57,032 bases of DNA from Pigmentiphaga sp. NML030171 (GTDB taxonomy: Bacteria > Pseudomonadota > Gammaproteobacteria > Burkholderiales > Burkholderiaceae_B): contig NZ_NINX01000010.1 in NCBI RefSeq assembly GCF_002188635.1, positions 1-57,032 of the forward strand, written 5' to 3'. This document shows positions 1 to 57,032 of this stretch, in pieces (the stretch's first letter is position 1; every line of letters starts with the position of its first letter). The position numbers and the translations under genes are program-made. The notes under the pieces are model-generated. The model saw nothing but the letters and a program-made list of their open reading frames with translations. It did no database searches and was not told the origin of the DNA.

Positions 1-127
1 CGACTACATCGAGCGGTTCTACAACACAAGGCGCCAGCACTCAACGCTGGGATACGTCAGCCCCATGCAGTTCGAGGCGGCGGTTTGTTAGGTTAAACAA
101 CCTGTCCGGAGAGGCGGGGCAAGCCCA
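1..127 (+). mobile_element. right end of an IS3-family insertion sequence (truncated by window edge)
   Basis: The first 91 bases encode the C-terminus of an IS3-type transposase. The non-coding tail then runs to about base 127. Read on the minus strand, the tail starts TGGGCTTGCCCC and continues to TCCGGACAGG, which resembles an IS3-family terminal repeat starting with TG. The reading frame of the flanking PAS gene on the minus strand is normal up to this point and meaningless beyond it, which supports the boundary. The other end lies outside the window, so the duplication cannot be checked. Confidence 0.7.
2..91 (+). CDS. IS3-family transposase OrfB, C-terminal 29 residues (partial)
   Basis: The frame opens before the window and ends at TAG 89-91. 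The residues DYIERFYNTRRQHSTLGYVS are the typical C-terminal end of the rve integrase core in IS3-family OrfB proteins, just after the catalytic Glu. Only the tail is visible, so group assignment within IS3 is not possible. The protein would carry out DNA cleavage and strand transfer for the element whose right end lies at about 127. Confidence 0.8.
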   Translation, partial: DYIERFYNTRRQHSTLGYVSPMQFEAAVC

Positions 128-275
128 GATACCCGGTTAACTCCTTGAACGCGTCGTTAACATATAGCACCCGGCGCAGGCTTCGTTCAGCCTCAAAAAT
201 AACGATACTTTCAAGCTGTTGATCCGCGTATTGACGAAATGCAAAGTGAACGTCAATCGGCTTGCGTTGTGCCAT
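128..275 (-). pseudogene. PAS-domain protein, N-terminal fragment cut by IS
   Basis: About 49 residues read MAQRKPIDVHFAFRQYADQQ and then SIVIFEA, VLYVNDAFKELTGY. The last stretch is the classic start of a PAS sensor domain (I/V-x-YVN-x-AF-x-x-LTGY). The frame then enters the IS end and stops after eleven unrelated residues. The rest of the gene, probably further PAS, GGDEF or EAL domains by family analogy, is missing. It is the last of four minus-strand genes that begin at 3266, so it may have been the distal gene of that unit. The fragment itself is unlikely to function. Confidence 0.7.
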
Positions 276-329
276 GTATCCAATCTCACTGGGCCAAGTA
301 GAACATCAGCCTATACTTCACATGGGTGG

Positions 330-1265
330 TTAATCGTGATTTATGGAAGCCAAGGCGCGCCGAGCACGCCGTTCCATGAACTGAGGCAGGGACATTCGTG
401 GGTAGATGTGTGTAAGCGTGTAAAGGTCGTTCATATCCTCGTTGGACAACTCATTGGCGCCCAAGCTGTCGAACGCGCGCACCCCCCAATTTAGCCAACG
501 GCGGGTCTCGGAAGAATTTTCAAAGTAGCAGCCGGCGAACATAAGAGCTTTGGCAACATCAGTCCGCCCCCCTCGCTGCCAGTGCGCCCTGCGGAACTGA
601 TGCAGATAGCGCACCTGCACTATCAAGCTCCGCAGAAGAAACTCGCCAGTCAGTCCTCCGTGACGAAGATCCCACTTGATCCAGTGAACGATCCGCGCAG
701 ACAGGCAAGACGGTGACCATGCCGGGCCACGCCCGGGCAGGTTTGCCATGGCCCAGCTCCTGACGATAGCTTGATGCCACGGCAAGCGTTCGTCCGCCCC
801 GGCCGCGGTGAGGTCCTCGAAGCGATGCAGCATGGTGAGCCATGCTTCCCCCCAAGGTATGTGGCGCCATCCTCTGCTATCTGGAAGCGTGTGCTCGACA
901 CCGTCGAACACGAATGTCCATGGACCTTTCATGGTGCTGGCCGAGGTACCTGCGGGCCAGCGACTTGCGGGCTGACGCAGCGGCAATGTAGCGCCATAAG
1001 CTGAATCAGCGAGGTAGCGCCTATAGCGATTCATGCCATAGACATGGCTCCAGCAGAACGTGCGGAGAGCGCTTTGCATCTCCGAAAAGACACTGCTGAT
1101 TCCGCTGGCCGGCATGTCAACCGGAAGCATAGGTTCGAACGTGTGGGTTTTCTCCCACTGGCCTCGGCGCTCGCGGGCGTCGAATGGAACCCGTCGCTCC
1201 CCTATCGCTTCAGGGTGATCGTGCAGGCTGGACACGATACTTCTTCTATCTTGAACAGCACTCAT
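330..1265 (-). CDS. heparinase II/III N-terminal-domain-like protein, truncated or degenerate
   Basis: This is a 311-residue protein. The middle resembles the alpha-helical N-terminal domain of heparinase II/III family proteins: GPWTFVFDG, IPWGEAWLTMLHRFEDL, ANLPGRGPAW, ARIVHWIKWDL and AKALMFAGCYFE. In family members the AKAL segment is preceded by a G-N-H-L-x-A-N motif; here that stretch reads RGGRTDV. The large C-terminal beta domain of full-length enzymes (usually 500-600 residues in all) is absent and the last 50 residues do not match the family. It has no visible signal peptide. It sits 21 bases after the receiver-like gene and could be co-transcribed with it. I infer a decayed polysaccharide-lyase-like gene; a retained non-catalytic role cannot be excluded. 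Confidence 0.5.
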   Translation of the reverse strand: MSAVQDRRSIVSSLHDHPEAIGERRVPFDARERRGQWEKTHTFEPMLPVDMPASGISSVFSEMQSALRTFCWSHVYGMNRYRRYLADSAYGATLPLRQPASRWPAGTSASTMKGPWTFVFDGVEHTLPDSRGWRHIPWGEAWLTMLHRFEDLTAAGADERLPWHQAIVRSWAMANLPGRGPAWSPSCLSARIVHWIKWDLRHGGLTGEFLLRSLIVQVRYLHQFRRAHWQRGGRTDVAKALMFAGCYFENSSETRRWLNWGVRAFDSLGANELSNEDMNDLYTLTHIYPRMSLPQFMERRARRALASINHD

Positions 1266-1286
1266 GTTCTGTACTCACTCGAAAAG

Positions 1287-1778
1287 CTATACGAAATAGC
1301 GCATTTCAGATATGGAGCTCGCCTTGGCCAATCTTGCAATACATGACGTCCTGCGAGGGATCGTCAACGGCTCTGGAAAACACGGCTCCACCAACAAAAC
1401 CATGCAGTAGTCGGCCGGCAGGCCCAGGTCGATTTCTGCGATTTCCAACAGGTCAAGATCGGGCAACGTACTGCTCAGAAACAAGGTGGATGGCTTCCAC
1501 GCGCCAAGTGCGTGCACAAGAGCGCGATGAGTGCCAACCGCTCGAACATGACAGCCGTGCTGGCTCAAGAAGCTGCATGCGTCCGCGCAGAAACGTTTGT
1601 CTGCGTCGGCAAGCAGCACACGCTGGCGGCACGACGGAGTTGCAAGTCGCGAGGCCTCCAATGCAGACCTCGGATGACGCATTTGCCTGTCTTCATCTTT
1701 CCGGCCCCCCTTCCTGACCGGCAAGTTCGGTCGATGGCGGCGAATAGCTGTGCTTTCGGAGAGGACTGCTGTATCCAT
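1287..1778 (-). CDS. response-regulator receiver-like protein without the phospho-acceptor Asp
   Basis: Up to 163 residues; an internal Met gives a start near 1682 (MRHPRSALEASR), which is more plausible because the preceding 32 residues look non-coding. From there RVLLADADKRFCADACSFLS resembles the beta1-alpha1 acidic region of CheY-like domains. The later STLFLSSTLPDLDLLEI matches the beta3 segment that normally reads L-D-x-x-LP-x-x-G, but Ser replaces the phosphorylatable Asp. There is no output domain. It lies between the degenerate GGDEF-EAL gene and the heparinase-like gene on the same strand. It may be a phosphorylation-independent interaction domain or simply decaying; the sequence does not decide. 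Confidence 0.45.
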   Translation of the reverse strand: MDTAVLSESTAIRRHRPNLPVRKGGRKDEDRQMRHPRSALEASRLATPSCRQRVLLADADKRFCADACSFLSQHGCHVRAVGTHRALVHALGAWKPSTLFLSSTLPDLDLLEIAEIDLGLPADYCMVLLVEPCFPEPLTIPRRTSCIARLAKASSISEMRYFV

Positions 1779-1916
1779 CAGTGCGTCTTCACCCTGTTAC
1801 CGAACAACATCATCTTGTTCCCAAGAAGTAAGCTTCGTTTGGTTGCCTCATGCCAGAATTGTTGATTGCAATTCATGCGAGACCTTGGTCGGCGTGGCTT
1901 GCTCAGAAGCAGTAGT
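1779..1916 (-). other. 138-bp spacer, no gene seen
   Basis: Between the EAL-type gene (stop at 1917) and the receiver-like gene. It is relatively AT-rich. I see no convincing hairpin terminator, promoter or small gene. Confidence 0.4.
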
Positions 1917-3266
1917 TCACGTTTGCTCGGAAGCCGTTGCGGTGCAGCCCATCAAGAGGTCAGGCGCCATCCCATGCTCGGAACGACGCACTTTGGCGCG
2001 TCCGATGAAATCCCCCTGCAGCCAGACGTCCATGCGACGCCGTACCGCGTCGATATCGGCTTCGCTTTCGATGCCTTCGATGACAATGTCGTCGGCAAGG
2101 CGGGAACACAGCTGGACGAGGTTGGTCAGGACGCTGCGCGCGGCGCCATCGCTGCGGCCGCGGCCCAGGTAGCCGTTGTCGATCTTGATGATGGCGGGCT
2201 TGGCTCGCACGCTGAAATCCAGCGTGTTGAATCTCGAGCCGAAATTGTCCAAGGCGATGCGGCAACCGAGTTGCTGCAACTTACTCACGAACTCCAGGGG
2301 TTCATCCGTCCCAGGAAATGACGCGTTCTCGGTCAATTCGATGACGAGCCGCGAGGCCACGAAAGGGTCGGCCTCCAAGTCCTCGAGCACCTGTCTCCAC
2401 CAGGAATCGACGACGACGCTTTGCGCCGAAATGTTGCAACCGAGGCAAAGAGCTGGTCGCAACCTGAGGAGGGCCAGCACCGCCTGCACCACGCATCGGT
2501 CGAACAGACGGATCAGGCCCACGCGCTCAAGTGACTTGAGCGCGGCCTCCAGGGACACCGGCTCGCCGTCTTCGTCAAGAGCGCGCACGAGCCCTTCCTG
2601 GTAGAGCTGCTGGCTGAAGTCGACCCGCGCAACAATGGGCTGAAAGGCTAACGTCAATCGTCCAGCATTCAAGAGCTGGAATACGCGCAAAGCCTCCGAC
2701 ATATCTTTCGCATACTCAAGCCGCCAAGCCTCGGTACATTGGTCCGGAGCGAATCCCGGCTGAGTGGCCGTGCCTGGGCCGATGCCGGAATCCGTCAGCT
2801 TCGTGTCCACCCCGTCGATCAAACGAGCCTCTACGAGCGCGAAAGCCGTTTGCCCCCCATGTTCGACGGGCGTGCTGCAAAGAGAGATCAGGACGTACTC
2901 GAGCAGGCGCTCTCTTGAAACGCTCTCGCTGGTCAGGATGGGATAGGGAGACAGTAGAAAGCGGTCATCCCCGAGTCGCAACGCCGCGTCGCTGGTGATG
3001 CCGGCTGCAAGCGCTCGCCCCTGCAGCTCCCGCTCGACGGCAGCGGCAAATGCGTTCCCATAGACTGCGGCGAGATGGGCATGATTTCTGAGCGTGACGA
3101 GAAGTTGCGGCGCCTGCCGCCGGGCCGCATGGCCGGGGCCGCCAATGTGCTCAATGACTGGCCGGCATTTCATGTGGGCCGCCCAGCGCTGCGACATGCT
3201 GGCATGGCCGAGCCGGAAGCCCGAATTACAGCCGGGAGGCTGCCGAAGAGCCTCCCGGCTGTCCAC
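1917..3266 (-). CDS. hybrid protein with degenerate GGDEF and EAL domains
   Basis: A 449-residue frame from a GTG at 3266; an ATG at 3197 is an alternative and neither has a strong ribosome site. Residues about 55-110 look like a shortened GGDEF domain ending in RLGDDRF (99-103 where RLGGDEF is expected), so cyclase activity is unlikely. Residues about 195-430 are an EAL domain: FQPIV 208-212, EGLVR with Glu224, CNIS, ELTE, IKID and IEGIE. The DDFGTG metal-binding motif reads DNFGSR (Asp340, Asn341), so phosphodiesterase activity is probably lost or weak. The likely role is a c-di-GMP receptor or a decayed enzyme. Its 5' end lies 6 bases from a palindrome paired with another next to a serine recombinase gene. 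Confidence 0.7.
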   Translation of the reverse strand: MDSREALRQPPGCNSGFRLGHASMSQRWAAHMKCRPVIEHIGGPGHAARRQAPQLLVTLRNHAHLAAVYGNAFAAAVERELQGRALAAGITSDAALRLGDDRFLLSPYPILTSESVSRERLLEYVLISLCSTPVEHGGQTAFALVEARLIDGVDTKLTDSGIGPGTATQPGFAPDQCTEAWRLEYAKDMSEALRVFQLLNAGRLTLAFQPIVARVDFSQQLYQEGLVRALDEDGEPVSLEAALKSLERVGLIRLFDRCVVQAVLALLRLRPALCLGCNISAQSVVVDSWWRQVLEDLEADPFVASRLVIELTENASFPGTDEPLEFVSKLQQLGCRIALDNFGSRFNTLDFSVRAKPAIIKIDNGYLGRGRSDGAARSVLTNLVQLCSRLADDIVIEGIESEADIDAVRRRMDVWLQGDFIGRAKVRRSEHGMAPDLLMGCTATASEQT

Positions 3267-3271
3267 CCCTC

Positions 3272-3293
3272 TGCAAAAGGGGTCCTTTTTGTC
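3272..3293. repeat. 22-bp palindromic site A (possible recombination site)
   Basis: Arms TGCAAAAGGG and CCTTTTTGTC around a 2-bp centre GT (3282-3283). Its reverse complement matches site B (3368-3389) at 19 of 22 positions. It sits directly upstream of the degenerate GGDEF-EAL gene. A short palindrome with a 2-bp centre next to a serine recombinase gene fits a crossover site. Confidence 0.55.
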
Positions 3294-3367
3294 ACTATCG
3301 CAAGCTAGCAGATATCGTGAAGCAGCTTTACCGTTTCAATGGGCTATTTTGTTACAAAACGCGCTCC

Positions 3368-3389
3368 GACAAAAGGGACCCCTTTTGTC
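3368..3389. repeat. 22-bp palindromic site B (possible recombination site)
   Basis: Perfect 10-bp arms GACAAAAGGG and CCCTTTTGTC around the 2-bp centre AC. The centre is inverted relative to site A (GT), so the two sites lie in opposite orientation with 96 bp between centres. It lies 67 bp before the serine recombinase start. Confidence 0.6.
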
Positions 3390-3455
3390 AATTTTCGTAA
3401 CATGCGCATCATCGGGCCGGGTCCTCCCACGTCTCTGCGCGTGCCGAGGTCAAGC

Positions 3456-4091
3456 ATGAAGATCGGATACGCCCGTGTATCGACCCAGGATCAAAACCTG
3501 GCTCTCCAATTAAGAGCTCTCGAAAGCACTGGTTGCGAACGAATCTATACAGATCAAGGCTATTCAGGTTCAACGACTGCCCGGCCGGGACTCAAGCAAG
3601 CGATGCAGGCCCTCCAATGCGGCGATACATTCGTGGTCTGGAGGCTGGATCGCCTAGGTCGGTCCCTGGTGAGCCTCGTTGATATGGTCAGCCGTCTTAA
3701 GGAAGGCGGCGTAGAGTTCGTTTCCCTCTCCGAACACATCGACACGGCCTCTTCCGCGGGGAGGCTCGTGTTTCACATGATGGCCGCCTTGGCAGAATTT
3801 GAGCGCTCGCTTATCAGTGAGCGGACGCGAGCCGGGATGGCCGCAGCCCGATACCAAGGCAGGCATATGGGCCGGCCCCTGGCGCTGACCGAAGAACAAC
3901 TGAAGGAAGCCCGAGTGGAACTGCAGCGAGAGCCTATCGCCGAGGTGGCTCAGCGGTACGGAATTCATCCGCGCACTCTGCAGCGTCTGGCAGCGCGAAC
4001 GGATGCGCTGCTTGCACAGAAAACCCACGTCGAATCTGTTGCAGATTCGATTCAAAAGGATACAATTGCAACAGAAAAACCCCCTTGTTAA
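3456..4091 (+). CDS. serine recombinase (resolvase/invertase family), intact
   Basis: A 211-residue protein starting at ATG 3456, MKIGYARVSTQDQ; upstream in-frame codons are not family-like. Catalytic Ser9 lies in YARVST. Arg63 and Arg66 are in VWRLDRLGRS, the family's active-site segment. LVFHMMAALAEFERSLISER (104-123) is the long dimerisation helix, and a Hin-like helix-turn-helix follows at about 160-185 (IAEVAQRYGIHPRTLQRL). It is slightly longer than the usual 180-200 because of a tail of about 25 residues. It should cut and rejoin DNA at a 2-bp core; two candidate sites lie just upstream. A second, disrupted paralogue starts 204 bp downstream. Whether it acts as invertase or resolvase cannot be decided from sequence. 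Confidence 0.92.
   Translation: MKIGYARVSTQDQNLALQLRALESTGCERIYTDQGYSGSTTARPGLKQAMQALQCGDTFVVWRLDRLGRSLVSLVDMVSRLKEGGVEFVSLSEHIDTASSAGRLVFHMMAALAEFERSLISERTRAGMAAARYQGRHMGRPLALTEEQLKEARVELQREPIAEVAQRYGIHPRTLQRLAARTDALLAQKTHVESVADSIQKDTIATEKPPC
4031..4049. repeat. 19-bp inverted repeat inside the recombinase 3' end
   Basis: Perfect 8-bp arms CGAATCTG and CAGATTCG around TTG, inside the non-conserved C-terminal tail of the first recombinase. It could be a protein-binding site that the coding region has grown across. Confidence 0.4.
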
Positions 4092-4103
4092 TGCAACAGA
4101 AAA
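4067..4103. repeat. direct repeat of TGCAACAGAAAA
   Basis: TGCAACAGAAAA occurs at 4067-4078 and again at 4092-4103, a 25-bp period across the stop codon of the recombinase. The intervening ACCCCCTTGTTA resembles one arm of site B. The 4092-4294 gap that follows has no other gene that I can see. Confidence 0.4.
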
Positions 4104-4580
4104 TTTCTTTTTTTGCTAAAGCGTTCTATTGAGACTTTTCGGAGTGACGTCCGTTCGCCTTCACAGCCGGATCAAGAGACCTTGTCCGGTAGGACTTCTG
4201 CGATGCGAGTCGCTGCTGTAGCTCTTTTCCGTGAAAGCTGGTAGAGCAGTGCTCGACCGGATTCATGTTTGAACGCGTGGCATGAAGACCAGCCATGAAA
4301 ATCGGTTATGCCAGAGTATCGACAGAGGACCAAAACCTTGCTTTACAAGTTGCTGCGCTTGAAAAAGCCTGCTGCGACGCCATCTATACAGATCGAACGT
4401 CTGGGGCTTATCTTCGGCGCCCCGGGTTGGACGCTGTGCTTAAGAAGCTGCACAGGGGGGCGACACTCGTAGTATGGCGTCTCGATCGGCTCGGGAGGTC
4501 GCTGCGCGCGCTGGTAGATTTGATCCATCAGCTTGGAAAGCGTGGAGTGAATCGCCCCGGGAATCGAGGAGGCTGTTTGG

Positions 4581-5432
4581 TTAAAGTACAGCGTTCATCG
4601 GCACAGCTTCAGAGTAGTTACGGTGATAGAGTTCTTCAGCCTGTGCAGGGGGAATATACCCGATGGACCCGAGCAGGCGCTGATGGTTATACCAAGCGAC
4701 CCATTCCAGTGTTGCCAACTCCACGGCGGCCCTGGTTTTCCAGGGAGCTCGGCGATGGATCAGTTCGGCCTTGTACAACCCGTTGATGGTCTCAGCCAGG
4801 GCGTTGTCGTAGCTATCGCCTCGGCTACCGACAGACGGCTCGATGGCTGCCTTGCCCAGGCGTTCGGTATAGCGGATGGACACGTATTGCGATCCTCGGT
4901 CAGAATGGTGGATCAGGGAGTCAGCGGGACGTCGGTCATACAGGGCCTGCTCCAGGGCATCCAACACGAAGTCTGTGCTCATGGTATTGCTCACGCGCCA
5001 ACCGACGATACGGCGGGCGAATACGTCAATGACGAAGGCCACGTACAACCAACCCTGCCAGGTCGACACGTAGGTGAAATCCGATACCCATAACTGATTG
5101 GGCCTGTCAGCATGGAAGTGACGATTGACCCTATCCAACGGGCACGCCTGCGAACTGTCAGCAATGGTGGTACGCACCCGCTTACCCCGGCGCACGCCCT
5201 GCAGACCCAGGCGACGCATCAGGCGTTCAACTGTGCAGCGGGCTGCGGCAATGCCTTCCCGTTGCAGTTGATGCCAGACTTTGCGTGCGCCGTAGACCTG
5301 CATATTGGCTTGCCAGACACGCCGAATCTCTGCCATCAAACCCTCGTCGCGTCGGCTGCGAGCACTGCGCAGTTCTGGACGCAGTTGACGGGCGGCATGA
5401 CGCCGATACGCCGATGGGGCAACCTGCAACAC
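4581..5432 (-). CDS. IS3-family transposase OrfB (DDE integrase core)
   Basis: 283 residues from an internal GTG. The same frame extends upstream (VEPICKVLQVAPSAYRRH), so the functional protein is most likely the OrfAB frameshift fusion. It has an HTH_21-like segment (VWQANMQVYGARKVWHQLQR) and then the rve core. The catalytic triad is visible as Asp in LWVSDFTYV, Asp in IHHSDRGSQY and Glu in NALAETINGLYKAE. The C-terminal YNHQRLLGSIGYIPP is typical. All core motifs are intact. It mobilises the surrounding element. Confidence 0.92.
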   Translation of the reverse strand: MLQVAPSAYRRHAARQLRPELRSARSRRDEGLMAEIRRVWQANMQVYGARKVWHQLQREGIAAARCTVERLMRRLGLQGVRRGKRVRTTIADSSQACPLDRVNRHFHADRPNQLWVSDFTYVSTWQGWLYVAFVIDVFARRIVGWRVSNTMSTDFVLDALEQALYDRRPADSLIHHSDRGSQYVSIRYTERLGKAAIEPSVGSRGDSYDNALAETINGLYKAELIHRRAPWKTRAAVELATLEWVAWYNHQRLLGSIGYIPPAQAEELYHRNYSEAVPMNAVL

Positions 5433-5485
5433 CTTGCAGATCGGCTCGACCCCGTAGACGTCTCGGTGCCGGTCGATATAGGCGC

Positions 5486-5809
5486 TTACTTCTTCAGTTC
5501 GCGGTCGAGCGCCGCCTGGGCGAAAAAAGCACTGGCCGACTTCAGAATCTCGTTGGCCCGGCGCAGTTCTTTGTTCTCTCGTTCCAGCGCCTTCATGCGT
5601 TCGCGTTCGCTGGTGGTCATGCCGTCACGCATGCCGCTGTCGATCTCGCTGCGCTTGACCCAGTCCAGCAGCGTAGCCGGCACGCAACCGATCTTCGGCG
5701 CAATGGACTCGACTGCTGCCCACAACGATGGATACTCGCCACGATGCTCCTGCACCAGGCGCACGGCGCGTTCACGGACTTCAGGGGAAAACTTGTTCTG
5801 CTTGCTCAT
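5486..5809 (-). CDS. IS3-family transposase OrfA (helix-turn-helix)
   Basis: 107 residues, [20 protein letters not shown]. The N-terminal half is a HTH_Tnp_1 DNA-binding domain that should bind the terminal repeats. A leucine-zipper-like coiled coil follows ([20 protein letters not shown]) for multimerisation. The start follows GGAGCC on the minus strand. The stop lies inside the upstream extension of the orfB frame. A run of six T (minus strand) and an AAGAAG sequence near the 3' end are candidate slippery sites for making OrfAB. Confidence 0.92.
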
Positions 5810-6185
5810 AGGGGCTCCATTTTCTCAAAGACTGGAGCCTCCGCAAAACCCGAGGCGATTCAGAGTGCATTTTGTCTCGCTTACCGAGAACATCTCCACG
5901 GAAACTTCGGGCGGCATGCTGCTTTTTCACATGATGGCCGCTCTGGCGGAGTTCGAGCGCTCATTGATCAGTGAGCGCACCAAGGCTGGCATGGCGGCTG
6001 CCCGTGCGCTTGGTCGTCCTTTAGGGCGATGCAGAGCGATGTCGCCCGAACAAAGAGTCGAAGCCCTGCGTGCACTGGCAGAAAATAGACCGCTCAAGGA
6101 AGTCGCGGCATATTATAAAGTGCACCCTAGGACGCTACGTCGTGTTGTGGCGCTGGAATCAGAAACTCTGTCCCTCGGCTTGTAG

Positions 6186-6349
6186 CACACTGTGCGGCCC
6201 GGCACCCCCGAACGAGCGGCACAGCTTGACGATCAAGGCCGTGTGATGCCGCCGGTCTCCAGGGGTGACAGGTCGTACTGGCGTTTGCTGCGGCGGCCAT
6301 CCGGTCCGCTGGCCGCCACCGGAACGGTCTGGCCGAGCTGCACGCCGGA
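6186..6349. other. 164-bp junction without recognised gene
   Basis: Lies between the disrupted recombinase and the BON-fusion gene. It is much more GC-rich than the recombinase zone, so the boundary between the mobile zone and host DNA is probably here. No inverted repeat or duplication marking an end was found. Confidence 0.4.
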
Positions 6350-6931
6350 TCAGTTCACGACCAGCCGGTCGTCGACCTGAGCAATGCCGGGTGCCGACCA
6401 TGCCGCGTTTTCGACAGCGCTTCGTTCAAGCCAGCTGCGCACTTTACCCTCCAGCGTGACCTTGTTGTCGTTGACTTTTACCGTAATGCCATTCGCTTCG
6501 ATCTGTGCGTTGCGCTTGAGAGCATCCTCGATGCGACGCCGCACAACCAGTGGAGCGGTGACCAGCGTGTTGGCCGCGCCGTTGCCAGCCATGTAGCTGG
6601 CCGCTCCTTGCACCAGGACCATGGCGGCAGCGACGTATTCCAGCCGTTCCCCGAACCAGCCGCGGATGAGGTCCATGACGGCTTTGGTGCAGCCGCAGCG
6701 GGCCAGGACCATGGCGGTTGCCGCGAACAGCATGACCGAGTAGATGGTCATGATCTGGCCCATGCCATCCAGGAAAAGTTTGCTGATGGCGGCCGCGGGA
6801 AGCTTGCCGATCAGCACTGCCGCGATACCCCCGATCAGGCCGGCCAGCAGGAAGTGGAAACGAAAGGGCGGAAGGAGCAGGACCAGGATCAGGACCAGCG
6901 GAAGAATGGCAAGTAACTGGGGCATTGTCAT
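6350..6931 (-). CDS. chimera: N-terminal half of a permease fused to a C-terminal BON domain
   Basis: The start is ATG 6931 (MTMPQLLAILP) with AGGGAGA upstream. Residues 1 to about 128 form hydrophobic segments of a transporter (ILPLVLILVLLLPP, FLLAGLIGGIAAVLIG, IYSVMLFAATAMVLA, GAASYMAGNGAANTLVTAPL) resembling ion or carboxylate permeases cut before mid-length. From about residue 130 the sequence changes abruptly to RRIEDALKRNAQIEANGITV, KVTLEGKVRSWLE and AAWSAPGIAQVDDRLVV, a C-terminal BON domain normally found in periplasmic or cytosolic proteins. The junction is at about 6540-6545. Both parts are in frame but the combination is not one I know. I infer a deletion or recombination product; permease function is unlikely. 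Confidence 0.7.
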   Translation of the reverse strand: MTMPQLLAILPLVLILVLLLPPFRFHFLLAGLIGGIAAVLIGKLPAAAISKLFLDGMGQIMTIYSVMLFAATAMVLARCGCTKAVMDLIRGWFGERLEYVAAAMVLVQGAASYMAGNGAANTLVTAPLVVRRRIEDALKRNAQIEANGITVKVNDNKVTLEGKVRSWLERSAVENAAWSAPGIAQVDDRLVVN

Positions 6932-7124
6932 GCTGAGTCTCCCTTGGTGGCTGATATGGATTGCAGGTCGACACTCGGCGTCGACCATGCAGCCCAATTA
7001 TGGGAATCCCCACAGAGATTTTCTTGACATAGATTAAGAATCGTCGCGTCGTTCACTTCTTAAATAGAGCCATCTCGTTTCGAGTGGAGGCTTCCTGTGT
7101 CGGATCTGGTCTATCGCCGCGACG

Positions 7125-8390
7125 ATGCGCCGAGGTCGGCGCGGGGACTGGCTCGTCTACGGTTCCCAATGGCTGGTGACAATGTTCTATGCCGTGGTGT
7201 GGGGCTATGTGATCGTGGGAGCCGGCCTGGGACTGCGCGGCGTCGCTTTGACGCAGTACCTGTCGGCGATCGTGTTCACCATAGGGCTTGCCACATTGCT
7301 GCAGAGCTGGCTGGGGCACCGGTTTGCGATGGTCTCCGGCCCCAACGTGATTCCTTCGTTGGCCATCGTGGCGGCGTATGGGGCAGGCGGGGCGGACTAT
7401 GCGCTGCACGCCTTCACGGCTCAGGCGATGGCCGGACTAGCCATCGCCGTACTGGTGCTTTGCGGCGTCGTGCGGTATGTCCAGCGCTTGTGGAGCCCGC
7501 TGGTTCTCGGATCGATGATCATGATGGTGGGCATTTCTGTGGCAGGTCTGGGCATTGCTTCCATGGCGCGCGGTGGCATCGGCGTGGATTTCATGGTGGC
7601 AATGGTGCTGGCCCTCGGTGGAAGCGTACTGGCGATACATGGCCGGGGTGTGCTGGCGACCTTGCCGCCGTTGCTGATCATCGGGCTGGGCTACCTGGCC
7701 TTCCTCGCCATGGGGCGGTTCGATGTGGCCTTGGTCGCTCAAGCGCCGTGGCTGACCACTCCGCGAGTACTACCCTATGGCTTGTCGATGCCGCCATGGG
7801 ATCTCGTGTTGCTGATGCTTGTCGTCAACCTGATGGCGGCGCTCAATTTCTATGGCAACTTGCATGGCTATGCAGATGTGGTCGGCGAGACTGTATCGCC
7901 GGTTGTCGAACGGCGATCCTTCTTGATTTTCGCGTTGGCGGAGACCGTATTGCCGGGCTTGCTTGGCGCGCCGGCGACGGTGTCCTATGGCGAGAACCTC
8001 GGCATCGTTCAACTGACCAGGGTGGCAGCTCGTGCTTTCATCATCGCAGCCGCCGCTGTATTCGTCGGGCTGGCCTTCATCGGTCCGTTCGGCGCCCTGA
8101 TGGCAGCCATGCCGGATGAAATCGCGGGCGCCGTGCTGCTGGGTATCGCTTCCACGGTCCTGGGAATCGGTGCGCACACGCTCGGTGCAGCTCCGGTCTT
8201 TGAGCGGCGCGAACAGACCCTCGTGGGTTTTTCGATGTTTCTGAGCCTGGGGCTGTACCTGTTGCCGGCGCAGGCCTGGGCGAACATGCCGGTCCTGGTC
8301 AAGGCGATCTTCGGCAACCCCGTCATTTCCGTTATCTTGTTTGTCATGTTGTTCGAGCACGTTATCTTTCGTGCCCGGCCGACGTCCTAG
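7125..8390 (+). CDS. NCS2-family nucleobase/purine permease, apparent frameshift near the start
   Basis: 421 residues with 12 or more hydrophobic segments over the full length of the NCS2 (xanthine/uracil permease) family: GSQWLVTMFYAVV, TLLQSWLGHRFAMVSGPN, and LGAPATVSYGENLGIVQLT, the conserved late-helix motif. It should import a purine, pyrimidine or related ring compound by ion symport. The ATG at 7125 lacks a ribosome site. A GTG at 7097 with GGAGG six bases upstream starts MSDLVYRRDDAPR, the usual NCS2 N-terminus, in another frame. Dropping one G of the run 7143-7146 joins the two frames. The hydrolase start lies 10 bp after the stop, so substrate import and hydrolysis are probably coupled. 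Confidence 0.85.
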   Translation: MRRGRRGDWLVYGSQWLVTMFYAVVWGYVIVGAGLGLRGVALTQYLSAIVFTIGLATLLQSWLGHRFAMVSGPNVIPSLAIVAAYGAGGADYALHAFTAQAMAGLAIAVLVLCGVVRYVQRLWSPLVLGSMIMMVGISVAGLGIASMARGGIGVDFMVAMVLALGGSVLAIHGRGVLATLPPLLIIGLGYLAFLAMGRFDVALVAQAPWLTTPRVLPYGLSMPPWDLVLLMLVVNLMAALNFYGNLHGYADVVGETVSPVVERRSFLIFALAETVLPGLLGAPATVSYGENLGIVQLTRVAARAFIIAAAAVFVGLAFIGPFGALMAAMPDEIAGAVLLGIASTVLGIGAHTLGAAPVFERREQTLVGFSMFLSLGLYLLPAQAWANMPVLVKAIFGNPVISVILFVMLFEHVIFRARPTS

Positions 8391-8400
8391 GAGAGCTGCA

Positions 8401-9303
8401 ATGGAAGACGATGTGATTCACAAGGGTACGCCGTCGCAGGCCGGCGTGCATCGTACCTACGAGGAGTCGCTGCTACGCCGACGGGGGGAGATACTTGAAC
8501 GAGTCCGCCAAGGCTATGAGCATTGGAAACAGACGGGTTTCTATGGCGTTCCACAATGGCTCTATGGTCCACCCAAAGGAAAGCTTTTCCAGGTCGCTTG
8601 CGAAGATGTCCCTGGCTTCGGCGATACGTCCTACCTTGAGTTCGACGCGGGTCGCACGGCGCTCGTGTCGATCGACTGGCAAGTCGACTTCTGCGGAGAG
8701 CATGGATATGTCGACGTGATGGGGTACTCCCTGGACAACACCGCGAACCCGTTGAAATACGCGGCGCGCGCGTTGCGGGACGCACGGCTGGCCGGTTTGC
8801 TGGTGCTGCATTGCCGGGAAGGCCATGTGCCGGATCTGAGCGACTGTCCGTACAACAAGATCCTGCGGAGCAAGATCATCGGCAAGAACGCGGTTGGGAT
8901 AGGCGAGACTCCGGCCGGAGGGCTAGGGCCGCTACTGGTCCGAGGGTCCTTGAGCTGGGGCATCGTGAAGGAAGTCGAGCCGGTGTCGGGCGAATTGATC
9001 GTGGACAAGGCTGGCAAAGGCGCGGCACTGGTAAGTGATTTTTTCCTGACCCTGCAGAATGCGGGCATTACGCATCTCATCCTGTGTGGTATCACGACCG
9101 ACGTATGCGTCCATACCATCATGCGCCAGGCCAATGACCTCGGCTATTGGTGCATGTTGTTGAAGGACGCCACAGGGGCGACCGACATGGGTAACCACGA
9201 GGCCGCGATCAAAATGGTAAAAATGCAGGGTGGGGTGTTCGGCTGGGTGTCTGATAGCGTCCGGCTCCATGCGGGCTTGTCGGCAGCAGGTCTGATCGAG
9301 TAG
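8401..9303 (+). CDS. isochorismatase-like cysteine hydrolase (amidase)
   Basis: 300 residues; ATG 8401 follows AGGAGAG, which overlaps the permease stop. The isochorismatase fold occupies about residues 85-295 with the triad Asp92 (ALVSIDWQVDF), Lys203 (IVDKAGKGA) and Cys236 (ITTDVCVHTIMR). The segment GHVPDLSDCP and the late NHEAAIKM-x-x-MQGGVFG resemble the biuret/ureidoacrylate amidohydrolase branch, which cleaves C-N bonds of ureido or amide compounds. An N-terminal extension of about 80 residues (RTYEESLLRRRGEILERV, FYGVPQWLYGPPKGK) is longer than usual. Placement behind an NCS2 permease suggests a role in nucleobase-derived or heterocyclic nitrogen use. The exact substrate is not known. 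Confidence 0.85.
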   Translation: MEDDVIHKGTPSQAGVHRTYEESLLRRRGEILERVRQGYEHWKQTGFYGVPQWLYGPPKGKLFQVACEDVPGFGDTSYLEFDAGRTALVSIDWQVDFCGEHGYVDVMGYSLDNTANPLKYAARALRDARLAGLLVLHCREGHVPDLSDCPYNKILRSKIIGKNAVGIGETPAGGLGPLLVRGSLSWGIVKEVEPVSGELIVDKAGKGAALVSDFFLTLQNAGITHLILCGITTDVCVHTIMRQANDLGYWCMLLKDATGATDMGNHEAAIKMVKMQGGVFGWVSDSVRLHAGLSAAGLIE

Positions 9304-9352
9304 CCTGCGGTGCGTGTCGCCGGACTGCTGTCGCCATTGCCCGGTATTGGAA

Positions 9353-10903
9353 TCAACCAAACCGATAGCGCCCCTGATCATCACGCACAATCGCGCGCCG
9401 GGAGGTAATATCTTCCAGCCCCCGGACAAGCTCGCGCCCATCCCGAGTCCCAACCGCCGTCATAAGCTCCGCGAAAAACTTGGGCCCGCTCTCCAGCGCA
9501 GCCTCCAGGGAAGCATGGCTCGAAGCCCCGAACCTTGGGGGATGCGGAACCTCATGCTCGATAGGGCGCCTGGCCCCAGGCGCCAGCCATGGCAGCGTCA
9601 TGTCGAATCCGGTCTTGTCGGTCGTTCGCGAGCCCTCCAGCGAAGGATCCAATGGAACGGTCCTCAAGCCGCTTTGGACGACCAGGTCCCTGCTTGCCTG
9701 AAAACGCGTCGCCAGCGCCCACTCCATCTGGGCGTCGGAATAGATGTCGATGTCCGGGTCGACGACGAACACATTCTTGACGTTGCCCAGGCAGCCGAAT
9801 GCGGCGGCGATGGCATTGCGGGCTTCGCCCGGGACGCGTTGCTGCAACGCGATGCGGACGTTGAACGATCCTCCCGCGGCGGGGGGCGCGTAGACCGCCC
9901 GCACTTCGCGCACGGCGGACTCGAGCGCTTTCCAGACGAGGACCTCTGTTCGCAGGGAGCAAAGCTGCGCCGTATCCGTGCAGTGCATGCTCGGTCCGCC
10001 GATGGAGGAGGTTTGAAAGATGGCGTCCCGGCGATGGGTGATCGCGGTCAAGTGGAAGAGCGGATTGCGTTTTACCGCTCCGTAGTAGCCGAGAAATTCG
10101 CCGAAAGGACCTTCGGGTTCCACATGGCCGCGCTCGTCGAAATAGCCTTCGAGGATGAACTGGGCATCGGCGGGCACCATCAGATCGTTGGTCACGCACT
10201 TGACGACGCCCAAAGGCTGGGCGCGCAAGGCCGCGATAAGCGCCAGTTCGTCGCCGGGAAAGCGAAGCGTGGCGGCGAGTTGATCGATGGGGTGGCTGCC
10301 GATGGCGAACGCCACCGGCGTGCGCTCGCCGCGTTCCGCGCGCGCCATGTAGATGGCGCGCAAATCGGAAGGCGCGACCAGATCCACGCCCGCCGACCGG
10401 CGGCCGCGCAGCATGAGGCGGCGCATGCCCACGTTCGTATGCCCGGCGAAGGGATCGTGGACGAAGTCGACCGACGCCGATATGTAGGGCGCGCCGTCGA
10501 ATTCGTGCTGCAGGTGCACCGGCAGGGCGGTCAAGTCGCATTCGTCGCCGGTCAGCACGACCTCCTGGACCGGCGCATGCGCGCGCGGCACTTCCACCAG
10601 TTCGCCCGGCTTGCGCAGCCGCGCGAGCACCTCGGACAGCACCTTGTCCGCCGTGGTCCCGAAGGCGGCGGCCAGGCGGGCCCGGCTGCCCGCGACGTTG
10701 CCGCACAAGGCGAAGCGGCTCCCTTCGATGTTTTCGAACCATGCCGCGCGCGGATTGCTCTCCAGGCGGGCGGCGATATCGGCAAGCGCGACGGGCGCGG
10801 CATGTCGTTCCAGGTCGTCGGCGGGCAGGGACGCAAGAAAGGTACGCAGGCCGAATCGTTGTAGATCGGGACGGCTTTCTGATCGGGGAAGGGGCGCGTT
10901 CAT
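9353..10903 (-). CDS. UbiD-family (prFMN-dependent) decarboxylase
   Basis: 516 residues from ATG 10903, preceded by AGGAGGAG. It spans the UbiD fold: LARLRKPGELVEV, DECDLTALPVHLQHE, DPFAGHTNVGMRR, then EGPFGEFLGYYG, the segment carrying active-site acidic residues that work with prenylated FMN, and VDPDIDIYSDAQMEWALATR with GFDMTLPW near the C-terminus. The family reversibly decarboxylates aromatic or alpha,beta-unsaturated acids. No ubiX-type prenyltransferase is nearby, so cofactor must come from elsewhere. It is transcribed divergently from a Bug receptor, and convergently with the cysteine hydrolase (49-bp gap). An aromatic or unsaturated carboxylate taken up by that receptor is a reasonable substrate guess. 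Confidence 0.88.
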   Translation of the reverse strand: MNAPLPRSESRPDLQRFGLRTFLASLPADDLERHAAPVALADIAARLESNPRAAWFENIEGSRFALCGNVAGSRARLAAAFGTTADKVLSEVLARLRKPGELVEVPRAHAPVQEVVLTGDECDLTALPVHLQHEFDGAPYISASVDFVHDPFAGHTNVGMRRLMLRGRRSAGVDLVAPSDLRAIYMARAERGERTPVAFAIGSHPIDQLAATLRFPGDELALIAALRAQPLGVVKCVTNDLMVPADAQFILEGYFDERGHVEPEGPFGEFLGYYGAVKRNPLFHLTAITHRRDAIFQTSSIGGPSMHCTDTAQLCSLRTEVLVWKALESAVREVRAVYAPPAAGGSFNVRIALQQRVPGEARNAIAAAFGCLGNVKNVFVVDPDIDIYSDAQMEWALATRFQASRDLVVQSGLRTVPLDPSLEGSRTTDKTGFDMTLPWLAPGARRPIEHEVPHPPRFGASSHASLEAALESGPKFFAELMTAVGTRDGRELVRGLEDITSRRAIVRDDQGRYRFG

Positions 10904-11062
10904 GTTTCTCCTCCTTGTTGCGACGAAGTATTTGTAAAGATTGTTTATATAAAATATTCTTATATTAGTCTCGGCAACAGAGAAACGCCACGACCATCCG
11001 CAGATGGCGGTGTAAACCACGACGCGCATGAAGCGCCCGCTTTGCCCCTAGGAGGAGACGAC
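10904..11062. promoter_or_regulatory. AT-rich divergent promoter region
   Basis: The 159 bp between the UbiD and Bug genes contain an AT-rich block (about 10931-10966) with AATATTCTTATATT, an imperfect palindrome. It must hold promoters for both directions. No regulator gene is adjacent, so the controlling protein is unknown. Confidence 0.5.
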
Positions 11063-12055
11063 ATGAAGACACGCTTAGGAACAAGAGCCGGGACCTGGCT
11101 GGCCCTGGCAGCAGCGGTGCTGGCACCGGTTGCCGCGCCCGCCCAGGACCAGGCCGGCCGGTACCCGGACCGCATGATCAAGCTCATCGTGCCCTATACG
11201 CCCGGCGGCCTGGTGGACACGTTCAGCCGTGCCCTGGCCGAAGACATGGCCAGCCGGCTGGGGCAACCCGTGGTCGTGGAGAACCGCCCCGGCGCCAACC
11301 AGGCCATCGGGGCCAATGCCGCCGCCCGTGCCGCGCCCGACGGCTACACCCTGTTCGTCAGCTCGCAAACCGGCATGATCCTGAACCCGCTGACGACCAA
11401 GGGGCTGCTCGTCGATCCGGCGAAGGATTTCACGCCTATTGCCACGATGTTCTCCACGCCGTTCTATCTCGTGGTCAACAGTTCCGTTCCGGTGAAATCC
11501 GTCCAGGAACTGGTCGCGCTGGCGAAATCCAAACCCGGCAAACTCACCTACGGCTCGTTGGGCCGCGGCGGCACCCACCATCTGGCGGGCGAAATGTTCA
11601 CGCGCCGTACCGGTACGAATATCCTGCACGTGCCGTACAAGGGCAGCGCCCCGGCCATGAACGATTTGCTGGGCGGCCAGATCGACATGATGTTCGAGGG
11701 CGGAACCTCGACGCTTCCCTATGTCCAGTCCGGGCGGCTGCGGGCCCTGGCCTCCACCGGCCAGACGCGCAGCGAAGCCATGCCCGATCTGCCGGCGCTG
11801 AACGAAATCATTCCCGGGTTCTCGATGACGGTATGGATCGGCCTGGTCGCGCCGAGCGGCATTCCCCAGCCGATCGCGGACAAGCTGAACGCCGCCGTGC
11901 AGGCCATGCTGAAACTGCCTTCCACACACGAGAAATTCGCGCCTGTCGGCATAGAAATGATGCCCGGCTCGCAAGCGGATTTTGCCAGGTTGATCCAATC
12001 CGATCTTCCGACCTGGACCAAGATCGTCCAGGACGCGGGGATAGAACCGCAGTAG
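11063..12055 (+). CDS. Bug/TctC-family periplasmic solute receptor (1)
   Basis: 330 residues starting at ATG 11063 behind AGGAGGAG. A signal peptide of about 28 residues (LALAAAVLAPVAAPAQ) is followed by the mature start RYPDRMIKLIVPYTPGGLVD, the Bug signature. VVENRPGANQAIGANAAARAAPDGYTL and LHVPYKGSAPAMNDLLGGQIDMMF complete the family pattern. Bug proteins deliver organic acids to TctAB-type membrane complexes or act as extracytoplasmic sensors. Divergence from UbiD suggests the ligand may be that enzyme's substrate. No membrane components are nearby. Confidence 0.93.
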   Translation: MKTRLGTRAGTWLALAAAVLAPVAAPAQDQAGRYPDRMIKLIVPYTPGGLVDTFSRALAEDMASRLGQPVVVENRPGANQAIGANAAARAAPDGYTLFVSSQTGMILNPLTTKGLLVDPAKDFTPIATMFSTPFYLVVNSSVPVKSVQELVALAKSKPGKLTYGSLGRGGTHHLAGEMFTRRTGTNILHVPYKGSAPAMNDLLGGQIDMMFEGGTSTLPYVQSGRLRALASTGQTRSEAMPDLPALNEIIPGFSMTVWIGLVAPSGIPQPIADKLNAAVQAMLKLPSTHEKFAPVGIEMMPGSQADFARLIQSDLPTWTKIVQDAGIEPQ

Positions 12056-12147
12056 GACTCTTCCTGACCCGCCATCCGGCCGCCGCATCGGGCCTGCTTC
12101 CGGTTCCGATGCGGTAAAGTCCATCGACACTTCGGATGGAGCGTTTG

Positions 12148-13215
12148 ATGAACCCGAGAATGCCCCGCTACGCGTCCGCCTGCGCCGCCTTGCTTGCCTG
12201 CGCAAGCATGCTGGCTGTTTCGGCGGCGCAAGCCTGCACCCGCTTTGTCTATCTCGGCGCCGGCGGACAGGTCGTCACGGCGCGCTCGATGGACTGGAAG
12301 GTCGACGTCGGCACCAACCTGTGGGTGTTTCCGCGCGGCATGAGGCGATCCGGCGAAGCCGGCCCGAACTCCATCCAATGGACCTCGAAATACGGAAGCG
12401 TCATCGCCTCGGGCTATGACATCTCGACAACGGACGGCATGAACGAAGCGGGGCTGGTGGCCAACGTCCTGTGGCTGGTCGAGTCCTCCTATCCCGCCTA
12501 CGACGGCAAGACGCCCGGCCTGACGCTCGCGGCCTGGGCGCAATACGCGCTCGACAACTTCGCCACCGTCCAGGAGGCGGTCGACACCTTGGCGAAAGAG
12601 CCTTTCACCGTCGTCACCGACAACGTTCCCGGCGAAGCCCGCCTGGCGACCCTGCATCTCTCGCTCTCGGATGCCAGCGGCGACAGCGCCATCATCGAAT
12701 ACATCGACGGCAGGCAAGTCATCCACCACAGCCGCGACTACCAGGTCATGACCAACTCGCCAACCTTCGACAAACAGCTGGCGATGGAGGAGTACTGGAA
12801 GCAGATCGGCGGGACGGTCATGCTGCCCGGCACCAACCGGGCATCCGACCGGTTTGCCCGGGCGGCTTTCTACGTCAACGCGATTCCCAAGACGGAAGAT
12901 CCGCTGGAGACGATCGCCAGCGTCTTCAGCGTCATCCGCAACGTCTCGGTGCCCCTGGGCATCACCACGCCGGACCAGCCCAATATTTCGTCGACCCGCT
13001 GGCGCACCGTCGCCGACCACAAGCGCAAGCGCTATTTCTTCGAATCGGCGCTGACGCCCAACATCTTCTGGGTCGACCTGGCGAAGCTGGATTTCTCGCG
13101 CGAGACCGGACAGGTGATGAAACTCGACCTCGGCCCGAACCAGGCGAACATCTACTCGGGCATGGCCAACGGGGGGTTCAAGCCGGCGGCGCCGTTCAAA
13201 TTCCTTGGGATCTGA
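12148..13215 (+). CDS. linear amide C-N hydrolase of the choloylglycine hydrolase/penicillin acylase family (Ntn fold)
   Basis: 355 residues from ATG 12148, with GGAG nine bases upstream; an ATG at 12136 is the alternative. Residues 1-29 are a signal peptide ending AAQA. Cleavage would expose Cys30 of CTRFVYLG, the N-terminal nucleophile expected in this family. VVTARSMDWKVDVG carries the conserved Arg and Asp, and ISTTDGMNEAGLVANVLWL and IITPDQPN-type segments (ITTPDQPN here) follow. It likely hydrolyses an amide such as an N-acyl amino acid, bile-salt-like compound, beta-lactam side chain or acyl-homoserine lactone in the periplasm. A strong terminator follows. Confidence 0.87.
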   Translation: MNPRMPRYASACAALLACASMLAVSAAQACTRFVYLGAGGQVVTARSMDWKVDVGTNLWVFPRGMRRSGEAGPNSIQWTSKYGSVIASGYDISTTDGMNEAGLVANVLWLVESSYPAYDGKTPGLTLAAWAQYALDNFATVQEAVDTLAKEPFTVVTDNVPGEARLATLHLSLSDASGDSAIIEYIDGRQVIHHSRDYQVMTNSPTFDKQLAMEEYWKQIGGTVMLPGTNRASDRFARAAFYVNAIPKTEDPLETIASVFSVIRNVSVPLGITTPDQPNISSTRWRTVADHKRKRYFFESALTPNIFWVDLAKLDFSRETGQVMKLDLGPNQANIYSGMANGGFKPAAPFKFLGI

Positions 13216-13249
13216 ATCGATCGGCCTCATTTCGACCGCCCATAACAAA

Positions 13250-13279
13250 CAAGCCCTCTTGCGAGGGCTTGTCGTTTTT
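13250..13279. terminator. bidirectional Rho-independent terminator
   Basis: Perfect 9-bp stem CAAGCCCTC/GAGGGCTTG with TTGC loop, followed by TCGTTTTT on the plus strand. On the minus strand the stem is followed by TTTGTT. It can end both the Ntn hydrolase gene and the converging cold-shock gene. Confidence 0.88.
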
Positions 13280-13315
13280 GAACCTACGCCGTTACCAACC
13301 GGCGTATGTCAAGCG

Positions 13316-13519
13316 TTACAGCGGCGTGATCTTGGTCGCCTGGGGACCCTTGGGGCCCTGGCCGGCGATGAAGCTGACGCGTTGGTTTTCCTGCAGCGAC
13401 TTGTAGCCGTTGCCCTGGATTTCGGAGAAGTGCGCGAACAGGTCCTTGCCGCCGTTGTCCGGCATGATGAAGCCGAAGCCTTTTTCAGCGTTGAACCACT
13501 TGACGATACCGGTTTCCAT
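13316..13519 (-). CDS. cold-shock protein (CspA family)
   Basis: 67 residues, [20 protein letters not shown], the size of a single cold-shock domain. RNP1 (KGFGFI) and RNP2 (DLFAHF) are present. It should bind single-stranded RNA and DNA in the cytoplasm and keep transcripts unfolded. ATG 13519 is preceded by AAGGAAAC; the longer frame upstream is not conserved. A leader of unknown length lies in 13520-13700, as is common for csp genes. Confidence 0.96.
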
Positions 13520-13723
13520 AATTGTTTCCTTGATGAGAGATGGGCACACGCCCGGGAACAGACGATCAAGGAGGGACTAGAACAATTTATGGCGCACTAT
13601 CGGATCGCACACAACCGCAGGAATCGCAACACTTGAAGATCTGCATACACTATCAGGCATGCGGCCTCCACCGTCAAGGCGTATTGTGTGACAGGACTCG
13701 GCGGCTCCGGTGGCGGATATGCA

Positions 13724-14656
13724 ATGATTCTTCCGAAACCGCCACTCCCCACCGTCCCCATGCTCCAGCCACAGGCTCTTCGCTACTTCGCCGAAGTCGT
13801 CCGCACAGGCTCCCTGCGCCGGGCGTCCGAGCTCTTTTTCGTTGCCCCCAGCGCCATCAGCCGCCAGATCGTGAACCTGGAGCAGGAACTGGGCGCGTCG
13901 CTGTTCGAGCGCTCGCCGCGCGGCATGCTGCCTACCGAGGCGGGGCGGATGCTGTTCGAGTTCGTCCGCGACAGCGACCATCGCATCGAACGCATTCGCT
14001 CGGATCTGCACGACCTGACCGATTTGCGGCGCGGCACGGTCCGGCTGGCGGTGATCGAGGCCGTGACCGGGGATTTCCTGCCGGCGCTGATGACGCGCTT
14101 CAGCGCCGAGTACCCGGGCATCGATTTCCACGTGGAGGTGTGCGGCACGCATCAGATCGCCGACCGGGTGGTGGGGGAATCGGCCGAGATCGGGCTGGCG
14201 TTCGACGTGCTGAGCCGCGAGGACCTGGTGCTGCAAGGGCGGCTGGCGCAGCCGTTGCAGGTGATTTGCCGCCCTTCGCATCCGCTGGCGCGCCGCAAGT
14301 CGTTGCGCATGGCGGATCTTGCCGGCGAACGGATGGTGTTGCCGGATGAGACCTTCGGCACCCGCTATCTGATCGACCACGCCGCCATGCGCGCCGGCGT
14401 TACGTTGTCCGTCCATTGCGTGGCCAATTCGCTGCAATTGCTCAAGACGCTGGTGGCGGGCTCGGATGTGATCTCGTGCATGCCGCCCCTGACGTTCGCA
14501 CACGAAGAGGCCGCTGGGCTGCTGGCCGGGGTGCCGGTTTCGGACAAGTCGTGCCGGCAGGCCAGCCTGGACATCATCACGGCTCGTCACCACAAGCTAT
14601 CGGCCGCGGCCAGGGCTTTTCTCGAGCCGTTGCTGGCGAAGTGCAAGGGGCGGTGA
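13724..14656 (+). CDS. LysR-family transcriptional regulator (1)
   Basis: 310 residues from ATG 13724 (GGCGGA upstream); ATG 13760 (MLQPQALRYFAEVV) matches the usual family start and may be the real one. The N-terminal winged helix reads LRYFAEVVRTGSLRRASELFFVAPSAISRQ and LEQELGASLFERSPRGM. The effector-binding domain spans about residues 105-305. It is co-directional with the aldehyde dehydrogenase 115 bp downstream, and that gap contains two inverted repeats that could be its operators. It probably senses the substrate of the ALDH-Bug-decarboxylase group. Confidence 0.92.
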   Translation: MILPKPPLPTVPMLQPQALRYFAEVVRTGSLRRASELFFVAPSAISRQIVNLEQELGASLFERSPRGMLPTEAGRMLFEFVRDSDHRIERIRSDLHDLTDLRRGTVRLAVIEAVTGDFLPALMTRFSAEYPGIDFHVEVCGTHQIADRVVGESAEIGLAFDVLSREDLVLQGRLAQPLQVICRPSHPLARRKSLRMADLAGERMVLPDETFGTRYLIDHAAMRAGVTLSVHCVANSLQLLKTLVAGSDVISCMPPLTFAHEEAAGLLAGVPVSDKSCRQASLDIITARHHKLSAAARAFLEPLLAKCKGR

Positions 14657-14668
14657 TTCCGCCCAGGT

Positions 14669-14685
14669 GTTCTATTTTTCAGAAC
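14669..14685. promoter_or_regulatory. inverted repeat GTTCT-N7-AGAAC, possible LysR box
   Basis: Arms GTTCT (14669-14673) and AGAAC (14681-14685) include a T-N11-A pattern typical of LysR binding sites. It lies just after the LysR stop and 87 bp before the ALDH start. Confidence 0.45.
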
Positions 14686-14734
14686 GCTGCCATCACTTGT
14701 TCCCCGCTTCCGTGGCACAGGCCTGACGCGTTTA

Positions 14735-14750
14735 ATGAAAGTACTTTCAT
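14735..14750. promoter_or_regulatory. perfect 16-bp palindrome ATGAAAGTACTTTCAT
   Basis: A perfect palindrome 21 bp before the ALDH start codon, where a repressor or activator would act on transcription or on the leader. The adjacent LysR gene is the obvious candidate regulator. Confidence 0.6.
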
Positions 14751-14771
14751 GGAACGCCTGGAGCCCGCGGC

Positions 14772-16226
14772 ATGACTTTAGAGAAAATCCTGTCTCCCTA
14801 TGACGGCAGTGTGGTGGGCGAAATGCCGGTTGCCGGTCCCGCCGACGTGGAGCAGGCCATCGTCCGGGCGCAGCGCGCCTTCGAGGTCATGCGCAAGCTG
14901 CCGCGCTTCGCGCGCGCCGACATCCTGTCGCGAGCGGCGGAATTGCTGAAGGTGCGCCGCGACGAGTTCGTGCGCACCATCGCCGCGGAGGCGGGCAAGC
15001 CATTGTTCGATGCGCGCGGCGAGGTGTCGCGGGCGATCTTCAACCTGACCAACGCGGCGGCGGAGGCCCGGCTCCAGCATGGCGACGAGGTGCCGCTGGA
15101 CGCGGATGCCGGGGTGTTCGAGTACCAGACCACGGACGCCGATGGCCGCCCAGCTTCGCTGGCGGACCTGGACCACGCGGCGCTGGCGTCGATGCGCCGC
15201 CGTGTGGGAATCGCGCGTCGCTTCCCGATCGGCACCATCCTGGCCATCGCGCCCTTCAATTTCCCGCTGAATCTGGTGATGCACAAGGTCGCCCCGGCGA
15301 TCGCGGTCGGCAACAGCGTGGTGCTCAAGCCGGCGCCGCAGACGCCGCTGACCGCGCTGCTGCTGCAAGAGCTGTTGGCCGACGCGGGGCTGCCCGCGGG
15401 CGCGCTGGAGGTCGTCCATTGTCCGGTGGACCTGGCCGAGGCCATGGTGCGCGACGAGCGCTTCGCGATGGTGACCTTCACCGGGAGCGCCAAGGTGGGC
15501 TGGCACATCAAGGCCATCGCCGGCCGCAAGAAGGTGGCGCTGGAGCTGGGCGGCAACGGCGCGGTGATCGTGGCCGAGGATGCCGACCTGGATCTGGCCG
15601 CCGCGCGCTGCGTGCGGGGCGGGGTGGTGTACGGCGGCCAGTACTGCATCGGGGTGCAGCGCATCCTGGTGCAGGAGTCGGTGGCCGATGTCTTCATCGA
15701 GAAGCTGGTCGCGAAGGTCGGGGCCTGCCGGGTGGGCAATCCAATGGAAGAGGGCGTCGACGTCGGTCCGGTGATCGACGAGAACTCGGCCAGGCGCATC
15801 CAGTCGTGGGTGGACGAGGCCGTGGCGCAGGGCGCGCGCGTGCTGGCAGGAGGTTCGCGCGAGCGTGCGGTGGTGATGCCGACGGTGCTGACAGACACGC
15901 GGCCCGGCATGAAGGTAGAGGACGAGGAGATTTTCGGGCCCGTCGTCACCGTGAATCGCTACCAGGATTTCGACCAGGCGGTGCATCGTGCCGCCGATTC
16001 TAAGTACGGATTGCAGGGCGGCATCTTCACGCAGGACCTGCGCCGTGCCTTCCGGGCGATCGAGGATTGGGAGGTCGGTGGCCTGATGATCAACGACGTG
16101 CCGATCTACCGCATCGACAACATGCCCTTCGGCGGGTGGAAGGAGTCGGGCACCGGCCGTGAAGGCACGCGCTACGCCATGGACGAGATGTCCGAGATCC
16201 GCCTGATGGTCATCAACTACGCCTGA
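14772..16226 (+). CDS. NAD(P)-dependent aldehyde dehydrogenase family protein
   Basis: 484 residues. The ALDH catalytic set is complete: Asn163 in APFNFPLN, Glu258 in LELGGNGAV and Cys292 in GGQYCIGVQR, plus FTGSAKVGW for cofactor binding. An insertion of about 20 residues (DADGRPASLADLDHAALASM, 122-141) lies before the usual RRFPIGTI. It oxidises an aldehyde to an acid or acyl product; the aldehyde is unknown. The start ATG 14772 has only a weak ribosome site (GGAGCCCGCGGC). A Bug receptor and a phthalate-decarboxylase-like gene follow, suggesting shared function in aromatic or carboxylate catabolism. Confidence 0.93.
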   Translation: MTLEKILSPYDGSVVGEMPVAGPADVEQAIVRAQRAFEVMRKLPRFARADILSRAAELLKVRRDEFVRTIAAEAGKPLFDARGEVSRAIFNLTNAAAEARLQHGDEVPLDADAGVFEYQTTDADGRPASLADLDHAALASMRRRVGIARRFPIGTILAIAPFNFPLNLVMHKVAPAIAVGNSVVLKPAPQTPLTALLLQELLADAGLPAGALEVVHCPVDLAEAMVRDERFAMVTFTGSAKVGWHIKAIAGRKKVALELGGNGAVIVAEDADLDLAAARCVRGGVVYGGQYCIGVQRILVQESVADVFIEKLVAKVGACRVGNPMEEGVDVGPVIDENSARRIQSWVDEAVAQGARVLAGGSRERAVVMPTVLTDTRPGMKVEDEEIFGPVVTVNRYQDFDQAVHRAADSKYGLQGGIFTQDLRRAFRAIEDWEVGGLMINDVPIYRIDNMPFGGWKESGTGREGTRYAMDEMSEIRLMVINYA

Positions 16227-16262
16227 CTTTTCCTCTGCCGCACTGACGCCAGGAGCCTGCCC

Positions 16263-17219
16263 ATGAAACGCTTGACCGTATTCTGCTGGATCGCTGCCTT
16301 TTCCCTGCTGTCGGGCGCCGCCCGCGCCGATACCTATCCCTCCAAGCCCATCAAGATGCTGGTGCCGTTCCCGGCAGGCGGCACGGTGGATTTCTTCGCC
16401 CGAACGGTCGGCCCGCGGCTGGCCGAGGCGCTGGGCCAGCCGGTGCTGATCGAGAACCGCTCGGGCGCGGGCGGCAATATCGCCGCCGAGGCGGTGGCCA
16501 AGTCGCCAGCCGACGGCTACACGCTGCTGATGGGGTCCGAGATCGTCTCGATCAACATCACGCTGTACGAGAAGCTGGGCTACGACCCGGTGAAGGACCT
16601 GGCGCCGGTGATCCTGGTCGGCACCGTGCCCAACATCCTGCTGGTCAGCCCTTCGCTGCCGGTCAAAACCACGCAGGAGCTGATCGCGTATGCCAAGTCG
16701 GGCAAGAAGATGTCGTACGCGTCCACGGGCCTGGGCACTTCCAGCCAGTTGTCGTCCGAGTTGTTCAAGTCGGTGGCGGGCATCGACGTGCTGCACGTCC
16801 CGTACAAGGGAGGGGCGCCGGCTATCGTGGACCTGGCCGGCGGCCAGGTCGAGATGATGTTCGTCAACATGCCCACCGGGCTGCCCATGGTCAAGGGCGG
16901 CAAGGTGCGCATCCTGGCGGTGACCAGCGCACAGCGCGCGCCGCAGGTACCGGACGTGCCCACCATCGCCGAGACCCTGCCGGGCTTCGAGACCGCGGCA
17001 TGGTCCGCCATCTACGCGCCCGCCGGCACGCCCAAGGCGGTGATCGACAAGCTCAACGCGGCCATGGTGAAGATCCTGCAGATGCCCGACGTGAAGGCGG
17101 CGCTGGCCGAGCAGGGCGCCGTGCCGGCGGGCGGCACGCCCCAGGCCCTGGGCGATTTCACGAAGTCCGAGATCGTCAAATGGGAAAAGATCATCAAGGC
17201 GTCCGGCGCCAAGATATAG
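16263..17219 (+). CDS. Bug/TctC-family periplasmic solute receptor (2)
   Basis: 318 residues; ATG 16263 follows AGGAGCCTGCCC. A signal peptide ends at about residue 22 (GAARA), then DTYPSKPIKMLVPFPAGGTVDFFAR. VLIENRSGAGGNIAAEAVAKSPADGYTLL and LHVPYKGGAPAIVDLAGGQVEMMF are intact Bug motifs. It lies 36 bp after the ALDH and 32 bp before the decarboxylase-like gene, so the three are probably one transcript. Its ligand may be a substrate for them. Confidence 0.93.
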   Translation: MKRLTVFCWIAAFSLLSGAARADTYPSKPIKMLVPFPAGGTVDFFARTVGPRLAEALGQPVLIENRSGAGGNIAAEAVAKSPADGYTLLMGSEIVSINITLYEKLGYDPVKDLAPVILVGTVPNILLVSPSLPVKTTQELIAYAKSGKKMSYASTGLGTSSQLSSELFKSVAGIDVLHVPYKGGAPAIVDLAGGQVEMMFVNMPTGLPMVKGGKVRILAVTSAQRAPQVPDVPTIAETLPGFETAAWSAIYAPAGTPKAVIDKLNAAMVKILQMPDVKAALAEQGAVPAGGTPQALGDFTKSEIVKWEKIIKASGAKI

Positions 17220-17251
17220 TCCGTCGATCCATTCCCGCCACGAGGTCCCGC

Positions 17252-18214
17252 ATGTCCCAACCCTCCATTCGCATCGCCGTCGGCGACTACGACCGCACTC
17301 GTGCCCTGGTCGACGGCAGCGTCGGTGTCGAGGGCTTCGAGACCCGGTTCGCGACCGGCGACCTCGAGGCCATCTTCTCGCAGGCTTTCCAGACCGCCGA
17401 GTACGAGGTCACCGAGCTGTCGTTCAGCAACTTCCTGATCGCCAGCGTGCGAGGCGGCTGCCCCTATGTGGCCTTGCCCATTTTCCCGTCGCGCTCGTTC
17501 CGCCACTCGGCCATCTACGTGCGGGCCGGCAGCGGTATCGCCACGCCGGCCGGCCTGGCGGGCAAGAGGATCGGCCTGCGCGAGTATTCCAACACGGTGG
17601 CGCTGGTCGCCCGCGGCATGCTGTCGGACGAATACGGCTTCGATCCGGGCAGTTGCGCGTGGTTTGCCGGCGACGTGGACCACGTGGAGCGGGACACGAT
17701 CGACCCGCGCAACTGGCCCAAGGGGGTGAATATCCAGGCCGTGCGGGGTCGCACGCTGTCGTCGATGATGGAGGCCGGCCAGCTCGATGCGCTGATCGCC
17801 TACACGCCGCCGGCGATTTTCGGCCGCGCCGGCGTGGGCCGGCTGTTTCCCGACTGGCGCGACGTCGAAAAGGACTACTACGCGCGCACGCGGCGCTTTC
17901 CGATCATGCATGTGATCGCGCTGCGGCGCGACGTGGCCGAGGCGAACCCCGGCCTGCCCAAGGCGCTGCTGGCCGCATTCAACCAGGCCAAGCAGGTGGC
18001 GCAGGACCGCCTGGCCATCCACCAGGCGCTGCCCGTCATGCTGCCATGGATGCAGGCCGAGGCCGAGAGCACGCAGGCGCTGATGGGGCAGGACTTCTGG
18101 CCCTACGGTTTCGAGGCCAACCGCGACATGATCGAGACGCAGATCCGCTGGTCGCACGAGCAAGGGCTGATTCCGCGCCGGCCGGCCGCCGAGGAGCTGT
18201 TCCCGGGCTGGTAA
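17252..18214 (+). CDS. 4,5-dihydroxyphthalate decarboxylase-like / periplasmic-binding-fold protein
   Basis: 320 residues from ATG 17252 (GAGG upstream). It starts IRIAVGDYDRTRALVDGSV, typical of the 4,5-dihydroxyphthalate decarboxylase family, which shares the type II periplasmic-binding fold. Conserved stretches are EVTELSFSNFLIA, LPIFPSRSFRHSAIYVR, GLAGKRIGLREYSNTVALVARG and LDALIAYTPPAIF. It has no signal peptide, so it acts in the cytoplasm. Members decarboxylate dihydroxyphthalate to protocatechuate, but many homologues are uncharacterised. Neighbouring Bug and ALDH genes fit an aromatic-acid pathway; the specific substrate is inferred only by family. Confidence 0.8.
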   Translation: MSQPSIRIAVGDYDRTRALVDGSVGVEGFETRFATGDLEAIFSQAFQTAEYEVTELSFSNFLIASVRGGCPYVALPIFPSRSFRHSAIYVRAGSGIATPAGLAGKRIGLREYSNTVALVARGMLSDEYGFDPGSCAWFAGDVDHVERDTIDPRNWPKGVNIQAVRGRTLSSMMEAGQLDALIAYTPPAIFGRAGVGRLFPDWRDVEKDYYARTRRFPIMHVIALRRDVAEANPGLPKALLAAFNQAKQVAQDRLAIHQALPVMLPWMQAEAESTQALMGQDFWPYGFEANRDMIETQIRWSHEQGLIPRRPAAEELFPGW

Positions 18215-18279
18215 GCCTGCGCCGGCTCGCATCCCCGCCCACCACTATTCGTTCCCCGCATACAGGGAATGACCGCCTT

Positions 18280-18300
18280 CTATTGGACGCCGGCCAATAG
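18280..18300. promoter_or_regulatory. inverted repeat CTATTGG-N7-CCAATAG
   Basis: Perfect 7-bp arms with centres 14 bp apart, 78 bp before the first gene of the long catabolic run. A second imperfect repeat, TTCCC-N8-GGGAA, lies just upstream at about 18252-18269. This spacer (18215-18377) probably holds the promoter and operator of the run. Confidence 0.55.
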
Positions 18301-18377
18301 GAGCGCCTATCTTTCGTCTCCAACAGGCGGCGCATGCCGCCCCCAAAAGAATCCACCGAAGTGGAACAGGAGACGAC

Positions 18378-19178
18378 ATGAGCCGGAACCGGCGGCCGAT
18401 ACGCAGCGGCATGGGCCGCAGCACCCCCGAACGCATCTTCGTCCAGGGCCTGGACCTGGCCCGGGACATCATCGGTACCCTCAATTTCGGCGATATGGCG
18501 TACCTGGAGCTGACCGGACGCCTGCCCGATGCGCGGCAATCCCGAGTATTCAACGCCATTCTCGTCACCCTGGTCGAGCACGGCATGACGCCCATGTCCA
18601 TCGTCGCGCGGCTGACCTACCTGGGGGCGCCGGAGTCCCTGCAGTCCGCGGTGGCCGCGGGGCTGTGCGGGATGGGAACCACTTTCGCCGGTACAGCCGA
18701 AGGCGCGGCACGGATGCTGGAATCCGCCTGGGCCGCTACGCCGGAGGGCTCGCCAGAAGAGCTTGCGCGCGGCGTGGTCGCGGATTTCCGGAACCGCAGG
18801 CAGTCCGTCCCGGGTATCGGCCACAACCTGCACAAACCCGTTGATCCGCGCACGGGCCGCCTGTTTCAGGTCGCGGCAGAAGAAGGTTATTCCGGACGGT
18901 ATGTCGACCTGATGCGCGCCATCGGCCAGGAAGCCGAGGCGGTTTACGGCAAGAGCCTGCCCGTCAATGCCACCGGCGCCATCGGCGCGCTGTGCTGCGA
19001 GCTTGGGATCTCCTGGCGCGCGGCGCGCGGGATCGCGGTCATGGGCCGGGCAGTGGGGCTGGTCGGCCATCTGGTCGAGGAGCAGGCGCATCCGGTGGCC
19101 GCCGAGATCTGGCTGCGTACCGAGGAAGAGGCTGGCGAACATGACACGCCGCCCGCGGGCGGACGACAAGGAGGGTGA
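18378..19178 (+). CDS. small citrate-synthase-like protein (citryl-CoA lyase-type) lacking classical catalytic residues
   Basis: 266 residues from ATG 18378 (AGGAG upstream), about 60% of citrate synthase length. The fold is recognisable: LNFGDMAYLELTGRLP, then VPGIGHNLHKPVDPR, which matches the GxGHxxY-x-x-x-DPR substrate segment with His149, and a late RAVGLVGHLVEEQ. The position of the catalytic His (AHGGAN in citrate synthase) reads TTFAGTAEG, and the catalytic Asp position (VDFYS) reads VNATG. Classical citrate synthesis is therefore unlikely. Small proteins of this kind are often annotated citryl-CoA lyase. It opens a run of Bug and CoA-enzyme genes; a C-C lyase or CoA-ester role is an inference. 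Confidence 0.75.
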   Translation: MSRNRRPIRSGMGRSTPERIFVQGLDLARDIIGTLNFGDMAYLELTGRLPDARQSRVFNAILVTLVEHGMTPMSIVARLTYLGAPESLQSAVAAGLCGMGTTFAGTAEGAARMLESAWAATPEGSPEELARGVVADFRNRRQSVPGIGHNLHKPVDPRTGRLFQVAAEEGYSGRYVDLMRAIGQEAEAVYGKSLPVNATGAIGALCCELGISWRAARGIAVMGRAVGLVGHLVEEQAHPVAAEIWLRTEEEAGEHDTPPAGGRQGG

Positions 19179-19179
19179 C

Positions 19180-20157
19180 ATGCGGCGACTATCGATGCGA
19201 TGGCTGGCGGTTGCGGTGGCGGGCCTGGCCTGGTGGGGGCCGTCCACCGCGCATGCGGAGTGGCCCGACAAGCCCATCCGCTTCATCGTGCCTTATCCGG
19301 CGGGAGGCGGTACCGACATCGTGGCGCGCGCCGTCGGCAAAAGGATGGCGGAAAACCTGGGCCAGCCCGTCATCATCGAGAACCGGCCCGGGGCCAGCAC
19401 CATCATCGGGACCGAGGCGGTGGCCCGGGCCGAGGGGGACGGCTACACGATCGGCCTGGTGACGGATTCCCACGCGTTGAACCCGATCTTCTTCGGGCAG
19501 AAGCTGTCCTACGACTCGGTCAAGGATTTCGCGCCGGTCAGCCAACTGGTCTTCGTGCCGTTCATCCTGGTGGCCAATCCCAAGGCGCAGGTTTCCACCG
19601 TGCACGAACTGATCGCCGCCGCCAAGGCGCGGCCCGGGAAGATCACCTATGCCTCTATCGGGAACGGCACCCCGCACTATCTCGCCATGGAGTGGGTGAA
19701 GGCGCTGGCCGACATCGATCTGACCCATGTTCCCTACAAGGGGGTCGCCCCGGCCTTGGCCGATGTGGTGGGCGGGCAGGTGGACGTGATGTTCACCGGC
19801 ATGTCCTCGGGCGTGCCGCACGTGCGTTCGGGCCGGCTCAAGGGGCTGGCCGTCTCGGGCAAGGAGCGGTCGGCGATCGCGCCGGACATTCCCACGGTGG
19901 CCGAGTCGGGCCTGAAGGCGTTCTCTTTCATGACCTGGTACGGGGTGGTCGCGCCGGCATCCACGCCGCCAGCGATCGTGGGGCGCCTGAGCAGGGAGAT
20001 CCGCAAGGCGCTCGAGAGCCCGGAGGTCAAGGAACAGTTCGTGAAGCTGGGCGTGGAGGGGGCTCCGTCCACGCCGGAGGAGTTCGGCGCTTTCCTGCAA
20101 CGGGAGTCGGCGCACTACCAGCACATCATCAAGTTGACCGGCGCAAAGGGCGAATAG
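19180..20157 (+). CDS. Bug/TctC-family periplasmic solute receptor (3)
   Basis: 325 residues; ATG 19180 behind AAGGAGG and one base after the previous stop. Signal peptide LAVAVAGLAWWGPSTAHA, then EWPDKPIRFIVPYPAGGGTDIVARA. Motifs VIIENRPGASTIIGTEAVA and LTHVPYKGVAPALADVVGGQVDVMF are intact. Its stop overlaps the GTG of the acyl-CoA dehydrogenase (TAGTG), tying uptake and CoA chemistry into one transcript. One of three Bug receptors in this run; all three differ clearly in sequence, so they may bind different acids. Confidence 0.93.
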   Translation: MRRLSMRWLAVAVAGLAWWGPSTAHAEWPDKPIRFIVPYPAGGGTDIVARAVGKRMAENLGQPVIIENRPGASTIIGTEAVARAEGDGYTIGLVTDSHALNPIFFGQKLSYDSVKDFAPVSQLVFVPFILVANPKAQVSTVHELIAAAKARPGKITYASIGNGTPHYLAMEWVKALADIDLTHVPYKGVAPALADVVGGQVDVMFTGMSSGVPHVRSGRLKGLAVSGKERSAIAPDIPTVAESGLKAFSFMTWYGVVAPASTPPAIVGRLSREIRKALESPEVKEQFVKLGVEGAPSTPEEFGAFLQRESAHYQHIIKLTGAKGE

Positions 20158-21305
20158 TGGAATTGACTCAGGAACAACGGCTGATCCGGGACACGGTCCA
20201 TGCATTGGCGAGCGAACGGTTCGCGCCGGGCGCGGCGGCGGCCGACCGGCAGTATCGGCCTCCGCTCGACAACCTGAAGGTGCTGGCCGGGCATGGCTAT
20301 ACCGGCATTTTCCTGCCCGAGAGCTACGGCGGGACAGGCCTGGGGCTGCTGGAGACGGTGCTGGTGGTGGAGCAACTGGCGCGGTCCTGCGCCAATACGG
20401 CCATGCTGTATTCCTGCACCGACGGCGCGACGCCGCGCGCCATCCTGCACATCGGTTCCGAACCGCTCAGGCAGCGCTACCTGCCTGCCTTCGCCAAGGC
20501 GGAGCGGTATGCGGCCTGGAGCATGTCGGAAGCGAATGCGGGCTCCGACGTGGGCAATGTGCAGACCCGCGCCGTCGGCGATGGCCAGCATTACGTGATC
20601 AATGGCAGCAAGCTCTGGTGCACCGCCGCCCAGGTGGCGGACGTGTTCCTGGTGCTGGTGCGGCTGACCGACGAGCCCGGCATGAAGGGCGTGGGGGCGG
20701 TGCTGGTCGAGCGCGGCACGCCCGGGTTTTCGGTGGGCAAGCATCTGGATCTGCTGGGGCTGCGCGGGACGGGCATGGCCGAACTGGTCTTCCAGGACTG
20801 CCGTGTGCCGGCCGAGAACCTGCTCCTGCCGGCTGGACGGATGAAGGATTTGCTGCAGGTGCTGGACGCCGATCGCATCACCGGCAACCCCCCCATCTGC
20901 CTGGGGCTGGCCCAGGCGGCGCTGGGCCATGCCGTCCAGCATCTGAAGGACCGTTCCCAGTTCGGCCGCCCGCTTGCGGAGAACCAGGGATTGCAGTGGA
21001 AGCTGGCCGACATGGCGATGGATATCGAGGCGGCGCGCGCGCTGGTGTACGGGGCCGCGCAGGCCATCGACCAGGGGCGGCAGTCGGTGGCGCAGGTTTC
21101 CATCGCCAAGACCTATGCCAACGAGATGGCGGTGCGCGTGACCAACCAGGCCATGCAGCTTGCCGGCGCATACGGGCTGTCGGAGGAATATCCCTTCGAG
21201 CGCTACTTCCGCGACGCGCGCGGCATGTCCATCGGCTACGGAACGACCGAGATCCATAGAAATTCCATCGCGCGGGAACTGCTCAAGGGCAGCTACCTCG
21301 TCTGA
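20157..21305 (+). CDS. acyl-CoA dehydrogenase family protein (1), atypical active site
   Basis: 382 residues from GTG 20157, which overlaps the Bug stop. It shows the three-part ACAD fold: ELTQEQRLIRDTVHALASE N-terminal helices, MSEANAGSDVGNVQTRA and NGSKLWCTAAQVADV in the beta domain, and HLKDRSQFGRPLAENQG in the C-terminal helices. The usual catalytic Glu in a YEGT motif is replaced: SIGYGTTEIHRN has Tyr361 there. The alternative base position used by isovaleryl-CoA dehydrogenase has Asp239 (LDADRI). It should use FAD to desaturate an acyl-CoA if Asp239 or another residue serves as base. Placement with CoA-transferase and hydratase genes supports a beta-oxidation-like pathway. Confidence 0.9.
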   Translation: MELTQEQRLIRDTVHALASERFAPGAAAADRQYRPPLDNLKVLAGHGYTGIFLPESYGGTGLGLLETVLVVEQLARSCANTAMLYSCTDGATPRAILHIGSEPLRQRYLPAFAKAERYAAWSMSEANAGSDVGNVQTRAVGDGQHYVINGSKLWCTAAQVADVFLVLVRLTDEPGMKGVGAVLVERGTPGFSVGKHLDLLGLRGTGMAELVFQDCRVPAENLLLPAGRMKDLLQVLDADRITGNPPICLGLAQAALGHAVQHLKDRSQFGRPLAENQGLQWKLADMAMDIEAARALVYGAAQAIDQGRQSVAQVSIAKTYANEMAVRVTNQAMQLAGAYGLSEEYPFERYFRDARGMSIGYGTTEIHRNSIARELLKGSYLV

Positions 21306-21326
21306 CGCCTGATGCGCGGGAGGACC

Positions 21327-22028
21327 ATGATGTCAGAAGCAAAGACCACCATCGACGCCGGCGACGGGCGCGGTTTCGCCGCTTATGTCAGTCGACCGGG
21401 GAAACCGAACGGCCATGCCGTGATCGTGCTGCAGGAGATATTCGGCGTGACCGACGCGATACGCGGCGTCGCCGATCGCTATGCGGCCGAAGGCTATCTC
21501 GCGCTGGCGCCCGATCTCTATTGGCGCATCGAGCCGGGCGTCGAGCTGAGCCATTCGAAGGCCGACATCGAGCGCGCGTTCCAGTATCTGGAGCGGTTCG
21601 ACGAAGAGGCGGGCCTGGCCGACATCGGCAGGGTTGCCGCGCACATCCGCGCCATGCCGGGATTCCGGGGCCGCGTGGCGGTGGTGGGCCTGTGCCTGGG
21701 AGGAAAGCTGGCATTCCGCTGCGCCGCCAGACTGGAGGTCGATGCGGCGGCCGTGTTCTATGGCGTGGGGGTGGAGGACCATCTGGACGAGGCGGCCGCC
21801 TTGCGCTGCCCGGTGGTGCTGCACTACGGCGACCAGGACCGCTACGCGTCCGCCGAGGCCCAGGCCAGGATAGAAGCTGCGCTGCCGCCCACGGCAGGCG
21901 GAGGCTTTCACCGATACCCCGGGGTCGGCCACGGTTTCTATACGCGCGGCGAGCTGGCGGCGGCCGAGCTGGCCCACGAGCGGACCACGGCGTTCCTGCG
22001 GACCGCGTTGGGGGCAGGCAATCGATGA
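21327..22028 (+). CDS. dienelactone hydrolase family protein
   Basis: 233 residues from ATG 21327 with GGGAGG upstream. Alpha/beta-hydrolase with the family triad Cys123 (VGLCLGGK), Asp171 (HYGDQDRY) and His202 (GVGHGFY), plus Glu37 in LQEIFG, which pairs with the Cys in dienelactone hydrolases. It lacks a signal peptide and should act in the cytoplasm on a lactone or ester intermediate, as in the lower chlorocatechol or protocatechuate-type routes. Its stop overlaps the CoA-transferase start (ATGA), indicating translational coupling. Confidence 0.9.
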   Translation: MMSEAKTTIDAGDGRGFAAYVSRPGKPNGHAVIVLQEIFGVTDAIRGVADRYAAEGYLALAPDLYWRIEPGVELSHSKADIERAFQYLERFDEEAGLADIGRVAAHIRAMPGFRGRVAVVGLCLGGKLAFRCAARLEVDAAAVFYGVGVEDHLDEAAALRCPVVLHYGDQDRYASAEAQARIEAALPPTAGGGFHRYPGVGHGFYTRGELAAAELAHERTTAFLRTALGAGNR

Positions 22029-23191
22029 AAGTCCTTCAAGGGATCCGGGTGCTCGACCTGGGGAATTTCATTACCGCGCCGCTGGCCGGCATGTCGCTGG
22101 CCGAACTGGGGGCGGATGTCGTGAAGATCGAGCGGCCGGGCAGCGGCGACCCGTTCCGCGCATTCAAGGGGGGGCTCTACAGCCCCCAGTTCCAGGCGCA
22201 CAACAGGAACAAGCGCAGCCTGGCGCTGGACTACACCCGACCCGAGGGGCGGGCCGTGCTGGACAAGCTGGTGGAAGACGCCGACGTGCTGCTCCTGAAC
22301 ATGCGTCCGGGCGTGGAGGAGCGGCTGGGCCTGGGCGCCGAGCGTCTGCGTCGGCTCAATCCCCGCCTTGTTTATTGCGCCATCACGGGCTTCGGCGCCA
22401 GCGGCCCCTATGCCGGCCGGCCGGCCTACGACAACGTGGGGCAGGCGGTCTCGGGATGGCTGTCCATGTTCCACCGCGGCGAGGACCCGCGGGTGGCCGG
22501 CCCCGCGGTATCCGATGCGGTGACGGGCATCTACGCCTGCCTCGGGATCCTGGGCGCCCTGGTGGAGCGGGCATCGACCGGCCTGGGGCGCAAGGTCGAG
22601 GTCAACATGCTCGAAGCGATGATCGCCATGGCGTGCGAGCCGCTGGGTTCGATGCTGGCAACCGGCCAGACGCCCACGCTGTATGGGCGGGCAGCCATGT
22701 CGCAGTCGTACATCCTGACCTGCCGTGACGGGCGCCGCATCGCCCTGCATCTTTCGTCGCCCGACAAATTCTGGCGCGGGCTGGTCCAGGCGATCGACCG
22801 CCCGGACCTGCTCGCGGCCTATCCGGCACGCCACGATCGCGTGGAACGCTACGACGAACTGGCGCGCACGCTGGCCGAGGTGTTTGCCCAGCGGGAGCGG
22901 GAGTACTGGCTGCCCCGGCTCGAGGCCCATGACGTTCCGTTCACCCCGGAGCGGACGCTGGACGAACTGGACGAGGATCCGCAGGTGCGTCACCTGGGCG
23001 TCTTCTATACGCAGCAGCATCCGCGCCACGGCACGTTGCGCGCCGCGCATCGCGCGATCCGTTACGACGGCGACCACGACAGCAATTTCCTGCCTCCGCC
23101 CGACCTGGGCGAGCACACGGAAGAAGTCTTGCGGGAGGCCGGTTTTTCCGAAGCCGCCATGAGCGAGCTCAGGCAGGCCCGAATCATCTGA
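22025..23191 (+). CDS. CaiB/BaiF-family (class III) CoA-transferase
   Basis: 388 residues beginning MKVLQGIRVLDLGNFITAPL, the standard family start. It covers ELGADVVKIERPGSGDPFR, RNKRSLALDYTRPEGRAVL and GPAVSDAVTGIYA, where Asp164 is the expected CoA-acylated nucleophile. The C-terminal LEAHDVPFTPERTLDEL and DPQVRHLGVF are typical. It would activate a carboxylic acid by moving CoA from a donor such as succinyl-CoA. The gene overlaps the dienelactone hydrolase by four bases and is 30 bp before a Bug receptor. The run also encodes a ligase, so two activation routes are available. Confidence 0.93.
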   Translation: MKVLQGIRVLDLGNFITAPLAGMSLAELGADVVKIERPGSGDPFRAFKGGLYSPQFQAHNRNKRSLALDYTRPEGRAVLDKLVEDADVLLLNMRPGVEERLGLGAERLRRLNPRLVYCAITGFGASGPYAGRPAYDNVGQAVSGWLSMFHRGEDPRVAGPAVSDAVTGIYACLGILGALVERASTGLGRKVEVNMLEAMIAMACEPLGSMLATGQTPTLYGRAAMSQSYILTCRDGRRIALHLSSPDKFWRGLVQAIDRPDLLAAYPARHDRVERYDELARTLAEVFAQREREYWLPRLEAHDVPFTPERTLDELDEDPQVRHLGVFYTQQHPRHGTLRAAHRAIRYDGDHDSNFLPPPDLGEHTEEVLREAGFSEAAMSELRQARII

Positions 23192-23221
23192 CGCGGATCT
23201 TTCCGCACGAAGGAGATGGCG

Positions 23222-24196
23222 ATGAAGTTGGCACGCTTCACGGGAACGCTGTGCGCGCTGGGCCTGGCGGTTGCCGCCGGCCCGGCGGGCGCGGCCGGGT
23301 GGCCGGATCGGCCGGTGCGCATCGTCGTCTCGTCGGGGGCGGGGGGGACCGCGGACATCGTTGCCCGCCTGCTCGCGCAAAAACTGGAGGCGGCTTTCGG
23401 CCAGCCATTCGTCGTCGAGAACAAGCCTGGGGCGGGCGGACATGTTGGTGCCGCCCAGGTGGCCCGCTCACCCGCGGACGGCTATGTATGGCTGATGAGC
23501 GGCAGTCCGACGCACTCGGTCGGGCCGCACCTGTACAAGAACCTTCCGTATGACCCGATGCGCGACGTGCCGCCCGCCGCCATGGTCGCCATTGCGCCGA
23601 ACCTGCTGGTCGTCAATCGCGAGCTACCCGTGCGATCGGTGGCGGAACTCGTCGCGCTGGCGCGCGAGAAGCCCGGCGAGCTGACCTACTCGTCGGCCGG
23701 CAACGGCACGTCGGGACATCTGGCGGGGGCCTTGTTGCAGAGCATGGCCGGGATTCGCCTCAAACACGTTCCGTACAAGACCGGTCCGGACGCGGTGACG
23801 AGTGTCATCGCCGGCGATGTCTCCATGACCTTCTTTACCGTGCCCGCGGTGATGAAGCAGGTGCAGGCGGGCCGGTTGCGGGCGTTGGCCGTGACATCGA
23901 GCGCGCGCACCCCGCTCGCTCCCGATTTGCCCACGGTGGCCGAGGCAGGCTATCCGGGATTCGATGTGCTGGGCTGGTACGCCTTGTTCGCGCCCAAGGA
24001 TACGCCCGCGCAGATCGTCGACCGCTTGAGCGCGCAGGTCGAGCGTATCCTGGCCCAGGCCGACGTGCGCGAAAGACTCCAACAACTCGGCGCGGAACCG
24101 CACTACCTCGATGCCAAAGACCTGACCGCTTACATCGCGGTCGAATCACCGAAGTGGAAGACGCTGATCGAAGCATCGGGCGCACGGGTGGACTGA
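23222..24196 (+). CDS. Bug/TctC-family periplasmic solute receptor (4)
   Basis: 324 residues from ATG 23222 (AAGGAG seven bases away favours this over ATG 23216). Signal peptide ends GPAGAA, then GWPDRPVRIVVSSGAGGTADIVAR; the usual PxxPGG loop is SSGAGG here, a change in the ligand-carboxylate region. VVENKPGAGGHVGAAQVARSPADGYVW and LKHVPYKTGPDAVTSVIAGDVSMTF follow. The stop overlaps the next start (TGATG). The altered loop suggests a ligand preference different from receptors 3 and 5. Confidence 0.92.
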   Translation: MKLARFTGTLCALGLAVAAGPAGAAGWPDRPVRIVVSSGAGGTADIVARLLAQKLEAAFGQPFVVENKPGAGGHVGAAQVARSPADGYVWLMSGSPTHSVGPHLYKNLPYDPMRDVPPAAMVAIAPNLLVVNRELPVRSVAELVALAREKPGELTYSSAGNGTSGHLAGALLQSMAGIRLKHVPYKTGPDAVTSVIAGDVSMTFFTVPAVMKQVQAGRLRALAVTSSARTPLAPDLPTVAEAGYPGFDVLGWYALFAPKDTPAQIVDRLSAQVERILAQADVRERLQQLGAEPHYLDAKDLTAYIAVESPKWKTLIEASGARVD

Positions 24197-25308
24197 TGGC
24201 CGAAAACAGTCAGATCGAGCGCATCGTGCGCTGGGACGTGTTCGTCCGCAGCCTTGCCTACGCTCGCGAGGTCCGTTGGAGCGACATGACCGAGGCGGCC
24301 GCGCAGTTCGTGATCCTGCGCATCGAGACCGAGTCCGGCGCGGCGGGGGCGGCCGAGGTCGTGGTCAAGCCGACGTGGGTCGGCGCCACCGCAGCCAGTC
24401 TCGTCGCCACGCTGCGCGAGGTGTTCGAGCCCTTGGCCCGGCAAACGGGGTTGTCGGGGCCGGGGCAACTACGCGGGGCGCTCGAATCCATCCCGGGCAA
24501 CACCGTCGCCAAGGCCTTGATCGACAACGCATGCTGGGACTGGGAAGCAGCCCGCCAGGGGCAGCCGTTGTGGCGGCTGTGGAAGGGGCGGTCCGAGGTC
24601 GAACTGTCCTGGGCCGTTACCCGGCAGGCGCCCGACGCCATGGCGCGCGAGGCCGCCGCGATGGTGCAAGCCCATGGCTTTCGGACCCTGAAGATCAAGG
24701 GCGGGCAGGGGCTGCATCTGGACCGGGCCAGCCTGGCGGCGGTACGCCGGGCACTGGGCGATGCCACGCGCCTGTATGTGGATGCCAATGGCGCCTATCC
24801 GTTCGAAGAAGCCGCGGACTACGTGCGAGCCATGGCGCAGGAAGGCGTGGAGGTCGTGGAAGATCCTTCGCCTTTGTCCCCGGATGGCGCGTTCCAGGCC
24901 CTGCAACGGGAGGCGGGCCTGCCGCTGCTGGTCGATTTCGGGATGACCTCGACGCGGGACGCCCGGCTTTTCCTGGAGCGCGGCGCCGGCATCCTGAGCG
25001 CGAAGCCGGGGCGCTTCGGCCTTTCCGATGCGCAGGCCATGCGCGATCTTGCCGCCCGGGCACGGGCCGGCACGGTAGCAGGCCTCATGGGCGAGAGCGC
25101 CATGGGCACGTGGAGCGGCCTGCAATTCGCCGCGACGCTGCCGGCCGGCTCGCTACCCGCCGAACTGAGCTGGTTCCTGGCCATGCGGGAGCAGTACGTC
25201 GGGCACGTGCCGGCGATCGTCGACGGCATGGTGGCCCTGCCCGAGACCCCCTCCGTTGCCGAACTCGTGGACTGGGAAAGCATGAAAGATTTCAAGGTGC
25301 CGTCATGA
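24196..25308 (+). CDS. mandelate racemase/muconate-lactonizing-type enolase-superfamily enzyme
   Basis: 370 residues. The enolase-superfamily barrel shows the KxK pair Lys166/Lys168 (TLKIKGG), metal ligands Asp196 (YVDANGAY), Glu222 (VVEDPSP) and Asp247 (LLVDFGM), and Lys270 (LSAKPGRFG) on the opposite side. That double-lysine arrangement fits the muconate-lactonizing/o-succinylbenzoate synthase/epimerase subgroup. It should abstract a proton next to a carboxylate for cycloisomerisation, dehydration or epimerisation. The start overlaps the Bug stop and the stop overlaps the MaoC start, so it belongs to the same operon. Confidence 0.9.
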   Translation: MAENSQIERIVRWDVFVRSLAYAREVRWSDMTEAAAQFVILRIETESGAAGAAEVVVKPTWVGATAASLVATLREVFEPLARQTGLSGPGQLRGALESIPGNTVAKALIDNACWDWEAARQGQPLWRLWKGRSEVELSWAVTRQAPDAMAREAAAMVQAHGFRTLKIKGGQGLHLDRASLAAVRRALGDATRLYVDANGAYPFEEAADYVRAMAQEGVEVVEDPSPLSPDGAFQALQREAGLPLLVDFGMTSTRDARLFLERGAGILSAKPGRFGLSDAQAMRDLAARARAGTVAGLMGESAMGTWSGLQFAATLPAGSLPAELSWFLAMREQYVGHVPAIVDGMVALPETPSVAELVDWESMKDFKVPS

Positions 25309-25787
25309 GCAATGTCCGAATGGGCAGGCACGCCATCGCCTATGACGAACTGGTCGTGGGCGAGCGTTACGAGGGAAGCGCCCGAACGTTGACGCAGACC
25401 GATCTTTCCCTGGCCTGCATGTTGAGCGGAGACTGGCACCCCATTCACGCCGACGTCGAGTTCTGCCGTGCGGCAGGCATGCCGGGGCCGATGTTCCAGG
25501 GCCCCTACGGCATCCTGCTGGCCATGGGCATGGCGACGCAACTGCCTGTATTCGCGGATCCTGTCGTCGGCGCGACCGGCCTGGCGCAGTGGCGATACAG
25601 GCGGCCGTTGCGGGTGGGGGACACGGTGCATGTCAGGGCGACGATCAATGGCAAGCGGGTGACATCCGACGGACAGCGAGCCATCGTCGACAGACGCTTC
25701 GAACTGCTCGGCCCGGACGGGGAGTCGTTCCAGGAAGGGTATGGAGGAACCATGCTGCGGCTCTCATCCAGGGGGGAACAATCATGA
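25305..25787 (+). CDS. MaoC-like (R)-hydratase, hot-dog fold
   Basis: 160 residues. The hydratase-2 motif is present: LSGDWHPIHADVEFCRAAGM, with Asp43 and His48 as the likely catalytic pair. YRRPLRVGDTVHVRATI is the typical second strand region. It would hydrate an enoyl-CoA or dehydrate a hydroxyacyl-CoA made by the neighbouring acyl-CoA dehydrogenase. ATG 25305 overlaps the enolase-superfamily stop (ATGA), and its own stop overlaps the ligase start in the same way. Confidence 0.9.
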   Translation: MSNVRMGRHAIAYDELVVGERYEGSARTLTQTDLSLACMLSGDWHPIHADVEFCRAAGMPGPMFQGPYGILLAMGMATQLPVFADPVVGATGLAQWRYRRPLRVGDTVHVRATINGKRVTSDGQRAIVDRRFELLGPDGESFQEGYGGTMLRLSSRGEQS

Positions 25788-27337
25788 TTCTCGGCGACAT
25801 CGTCGACCACAACGCGCGCTGCCTGCGCGATCATCCGGCCTTTCTTTTCGAAGGCCGCGTCATCACGCACGGAGAGTTCGGGCAAAGGGTGAGACGGCTC
25901 GGCAATGCGTTGCTCGCCCAGGGCCTGGCGCGCGGCGACCGCATTGCGATCCTGGCCCAGAATTGTCCCGAATACATGGAGATGTACTGTGTGGCGGGCA
26001 TGTGCGGGTTCATCGCGGTCGGGATGAATTACCGGCTGTCGGCGGCGGACCAGGTTGCCATCCTGCGTGATTGCGCTCCTGCCCTGCTGGTCTATGACCC
26101 GGAGTACGAGGACCGGGTGCGGGAGTTGTGCACCGCCTTGCCTGCGCAGGTCCAGACCATGAAGCTGGGCGGCGATGCGGGCGATTCGGGCTACGAGGCG
26201 GCCATCGCCCGCGCGGACGCCGTGCCGCCGCCGATGCGCGCCCGGGACGACGACACCGTTTTCCTGATCTATACCAGCGGCACCACTGGAACCGCCAAGG
26301 GTGTCATGCTGGGCAACGCCGGCCAGGTGGAGCAGGCCCGCATGCTGGCGCTGTCGCACGGCGCGCAGCCCACTGACCGCATGCTCATCGTCATGCCCGC
26401 CTATCACATAGGGGGTACCACCGAGCTGCTCAGCTACCTGATCTGCGGTGCGACGATCGTACTGCACCGCCGGTTCGACGCGCGGGAGATCCTGGACAGC
26501 ATGGCGCGCCATCGCGTGACGGCCGCCCACTTCGCGCCGATCATGATCCAGGCCCTGCTGGACGAGCAGGAAAGGCAGGCCGTGGACCTGTCCAGCCTGA
26601 AGACGATCTGCTATGCCTCCGCGCCGATGTCGGTGGCGCTGTCCCGGCGGGCGCATCGCGCGCTTGGCCGGATTTTCATGCAGGTCTATGGGATGACCGA
26701 GCACGGGCCCGGCACCGCTCTCCTGAAGCACCAGCACGAACCGGAGGGGGACTCGGCCCAGGCCGCCCGCATGGCGTCGGCAGGCCAGCCGATCCCCGGC
26801 GTGGAAATCAGGATCCTGGACGAGCAGGGCCGGGAACTGGAACAGGGGCGAATCGGCGAAATCGCCATGCGCTCGGCCGCCATCATGCAGGGCTATTGGG
26901 GCAGGCCGGCGGAGACCGCGGCGGCGCTGGACGGCGGGTGGATGAAGACGGGCGATCTGGGCTATTTCGACGAGGACCACTACCTGTTCATCGTCGATCG
27001 CAAGAAAGACATGATCATCTCTGGGGGCGAGAACATCTATTCGCGGGAAGTGGAGGAGGCGTTGCTGCTTCATCCCGCGGTCCTGGAAGCAGCGGTGATC
27101 GGCGTGCCCGATGAGAAGTGGGGGGAGTCGGTGAAGGCATTCGTCGCCCTGAAGGCGGGCGGGCAGGCCGACGAGCGCACGCTGATCGAACACTGCCGCC
27201 AGAGGCTGGCCAGCTACAAGAAGCCGCGCAGCATCGAATTCATGGCTGCGCTGCCGCGCCTGCCCAGCACGAACAAGATAGACAAGAAGGCATTGCGCGC
27301 GCCGTACTGGGCAAACAAGGCCAGGCAAGTCGCCTGA
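25784..27337 (+). CDS. class I adenylate-forming acyl-CoA synthetase
   Basis: 517 residues. The P-loop IYTSGTTGTAKGVM (163-176), VYGMTEHGPGT, GWMKTGDLGYFDEDHYLFIVDRKKDMI and the C-terminal PSTNKIDKKAL with the adenylation Lys are all intact. It joins a carboxylic acid to CoA using ATP. ASAPMSVALSRR and the family layout are close to medium-chain or aromatic acid ligases, but the substrate cannot be assigned. ATG 25784 overlaps the MaoC stop. It most likely activates the acid imported through one of the adjacent Bug receptors. Confidence 0.93.
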   Translation: MILGDIVDHNARCLRDHPAFLFEGRVITHGEFGQRVRRLGNALLAQGLARGDRIAILAQNCPEYMEMYCVAGMCGFIAVGMNYRLSAADQVAILRDCAPALLVYDPEYEDRVRELCTALPAQVQTMKLGGDAGDSGYEAAIARADAVPPPMRARDDDTVFLIYTSGTTGTAKGVMLGNAGQVEQARMLALSHGAQPTDRMLIVMPAYHIGGTTELLSYLICGATIVLHRRFDAREILDSMARHRVTAAHFAPIMIQALLDEQERQAVDLSSLKTICYASAPMSVALSRRAHRALGRIFMQVYGMTEHGPGTALLKHQHEPEGDSAQAARMASAGQPIPGVEIRILDEQGRELEQGRIGEIAMRSAAIMQGYWGRPAETAAALDGGWMKTGDLGYFDEDHYLFIVDRKKDMIISGGENIYSREVEEALLLHPAVLEAAVIGVPDEKWGESVKAFVALKAGGQADERTLIEHCRQRLASYKKPRSIEFMAALPRLPSTNKIDKKALRAPYWANKARQVA

Positions 27338-27362
27338 GCAGACAGACCAAAAGGAGACGAGC

Positions 27363-28340
27363 ATGAACCTACGCAGGATTCTCGCCGGCGTTGCCGCGCT
27401 GGCATGGTTGGCGGCAGCCGGAGCGGCGCACGGCGAGGCGTTTCCCGCCAGGATGGTGCGCATCGTCGTACCCTTCACCGCCGGCGGCCTGGCGGATGTC
27501 GTGGCGCGTGGAATCGCCCAGGAGTTGACGAGCCGCTGGTCGCAGCCTGTCATCGTCGAGAACAAGCCCGGGGCCAATACCATCATCGCCGCCGAACACG
27601 TGGCCCGTGCGGCGCCGGATGGCTACACGCTGCTGATGGCCAACGACCCGACGCTCTCCTCCAATCAATATCTCTATCGCAAGCTTTCCTACGATCCGGT
27701 CAAGGATTTCGTGCCGGTGGTCAATCTCGTACAGACGCGGGAGATTCTGCTGGCGAGCAGGAAGTCAGGTCTGGCGAGCGTGGAGGCGCTCGTGGCGCGC
27801 GCGAAGGCGCGTCCCGGAGAGGTGACCTACGGCTCGTATGGCGTGGGAAGCAAGGCTCAACTCGATGCCGAGGCCTTTTCGTCGCTGGCGGGCATCCGGA
27901 TGAATCACGTTCCCTACAAGGGCGTCGCCGACGTCATGGCCGCCCTGGTGGGCGGCCAGATCGACGTGGCCTGGGTAGGCGTGCCGCCATCCATTCCCAT
28001 GGTCCAGGGAGACAAGGTCAGGCTGCTGGCGGTTGCGGCGCCGAGGCGGATCACCGCCTTTCCTGCCGCGCCGACGTTCGCGGAGCTGGGGTTTCCGGAG
28101 ATGGTCTCGCAAGCCTGGTTCGGCCTGGTCGCGCCCAGGGACACGCCGGACGCCATCGTGGGCAGGATCGCCGCCGACGTGTCGGCCGTCGTCTCGCAGC
28201 CGGCTTTCCTGGACAAGTACGTGACGGGCGTCGGGCTCGAGCCGTTGAACCAGGGGCCCGAGGAGTTCGGCCGTTTCCTGGTCCGGGACCGGGCGGAGTA
28301 CGAGGCCAGCATCCGCAATGCCAAGGTGAAGCTGGACTAG
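27363..28340 (+). CDS. Bug/TctC-family periplasmic solute receptor (5)
   Basis: 325 residues from ATG 27363 (AAAAGGAG upstream). Signal peptide LAGVAALAWLAAAGAAHG, then AFPARMVRIVVPFTAGGLADVVARG. VIVENKPGANTIIAAEHVARAAPDGYTLL and MNHVPYKGVADVMAALVGGQIDVAW follow the family pattern. It is 25 bp after the ligase and 13 bp before an acyl-CoA dehydrogenase on the same strand. Confidence 0.93.
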   Translation: MNLRRILAGVAALAWLAAAGAAHGEAFPARMVRIVVPFTAGGLADVVARGIAQELTSRWSQPVIVENKPGANTIIAAEHVARAAPDGYTLLMANDPTLSSNQYLYRKLSYDPVKDFVPVVNLVQTREILLASRKSGLASVEALVARAKARPGEVTYGSYGVGSKAQLDAEAFSSLAGIRMNHVPYKGVADVMAALVGGQIDVAWVGVPPSIPMVQGDKVRLLAVAAPRRITAFPAAPTFAELGFPEMVSQAWFGLVAPRDTPDAIVGRIAADVSAVVSQPAFLDKYVTGVGLEPLNQGPEEFGRFLVRDRAEYEASIRNAKVKLD

Positions 28341-28353
28341 CCGGAGAAGAACG

Positions 28354-29526
28354 ATGGATTTCGAGCTGGAACCGGAATTGCGCATGCTGCGCGACGCCGT
28401 GCGCCGTTTCGTGGAAAACGAGTTGTTGCCGCTGGAAGGTCGTTACGCCAATGAGTATGACATTCCCGACGATGTCCGGCTGCGGTTGCAGGACAAGGCG
28501 AAGGAATTGGGCTTTTGGGCTTTCGATCTGCCGGAGGAGGCGGGCGGAGGGGGCGTCGGCGTTGTCGGCATGTGTGTCGTGTTCGAGGAACTGGCCCGGT
28601 GCAACGTCCCCTCGTTCCGTGCCCCCACGGTTCTGACGCCCTATCTGGGGCCGGTATTGTTCCGTGGCAGCCAGAAGCAGAAGGAAACGTACCTGCTGCC
28701 CGTCGCCCGGGGCGAGAAGCGCACCTGTTTTGCGCTGACCGAAGCGGGGGCCGGGTCCGATCCGGCCGGCATGCGGACGACCGCGATCGCCGACGGCGAT
28801 CACTTCGTCATCAACGGCGCCAAGGTCTTCATCACCGGCGCCGACAAGGCGGATTTCGCGCAGGTGTTCGCGCGCACCATCAAGGATGGACAGGAGCTGG
28901 GTGTCAGCTGTTTTCTGGTCGACCGGGGCACGCCGGGGATGCGCTTGGGCCAGAGCTTCGAGCTGATGTCGCCGGACCGGCCATGGGAACTGCTGTTCGA
29001 CAATGTTCGGGTTCCGGCGGACAGCATGGTGGGCGTGGCCGGGCAGGGCTGGGAGCTGGCGCGGGAATTTCTCGACATGGGCCGCCTCATCCACGGCCCG
29101 AAGGCGCTGGGGCGCGCGCAGCGGGCCCTGGACATGGCGATCGCCTACGCCAACGAACGCTGTACGTTCGGACAGCCCCTGGCCCGGCGCCAGGCCATCC
29201 AGTGGATGATCGCCGATTCCATGGTGGAACTCCATGCAGCCAGATCCATGGTGCTGCACGCCGCGTGGAAGGCGGACCGCGGACTGGACTATCATCTCGA
29301 GGCGTCCGCGGTGAAGCTCTACGCGGACGAAATGTTGATACGCGTCGTCGACCGGGCCATCCAGATCTACGGCGGCGTGGGGTTGTCTCGCGAATTGCCG
29401 CTGGAACTCATGTATCGAGATGCGCGCAGCCGCACCATTACCGAAGGTTCTTCCGAAATGCAGCGGATGATCATTGCGTCGGGGGCGCTGTCCGGCCGGT
29501 ACGGAACCAATCGCTTCGAAACTTGA
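28354..29526 (+). CDS. acyl-CoA dehydrogenase family protein (2)
   Basis: 390 residues, MDFELEPELRMLRDAVRRFV. FAD and substrate motifs are ALTEAGAGSDPAGMRTTA and NGAKVFITGADKADF. The C-terminal helix has RTITEGSSEMQRM with Glu364 at the usual catalytic-base position, unlike the paralogue at 20157. It should desaturate an acyl-CoA with electrons passing to ETF, whose genes are not in the window. ATG 28354 follows CGGAGAAG. It is the last enzyme of the tight run before the LysR gene. Confidence 0.92.
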   Translation: MDFELEPELRMLRDAVRRFVENELLPLEGRYANEYDIPDDVRLRLQDKAKELGFWAFDLPEEAGGGGVGVVGMCVVFEELARCNVPSFRAPTVLTPYLGPVLFRGSQKQKETYLLPVARGEKRTCFALTEAGAGSDPAGMRTTAIADGDHFVINGAKVFITGADKADFAQVFARTIKDGQELGVSCFLVDRGTPGMRLGQSFELMSPDRPWELLFDNVRVPADSMVGVAGQGWELAREFLDMGRLIHGPKALGRAQRALDMAIAYANERCTFGQPLARRQAIQWMIADSMVELHAARSMVLHAAWKADRGLDYHLEASAVKLYADEMLIRVVDRAIQIYGGVGLSRELPLELMYRDARSRTITEGSSEMQRMIIASGALSGRYGTNRFET

Positions 29527-29579
29527 ACAGGCAGTAGGCATTGCCGCCGGCGACCGATCGCATTCCACGGAGGGCGGCA

Positions 29580-30539
29580 ATGAACATCGAGAGCATCGAT
29601 CTGAACCTGTTGGTGGCTTTCGACGCAATGATGCAGGAGCGCAACGTCACGCGGGCCGGATTGCGCGTAGGCCTGTCCCAGCCTTCGATGAGCCATGCCC
29701 TGACCCGCTTGCGCCATCTGTGCGGCGATCCGCTGTTCGTGCGGGTGAAGACGGGAATGGAGCCCACGCCGTTCGCGCAGCGTATCGCTCCCAGCGTGCG
29801 GGCCGGGCTGGCCATCATGCGCGCGGGACTGGAGGAAGCCGTGGCGTTCGATCCGGCGCGGTCGGAGCGGATTTTCCAGATACTGCTGAGCGACATCGGC
29901 GAAGTGGTCTACCTGCCTCGCCTGATGCAGCACCTGAAGAGCGTGGCGCCGGGCGTCGGGCTGCGCATACTGCAATTGCCGCGCGAAAGCTACCGCGAAG
30001 CGCTCGAATGCGGGGACGCCGACCTCGCGGTGGGTTTCCTGCCCGGATTGAGTGCGGGGTTCTACCAGCAGCGTCTGTTCAGCGACCGCCATGTCTGCCT
30101 GCTGAGGTCGGATCACCCGCGCATCGGCGCATCGCTCGGCCTCCAGAGTTTCAGCGAGGAATTTCATATCATGATCGAGCCGGCGGGGACGCGGTATAGC
30201 CGCGCCTCCCTGCATTCCTCGACCACGACGCTGATCGAGCAGTACCTGGAGAAGAACGGGTTGCGCCGCCACATCGCGCTGCGTGTGCCGCATTTCACCA
30301 TCGTGCCCGAGATCCTGGCCGCTACCGAACTGCTGGTGGTCATCCCCGGTACCGTGGCGCGTCTCATGATGCCCTGGCGTCACGTCAAGATGCTGCCGCT
30401 GCCTTTCGAGGTGCCGGAATTCGAGGTCAAGCAGTTCTGGCATGAACGCAGCCACCAGGATGCCGGCACTCGCTGGCTGCGCGGCGTCTTCGCGGACTTG
30501 TTCCTGGAGCAGGGCGCGCAATTGCGGACGGCAGGCTAG
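29580..30539 (+). CDS. LysR-family transcriptional regulator (2)
   Basis: 319 residues from ATG 29580 (GGAGGGCGG upstream). The winged helix MNIESIDLNLLVAFDAMMQE, RAGLRVGLSQPSMSHALTRLR and GDPLFVRVKTGMEPTPFA resembles the NodD/PcpR-type branch, whose members often sense aromatic or phenolic compounds. The effector domain fills the rest. It lies 53 bp downstream of the catabolic run on the same strand, an unusual place for a LysR activator but consistent with controlling that run. The 5' part of a truncated aldolase frame overlaps its 3' end. Confidence 0.92.
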   Translation: MNIESIDLNLLVAFDAMMQERNVTRAGLRVGLSQPSMSHALTRLRHLCGDPLFVRVKTGMEPTPFAQRIAPSVRAGLAIMRAGLEEAVAFDPARSERIFQILLSDIGEVVYLPRLMQHLKSVAPGVGLRILQLPRESYREALECGDADLAVGFLPGLSAGFYQQRLFSDRHVCLLRSDHPRIGASLGLQSFSEEFHIMIEPAGTRYSRASLHSSTTTLIEQYLEKNGLRRHIALRVPHFTIVPEILAATELLVVIPGTVARLMMPWRHVKMLPLPFEVPEFEVKQFWHERSHQDAGTRWLRGVFADLFLEQGAQLRTAG

Positions 30540-31218
30540 CTCGGAAGCCGTAGTCGTTGCAGACCATTTCCCTCGCCGCTCCTGGCGTCAGCTGTGCGTC
30601 GCGGGCCTGAGCCTGGGGGTGACGCCATTTGTCCGGGTGCCATCGCTCGCGCCCGACTGCATCGCCCGGGTACTGGATGGCGGGGCCCTCGGTGTCATTG
30701 CTCCCCACGTCCAGGGCGCGGACGAAGCCGCCCGGGTGGTACGCGCCGCGAAATATCCTCCCTCCGGCTCGCGCTCATTCACCGCGGCGCTGCCTCACTT
30801 GAGATTCCGGAGCTTTCCCGGCGCGGAAGCCGGGGCGGCGATCGATGCCGCCACCATGGTGGTCATCATGATCGAGTCGGCCGTGGCGCTGGAGGCGGTG
30901 GATGCCATCGCCGCCGTCGACGGGGTGGACATGCTGTTCATCGGCACCAACGATCTCTGCGCGGAACTGGGTATCCCCGGGCAACTGGACCATCCGCTGA
31001 TTCGCCAGGCCTATGCCGCATGCATGCGTGCCTGCGAGGTGAATGGCAAGCACCTGGGCATAGGCGGACTGAACGCGCACCCCGCGCTCGCGGCCGAGTT
31101 CGTCGAGCTGGGTGCCCGCTACGTATCGACGGGTACGGACCTGTCGTTCCTGGCCACAGGGGCGGCGTCCAGGGCCAGGCAGATGCGCGAGCGTTTTTCC
31201 GCGCCTCCTCACACTTGA
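30540..31218 (+). pseudogene. HpcH/HpaI-type aldolase, 5'-truncated
   Basis: The frame continues SEAVVVADHF, LGVTPFVRVPSLAPDCIARVL, GALGVIAPHVQGADEAARVV, MIESAVALEAVDAIAAVDGV, DMLFIGTNDLCAELGIPGQ and ends SAPPHT. These are central and C-terminal parts of the class II HpcH/HpaI aldolase family, including metal ligands Glu (MIES) and Asp (GTND). The first 40-50 residues, with the catalytic His strand, are missing: upstream the frame runs antiphase through the LysR 3' end. An ATG at 30442 could start a 258-residue product with an unrelated N-terminus, but no ribosome site supports it. I read it as a deletion that joined the LysR gene to an aldolase remnant. Confidence 0.75.
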
Positions 31219-31260
31219 AGACGGCCCATGGCCCCGGCCTGGCCGCCGTCGCTGGCGCTT

Positions 31261-32337
31261 CTAGAACCCCAGCGCCACCGCCAGCCCCCCGCCCACCACG
31301 CCGATCCCGACCACGCCCGCCACCAGCACGGCCAGTTCCACCGGCCTGAACGACTTCGCCACCATCGCCAGCGAGGGCAGGCTGATGGGCGGCAGGGTCA
31401 TGATCAGCGCGGCGGCGGGGCCTGCGGCCATGCCCAGCGACAGCATCGCCTGCACGATGGGAACTTCGCCGGCGGTGGGGATGACGAACAGCATGCCGGC
31501 CACGGCCAGGCCGACGATCCAGAGCACGCTGTTGTCCACGCCGGCGCCGACTTCCGGGAACAGCCAGGCGCGCGCGGCGCCCAGCAGCAGGACCAGCACG
31601 ATGTATTCGGGCAGCAGGCGCAGCGTCATGCGGGCCAGGATGCGCATCCAGCGCCGGAATACGTTCGGGTCTTCCGGGCCCGTCTCGCCCGCGGCCTGCA
31701 TGGCTTGCATCTGCGCGACGTCGAAGGTGCCGGTGCGGCCCTGGCTCATGCGGTTGAGCAGCCAGCCCAGGCCCAGCACCATCACGAGGCCCAGTCCCAG
31801 GCGCAGCCCCATCCAGTGCCAGCCCAGCACGAAGCCCATGAAGATCAGCGTGGCGGGGTTGAGCACCGTGTTGCCCAGCCAGAACGCGGCGGCGCTGCCG
31901 GGCGCCGCCTGGCATTTGCGCAGGCCGGCCACGACCGGCGCGGCGCAGCAGGTGCACATCATGCCGGGCAGCGAAAGCAGGCCGCCGGCCACGACGCTGC
32001 CCAGGCCGGTGCCGCCCAGCAGGCGCAATATCCATGCGCGCGGCAGCAGGGCCTGCACGCCCGATCCCAGCAACAGGCCCAGCACCATGGCCTTCCAGAT
32101 GGCCAGGCCGTAGGCCACTGCATAGTCCAGCGCCGCCTGCATCGATGGCGCGGGCGGGGCGGACTGCCCGCCCATCAGGATGGACCGGCCGATGGAGTGC
32201 GTGTCGGCCGCGACGAAGGCGCGGTCGTAATAGGGCGACCATTTCACGTAGAACAGGCCGGCGATCGCGATCAGCGCGAACACCGCGATGGCCCAGGCGG
32301 GGTGGGGGGCGGAGCGTGGGGAGGCGTGGGTACTCAT
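31261..32337 (-). CDS. ArsP/DUF318-family membrane permease
   Basis: 358 residues from ATG 32337, with about eight to ten hydrophobic segments. GMMCTCCAAPVVAGLRK and FWLGNTVLNPATLIFMGFVLG are typical of PF03773 permeases, which include the organoarsenical exporter ArsP with paired cysteines. A second repeat half, IVGLAVAGMLFVIPTAGEVPIVQAML, has the conserved GE-P motif. It probably exports a trivalent organoarsenical or another thiol-reactive species from the cytoplasm. No arsR or arsenic methyltransferase gene is adjacent, so arsenic specificity is only a family-level guess. Confidence 0.85.
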   Translation of the reverse strand: MSTHASPRSAPHPAWAIAVFALIAIAGLFYVKWSPYYDRAFVAADTHSIGRSILMGGQSAPPAPSMQAALDYAVAYGLAIWKAMVLGLLLGSGVQALLPRAWILRLLGGTGLGSVVAGGLLSLPGMMCTCCAAPVVAGLRKCQAAPGSAAAFWLGNTVLNPATLIFMGFVLGWHWMGLRLGLGLVMVLGLGWLLNRMSQGRTGTFDVAQMQAMQAAGETGPEDPNVFRRWMRILARMTLRLLPEYIVLVLLLGAARAWLFPEVGAGVDNSVLWIVGLAVAGMLFVIPTAGEVPIVQAMLSLGMAAGPAAALIMTLPPISLPSLAMVAKSFRPVELAVLVAGVVGIGVVGGGLAVALGF

Positions 32338-32521
32338 GAAGGGCTGCGCAAGGTGCCGTCGTTGGCGAGGAGGCACCATTTTAGTGGCTGCGCAGGCCTT
32401 TTCTTTCGCGGTGCCACGATTCCCGGCCGAGCTGGCGGCCTACCGTTTTTACAAATAGTCATCTGAACTGCAACTATTGACATTTGGCGCGAACCGATGC
32501 AGTCCGGCAGACAAAATCACT

Positions 32522-32527
32522 TACAAT
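32522..32527 (+). promoter_or_regulatory. candidate -10 element TACAAT
   Basis: TACAAT lies 57 bp before the terminator hairpin and 120 bp before the MHYT gene. No good -35 sits at 17 bp spacing; TTGACA at 32478-32483 is too far away. Start sites near 32534 would give the structured leader described here. Confidence 0.4.
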
Positions 32528-32534
32528 CGCCGGT

Positions 32535-32610
32535 CATGCGAGCCCGGTGGCGTTTCCGCCATGCCCGGCCCGCAAGCCGTTCCAGCCCGTGATCGCATGG
32601 GCTTTTTTAT
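32535..32610 (+). ncRNA. structured leader or small RNA upstream of the MHYT-GGDEF-EAL gene
   Basis: The segment can form a hairpin at 32543-32568 (TGGCG/CGCCA core) and then the terminator at 32584-32610. CATGCGA (32535-32541) is exactly complementary to TCGCATG (32593-32599) inside the terminator, and AGCCC (32541-32545) duplicates the terminator's 5' arm. Both could form alternative pairings. It may be an attenuation leader, an orphan riboswitch-like element or a short RNA. I do not recognise it as a known family. Confidence 0.45.
32584..32610 (+). terminator. Rho-independent terminator in the leader
   Basis: Stem of eight pairs (AGCCCGTG with CATGGGCT, including one G-U) closed by loop ATCG, followed by TTTTTT ATT. 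No gene on the plus strand ends just upstream, so it terminates a leader or small RNA. The MHYT start is 37 bp further on. Confidence 0.85.
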
Positions 32611-32646
32611 TGGGCGCGGCAGCCCACGCGTAGGAAGCGCGATCAG

Positions 32647-33141
32647 ATGATGACCGTATTGGGATGTATCGTCGACAGCCACAATCCCTGGCTGGTGTTA
32701 CTTGCCGTCCTGATCGGTTGCGCGGGGTCCTGGGTGGCCATCCGCCTGTTTCTGCGCGCCGCGCGTACGGCCGGCGTCCAGCGCCTGGGCTGGAACGTGT
32801 TGACGGTCGTGGCGGCCGGCTCGGCGATCTGGTGCATGCATTTCGTGGCGATGATCGGCTTCGATCCCGGGGTGCCCATCGCGTTCGATCCTACGGTGAC
32901 CGTGCTGTCGCTGCTGGCCGCCATCGTCGGCGCGGTGCCCGGCTTCGCGCTGGCGAGCAGCCGCCGGTGGCGGTTCGCGCCCGCCCTGGGCGGGGCCGCG
33001 GTGGGGCTGGCCATCGTCCTGATGCACTATGGCCTATCGGGTCCAGGGCATCGTGTCCTGGCACATGGGCTATCTCGCGGCGTCCATCGCGATCGCCGTC
33101 GTATTCTCCGGCCTGGCCCTGCACCTGGTCGTCAGCGATGA
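32647..33141 (+). pseudogene. MHYT sensor N-terminal part of a broken MHYT-GGDEF-EAL gene
   Basis: ATG 32647 (AGGAAG upstream) starts MMTVLGCIVDSHNPWLVLL. Membrane segments and the first MHYT repeat follow (SAIWCMHFVAMIGF). The second repeat reaches IVLMHY at about 33028 and then shifts frame. In intact proteins MHY is followed by TGM; here the DNA goes straight from MHY to codons for AYRVQGIVSWHMGYL in another frame. A net loss of about 11 bp would explain both the missing motif and the shift. The MHYT domain is thought to sense small ligands or gases at the membrane through bound metal. Confidence 0.75.
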
Positions 33142-34687
33142 CCGGCCCGCGTACCGCTATGCCGGCGGCTGCCTGTTGGGACTGGGCATCGCCGGCCTGC
33201 ATTTCACGGGCATGACGGCTTTCCAGGTGTCCCCCATGTTGGTGGAGGGGGTGTTTTCCCAGCCGCAGGCGCTGCAGGCACTGGCCCTGGCGGTCACCGG
33301 CGTGGCGCTGGTCATCGCGGCGGCGGGCGTGGCCAGTTATCTGATCGACGACAGCGTGCGTTCCGAGTCGCTGGAGCAATTGCGCCACATGGCGATGACG
33401 GACAGCCTGACGAACTTGCCCAACCGCAGCAGTTTCAACGAGCGCCTGGACAACGAGCTCTATCTTGCCGATCAGATGGGCGGCAAGGTGGCGCTGGTGG
33501 GCATCGACCTCAACCGCTTCAAGGAAATCAACGACCTGCACGGCCATGCCGCGGGAGACAGGGTCCTGGTGATCCTTGCCCAGCGCATGAGAAGCCTGCT
33601 GCAGGAAGGCGAATTCGTCGCGCGGCTGGGCGGAGACGAGTTCGTCGCCATCCACCGCCTGCGCGAGGGCAGCCTGCTCGACTTCCTGTCGCGGCTGGAA
33701 ACCTCGCTGTTCGCCCCGATCCAGGTCGACGACTGGGAAGCGGTGCCGGGCGCCAGCCTGGGAGTGGCCATCTATCCGGACGACGCCCGCGACAAGAGCA
33801 TGCTGATCGGCAACACCGACCTGGCGATGTACCGGGCCAAGTCGGACATGCTGAAGAACGTCTGCTTCTACGAACCGTCGATGGACGAGGCGGTGCGCGC
33901 CCGGCGCACCCTGGCCAGCGAGCTGCGCGAGGCGCTCGAGAGCGGCCAGCTCGACATTCACTACCAGGTGCAGACCTCTGTCGAGACGCGCGAGATCCGC
34001 GGCTACGAGGCGCTGCTTCGCTGGCAGCATCCCCGGCGCGGCTACGTTCCGCCCGCCGAGTTCATTCCGCTGGCCGAGGAGAACGGCCTCATCCTGCAGC
34101 TGGGAGAATGGGTGCTCAGGCATGCATGCGCCCGCGCCGTGTCCTGGGATCCGCCCTACAAGGTCGCGGTCAACCTGTCGCGCGCGCAGTTCGCCCATTC
34201 GGACCTGCCGGCGCTCATCCAGGACGTGCTGGCGGACACCGGACTACCGCCGGCGCGGCTGGAGCTCGAGCTGACCGAGTCCACGCTGTTCGCCGACCGC
34301 GAACGTTCGCTGCGCATGCTGCGCGAGATCAAGGCCCTGGGCGTGAGTATCGCGCTGGACGATTTCGGCACCGGCTATTCCTCGCTCGAGACGCTGCGCG
34401 CCTTCCCGTTCGACACGATCAAGCTGGACTGCTCGTTCGTCAGCGAGGTGGAGTCCAGCCCGCAGGCGCGGGCCATTGTGCGCGCGGTCCTGGCCCTGGG
34501 CAAGAGCCTGGACATTCCCGTGCTGGCCGAAGGCATCGAGACCCAGGGGCAATTGTCGCTGCTGCGCAAGGAAGGCTGCGACGAAGCGCAGGGTTATCTG
34601 CTCGGCCGTCCTGCGCCGCTGGGCCAGATCGTCGACAGCGGCCAGATATGCCTGGCCGCCGTGGCTGATAAGCTGGTGCATCCTTAG
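33029..34687 (+). CDS. GGDEF-EAL c-di-GMP protein (downstream part of the broken MHYT gene)
   Basis: 552 residues in the restored frame. The N-terminal membrane segments carry the third MHYT-type repeat (AGLHFTGMTAF). A GGDEF domain has an intact RLGGDEF but no RxxD inhibitory site (QEGE there). The EAL domain is intact: YEALLRWQHP, NLSRAQF, ELTESTL, DDFGTGYSSLE and AEGIETQGQ. Both catalytic domains could make and cleave c-di-GMP. Expression would need a start at or after ATG 33029, which has no clear ribosome site, or readthrough of the frameshift. So the enzyme may be silent or may have lost its sensor input. The gene is preceded by the terminator-containing leader. Confidence 0.8.
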   Translation: MAYRVQGIVSWHMGYLAASIAIAVVFSGLALHLVVSDDRPAYRYAGGCLLGLGIAGLHFTGMTAFQVSPMLVEGVFSQPQALQALALAVTGVALVIAAAGVASYLIDDSVRSESLEQLRHMAMTDSLTNLPNRSSFNERLDNELYLADQMGGKVALVGIDLNRFKEINDLHGHAAGDRVLVILAQRMRSLLQEGEFVARLGGDEFVAIHRLREGSLLDFLSRLETSLFAPIQVDDWEAVPGASLGVAIYPDDARDKSMLIGNTDLAMYRAKSDMLKNVCFYEPSMDEAVRARRTLASELREALESGQLDIHYQVQTSVETREIRGYEALLRWQHPRRGYVPPAEFIPLAEENGLILQLGEWVLRHACARAVSWDPPYKVAVNLSRAQFAHSDLPALIQDVLADTGLPPARLELELTESTLFADRERSLRMLREIKALGVSIALDDFGTGYSSLETLRAFPFDTIKLDCSFVSEVESSPQARAIVRAVLALGKSLDIPVLAEGIETQGQLSLLRKEGCDEAQGYLLGRPAPLGQIVDSGQICLAAVADKLVHP

Positions 34688-34798
34688 GAAAGCACGGACC
34701 GACCGGACAGCGGACGGCGGCGCCCGGCGGTTGAGGGTATCCTTGCGGCAGGCCAGGCAGCGCGCCGTGGCGGCTCGAATCAAGGCAAGGGGACACAA

Positions 34799-36070
34799 TT
34801 GGCAGGGCAACGCATCGGCAACTGGTATTTCGGCTGGACCATCGTGGCGGCGGCCACGGTGCTGACGCTGCTGACCGTCGGCATGCGCATGGGTATCGGC
34901 CCGTTCTTCCTTCCCATCACCGAAGACCTGGGCTTCAGCCGCAGCATGCTGGCCGGCATGGTCGCGATCGGCATGCTGTGCTATGGCCTGGCCATGCCGC
35001 TGGCCGGCTATCTCGTGGCCGCGCGCGGCACGCGCTTCGTGCTGCTGACCGGCATGGCGGTGGTCGTGGCTTCGTCCATCGCCACGGTACTGGCACGTCA
35101 TCCGCTGGCGTTCTTCCTGGCGTTCGGGGTGGGACAGTCGGTGGGGCTGGGGCTGACCAGTCCGGTGGCGCTCACGCCCATCCTGACCCGCTGGTTCACG
35201 CGGCAGCGCGGCATGGCGCTGTTCTTTCTTTCCACCGGATCGATGGCCGGCATCGCGCTGATGACGCCGGTGTTCACGTCGTTCATCGCCTGGCTGGGCT
35301 GGCGCGCGACCATGCTGGTCTTCGCGGCGGCCTTCGCCCTGTTCACGGTGCCTGCCGCGCTGCTGATCTTCCGCGACAATGCGCCGCCCGAAGCGGACCT
35401 GCGTCCCGAGGACCTGGCGGCGCGCGCCGCTGCCAGGTCCTCGCAGCCCGGGCCGGCCGCCGCCACCTTGCGCGTGGGCGATGCGCTGCGCTCCGCGCCT
35501 TTCTGGCAGATCGCGCTAGGCCTTTTCGCCTGTGGCTTCAGCATGAACCTGCTGGGGTCGCACGGCGTGCCCATGCTGATGGACCACGGCTTCGATGCGA
35601 TGACCAGCGCGCTGGGCATCGGCCTGATCGGCGCGGTGGCCGTGTTCAGCACACTGGTGCTGGGACGCCTGGCCGACGTGCTGCCCAGGCGCGACATCCT
35701 GGCCACCATCTATCTCGTGCGCGGCCTGGGGTTCTTCGCGCTGGTCGTGGTGGGCACGCACTGGGAGCTGTATACCGCCGCCACGCTGGGCGGCATCGTC
35801 TGGTCGGGCAGCATCGCCCTGTCGTCGGCCTTGCTGGCCGATGTCTACGGCGTGAAGCTGGTGGGCATCCTGTACGGCTGGGCCTATCTGGGACACCAGT
35901 TCGGCGGCATGATCAGTTCGTGGCTGGGAGGCTGGGGCTACGAGACCTTCGGCACGCACTGGGTGTCGTTCGGCGCGGCCGGCACGCTGCTGGTGGCGGC
36001 CGCGCTGCTGTCCATGCGCCTGCCCCGGCGCGCGACGCTGATGGTGCCGCGCGCCACGCCGGCGAGCTGA
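34799..36070 (+). CDS. major facilitator superfamily transporter (oxalate/formate-antiporter-like)
   Basis: 423 residues from TTG 34799, behind AAGGGGAC; no better start is seen. There are twelve hydrophobic segments with a central loop rich in Ala, Arg and Ser (RPEDLAARAAARSS). NWYFGWTIVAAATVLTLL and FFLPITEDLGFSRSMLAG at the start, and GFDAMTSALGIGLIGAVAVFSTLVLGRLAD after the loop, fit the monocarboxylate/oxalate-formate group. It likely carries an organic anion across the inner membrane. It converges with the Bug gene at 36092 (21-bp gap). Confidence 0.88.
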   Translation: MAGQRIGNWYFGWTIVAAATVLTLLTVGMRMGIGPFFLPITEDLGFSRSMLAGMVAIGMLCYGLAMPLAGYLVAARGTRFVLLTGMAVVVASSIATVLARHPLAFFLAFGVGQSVGLGLTSPVALTPILTRWFTRQRGMALFFLSTGSMAGIALMTPVFTSFIAWLGWRATMLVFAAAFALFTVPAALLIFRDNAPPEADLRPEDLAARAAARSSQPGPAAATLRVGDALRSAPFWQIALGLFACGFSMNLLGSHGVPMLMDHGFDAMTSALGIGLIGAVAVFSTLVLGRLADVLPRRDILATIYLVRGLGFFALVVVGTHWELYTAATLGGIVWSGSIALSSALLADVYGVKLVGILYGWAYLGHQFGGMISSWLGGWGYETFGTHWVSFGAAGTLLVAAALLSMRLPRRATLMVPRATPAS

Positions 36071-36091
36071 CTCGCCGGGCGGCTGGCGGCG

Positions 36092-37060
36092 TCAGTTCAC
36101 CGAGACGTTGAACTCCTTGATCAGTTTTTCCCATTCGCTGGCCTCGCGCTTCATCGACTGCCCGAAGGCTTCGGAGCTTTCGAAGGCCGGCTCCAGTCCC
36201 TGGTCGCGCAGCCACTTCGTCACGTCGGCCTCTTTCAGGATGGCCTGGACGTCGGTGCGTATCCGGTCGACGATGGGCCTGGGCGTGCCGGCGGGCGCCA
36301 GGATGCCGAACCAGCCCCCCGCGCGCAGTCGGGGGAAGCCCAGCTCGATGAAGGTGGGGACGTCGGGCAGGACCCGGGACCGCTTGGGTGCCAGCACGGC
36401 CAGGGCGCGCACACGGCCGTCGCGGATATGCGGAAGGGCGGTACCCACCGAGTTGAAGCTGGCTTCCACGTGGCCGCCCATCATGTCGGTCAGGGACAGT
36501 GCCTCGCCCTTGTAGGGCACCGGCAGTACGTCGATGCCGGCGCCCTGGCCCATGATCAGGCTGTAGAAGTGGAAGCTCGAACCGTTGCCGAAGTTGCCGA
36601 CCCCCAGGGGCTTGCCGCGCGTCTTCACGCCTTCGACCAGTTGTGCGAACGTCTTGTAGGGCGAGTCCGAGCGCACGACCAGCACGGTCTCGGTATCGAC
36701 GAGCTGCACGACGGGCGCGAAGTCGTTGATGGGATCGTAGGGCGTCTCGGGGTAGAGCAGTTTCACCATGCCGTGCGAGACGAAGGTCGACAGCAGCGTA
36801 TAGCCGTCCGGCGCGGCGCGCGCGACGATTTCGGCGCCGATGCGGGTCGTGCCGCCGGGACGGTTCTCGATCACCACCGGCTGCTTCCACTTCTTGCTCA
36901 GATGCTCGGCCAGGAGCCGCGTGATGCGGTCGGGGCTGCTGCCGGGCGGGCCGGGCAGCACGATGCGCACGGATTTTTCCGGCCAGGACTGGGCGGCCGC
37001 GGTCGCGCTGGCGGCGGCGAGGGCGCATGCCCACAGCAGAGGGAACAGGCGGGGCTTCAT
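36092..37060 (-). CDS. Bug/TctC-family periplasmic solute receptor (6)
   Basis: 322 residues from ATG 37060 (AAGGAG upstream). Signal peptide LLWACALAAASATAAAQ, then SWPEKSVRIVLPGPPGSSPDRITRL; the usual PxxPGG loop is PGPPGSS. VVIENRPGGTTRIGAEIVARAAPDGYTLL and VLPVPYKGEALSLTDMMGGHVEASF follow. It lies 71 bp after the flavin monooxygenase on the same strand, so it probably belongs to that transcript and delivers or senses the oxygenase substrate. Confidence 0.92.
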   Translation of the reverse strand: MKPRLFPLLWACALAAASATAAAQSWPEKSVRIVLPGPPGSSPDRITRLLAEHLSKKWKQPVVIENRPGGTTRIGAEIVARAAPDGYTLLSTFVSHGMVKLLYPETPYDPINDFAPVVQLVDTETVLVVRSDSPYKTFAQLVEGVKTRGKPLGVGNFGNGSSFHFYSLIMGQGAGIDVLPVPYKGEALSLTDMMGGHVEASFNSVGTALPHIRDGRVRALAVLAPKRSRVLPDVPTFIELGFPRLRAGGWFGILAPAGTPRPIVDRIRTDVQAILKEADVTKWLRDQGLEPAFESSEAFGQSMKREASEWEKLIKEFNVSVN

Positions 37061-37131
37061 TCGGGTGTCTCCTTGTCGGGGTGTCTTGTACGTATCGGGG
37101 AAGCCGGAGGAAAGCAGGGACCGGACAGGCC

Positions 37132-38157
37132 TCATGCGGGCGCGGCGGCAGTCTCCAGCGCGGGCATGACCTGTTCGGCGAACAGGCGGGTCGAGTGCAG
37201 GGATTCGTCGCGGCTCAGGTCGCCGAAGGTCAGGCGGCAGACGAAATAGTTGATGCCGGCCTGGGCCGACTGGTCGGCGATCCAGTCGCGCACCTGGTCG
37301 GGGGTGCCGGCGATGCCCAGGCCGGCGCGCTGGGCGTCGTCGAACTCGTCCGGGAAGGCCAGCGTCTGGGGGCGGGTGCCGTGCTTGACCCACAGATGCA
37401 TCAGGTGGCCGTGCCAGCGCCGGTAGGCGCGCCGGGCCGCGTCCCGCGCCTCGGCCTCGGTATCGGCCACGACCACGTGCCGGCTCATGCCCATGAACGG
37501 AATGGCGCTGGCGTCGTGGCCCAGTTCCGCCCAATGCCTGCGGTACTGGTCGGTGATGGCGCGCACCTGGGCGGCCAGTCCGTTGCAGACGATGTTGATG
37601 CGCTGGGCGGCGGTCCACTGGGTGGAAGCCGGCGTGCCCGCGCCGTACCAGATCGGCGGGGTGGGGCGCTGCACGCATTGCAGTTCGACCGGTACCTTGC
37701 GCAGGTCGAAGTGCTTGCCCTGGAAATCGACGACGGACCCGGTCAGCCCCTGCATGATGATCTGGTAGGACTCGTGGTAGATGTCCTGGGCCTGGGCCGG
37801 ATCGACGCCGTAGTAGCCCAGCTCGTAGGGCGAGATGCCGCGTCCGAAACCGACCTCCAGGCGGCCGCCGCTCATCTGGTCGAGCATGCAGATTTCTTCC
37901 AGCACCCGCAGCGGGTGGTGCATGCCCAATGTGTAGACCAGCGGTCCGAAGCGCAGGCGGCGCGTGCGCTGGGCGACGGCCGACAGGTAGACGCCGGGCG
38001 AGGGCGAGATGCCCAGCGGCGTGGAATGATGCTCGGCCACGTGGTAGGCGTGGAAGCCGGCGCGGTCGTAGGCCTGCACCAGCGCGAGCCGGTCCTCGTA
38101 CTGCTGGGCCAGGGAGACCGTGCCGCGGTCCATGTGGTCGAAGACGGCGAATTTCAT
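37132..38157 (-). CDS. LLM-class (luciferase-like) flavin-dependent monooxygenase
   Basis: 341 residues, MKFAVFDHMDRGTVSLAQQY. The bacterial-luciferase TIM barrel shows GFHAYHVAEHHSTPLGISPSP, LRFGPLVYTLGMHHPLRVLEEICMLDQMSGGRLEVGFGRG and a late IAGTPDQVRDWI. It oxidises its substrate with O2 and reduced FMN or F420; the flavin reductase gene 43 bp upstream on the same strand argues for FMNH2. Substrates of this group include alkanes, sulfonates and heterocycles, so the target is open. It is read from the IclR-controlled divergent promoter. Confidence 0.9.
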   Translation of the reverse strand: MKFAVFDHMDRGTVSLAQQYEDRLALVQAYDRAGFHAYHVAEHHSTPLGISPSPGVYLSAVAQRTRRLRFGPLVYTLGMHHPLRVLEEICMLDQMSGGRLEVGFGRGISPYELGYYGVDPAQAQDIYHESYQIIMQGLTGSVVDFQGKHFDLRKVPVELQCVQRPTPPIWYGAGTPASTQWTAAQRINIVCNGLAAQVRAITDQYRRHWAELGHDASAIPFMGMSRHVVVADTEAEARDAARRAYRRWHGHLMHLWVKHGTRPQTLAFPDEFDDAQRAGLGIAGTPDQVRDWIADQSAQAGINYFVCRLTFGDLSRDESLHSTRLFAEQVMPALETAAAPA

Positions 38158-38200
38158 GGGCTGCTCTTGCTAGGGAAGTGAAGGGAAACGGGGCGGGCGT

Positions 38201-38677
38201 TCAGGCTGCGCTGAACAGGCCGCTCTTGTAGAGCAGGGACAGGTCGTCCTTCTGGGCGAGGGCGACGATTTCCCCGATGTAGATCGTGTGTGTGCCGCAG
38301 TCGATAGCCTGGGCCACGCGGCATTCGAAGGCTGCGAGCGCCTGGCGCAGCAGGGGCGCGCCGGTGCTGCCCGATGTCCAGTCGCCGGTGCGGAAGCGGT
38401 CTTCCGGCGCGCCGGCCGGCGCGGCGAAGGCCTGGGCGATGTCGCCCTGGTCCTGGCTGAGATAGCTCACGCCGAAATGGCCGGCAAGGCGGATGTGGTC
38501 GTGCGCGCGCACGCGCTTGTTCACGCAGACCAGCAGTTGCGGCGGTTCGGCGCTGACGCTGCAGACGGCGGTCGCAGTCAGGCCCCGGCGTTCGCCCTGG
38601 TGGGCCGCGCCGACGATGGCGACCGCGCTGGGGACGCGGCGCATGGCCGCCTTGAACGAGTCCGCGCTCGGAATCAT
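38201..38677 (-). CDS. flavin reductase domain protein (monooxygenase reductase component)
   Basis: 158 residues. FKAAMRRVPSAVAIVGAAH, GLTATAVCSVSAEPPQLLVCVNKRVRAHDHI, FGVSYLSQDQGDIAQAFA and HTIYIGEIVAL are the standard HpaC/flavin reductase-like pattern. It reduces FMN or FAD with NAD(P)H and passes it to the luciferase-like oxygenase encoded next. ATG 38677 has AAGGAG nine bases upstream, and a palindrome begins two bases beyond that. Confidence 0.93.
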   Translation of the reverse strand: MIPSADSFKAAMRRVPSAVAIVGAAHQGERRGLTATAVCSVSAEPPQLLVCVNKRVRAHDHIRLAGHFGVSYLSQDQGDIAQAFAAPAGAPEDRFRTGDWTSGSTGAPLLRQALAAFECRVAQAIDCGTHTIYIGEIVALAQKDDLSLLYKSGLFSAA

Positions 38678-38693
38678 GCCGATTCGTCTCCTT

Positions 38694-38712
38694 AATTCAA
38701 TAATATTGAATT
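38694..38712. promoter_or_regulatory. 19-bp palindromic operator AATTCAATA-N1-TATTGAATT
   Basis: Perfect 9-bp arms around one base, in a strikingly AT-rich intergenic segment between the flavin reductase and iclR-type genes. Its length and symmetry fit an IclR-family operator. Position next to the reductase ribosome site suggests repression of the oxygenase operon, with likely autoregulation. Confidence 0.75.
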
Positions 38713-38822
38713 GTTTGATATAGTTTAATTAATCGTAGGGGCAGGCGGCCAGGCTGTCAAGGTGCCCCTGGGTACAATGCGGCACTCTTCCGGCTTCGTG
38801 CCCCTGCTCGCGTATCGGCTCC

Positions 38823-39635
38823 ATGACATCAAGCAAGACGGCTAGCGCACCCGTGCCGGGCCCCGGACCGCGCGGCATCCAGTCCATCGAGATCGGTTAC
38901 CGCATCCTGGTCGCGATCCAGATGGGGCCGGGCGCCGTGGCCCTGAAGGTCGTTGCCGCCCGTGCCGGCATCGCGCCCAGCGCGGCGCACAACTACCTGG
39001 CCAGCTTCGTGCGCACCGGCATGGTCAAGAGCGATGGCCGCGGCCTGTACCGGCTGGGTCCCAGCCTGGCCGCGCTCGGCATGACCGCCGCCCGCGACGT
39101 CGACCATTTCGAACTGGTGCGCGAGGCGGCCGTCGCGCTGAGCGAGGAAACCGGCCTGGGCGTGGCGGTGGTCATCTGGAGCAACGGGCCCGTCATCCTG
39201 GTCAATCAGTCGGCGGTGCGCGGCCGGGTGTTCGAATTGCGCAATGGTCCCGTGGAGATGCTGCACACGGCGGCCGGCCACGTGTTCGCGGCGTATCTGC
39301 CGGCCGAAGCGGTGCTGCCCGTGCTCAAGCGGGAGCTGGAGGCGGACGGGCTGGCGCCTACGGCGCAAGATGCCCAGGCCCGGCTGGCGGCCATACGCGC
39401 GGCGGTGTTGGAGCGGGGATATTCGGTGGTGGAACTGCGGGCCTTGCCCACCTATCTGGCCGTCAGCGTCCCGGTCTGGAACGTGCATGCCGAGGTGGCC
39501 TATGGCTTGACGATCACGTCGCCCATGGCCTTGCTGGATACGAGCGCCGACAGCGCGCAGGTTCGCGCGCTCAGGGAAAAGGGCCGGGCCTTGTCACGCC
39601 TGCTGGGCGCGCCGGCCGGTCTTTGGGCCGGGTGA
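38823..39635 (+). CDS. IclR-family transcriptional regulator
   Basis: 270 residues from ATG 38823. N-terminal winged helix: IQSIEIGYRILVAIQMG, LKVVAARAGIAPSAAHNYLASFVRTGMV, YRLGPSLAALG. The C-terminal IclR effector domain holds LRNGPVEMLHTAAGHVFAAYLP, RGYSVVELRALPTYLAVSVPVW and the closing LREKGRALSRLLG. It is divergent from the flavin monooxygenase operon across the palindrome at 38694-38712 and probably represses it until the substrate or a product binds. Confidence 0.93.
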   Translation: MTSSKTASAPVPGPGPRGIQSIEIGYRILVAIQMGPGAVALKVVAARAGIAPSAAHNYLASFVRTGMVKSDGRGLYRLGPSLAALGMTAARDVDHFELVREAAVALSEETGLGVAVVIWSNGPVILVNQSAVRGRVFELRNGPVEMLHTAAGHVFAAYLPAEAVLPVLKRELEADGLAPTAQDAQARLAAIRAAVLERGYSVVELRALPTYLAVSVPVWNVHAEVAYGLTITSPMALLDTSADSAQVRALREKGRALSRLLGAPAGLWAG

Positions 39636-39640
39636 ATGCG

Positions 39641-39665
39641 CGTGCCGGGGGCTCGCCCCGGCACG
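39641..39665. terminator. hairpin between convergent genes
   Basis: Perfect 10-bp stem CGTGCCGGGG/CCCCGGCACG with GCTCG loop, between the IclR gene and the DUF4148 gene. It lacks a good U-tract in either direction, so termination strength is uncertain. Confidence 0.6.
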
Positions 39666-39683
39666 GTTCACGCGCAGGACTGC

Positions 39684-40007
39684 TTACATGTTGGCGGGGT
39701 ATTCGCCGGGGCCGCCGGCGCGGTTGGACGCCTCGTAGTTCCTGACTTCCTGCCGGACTTGCGCGCGGTCGACCGGCTTGCCGGCTTGTTGGAGCGTCTG
39801 GTCGGGGAAGCCTTCCTGGCCGTAGACGATGCCGCCGTTGGCCTTGGCCTGCGCCAGTTCCTCAAGGACCTGGGCGCGGGTCAGCTGGGACGTGGTCGAG
39901 ATGGCGGGAGGCGGGAAGTCGTTACCGTAGTTGTTGCCCTGGTCGGCATGGGCGGCGGCGCCGAACAGAGAGGCGGCGATCACGGCGGTGTAGGCAATGG
40001 CTTTCAT
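39684..40007 (-). CDS. DUF4148 small secreted protein
   Basis: 107 residues from ATG 40007 (GGAGA upstream). A signal peptide MKAIAYTAVIAASLFGAAAHA is followed by a short acidic and Gln/Asn-rich mature protein with LTRAQVLEELAQAKANGGIV, the DUF4148 motif found in many Burkholderiales periplasmic proteins. The function of the family is unknown. The spacer 40008-40167 holds its promoter and nothing else I can identify. Confidence 0.85.
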   Translation of the reverse strand: MKAIAYTAVIAASLFGAAAHADQGNNYGNDFPPPAISTTSQLTRAQVLEELAQAKANGGIVYGQEGFPDQTLQQAGKPVDRAQVRQEVRNYEASNRAGGPGEYPANM

Positions 40008-40167
40008 GGCATATCTCCAAAGTAGGTGTGTCGGGCGGCTGGACATCGTGTCAACCGCCGTGCTTTGAAGATGGGCGCGCAAGAATCCTTTTAAATATCG
40101 AAGATCTGGAAATGACTTTTCCAGTTCCGCCAACAATCGGATGGTCCGCAGGCTGGCGAAGCGCAGA

Positions 40168-41409
40168 CTAGAGCGAGAGCATTTCCTCGCCCTCGCGCGC
40201 CATGGCGTCGCGGGCGTCGCCCCGTTCCTGTCCGGGGGCACAGGCGATCCGATCGCGTCCCTGCCGCTTGGCGGCATACAGCAGGACGTCGGTGCGGGCG
40301 AAAAGCTCGTACAGCGGCTCGTCCACCCGGGACTGGGCGATGCCGAAGCTGGCCGTCACGGCGAAGTCGCCTCTTGGCATTTCCAGGCGCGTCAGGGCCA
40401 GTTGCGCGCGTATGCGCTCGGCAACCTGGACCGCGCCGGCCGCCGGCGTGCCGGGCATCAATATCGCGAATTCGTCGCCGCCCAGGCGCCAGGCCATGTC
40501 GCCGGTGCGGGTGCAGTCGCGGATGATCCGGCCGATTTCGGCCAGCGTCGCGTCGCCGGCGGCGTGGCCATAGGTGTCGTTGATGGCCTTGAAGGTGTCC
40601 AGGTCCAGCAGCACCAGGCTGAACGGATACTCCGGATGCCGCTGCAGGCGCTCGAGACTCAGGTCTTCGAAATTGCGGCGGTTCTTCAACTGGGTGAGCG
40701 GGTCGGTGATGCGTTCGTGCTTGAGCGGCGTGATGACGTCGGACAGCGCACTGGCGAAGAGCGAGCCGCCCAGCACCAGGACGAGGCCGGCGGGCGGAAG
40801 CGCCCGCAGCCAGGCATTCGGTTGCACGAATTCCCCGGCCCGGGGCGCGACCGAGCCGGCGGCCCAGGAAATGCCCAGGAACAGGCAGGCGGAAACGAGC
40901 GGAAGCATCCAGTACAGGACCTGGTCGGCGGTGCCGCCGCGGCGCAGCGCACCCAGCCGCATCCATGCCAGGAGCAGCAGCGCGCCCAGGCCGACGCCCA
41001 GCGTATAGGCGAACGCGGGGACATCGTTCTGCATGATGTGGAAATGCAGCAGCAGGACCAGGACGGCGATGCCCAGCGCGCCTAGCGGCGAGCCCTCGGC
41101 ATCGATGCCGCAGCGCGAAAGCAGGCCGCGGGCGAGCAGCAGTGCGCTGCCCACGTAGAGGACGGCGGCGGCCAGGTCGTCGCCCGTCACGTCGGCCTGG
41201 TCGAAGATGCGCAACAGGGTACCGGCGGCGTAGACGGCGAAAGCGGCCGCGTACAGCAGCAGATAGGCGCGCGCCCGCTCGTGGGCCCACAGGCAGGCGA
41301 AGCCCAGCGCGAACAGCAGGCACATGGCGGGATTGCCCAGCGCCAGGGCCTGGCTGGCGGTAAGAGGCAGGGATGAGTCCAATTTGATACTCCTGAACGA
41401 CCCGGCCAT
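40168..41409 (-). CDS. membrane-bound diguanylate cyclase (GGDEF)
   Basis: 413 residues from ATG 41409. About seven hydrophobic segments fill residues 20-235 (LALGNPAMCLLFALGFACLW, LGALGIAVLVLLLHFHIM, YWMLPLVSACLFLGISWAAG), a 7TM-type input domain. The GGDEF domain begins ITDPLTQLKNRRNFED and has FSLVLLDLDTFKAINDTYGHAAGD and RLGGDEF. RTGD, five residues before, is an intact RxxD inhibitory site. It should synthesise c-di-GMP under feedback control. The input signal is unknown. Confidence 0.92.
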   Translation of the reverse strand: MAGSFRSIKLDSSLPLTASQALALGNPAMCLLFALGFACLWAHERARAYLLLYAAAFAVYAAGTLLRIFDQADVTGDDLAAAVLYVGSALLLARGLLSRCGIDAEGSPLGALGIAVLVLLLHFHIMQNDVPAFAYTLGVGLGALLLLAWMRLGALRRGGTADQVLYWMLPLVSACLFLGISWAAGSVAPRAGEFVQPNAWLRALPPAGLVLVLGGSLFASALSDVITPLKHERITDPLTQLKNRRNFEDLSLERLQRHPEYPFSLVLLDLDTFKAINDTYGHAAGDATLAEIGRIIRDCTRTGDMAWRLGGDEFAILMPGTPAAGAVQVAERIRAQLALTRLEMPRGDFAVTASFGIAQSRVDEPLYELFARTDVLLYAAKRQGRDRIACAPGQERGDARDAMAREGEEMLSL

Positions 41410-41515
41410 GAAGCCTTGCCGGGAACAGGTAGCCGTATCTTAGAAAGGGCCGCCCAGGAATGAAACTGCTTGTAAAGAATCGTTCACCTTTGCGCGCGCG
41501 TCGTGGCCGTGAGGT

Positions 41516-42208
41516 TCAACCCGCGAAACGGTAGCCGACGCCGACCTCCGTCAGCAGATAGACGGGCTGGGCGGGATCGGCCTCGAGCTTCTGCCTGAGG
41601 TGGCCCATGTAGATGCGCAGGTAGTGATTGTTGCCGACGTAGGCCGGTCCCCAGACCTCGCGCAGAAGCTCGCGGTGCGTCATGACCTTGCCGCGGTGCG
41701 CCGCCAGAGTGGCGAGCAGGCGGTACTCGCGGTTGGTCAGGTGGACGGCCTTGCCGCCGCGGGTCACGGCACGCCGGGCGAAGTCCAGGGTGATCTCGCC
41801 GAAGTGGATTTCCGCGGGCTGGCCGGCTCCCCCCCGGCCATGTCTGCGCAGCAGCACGCGCACCCGTGCCAGGAGCTCGCCCACGCCGAAGGGCTTGCTC
41901 AGATAGTCGTCGGCCCCGGCGTCCAGCGCGCCGATCTTGTCGCCTTCGGCGTCGCGGGCGGACAGCACCAGCACCGGCACCTCGGTCCAGCCACGCAGTT
42001 CCCGGATCAGGGTCATGCCGTCGGCATCGGGCAGGCCCAGGTCCAGGATGACGAGGTCCGGGTGCCGGGTTCCGGCCTCGATCAGCCCGCGCTGCACCGT
42101 CTCGGCCTCGAAGATCACGGCGCCTTCGCCTTCCAGGGCGGTGCGCACGAAGCGGCGGATGGCCGCATCGTCCTCGATGATCAGGATGTTGGGTCGGTAG
42201 TCGAACAT
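41516..42208 (-). CDS. kdpE: KdpE response regulator
   Basis: 230 residues, MFDYRPNILIIEDDAAIRRF. The receiver domain has phospho-acceptor Asp56 (LVILDLGLPDADG) and PVLVLSARDAEGDK; the OmpR-type winged helix spans about 135-228 (LTNREYRLLATLAAHRGKVMTHRELLREVWG). The start lies inside the 3' end of kdpD with a 28-base overlap, so the two are translationally coupled. Phosphorylated KdpE should activate the kdp promoter upstream of 49661 when potassium is scarce. Confidence 0.96.
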   Translation of the reverse strand: MFDYRPNILIIEDDAAIRRFVRTALEGEGAVIFEAETVQRGLIEAGTRHPDLVILDLGLPDADGMTLIRELRGWTEVPVLVLSARDAEGDKIGALDAGADDYLSKPFGVGELLARVRVLLRRHGRGGAGQPAEIHFGEITLDFARRAVTRGGKAVHLTNREYRLLATLAAHRGKVMTHRELLREVWGPAYVGNNHYLRIYMGHLRQKLEADPAQPVYLLTEVGVGYRFAG

Positions 42209-44967
42209 GGAACGTCCGGTTCAGGATGGATGTCCGGCGGCGTGCCCAGGGGCAGGGTGAACGCGAAGCGCGCGCCGTGCCCGTCCGGAGCGGCCTCCAG
42301 CCGGATGTCGCCGCCATGGGCGCGGACGATGGCCTGGCAGACGGCCAGGCCCAGGCCCACGCCCGGCGTGGATGATTCACGCTCGCCGCGAGCGAATTTG
42401 TCGAAGATGCGTCCGGCGGTGTCCGGCGGCACGCCGGGGCCGTCGTCGGTCACCAGGGTGGCAAGCTGGCCACCGCGGATTTCGGTGTCGATGCGGATGA
42501 TGCTGGACTCGGGGGTGTACTTGATGGCGTTCTCGAGCAGATTGCACAGTACGCGTTCGATCAGGACGCCGTCGCATTCCACCAGCGGCAGGTCGGACAG
42601 GCTGCCTACGATCACGCGCCGCTGGCCGAGCGCATCGCGCATGTAGGCCAGCGCCGATCCGACCAGTTCCTCGATGGATTGCCACTCGCGGTGCAGCGGG
42701 GCATCGCCGCTTTGCAGCCGGGCCATGTCCAGGATGTTGTCCACCATCGCGTGCATGCGGCGGGCCTGCACCGTCAGCCCGTGCAGCGCTTCGAGCACCG
42801 CCTGCGGCAGTTCCGGATGCTGGCGCTGCAAAGTCTGAGAGGTGCCGACCAGGCTGGTCAGGGGCGTGCGCAGATCGTGCGAGACGGCCGCCAGCAGCGA
42901 GTTGCGCAGTTTCTCGGACTCGACGCTCAACAGCGCGTGCTGGGCGACTTCCACATAGTGCAGGCGCTCCAGCGCGATGGCCACCAGCGTGCCGTAGGCC
43001 GTCATCTGCCGGCGGCTTTCCGCGTCGTCCAGGCCGGGGCGGCCGCCGCAGGCGATCGCCAGCACGCCGCGCGTGCGCATCGATGCCTGCAGGGGCAGGT
43101 AGTAGAAGGCGCTGGTGGACAGCGTGGCGGTGCCGGCGCCAGCGGGCTGCCCGTGGTCGTAGGCCCACTGCGCCAGGGCCGGCTCCAGGCCCGTCGGGAC
43201 ATCGGCCGGGGCCGCGGGCCGCAGGTGGTCGGTGGTGTCCAGGACGTACAGCACGCAATGCGTGTCGAAGGCCGCGCGGACATACGAGGACGTGGCCTCG
43301 ACGATCTGTTCCGGCTGCAGCGCCGACGACAGCTCGCGCGCGAATTCGTACAGCCCGTGGGCCTCGGCCTCGCGGCGGACGGAGGTCTCGGCCTGCAGGC
43401 GCAGTCCCGCGGTCAACTGGCCGACCACGAGGCCCGCCGCCAGCAGGACGAGGAAGGTCAGCGCGTACTGGATGTCGGAAATGGCAAAGGACCACAGCGG
43501 CTGGACGAACAGGAAGTCGAACAGCGCGACGCTGACCAGCGAGGCCAGGGCGGCCGGCCCGCGGCCGTGGCGAAGCGCCACTCCGATCACCGCCAGCAGG
43601 AACAGCATGACGATGTTGGTCTGGTGCAGCACCGGGAAGGCCAGCGAGGACAGCGCGGCCGCGGCGCCGCAATACGCCAGCGCCCAGAGATAGGCGGGCA
43701 GGCGGGAAGCGCCGCGCGGCTCGCGCTCGCCTGCAGGCGGCGCCGCCACGCGCGCCTGCGCGGGCAGGGGCGGGGCGGCGATGCGGATCACGTCGATTTC
43801 CGGGCAGGCGGCCGCCAGCAGGTCGGCGAAGCTGTGGCGATGCCAGATCCAGCCCGGCGCCAGCAGGCGCGACAGCAGGCCCGACAACGACAGGCGCAGG
43901 CGCCGCAAGCCGCCCGGCGCGGAGCGGCCCAGCACGACCTTGGTGATGTTGTGGCGCCGCGCATAGCGCACCACGGCCTCGACCAGGTCGGTGCCGCCCA
44001 GGACCTCGGTGCGCGCGCCCAGCGACTCGGCATGCGCCAGCACGCGCCGCAGGTAGTCGTGCCGGGCGGCCGGCTGGGGCTGGACGCTCAGGCTTTCTAC
44101 GGTGACCACGTGCAGTTCGCAATCGAGCTGCTGGGCGAGCCGATGTGCATTGCGCACCACGTGGCCGGCATCGTCGGCGGCGACGCAGGCCAGGACCGCT
44201 TCGCGCGTGCGCCAGATGTCGGTGATGGACCGATCCAGCCGGTAGGCCTGCACGTCGTCGTCCACGTGCTCCGCGGTGCGCCGCAAGGCCAGTTCGCGCA
44301 GCGCGATCAGGTTGCCCTTGCGGAAGAAGTGGCTGGCCGCGTGCCGGGCCTGCTCGGGCAGGTAGACCTTGCCCTGGCGCAGGCGGCGCAGCAGTTCGTC
44401 GGCCGAGGTGTCGACCAGGATGATCTCGTCGGCGTCGTCGAACACGGCGTCGGGCACGGTCTCCCGTATCCGCACGCCGGTGATGCCGCCCACCGCCTCG
44501 TTCAGGCTGTCCAGGTGCTGCACGTTCAGCGTGGTCCAGACGTCGATGCCGGCCGCGAGCAATTCGTGCACGTCCTGCCAGCGCTTGTCGTGGCGCGACC
44601 CTGGAACGTTCGAGTGGGCCAGTTCGTCCACCAGCACCAGGGCGGGCCGCCGGGCCAGGGCGCCGTCCAGGTCGAATTCCTTCAGCGTCCGTTCGCGGTA
44701 GCGGATCTCGGCCTGGGGCAGCGTGGGGATGCCGGCCAGCAGGGCCATGGTTTCCTTGCGCCCGTGCGTTTCGACGACGCCGGCCACCACGTCCGCGCCT
44801 TGCTCCATCCGGTGACGCGCGGCTTCCAGCATGGCGTAGGTCTTGCCGACGCCGGCCGAGGCGCCGAAATAGATGCGCAGCCGGCCGCGCGCGGCCGGCT
44901 GCCCGGCGGCATCGAGGTTCCTGAGCAGGGTATCGGGATCGGGACGTCCAGGGGCGGCGGATGCCAT
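42181..44967 (-). CDS. kdpD: KdpD sensor histidine kinase
   Basis: 928 residues, full KdpD length. The N-terminal KdpD domain has a Walker A motif at 35-43 (GASAGVGKT) and a USP-like domain (VVLGRSAPGG). Four membrane segments follow (YLWALAYCGAAAALSSLAF, IVMLFLLAVIGVAL), then a GAF domain. HisKA carries AAVSHDLRTPLTSL with the phosphorylated His, and the ATPase domain has NLLENAIKYTP, DDGPGVP and GVGLGLAVCQAIV. It senses low potassium or turgor and phosphorylates KdpE. It follows kdpC by 27 bp. Confidence 0.97.
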   Translation of the reverse strand: MASAAPGRPDPDTLLRNLDAAGQPAARGRLRIYFGASAGVGKTYAMLEAARHRMEQGADVVAGVVETHGRKETMALLAGIPTLPQAEIRYRERTLKEFDLDGALARRPALVLVDELAHSNVPGSRHDKRWQDVHELLAAGIDVWTTLNVQHLDSLNEAVGGITGVRIRETVPDAVFDDADEIILVDTSADELLRRLRQGKVYLPEQARHAASHFFRKGNLIALRELALRRTAEHVDDDVQAYRLDRSITDIWRTREAVLACVAADDAGHVVRNAHRLAQQLDCELHVVTVESLSVQPQPAARHDYLRRVLAHAESLGARTEVLGGTDLVEAVVRYARRHNITKVVLGRSAPGGLRRLRLSLSGLLSRLLAPGWIWHRHSFADLLAAACPEIDVIRIAAPPLPAQARVAAPPAGEREPRGASRLPAYLWALAYCGAAAALSSLAFPVLHQTNIVMLFLLAVIGVALRHGRGPAALASLVSVALFDFLFVQPLWSFAISDIQYALTFLVLLAAGLVVGQLTAGLRLQAETSVRREAEAHGLYEFARELSSALQPEQIVEATSSYVRAAFDTHCVLYVLDTTDHLRPAAPADVPTGLEPALAQWAYDHGQPAGAGTATLSTSAFYYLPLQASMRTRGVLAIACGGRPGLDDAESRRQMTAYGTLVAIALERLHYVEVAQHALLSVESEKLRNSLLAAVSHDLRTPLTSLVGTSQTLQRQHPELPQAVLEALHGLTVQARRMHAMVDNILDMARLQSGDAPLHREWQSIEELVGSALAYMRDALGQRRVIVGSLSDLPLVECDGVLIERVLCNLLENAIKYTPESSIIRIDTEIRGGQLATLVTDDGPGVPPDTAGRIFDKFARGERESSTPGVGLGLAVCQAIVRAHGGDIRLEAAPDGHGARFAFTLPLGTPPDIHPEPDVPCSTTDPTS

Positions 44968-44994
44968 GTATGGGATCGGGGCGTGATCGGCGGG

Positions 44995-45597
44995 TCAGGG
45001 GCGGGGCAGCCGGTCCAGCGCCAGGTTGAGCTGGAGTACGTTTACCACGGGTTCGCCCAGTATGCCGATGAATGGCCGCTCCGTATGCGCGGCGATCAGT
45101 TGCTCTACCTCGTCCGCCGGCAGGCCGCGCTCGCGCGCGACCCGGGGCGCCTGGTAGCGGGCGCCCGCCACGCTGATGTGGGGGTCCAGGCCGCTGCCCG
45201 AGGCGGCGACCAGGTCGACCGGGATGGGCGCCGCGTTGCCGGGGTCGGCCTGTCGCAGCGCCACGGCGCGTTCGCCCGCCAGGCGCGCCAGGTCGGGGTT
45301 GCGCGGCCCCAGGTTGGAACCGCCCGAGGCTTGCGCGTTGTACGGGCGTTCGGCGGTGGCCGAAGGGCGGCCCCAGAAATAGCGGGGCGAGGTGAACGAC
45401 TGCCCGATCAGCGCCGATCCGACCGTCGTTTCGCCTGACTGGACGGGCGATCCAGCCGCCTGGTGCGCAAAGGCCAGTCGGGCGAGGGCGGTGGTGGCCA
45501 GCGGATAGAGCAGGCCGGTGACGAGGGAGAGCGCGGCGAATACCGCCAGCGCGGGCCGCAGCACGCGTTGCCGGGCGAGAGAGGAATCAGGGGGCAT
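44995..45597 (-). CDS. kdpC: KdpC, K+-transporting ATPase subunit C
   Basis: 200 residues with one N-terminal membrane helix (LAVFAALSLVTGLLYPLATT). The periplasmic domain has GQSFTSPRYFWGRPSAT, YNAQASGGSNLGP and SGSGLDPHISVAGARYQAPRVA, all KdpC hallmarks, and the C-terminal VVNVLQLNLALD. It stabilises the KdpFABC complex and supports high-affinity K+ uptake. The spacing to kdpB is 23 bp. Confidence 0.97.
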   Translation of the reverse strand: MPPDSSLARQRVLRPALAVFAALSLVTGLLYPLATTALARLAFAHQAAGSPVQSGETTVGSALIGQSFTSPRYFWGRPSATAERPYNAQASGGSNLGPRNPDLARLAGERAVALRQADPGNAAPIPVDLVAASGSGLDPHISVAGARYQAPRVARERGLPADEVEQLIAAHTERPFIGILGEPVVNVLQLNLALDRLPRP

Positions 45598-45620
45598 GGG
45601 AGTCTCCGAAAGCGGGTGGG

Positions 45621-47747
45621 TCAGGCCAGTCCGGTGGCGGCCAGGATCATGTCGATCAGCTTGATGCCGGCGAAGGGCACCAGCAGGCCGCCCAGCCCGT
45701 AGACCAGCAGGTTGCGGCGCAACAGCGCGGCCGCGCCCAGCGGCCGGTAGCGCACGCCCTTCAGGGCCAGCGGGATCAGCACGATGATGATGAGCGCGTT
45801 GAAGACCACGGCCGACAGGATGGCCGACGACGGCGAGGCCAGCCGCATGACGTTCAGCGCGGCCAGTTGCGGGTAGACGCCGGCGAAGGCCGCCGGAATG
45901 ATCGCGAAATACTTGGCCACGTCGTTGGCGATACTGAAGGTGGTCAGCGCGCCGCGCGTCATCAGCATCTGCTTGCCGGTCTCGACCACCTCGATCAGCT
46001 TGGTCGGGTCGGAGTCCAGGTCGACCATGTTGCCGGCTTCCTTGGCGGCCTGGGTGCCGGAATTCATCGCCACCGCCACGTCGGCCTGCGCCAGCGCGGG
46101 GGCGTCGTTGGTACCGTCCCCGGTCATGGCCACCAGCCGGCCGTCGGCCTGGTAGCGGCGGATCAGCGCCAGCTTGGCCTCGGGCGTGGCCTGCGCCAGG
46201 AAATCGTCCACGCCCGCCTCTGCCGCGATGGCCGCCGCCGTGAGCTTGTTGTCACCGGTGATCATCACCGTCTTGATGCCCATGCGGCGCAGTTCTCCGA
46301 ACCGTTCCCGCATGCCGGGCTTGACGATGTCCTTGAGCTCTACCACGCCCAGCGCGGCGCGGCCGTCGCACACCACCAGCGGCGTGCTGCCGCGCCGGCC
46401 CGCATCGTCCGCCGCGCGCGCGACGGCCTCGGGCAGCATGGCGCCCTGGCCGGCCAGCCAGTCCTGCATCGCGTCGACCGCGCCCTTGCGTATGCGGCGG
46501 TCCGCCAGGTCCACGCCGCTCATGCGGGTATGGGCCGAGAACGGTACGAATGCGGCGCCGGCGGCCGCTTCTGGCATGTGCCCCAACTGGCGGGCCGCCA
46601 GCGCGGCGATGCTGCGTCCTTCGGGCGTCTCGTCGGCCTGCGATGCCAGGCAGGCGGCGCGCGCCAGCACGTCGGCCGCCACGCCGGGCGCCGGATGGAA
46701 GGCGCTGGCCTGGCGGTTGCCGAAGGTGATGGTGCCGGTCTTGTCCAGCAGCAGCACGTCCACGTCGCCGGCCGCCTCCACGGCCCGGCCCGAGGTGGCG
46801 ATCACGTTGGCGCGCATCATGCGGCTCATGCCGGCCACGCCTATCGCCGAGAGCAGGCCGCCGATGGTGGTCGGGATCAGGCAGACCAGCAACGCGACCA
46901 GCGCGGTGATCGCGATGACCGTTCCCTGGCCGGCGGCGGAAATGGCGAAGAACGAGAAGGGAAGCAGCGTGGCGACGACCAGCAGGAAGACCAGCGTCAG
47001 GCCCACCAGCAGGATGTTCAGCGCGATCTCGTTCGGGGTCTTCTGGCGCCGCGCGCTTTCCACCATCGCGATCATGCGGTCCAGGAAGCTTTCGCCGGGA
47101 TTGGCCGCCACCTGCACGATGATCCAGTCCGACAGCACGCGTGTGCCGCCCGTCACCGACGAGAAGTCGCCGCCGGCCTCGCGGATGACGGGCGCCGATT
47201 CTCCGGTGATGGCGCTTTCGTCCACCGAGGCGATGCCGGCGATGATCTCGCCGTCGCCCGGGATGGTGCCGCCCGCCTCGACCAGCACGATGTCGCCCTT
47301 GCGCAGGCTGCCCGACGGGCGTTCCGTCACGTGACCGCGATAGGCCTCGGCCGTTGCCGGCGTGCCGGCGGGCACGCCCTGCACCACCCGGGCGATCACG
47401 GTGGTGCGCAGCCCGCGCAGCGCGGCGGCCTGCTGTTTGCCGCGTCCCTCGGCCAGCGCCTCGGCGAAGTTGGCGAACAGCACGGTGAACCACAACCATG
47501 CGGAGACGGCGAACATGAAACCCGTATCGGCATCCGCGTGGCCGAACAGGCCGGCGATCCACAGCAGGGTGGTCAGCATGCTGCCCACGTATACGGTGAA
47601 CATGACCGGATTGCGGACCTGGGTCGAAGGCCGCAGCTTGAGCAGGCTCTCTTTCAGGGCCGTGCCGAGCGGGATGCCGGACAGCGCGCGCCGGCCAGGC
47701 ACCGCGGCGGCGGGGTGGGGAAGGGAAGGTTCCAGGTGCGTAGACAT
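45621..47747 (-). CDS. kdpB: KdpB, P-type ATPase subunit
   Basis: 708 residues from ATG 47747. The P-type ATPase core is complete: AITGESAPV in the actuator domain, [14 protein letters not shown] with the phosphorylated Asp, [14 protein letters not shown] in the nucleotide domain and [27 protein letters not shown] in the hinge. Membrane helices are present at both ends. It hydrolyses ATP to drive K+ through KdpA. It lies 20 bp after kdpA. Confidence 0.98.
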
Positions 47748-47767
47748 GAGGATGCCCGTCCAGGCGT

Positions 47768-49477
47768 TCAGGGTTGCAGGTGTTCCGCCACCGGCCCCAG
47801 GGCCAGCGCGGGGATGTAGGTCAGCGCGCCCACCATCAGCACGGCGCCCATGAGCAGCACGACGAACAGCGGCCCCGTGGTGGGCATGGTGCCCGGGCCG
47901 GCGGGGATGCGCCGCTTGGCGGCCAGCGATCCGGCCAGGGCCAGGACCGGCACGATGATCCCGAAGCGGCCGCACCACATCGCCAGGGCCAGCAGCACGT
48001 TGTAGAAGGGGGTGTTGGCCGACAGGCCGGCGAAGGCGCTGCCGTTGTTGTTGGCGGCCGAGGACAGCGCGTACAGCACTTCCGAGAAGCCGTGGGCGCC
48101 CAGATTGAATATCCCCGCCTGTCCGCCCGGCAGCGACACGGCCGCCGCCGTGCCCAGCAGCACCAGCAGCGGCGTGGCCAGCAGCACGATGGCCACCATC
48201 TTCATGTCGTGGCTTTCGATCTTTTTGCCCAGGTATTCGGGCGTGCGGCCTATCATCAGGCCGGCGATGAACACGCCGGTGATGGCGAAGACCAGCATGC
48301 CGTACAGGCCGGAGCCGACGCCGCCGAACACCACTTCGCCCAGTTGCATCAGCAGCAGGGGCGGGAAGCCACCCATCGCCGTCAGCGAATCGTGCATGGC
48401 GTTGACCGCGCCGCACGAGGCCGCTGTGGTGATCACCGCGAACAGGGCGCTGGCGGCGATGCCGAAGCGGCTTTCCTTGCCCTCTATGTTCCCGCCGGTC
48501 GACAGCGCGGAGGGCGCGGCGTCGATGCCCGGCTGCGCCAGCATGGGGTTGGCCTGTTGTTCGAAGTAGCCGGTGGCGAGCACGGACAGCACGAACAGCA
48601 CCGTCATCGCGGCCAGGATCGCCGCTCCCTGGGCGCGGCTGCCCACCAGTTCCCCGAACGCCATGCACAGCGCGGCGGGGATCAGGAAGATCGCCAGCAT
48701 CTCCAGGAAGTTGCTGGCCGCCGTGGGGTTCTCGAAAGGGTGCGCCGAATTCGCGTTGAAGAAGCCGCCGCCGTTCGTGCCCAGCAGCTTGATGGCTTCC
48801 TGCGAGGCGACCGGCCCCATGGGCAGGGTCTGCGCCGCGCCCTCCAGCGTATGCACGGTCTGGTAGGCGTCGAAGTTCTGGATCACGCCCTGGCTGACCA
48901 GGAACAGCGCGAGCAGCAGCGACAGGGGCAGCAGCACGTACAGCGTCGAGCGCACCAGGTCGGCCCAGAAGTTGCCGACCGTGCCCGCGCCGTGCCGCGC
49001 CAGTCCGCGCATCAGCGCGAACAGCACGGCGATGCCGGTGGCCGCCGACACGAAGTTCTGCACGCCCAAACCCAACATCTGGGTCAGGTAGCTCATGGTC
49101 GTCTCGCCCGCGTAGCCCTGCCAGTTCGTGTTGGTGACGAAGCTCACCGCCGTGTTCAAGGCCGAGTCCGGCGCCACCGCCCCGAGGCCGGCGGGGTTCA
49201 GCGGCAGCCATCCCTGTACGCGTTGCAGCGCATACAGCGCGGCCAGGCCGACCAGATTGAAGGCCACGGCGGCCACCGCATAGGCCTTCCAGCCGGTTTC
49301 CAAGGCCGGATCGATGCCGGCAAGCCGGTAGATGACCCGTTCGGCGGGGCGGCCCCAGGCGGTCCACCGCGACGGGCCCGCGTCCATGGCAAGACGGATG
49401 TAGCGGCCCAGGAAGGGGGCGATCGCCAGAAGGACCGCAAGGTAGAGCGCCAGCAGAAGGAGCAGCTTGGTATCCAT
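47768..49477 (-). CDS. kdpA: KdpA, K+-binding channel-like subunit
   Basis: 569 residues with about ten membrane helices. Selectivity-filter-like repeats are visible: [52 protein letters not shown] and [14 protein letters not shown], the four P-loop regions of KdpA. It binds and conducts K+ in the KdpFABC pump. The ATG overlaps the kdpF stop (ATGA), so translation is coupled. Confidence 0.98.
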
Positions 49478-49566
49478 CAGAATTTCTCCGCCTTGAACAG
49501 GGCGACGAGCAGATAGACGAACAGGGCCGCGGCCGCCACCGCCCCGGCCAGGTGCAGCCAGGTCAT
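49477..49566 (-). CDS. kdpF: KdpF small membrane subunit
   Basis: 29 residues, one membrane helix: [20 protein letters not shown] and then VALFKAEKF, the usual length and the conserved VYLL-x-AL-x-x-x-E-x-F ending. It stabilises the KdpFABC complex. Its start overlaps the stop of an upstream 32-residue ORF (ATGA), and the ribosome site CAAGGAG lies within that ORF. Confidence 0.93.
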
Positions 49567-49661
49567 GGCGTTTCTCCTTGCGACAGCGCCGCGCAGAACT
49601 GAATCAGCCCGATGGTCGCGCGCGCGATGACGACCAGGCCCAACAGGTAGATGAGATCCAT
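49563..49661 (-). CDS. 32-residue putative membrane protein upstream of kdpF
   Basis: The frame ATG 49661 to TGA 49563 reads [20 protein letters not shown] then [12 protein letters not shown]. It has one hydrophobic segment with an internal Arg and a polar C-terminus, similar in size to KdpF. It overlaps the kdpF start by ATGA, the same coupling used between kdpF and kdpA. A GGGAA stretch precedes the start. It could be an extra Kdp subunit, a leader peptide coupling kdpF translation, or chance. The codon pattern and overlap favour real translation. Confidence 0.6.
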
Positions 49662-49882
49662 TTTTTCCCGCCGATGCGGACTCCACGATGGGCGGGGGCG
49701 GCTTGTTCGTCCCCATGCCCGACGCCTGCCAGCGTAAGGAGACGGGCGTAAAAACGGGGTATAGCTTGGGCGGACGGGTATAAAAATGGCGTAAAAATCG
49801 CGGCGGTCGGCGGCGCGTTAAGCTATCGCCCATGACCAATGCGGGGACCGCCGTGCGCGTTCCCCACGTGCCGAGGAATATC
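49662..49882. promoter_or_regulatory. divergent spacer: kdp promoter region and riboflavin synthase leader
   Basis: Contains the region from which the kdp operon (minus) and the riboflavin synthase gene (plus) are transcribed. AT-rich stretches around 49751-49799 (TATAAAAATGG, GTAAAAATCG) are likely promoter elements. No FMN riboswitch fits in the space. Confidence 0.4.
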
Positions 49883-50587
49883 GTGTTTACCGGAATCATC
49901 CAGGGCACCGCCCAGATCGCCGCCATGAACGACCGCGAGGGCCTGCGCACCTTCACGATCGAGTTTCCGCCGGGTTTCTGCCAGGACCTGGCCATAGGCG
50001 CCAGCGTCTCGGTGGACGGCGTCTGCCTGACGGTCACCGAGATCGCCAGTCCCACCGCCGCCTCGTTCGATGTCATGCTGCAAAGCCTGAACATCACCAC
50101 GTTGTCCGAGTACGGCGTGGGGTCGCGCATCAACGTCGAACGCGCCGCCAAGGACGGGGCCGAGATCGGCGGCCACCCGTTGTCCGGCCACGTCGACTTC
50201 ACCACCACCATCGCCAGCATCCGCAGCTCGGACACGAACCGCGTCATGCGCTTCACCATTCCCGAGGCCTTTCGCAAATACGTCTTCGCCAAGGGCTACA
50301 TCGCCATCAACGGCGCCAGCCTGACGGTGGCCGAGGTCAACCGGGCCGAGGGCTGGTTCGAGGTCTGGCTGATTCCCGAGACGCGGCGCATGACCACGTT
50401 CGAGGAAAAGCAGGTGGGCGACCGGCTCAACATCGAGATCGAACGCGGCACGCAGGTGGTGGTCGATACCGTGCGCGAGACCGTGCAGGAAAGCCTGGGC
50501 AAGCTCCAGCCCCTGCTGGAGGCCGTGCTGAAAGAACGCGGGATCGAGCTGGAAGACCTGTTCCCCGCGCCCAAGTCGCTGAAGTAG
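49883..50587 (+). CDS. riboflavin synthase alpha chain (lumazine-binding repeats)
   Basis: 234 residues if started at GTG 49883 (GAGGAA upstream), giving the canonical N-terminus VFTGIIQG; ATG 49832 would add 17 residues without a ribosome site. Two lumazine-binding repeats are seen: SVSVDGVCLTV with HPLSGHVD, and INGASLTV with TTFEEKQVGDRLNIE. It converts two 6,7-dimethyl-8-ribityllumazine molecules into riboflavin. A charged C-terminal tail of about 30 residues (ESLGKLQPLLEAVLKERGIE) is extra. It is not beside other rib genes, so it may be a second copy. Confidence 0.9.
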   Translation: MFTGIIQGTAQIAAMNDREGLRTFTIEFPPGFCQDLAIGASVSVDGVCLTVTEIASPTAASFDVMLQSLNITTLSEYGVGSRINVERAAKDGAEIGGHPLSGHVDFTTTIASIRSSDTNRVMRFTIPEAFRKYVFAKGYIAINGASLTVAEVNRAEGWFEVWLIPETRRMTTFEEKQVGDRLNIEIERGTQVVVDTVRETVQESLGKLQPLLEAVLKERGIELEDLFPAPKSLK

Positions 50588-50640
50588 CCGGGGCCGGCTC
50601 CGGGTTTGCGAGAGTTGCGGCCTCGCATGCCGCTGGTATT

Positions 50641-50666
50641 ATTTACCTACCGTTCGGTAAGTAAAT
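50641..50666. promoter_or_regulatory. TetR-type operator, 12-bp arms
   Basis: Arms ATTTACCTACCG and CGGTAAGTAAAT are complementary except for one position and are separated by TT. It ends nine bases before the TetR start codon, so the regulator should repress its own operon. Confidence 0.9.
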
Positions 50667-50675
50667 AAGCCTGCC

Positions 50676-51317
50676 ATGTCCGCACCCGCTTCCCACCCCG
50701 CTCCCCGGCGCCGCCAGGGCCGCCCGCCCGTGGTGGCCGACGCGCGCGAGCGCATCCTGCTGGAAGCCTCGAAGCTGTTCGCGCAAAGCGGCTACGAAAG
50801 CAGCTCCATCGGCGAACTGGCCGCCGCCATCGGTGTCTCTAAGCCGGCCATCTATCACTACTTCGCCACCAAGCAGGACATCTACGACGCCATCATCCTG
50901 CAGGCGCTGCAAGGCCTGACCGATGTCGTCGTGCCGGCCGTGAACGCCCAGCCGGCCCCGCTGGACAAGCTGCGCGTCTTCATGACGGCGCATGCCGCCT
51001 ACCTGGAACGCAACTACTGGAGTTTCGTCGCCATGCTGGTGGGCTTCAGCGGCATGAGCCCCAGCTACCGCGACGACGCCGCGCGGCTGCGCGACGCCTA
51101 CGAACGGCTGCTGCGCCAGATCCTGGAGCAGGGCGCGCGCGAAGGCGTGTTCCGGCCGGGGCAGGTCGTGACCTCGGGCCGCGCCGTGCTGTCCCTGCTC
51201 AACTGGATGGCGCGCTGGTTCAAGCCCGGCCACGGCAGCACGGCCGAACAGATCGCGCTCGATTATTTCGAACTTCTATCCGCCGGCCTGTGCGTCAGGC
51301 CGGCGGCCACTTCCTGA
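50676..51317 (+). CDS. TetR-family regulator
   Basis: 213 residues from ATG 50676. The helix-turn-helix is RERILLEASKLFAQSGYESSSIGELAAAIGVSKPAIYHYFATKQD. The C-terminal ligand domain (WSFVAMLVGFSGMSP, ARLRDAYERLLRQIL) resembles TetR proteins that control fatty or branched-acid degradation. It is 11 bp from the acyl-CoA dehydrogenase start and has a strong palindrome at its own promoter. An acyl-CoA inducer is a reasonable guess. Confidence 0.94.
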   Translation: MSAPASHPAPRRRQGRPPVVADARERILLEASKLFAQSGYESSSIGELAAAIGVSKPAIYHYFATKQDIYDAIILQALQGLTDVVVPAVNAQPAPLDKLRVFMTAHAAYLERNYWSFVAMLVGFSGMSPSYRDDAARLRDAYERLLRQILEQGAREGVFRPGQVVTSGRAVLSLLNWMARWFKPGHGSTAEQIALDYFELLSAGLCVRPAATS

Positions 51318-51328
51318 TGGGGACTGTC

Positions 51329-52480
51329 ATGTCGTTGGATGCCGATACCTTGAATTTGCTGATCGAGGCCACGCGCACGTTCGTGGCCGAGCGCCTGGTT
51401 CCGCTCGAGGCCGAAGTGGCCGAAACCGGCGTGATTCCGCCGCAGGTGCGCGAAGAGATGCAGGCGCTGGGCCTGTTCGGCCTGTCCATCGCGCCCGAAT
51501 ACGGCGGGCTGGGCCTGAACATGGAAGAAGAGGTGTTGATCGCGATGGAGCTGGGCCGCACGTCGCCGGCCTTCCGGTCGCTGGCGGGCACGAATATCGG
51601 CATCGGTTCGCAGGCCATCGTGCTGGCGGGTACCGACGAGCAGCGCAAGCACTACCTGCCGCGCCTGGCCAGCGGCGAACTGATCGGCTCGTTCGCGCTG
51701 ACCGAGCCGGACGCGGGGTCCGATGCGCTGTCGCTGCGGACCTCGGCGCGCCGCGACGGCGACCATTACGTCCTGAACGGCACCAAGCGTTTCATCACCA
51801 ACGCCCCCATCGCCGGCCTGTACACCGTCATGGCCCGCACGGGAGAGGGGCGCGGGGCGGGTGCGATCTCGTGCTTCCTGGTCGAGGCCGGCACGCCCGG
51901 CATCACCCTGGGCAAGCCGGACCGCAAGATGGGCCAGGCCGGCTCGCTGACCTGCGACATCGTATTCGACGATTGCCGCGTGCCCGCCAGCGCCCTGCTG
52001 GGCGGGGAAGAGGGCAACGGCTTTCGCACCGCCATGCGCGTGCTGGACAAGGGCCGCCTGCACATCTCGGCCGTCTGCGTCGGCATGGCCGAACGGCTGA
52101 TCGCCGAATCCGTGCGCTACGCCACCGAACGCAAGCAGTTCGGCCAGCCCATCGCCGATTTCCAGTTGATCCAGGCCATGATCGCCGACAGCCAGACCGA
52201 AGCCTATGCCGCCCGGACCATGGTGCTGGACGCGGCCCGCAAGCGCGATCGGGGCGAACCGACGACCCTGGAGGCTTCCTGCTGCAAGCTGTTCGCCACC
52301 GAAATGGTCGGGCGGACAGCCGACCGCGCCGTGCAGATCCACGGCGGATCGGGCTACATTGCCGAATACGCGGTCGAACGCTTCTATCGCGACGTCCGCC
52401 TGTTCCGCCTGTACGAGGGAACCTCGCAAATACAGCAACTCGTCATCGCGCGCGAAACCATCAAGGCGCACACGGCCTGA
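51329..52480 (+). CDS. acyl-CoA dehydrogenase family protein (3)
   Basis: 383 residues; ATG 51329 with GGGGA upstream. Complete ACAD pattern: PEYGGLGLNMEEEVLIAMELG, ALTEPDAGSDALSLRTSA, NGTKRFITNAPIAG, ATERKQFGQPIADFQLIQ and LYEGTSQIQQ with Glu363 as the catalytic base. It should oxidise an acyl-CoA to the enoyl-CoA with FAD. It lies between a TetR regulator and a 3-hydroxyacyl-CoA dehydrogenase, a compact beta-oxidation unit. The 2-enoyl hydratase step must be supplied elsewhere. Confidence 0.94.
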   Translation: MSLDADTLNLLIEATRTFVAERLVPLEAEVAETGVIPPQVREEMQALGLFGLSIAPEYGGLGLNMEEEVLIAMELGRTSPAFRSLAGTNIGIGSQAIVLAGTDEQRKHYLPRLASGELIGSFALTEPDAGSDALSLRTSARRDGDHYVLNGTKRFITNAPIAGLYTVMARTGEGRGAGAISCFLVEAGTPGITLGKPDRKMGQAGSLTCDIVFDDCRVPASALLGGEEGNGFRTAMRVLDKGRLHISAVCVGMAERLIAESVRYATERKQFGQPIADFQLIQAMIADSQTEAYAARTMVLDAARKRDRGEPTTLEASCCKLFATEMVGRTADRAVQIHGGSGYIAEYAVERFYRDVRLFRLYEGTSQIQQLVIARETIKAHTA

Positions 52481-52505
52481 GGGCCGCCAAGGGAGGCAGG
52501 AATAA

Positions 52506-54020
52506 ATGGCACGGATCAATAGCGTGGGGATAGTCGGCGCGGGCGCCATGGGACGGGGCATCGCCCAGATCGCGGCCCAGGCGGGGCTGCGCGTCTACCT
52601 GTACGACACCGCCCAGGCGGCGCTCGCGTCGGCGCGCGACAGCCTGCGCGACACCTGGGACAAGCTGGTGCAGAAGGGCAAGCTGGAAGCGCCCCGGGCC
52701 GAGGCGGCACTGCAGGCGCTCACCCTGTGCGAGGACCTGGGACGGTTGCGCGACTGCGAGCTCGTGGTCGAGGCCATCGTCGAACGGCTGGATGCCAAGC
52801 AGGGGCTGTTCCGGCAGCTCGAGGACATCGTTGCAGAAACGTGCATCCTGGCCTCGAACACCTCGTCCCTGTCCATCACCGCGATCGCCGCGGCATGCCG
52901 GCTGCCCGCGCGCGTGGCGGGCTACCATTTCTTCAACCCCGTCCCGCTGATGAAGGTGGTGGAGGTCATCGACGGCCTGCGCAGCGATCCGGAGGTGGGC
53001 GACGCGCTGGCCGAACTGGCCCGCCGCATGGGACACACGCCCGTGCGCGCCAAGGACATGCCCGGCTTCATCGTCAACCACGCCGGCCGGGGCCTGAATA
53101 CCGAAGGGCTGCGGGTGCTGCAGGAAGGCGTGGCCGATTGCGCCCAGGTCGATGCCATCATGACCGGCCAGGCGGGGTTCCGCATGGGGCCCTTCGAGCT
53201 GATGGACCTGACCGGCCTGGACGTCTCGCATCCGGTCATGGAGTCCATCTACCGCCAGTTCTTCGACGAGCCGCGTTTCCGCCCCTCGCCGCTGACCACG
53301 GTGCGCCTGGCCGGCGGACTGCTGGGCCGCAAGACGGGCCAGGGTTTCTACACCTATGCCGATGGCAAGAAGCAGGCCGCGCCCGAGGTCCCGCCCCCTT
53401 CGGTCGCGCAGATGCCCGAGGTCTGGGTATCGCCGGCGCGCCCGGAGGCGCGGGCGGTGGTGGTCGAGCTGCTGGAGCGCCTGGGGGCGCGGGTGCAGCA
53501 GGGCGACCGTCCCGGCGACGATGCCTTGATCGTGGTCACGCCCCTGGGCGAGGATGCCACCACGGCGGCGTGCGACCAGGGCCTGGATGCCCGCCGCACG
53601 GTGGCGGTGGACGTCCTGCACGGCCTGCCCGAGGGGCGCCGCCGCACCCTCATGGCTACGCCGCTGACCGCGCAGGCGTGGCGGGACGCCGCCGTGGCCC
53701 GCTTCGCCTCCGACGGCGCGCCGGTGACGCTGGTCCAGGATTCGCCGGGCTTCGTCGCCCAGCGCATCGTCGCCACCATCGTCAACATCGCCTGCGAGAT
53801 CGCCCAGCAGGGCATTGCCACGCCCGAGGACATCGACCGCGCCGTCACGCTGGGCCTGGGCTATCCCAAGGGGCCGCTGGCCATGGGCGACGCGCTGGGC
53901 GCCCCGCGCATCGTCGAGATCCTGCGCAACATCGTGCGCGTGACCGGCGACATGCGCTATCGGCCCAGCCTGTGGCTGCAGCGCCGGGCCCAGCTGGGGA
54001 TGTCGCTGCTCGATCGCTAG
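52506..54020 (+). CDS. 3-hydroxyacyl-CoA dehydrogenase (PaaH-like, two C-terminal domains)
   Basis: 504 residues. The NAD-binding fold has GAGAMG (11-16). Catalytic His141 lies in AGYHFFNPVPLMKVVEV, with the preceding Ser-Asn segment ASNTSSLSIT. A first C-terminal domain (GFIVNHAGRGLNTEG, GPFELMDLTGLDV) is followed by a linker and a second copy (PGFVAQRIVATIVNIACEIA, GPLAMGDALG), the arrangement of the 500-residue PaaH type. It oxidises 3-hydroxyacyl-CoA to 3-ketoacyl-CoA. It lies 25 bp after the acyl-CoA dehydrogenase. Confidence 0.95.
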   Translation: MARINSVGIVGAGAMGRGIAQIAAQAGLRVYLYDTAQAALASARDSLRDTWDKLVQKGKLEAPRAEAALQALTLCEDLGRLRDCELVVEAIVERLDAKQGLFRQLEDIVAETCILASNTSSLSITAIAAACRLPARVAGYHFFNPVPLMKVVEVIDGLRSDPEVGDALAELARRMGHTPVRAKDMPGFIVNHAGRGLNTEGLRVLQEGVADCAQVDAIMTGQAGFRMGPFELMDLTGLDVSHPVMESIYRQFFDEPRFRPSPLTTVRLAGGLLGRKTGQGFYTYADGKKQAAPEVPPPSVAQMPEVWVSPARPEARAVVVELLERLGARVQQGDRPGDDALIVVTPLGEDATTAACDQGLDARRTVAVDVLHGLPEGRRRTLMATPLTAQAWRDAAVARFASDGAPVTLVQDSPGFVAQRIVATIVNIACEIAQQGIATPEDIDRAVTLGLGYPKGPLAMGDALGAPRIVEILRNIVRVTGDMRYRPSLWLQRRAQLGMSLLDR

Positions 54021-54113
54021 CCCCGTGCACCGCGCGCGGGCGCGGTCACGAAAGAGATCGGCGGGGACGGCGCCATATCTTCTAAAATGCGGCGCTGTTT
54101 GATGGAGGATGTA

Positions 54114-54335
54114 ATGGGACTCTTCATGGACCCCCGCCGGCAGCCCGAGGACACGCGCAGCAGCTACGCGCGCCGCCGCGCGCCATGGCTGGTGCTGGTG
54201 GCGATCGGCTGCAGCGCCTATGTGCTGTCCAGGGGCTACCCCAGCTATACCGGCTGGCTGGCGATGATGGTGACCTGGGTGGCGGCCGTGCTGGCCATCA
54301 CCACCGCGGACTGGAGCGACTTGCGCAGGAAATGA
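54114..54335 (+). CDS. small two-helix membrane protein, unknown function
   Basis: 73 residues from ATG 54114 (GGAGG at -10). After a charged N-terminus (MGLFMDPRRQPEDTRSSYAR) there are two hydrophobic helices (APWLVLVAIGCSAYVLS and WLAMMVTWVAAVLAITTA) and a charged end DWSDLRRK. It is seven bases before the NUDIX regulator gene, so the two may share a transcript. I do not recognise a family. Confidence 0.7.
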   Translation: MGLFMDPRRQPEDTRSSYARRRAPWLVLVAIGCSAYVLSRGYPSYTGWLAMMVTWVAAVLAITTADWSDLRRK

Positions 54336-54342
54336 GACGCCC

Positions 54343-55272
54343 TTGACTGTCGCCAGCCAACACCCCCTGGCGGCCGAGCTGGTCGCGGTGCTCGTCGCCG
54401 CCACCGACGCCGAGCCGCTGGTCCTGACCACGCACGATGGACGCATGCTGCCGTCCGGACCCTTCGAGTCCGGCCACCGCTCGCTGCAGGCCGGCCTGCG
54501 GGCCTGGGTGGAGGAGCAGACGCACCATCCGCTGGGCTACGTCGAGCAGCTCTATACCTTCGCCGACCGCGACCGCACCGAACAGAACACCGAGCAGCGC
54601 GTCATTTCCATCAGCTATCTGGCCCTGACCCGGCAGGGGCCGGTTTCCGGCGCCGATGCCGCCTGGCACGGGTGGTACCGCTATTTCCCCTGGGAGGACA
54701 GGCGCGCGCCGTCGGCCGAACTGGGAGAACTGATCGATGGCGCGCTGCGCGCATGGTGCCGGGCGGGCGCCGATGCCGCGCAGCGCCGGGCCCGGCTGCA
54801 ACGGGCCGAGGTCTGTTTCGGCCTGGACGGCCGTGCCTGGAACGAGGAACTGGTCCTGCAGCGCTACGAACTCCTGTTCGAGGCGGGGCTGGTGCACGAA
54901 GCCATCCGCCGCGCCGGCAGGACCGGGCTGCCCCACCTGGGCGAGCCCATGCGACACGACCACCGCCGCATCCTGGCCACGGGCATCGCGCGCCTGCGGG
55001 CCAAGATCAAATACCGCCCGGTGGTGTTCGAGCTGATGCCGCCGTCCTTCACGCTGCTGCAATTGCAGCAGGCCGTCGAGGCGCTGGCCGGGCGGTCGCT
55101 GCACAAGCAGAACTTCCGCCGTTTCATCGAGCAGCAGCAGCTGGTCGAGGAAACCGGCGCGCTGTCCACCGAGACGCCGGGGCGCCCGGCCAAGCTCTTC
55201 CGCTTCCGCGGCGACGTGATGCTGGAGCGTGCCCTGAGCGGCAGCAAGCTCCCGCTGGTTCGCGGCAACTAG
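54343..55272 (+). CDS. nadQ: NUDIX-like/winged-helix regulator of NAD synthesis (NrtR/NadQ type)
   Basis: 309 residues from TTG 54343. The N-terminal half is NUDIX-like (PLVLTTHDGRMLPSGPFESG, YVEQLYTFADRDRTEQN, VISISYLALTR) but has no complete NUDIX hydrolase box, as expected for a ligand sensor. The C-terminal winged helix reads YRPVVFELMPPSFTLLQLQQ, RSLHKQNFRRFIEQQQLVEE and GRPAKLFRFRGDVMLE, typical of NrtR/NadQ regulators. It is followed directly by nadC, whose promoter and start codon carry matching palindromes. I infer control of NAD synthesis in response to a nucleotide. The NadQ name rests on architecture and context. Confidence 0.75.
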   Translation: MTVASQHPLAAELVAVLVAATDAEPLVLTTHDGRMLPSGPFESGHRSLQAGLRAWVEEQTHHPLGYVEQLYTFADRDRTEQNTEQRVISISYLALTRQGPVSGADAAWHGWYRYFPWEDRRAPSAELGELIDGALRAWCRAGADAAQRRARLQRAEVCFGLDGRAWNEELVLQRYELLFEAGLVHEAIRRAGRTGLPHLGEPMRHDHRRILATGIARLRAKIKYRPVVFELMPPSFTLLQLQQAVEALAGRSLHKQNFRRFIEQQQLVEETGALSTETPGRPAKLFRFRGDVMLERALSGSKLPLVRGN

Positions 55273-55354
55273 GGCCCATTCCCGGCCTGTGCCCGCCTCC
55301 TTTTGGCGGGAGCCGGCCTAAGCCACTGGATCGTCTCTTTCAGGTTTCCACGTA

Positions 55355-55383
55355 TTGACAGCCCTTATGCTCATATCTAGCAT
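55355..55383 (+). promoter_or_regulatory. nadC promoter
   Basis: -35 TTGACA (55355-55360), 17-bp spacer, -10 TAGCAT (55378-55383). The operator-like palindrome at 55365-55385 covers the spacer and -10. Confidence 0.65.
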
Positions 55384-55385
55384 AA
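55365..55385. promoter_or_regulatory. operator-like site 1, TTATGCT-N7-AGCATAA
   Basis: Outer 7-bp arms TTATGCT and AGCATAA are perfect. The left half TTATGCTCAT is the exact reverse complement of ATGAGCATAA in site 2. Binding here would block RNA polymerase. Confidence 0.7.
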
Positions 55386-55420
55386 AGAGCACGGCTAGAG
55401 CCGCGATTTTTTTCAACGGA

Positions 55421-55441
55421 AAATACTCATAATGAGCATAA
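55421..55441. promoter_or_regulatory. operator-like site 2 over the nadC start codon
   Basis: AAATACTCAT-A-ATGAGCATAA: 7 of 10 arm positions are symmetric, with CTCAT/ATGAG perfect. The right half includes the nadC ATG at 55432. The two sites are 56 bp centre to centre. Confidence 0.65.
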
Positions 55442-56334
55442 ATAACCTCAGCGCCCATGCCCGGGGTGCCCACGAGGCCTGGGACATCGCGCCGCTGCCC
55501 TCGGTCATGATCGAGCCCCTGGTGCGCGCCACCCTGTTGGAAGACCTGGGCCGCGCCGGCGACGTCACCACGAATGCCATCGTGCCCGCCGGCCATCGCG
55601 GCCGTACGGCCATGGTGGCGCGCCAGCCCGGCGTGGTCGCCGGCATGGACGTGGCGCGCGTGGCGTTCGGCCTGATCGATCCCGACATCCGTGTCGACGT
55701 GCGCAAGCCGGACGGCAGCCGTATCCAGCCGGGGGACGTCATCGCGGTGGTGGAGGGCAACTCGCGCGCCATGCTGACGGCCGAGCGCACCGCGCTCAAT
55801 TTCCTGTGCCACATGAGTGGCATCGCATCGGCGACGGCCTCGGTGGTCGATGCCATCGGCGCTGCGCGGTCGCGCGTGGTGTGCACGCGCAAGACCATGC
55901 CGGGGATGCGCATCGTGCAGAAATACGCGGTCCGCGTGGGTGGCGGCTCCAACCATCGCTTCGGCCTGGACGACGCGGTGCTGATCAAGGACAACCATGT
56001 GGCGATCGCCGGCAGCGTCGCCGAAGCCGTGCGGCGTGCGCGCGCCGGCGTGGGGCACCTGGTGAAGATAGAACTGGAAGTCGATACGCTGGAACAACTG
56101 GACGAGGCGCTGGAATTGAAGGTGGACGCCATCCTGCTGGACAACATGAGCGTCGAGACCATGGCCGAGGCGGTGCGCCGCGTGGACGGCCGCGCGGTGA
56201 CCGAGGCCTCGGGGCGCATCACCCCCCAGACCGCGCCGGCCGTGGCCCGTACCGGCGTGGACCTGATCTCGATCGGCTGGCTGACGCACAGCGTGGGCGT
56301 GCTGGACATCGGGCTGGATCACGCGCCCGCATAG
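55432..56334 (+). CDS. nadC: nicotinate-nucleotide pyrophosphorylase (quinolinate phosphoribosyltransferase)
   Basis: 300 residues. Hallmarks are LLEDLGRAGDVTTNAIVPAG, LTAERTALNFLCHMSGIAS, CTRKTMPGMRIVQKYAVRVGGGSNHRFGLDDAVLIKDNH, EVDTLEQLDEAL and LLDNMS, with TEASGRIT near the end. It converts quinolinate and PRPP to nicotinate mononucleotide, CO2 and PPi in de novo NAD synthesis. nadA and nadB are not in the window. The start codon lies inside a palindrome, so the likely regulator could also affect translation initiation or early elongation. Confidence 0.97.
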   Translation: MSINNLSAHARGAHEAWDIAPLPSVMIEPLVRATLLEDLGRAGDVTTNAIVPAGHRGRTAMVARQPGVVAGMDVARVAFGLIDPDIRVDVRKPDGSRIQPGDVIAVVEGNSRAMLTAERTALNFLCHMSGIASATASVVDAIGAARSRVVCTRKTMPGMRIVQKYAVRVGGGSNHRFGLDDAVLIKDNHVAIAGSVAEAVRRARAGVGHLVKIELEVDTLEQLDEALELKVDAILLDNMSVETMAEAVRRVDGRAVTEASGRITPQTAPAVARTGVDLISIGWLTHSVGVLDIGLDHAPA

Positions 56335-56346
56335 TCGCTATATATA

Positions 56347-56378
56347 GGGAAGGAAGCTGCGGGAGCGGCTTTCTTCCC
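56347..56378 (+). other. hairpin after nadC
   Basis: 11-pair stem GGGAAGGAAGC with GCTTTCTTCCC (one G-U) and a 10-base loop, 13 bp after the nadC stop. No U-tract follows, so it may be a weak terminator or an RNA-stabilising end. Confidence 0.5.
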
Positions 56379-56393
56379 GTTCCCCGGGGCGAG

Positions 56394-56423
56394 TTGCACG
56401 CGCCAGAAAAACCGTGCTATAGT
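56394..56423 (+). promoter_or_regulatory. rRNA operon promoter P1 candidate
   Basis: TTGCAC (56394-56399), 18-bp spacer, TATAGT (56418-56423), about 500 bp before 16S. Confidence 0.6.
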
Positions 56424-56602
56424 CTCTTTCTCGACGCAAACAACGCAGCGATGCGAAGCGCGAAGAGTGAGGAAGGCAGTTTTGGCAGCGGTTACGCGTT
56501 AAGCGGGCGCAGCGAATCAGCCGACCGAAAGAAGGAGCCTTGCGGCAGGGTGGTAGCGCGGCAAGGGTCTAGCGAATCGAAATTGGCAGCGCTAACGACG
56601 AT

Positions 56603-56631
56603 TTGACAGACGTAAAAAACTTCTTCATAAT
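56603..56631 (+). promoter_or_regulatory. rRNA operon promoter P2 candidate
   Basis: TTGACA (56603-56608), exactly 17 bp, CATAAT (56626-56631); near-consensus sigma-70 promoter about 290 bp before 16S. Confidence 0.8.
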
Positions 56632-56918
56632 CTCGTTTCTCTGCTGATGACGCAGCGCTAGCAAGACAGTGCAGCGAACGGCAAGGAAGTGAAGCAGTAG
56701 GCAGTGCCGCTCTTTAACAAATAAACAGCCGATAAGTGTGGGCGCTTGGTTGGGCGCGAGACGGTTGGGTCGGGTAACCGGACCAGTCGATCGACGCAAA
56801 AGAAATCAAGTGCTCATATGAAGAAGTTTGTAGGTAAATCATTTATCTGCAATTTCTTTGAGTACGCAAGCGATCGTGCCATGGGTTTCGACCCATAGTA
56901 CGAACAAATCTAGAGATT
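56632..56918 (+). other. rRNA leader with boxA
   Basis: The transcribed leader has no protein gene. A boxA antitermination element, CGCTCTTTAACAA, is at 56708-56720. A short hairpin ATGGGT-TTCG-ACCCAT lies at about 56881-56896, just before the 16S start, and may take part in processing. The whole gap 56335-56918 is explained by promoters and this leader. Confidence 0.7.
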
Positions 56919-57032
56919 GAACTGAAGAGTTTGATCCTGGCTCAGATTGAACGCTAGCGGCATGCCTTACACATGCAAGTCGAACGGCAGCGCGGACTTC
57001 GGTCTGGCGGCGAGTGGCGAACGGGTGAGTAA
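56919..57032 (+). rRNA. rrs: 16S ribosomal RNA, 5' end (partial)
   Basis: The sequence GAACTGAAGAGTTTGATCCT begins the 16S gene, followed by GGCTCAGATTGAACGCTAGC and the end of hypervariable region 1 (CGCGGACTTCGGTCTGGCGG). The first base is placed by alignment to the E. coli 5' end from memory. The V1 stem is consistent with Alcaligenaceae. The gene runs off the window. Confidence 0.97.

Follow-up and report, generated by a model that had tools for sequence, protein, structure and literature searches.

Gin of phage Mu and Hin of Salmonella are homologous serine recombinases that invert DNA between near-palindromic sites with a 2-bp core (gix and hix), which lie in inverted orientation. Their invertible segments are about 1–3 kb long, and their half-sites are of the AAACC/AAAACC form. 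In Bacteroides, the serine invertase Mpi flips promoter-sized segments and acts on at least 13 regions scattered over the genome (PMC5903667). Invertible elements have also been described before c-di-GMP phosphodiesterase genes of Clostridioides difficile (pdcB/pdcC, Cdi3), and the available portions of these reports describe no adjacent serine invertase (PMC11868660, PMC5903667). Inversion in C. difficile depends at least partly on the tyrosine recombinase RecV (PMC5903667). In uropathogenic Escherichia coli, the ipuS-ipuR-upaE locus combines recombinases, an invertible element, a regulator and an autotransporter; the recombinases are tyrosine recombinases, the element is 260 bp long with 7-bp repeats, and the regulator is of the LuxR type (PMC6083910).

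The locus analyzed here, from Pigmentiphaga sp. NML030171, is predicted to work like the Hin and Gin invertases and like invertible-promoter phase variation. It shares with Gin and Hin a homologous serine recombinase and inverted near-palindromic sites with a 2-bp core. It differs from them in the size of the segment, about 96 bp, in that the segment holds neither the recombinase gene nor the target gene, and in the half-site AAAAGG; among the related loci, one gix-like site was seen, at L120. The segment is promoter-sized as with Mpi, but the recombinase adjoins the sole site pair found in the genome, whereas the Mpi regions are scattered (PMC5903667). Functionally, the closest published systems are the C. 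difficile phosphodiesterase switches, which unlike this locus have no adjacent serine invertase in the parts of the reports available, and E. coli ipuS-upaE, which has a comparable gene set but no EAL regulator; both involve tyrosine recombinases (PMC11868660, PMC5903667, PMC6083910). The listings of a literature search that covered mainly openly available papers held no description of this minimal serine-invertase switch.

The window, meaning the whole stretch of 57,032 nucleotides that was analyzed, contains two sites between a serine recombinase gene (3456–4091, plus strand) and a divergent gene (1917–3266, minus strand), both named by the Pfam search. The first-pass annotation had placed there two 22-bp inverted near-palindromes with GT and AC centers, 96 bp apart and matching at 19 of 22 positions; the coordinates, centers, distance and match were all recovered when recounted in the sequence. 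Site 1, the distal site (3272–3293), reads TGCAAAAGGG-GT-CCTTTTTGTC with its core at 3282–3283, and site 2, the proximal site (3368–3389), reads GACAAAAGGG-AC-CCCTTTTGTC with its core at 3378–3379. The core of site 1 is the reverse complement of that of site 2. Site 2 is a perfect 10+2+10 palindrome, and 7 of the 10 arm positions pair in site 1. With up to three mismatches, GACAAAAGGGNNCCCTTTTGTC matches in the window at these two sites only and nowhere in 100 shuffles, and with up to two mismatches AAAAGGGNNCCCTTTT is found at no other place in the whole 5.86-Mb genome. The predicted invertible segment (3283–3378) measures 96 bp from core to core, with a 74-bp spacer at 3294–3367. The recombinase, the two sites and this segment very probably form an inversion switch, one member of a natural family of miniature switches for c-di-GMP and adhesin genes.

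The switch DNA has no match in the ten genus mates searched, and relatives of the recombinase occur in 2 of the 10 only, with 34–49% identity. The first 10 kb of the window have a G+C content of 57–62%, and most of the rest, from 14 kb on, 65–71%. The low G+C content of positions 1–10000 and the switch DNA without a genus-mate match suggest a putative acquired island. A reading frame at 6350–6997, in which a partial transporter (Na_H_antiporter/DctM-like, weak) runs into a BON domain (Pfam), looks like a chimera at an island edge.

The recombinase is full length (211 aa) and closest to Gin-type DNA invertases by Pfam, structure match, phage match and tree. It carries a Pfam Resolvase domain (E 2.8e-46), and the match of its C-terminal helix-turn-helix to HTH_23 remains below the cut-off (20.7 vs 24.6 bits). 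The best solved-structure match is the DNA invertase 4m6f (E 3.9e-49, residues 1–177), with 3uj3 also among the best; we take both structures to be Gin. The gene beside the sites is thus a serine recombinase, as the first-pass annotation had claimed, and its nearest solved structures are DNA invertases. Mu-type invertases are the best among the phage matches listed, with about 50% identity, and the NCBIfam Mpi model gives 47 bits vs a cut-off of 272. In a recombinase tree of 148 rows, one 93-row clade (support 100/98) takes in 52 of the 53 rows labeled as having a nearby site pair, a label that used a laxer score threshold of 29 and that looks false positive by sequence for L053 and L042. Rows without a pair are interspersed in this clade (41/93), and the Mu-like row L120 falls outside it. 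L053, from a genome of the same family, has a clade recombinase with a lone perfect palindrome, TTCAAAAGGGTTCCCTTTTGAA, upstream (1145–1166) and no clear partner site.

Related loci were drawn from genomes, viral contigs and plasmids, many of them from plasmid records. Upstream stretches of 700 bases at 232 recombinase genes, which include overlapping loci, some counted more than once, were rated with a half-site score. The score leaves out the two central bases, and the top pair of each gene was picked blind to the core. At a score of at least 31, 85 genes have a pair, a number to be read with the fact that the half-site consensus was itself derived from upstream stretches of this kind, which ties the score to them except at the excluded central bases. 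The cores are reverse-complementary in 81 of the 85 pairs and direct-only in none, and the same upstream sequences reversed as a control gave no pair at this score. After similar spacers were collapsed, 33 non-redundant pairs remained, and 32 of them have cores that match in the inverted sense, where chance would give 1 in 16. The one pair that does not match is that of L156, from the same locus as L034, where a site has decayed. Eight ordered core combinations occur among the 32: GT/AC (12), TT/AA (7), AA/TT (4), AT/AT (4), TC/GA (2), and one each of CT/AG, GA/TC and AC/GT. Such covariation of core dinucleotides is expected of crossover sites and is not required of an operator or of an accessory site. 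Pairs below a score of 31 (L021, L032/L047, L038, L052, L107, L115, L119, L023/L030), which are weaker or have a site one base longer, were dropped before the non-redundant count. A scan of viral contigs with one fixed pattern found nothing, and carries little weight because the pattern, which had an odd-length form, was overly strict. The first-pass annotation had proposed looking in other genomes for this recombinase with a flanking pair, and relatives indeed have this inverted pair in the corresponding position. The Burkholderia loci L050, L112, L113, L114 and L117 share GTC-N-AG/CTA-C/G-AAT directly outside the proximal site, possibly a -10 element for the recombinase.

The distance between the two sites is also constrained. 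Center-to-center distances of the 32 pairs fall at 85–86 (3), 94–97 (14), 104–108 (9), 117–119 (5) and 140 bp (1), with a Rayleigh R of 0.83 at a period of 10.7–11.1 bp; related loci do not give wholly independent spacings, and no p value is leaned on. Since the spacing steps by about one helical turn across families, these distances point to a looped synapsis in which the two sites would lie on the same face of the DNA. L107, L108 and L119 have spacings of 138–140 bp, two steps past 117–119, and none was seen near 128.

Segments in both orientations were found among Paraburkholderia loci. L118 and L181 lie on the same 1,440,798-base contig, plasmid PPGU19_p2 of Paraburkholderia sp. PGU19. The 300-bp flanks of L181 and of L182, which comes from a relative of PGU19, are collinear and in the same orientation (left 296/300, right 287/302 identical), and the spacer is identical at 82/83 positions when inverted vs 45/99 when compared forward. 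The inner half-sites CCCTTTTGTC and CCCTTGTGTC swap places along with the spacer, and the outer half-sites TACAAAAGGG and CCTTTGTGTC are unmoved. Diagnostic positions confine the crossover to a 9-bp interval containing the 2-bp core. A Megablast search of L182 against plasmids recovered PGU19 at 97.2%, in two pieces. In two other locus families, the spacer matches in inverted form at 58/74 (L183 vs L184) and 64/85 positions (L185 vs L186), and both sites are present in all three of these families. L034 and L039 match at 54/82 positions inverted, with a decayed distal site. The inverted score exceeds the best of 2000 shuffles in each of these four comparisons. Seven near pairs have the same orientation (L028/L114, L051/L111, H41/H42, L016/L017, L032/L047, L023/L030 and L182/L187). 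A search for both orientations in other genomes, likewise proposed from the window, has thus turned up segments inverted between related loci in three Paraburkholderia locus families. Paired and conserved sites, cores that match in the inverted sense, helical spacing and the occurrence of both orientations together establish, at the level of sequence comparison, inversion for the family. The window's own copy would presumably still flip.

The predicted target of the switch is the divergent gene, given here as the longest ORF, with a true start probably further in. It had been described as a degenerate GGDEF/EAL-like gene. The EAL part of this description holds (E 1.4e-39), but no GGDEF model matches at E 0.001. 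The label degenerate applies to a single position, the second D of DDFG, which reads DNFG in the window and is kept in 14 of 16 aligned EAL proteins; the other conserved motif positions compared are retained. In this alignment of 16 proteins, the catalytic motif residues are mostly kept. The gene downstream of the EAL gene (1287–1778, 163 aa) appears receiver-like by eye and has no Pfam or NCBIfam match. Across the 32 families, the nearest recognizable gene on the other side of the switch encodes an EAL protein in 19 and a type V (YadA/ESPR) adhesin without a detected EAL domain in 7, so 26/32 have one or the other. The remaining families have a sugar transferase (1), a transcription regulator at some distance (2) or no clear assignment (3). 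Target genes of L116, L112 and L117 were assigned by record annotation. The target gene is not always adjacent, as match-less ORFs intervene in some loci and the L112 adhesin starts about 2 kb off. An autotransporter gene, of the trimeric or the classical type, comes after the EAL gene and runs in the same direction in L016, L193, L195 and L196. Outside the 32-family set, L052 has an EAL gene near a BapA-prefix protein, and L119 has one beside an autotransporter.

The segment itself carries a conserved element at one end of the spacer. In the window it is GATAGT, read leftward from 3299 to 3294 on the minus strand and facing the EAL gene, a candidate outward-facing promoter or initiation element. 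Counted from the inner half-site of site 1, it has A at -5 and T at -1. This A/T pair is found at the distal end, facing the divergent gene, in 21 of the 32 families and at the proximal end in 2, compared with a background of 6% (p 1.7e-18 for the distal end). These counts establish a directional element at the spacer end across families. Judged by this motif, the window segment is in the commoner orientation. Read as a -10-like hexamer, the motif has its A/T pair at positions 2 and 6, the most conserved ones in a -10 hexamer. G or C usually stands at position 1. Scored with a sigma-70 matrix of the E. coli type, the 32 segments showed no enrichment (mean z -0.09 leftward, -0.24 rightward). 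Within the window segment, the promoter consensus is matched best by TTGTCA-18-TATCGT (3289–3318), which runs rightward at the recombinase. For these three reasons we do no more than infer a promoter inside the segment, and hence ON/OFF control. The minus-strand TTGAAA-17-GATATC quoted in the first-pass annotation is present but weak, and is not listed by a promoter scan of 3150–3480, which gave two plus-strand candidates vs 0.2 expected. The window orientation would be EAL ON and the inverted one EAL OFF, an assignment that we put at about even and against which the rightward match speaks. It is possible, though not the reading we favor, that the flipped element is another directional element, such as an activator site, a terminator, a leader or a start region. 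The lack of enriched sigma-70 hexamers would fit this, and the end motif, which abuts the half-site, may be an initiation or binding element. However, the motif keeps the two most conserved -10 positions and faces the EAL or adhesin gene far more often than it occurs at the other end. A hairpin with a perfect 14-bp stem and a 7-nt loop (3228–3262) lies between site 1 and the likely EAL start. It would fall in the leader of any transcript begun inside the segment, has no T run after it, and could attenuate a leader transcript. It is not a general feature, with a left-flank z of -2 or below in 3/32 families only (the window, L117 and L131).

A second, related recombinase gene lies beyond the first on the plus strand and is split. 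Its 5' part (4295–4549) shares 61% identity over query positions 1–86 and its 3' part (5862–6185) 59% over 85–184. Between them, an insertion sequence with an rve transposase (4548–5862, minus strand) has 27-nt terminal inverted repeats at 4548–4574 and 5836–5862. Another recombinase, in tandem or convergent, is present in the fetched stretch of at least 17 of the 32 families, a lower bound as the stretches are unequal in length and short flanks may miss some. Several of these partner recombinases group in pair-poor clades of the tree, one of 8 rows with no pair and one of 14 rows with 2. Should flipping require both enzymes, the window switch may be locked, its second recombinase being broken. 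It is thus conceivable, but unlikely, that the sites recombine in the family while the window copy has a fixed orientation. The related locus L034 of P. xenovorans LB400, with its decayed distal site, would be in line with such a loss, as would the split gene and the frequency of second recombinases. However, the adjacent recombinase is full length, both window sites are well preserved, and no second recombinase was found in the fetched stretch of 15/32 families, with the same reservation about short flanks.

That the sites are operators, or serve to repress the recombinase and divergent genes through a looped complex, with recombination incidental, is very improbable. They do lie between divergent genes, their spacing is helically phased as looping repressors need, and sigma-70 signals are not enriched inside the segments. 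But operators need no matching core, yet 32/33 match in the inverted sense in eight ordered combinations, and segments that are inverted and have exchanged half-sites occur in relatives. A res-type site that would resolve cointegrates or dimers, with site 2 as the crossover and site 1 as an accessory site, is extremely unlikely: although the Pfam family includes resolvases and many relatives are on plasmid records, the two sites have a common motif and cores that match, as an accessory site need not, none of the 85 pairs has direct-only cores, the outcome seen in relatives is spacer inversion, and the closest structure is a DNA invertase, not gamma-delta resolvase. The readings as plain operators, as a resolution site with direct repeats and as the outer ends of a transposon were set aside because none of them predicts complementary cores together with spacers in inverted form.

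The inversion switch first proposed from the window is supported by the inverted pair in relatives, the covarying cores, the Paraburkholderia segments in both orientations and the EAL or adhesin genes in 26/32 families. In the mechanism that we propose, the Gin-type serine invertase (3456–4091) would bind sites 1 and 2, which would be brought together by looping the ~75 bp between them. The invertase would then cut both sites at the 2-bp core and rotate, inverting the 96-bp segment. The outward-facing promoter or initiation element at one segment end is predicted to point leftward at the EAL gene in the window orientation (ON); inversion would turn it towards the recombinase (EAL OFF). Through the EAL protein, whose gene precedes a type V adhesin gene in some relatives, c-di-GMP signaling and surface attachment would be phase-varied.

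We lean towards a wider view in which such minimal switches are widespread in Proteobacteria, a Gin-related invertase, often with a partner recombinase, flipping a spacer of ~60–120 bp by phased looping and phase-varying EAL regulators and type V adhesins. Looped DNA of this length is shorter than the persistence length of DNA. The locus would offer a compact system for studying how a serine invertase joins sites separated by only about nine turns of the helix, and natural variants in spacing are already available. For the bacteria that carry it, the predicted outcome is that c-di-GMP-type EAL genes and adhesin genes are switched on and off reversibly and heritably, in many Proteobacteria and partly from plasmids.
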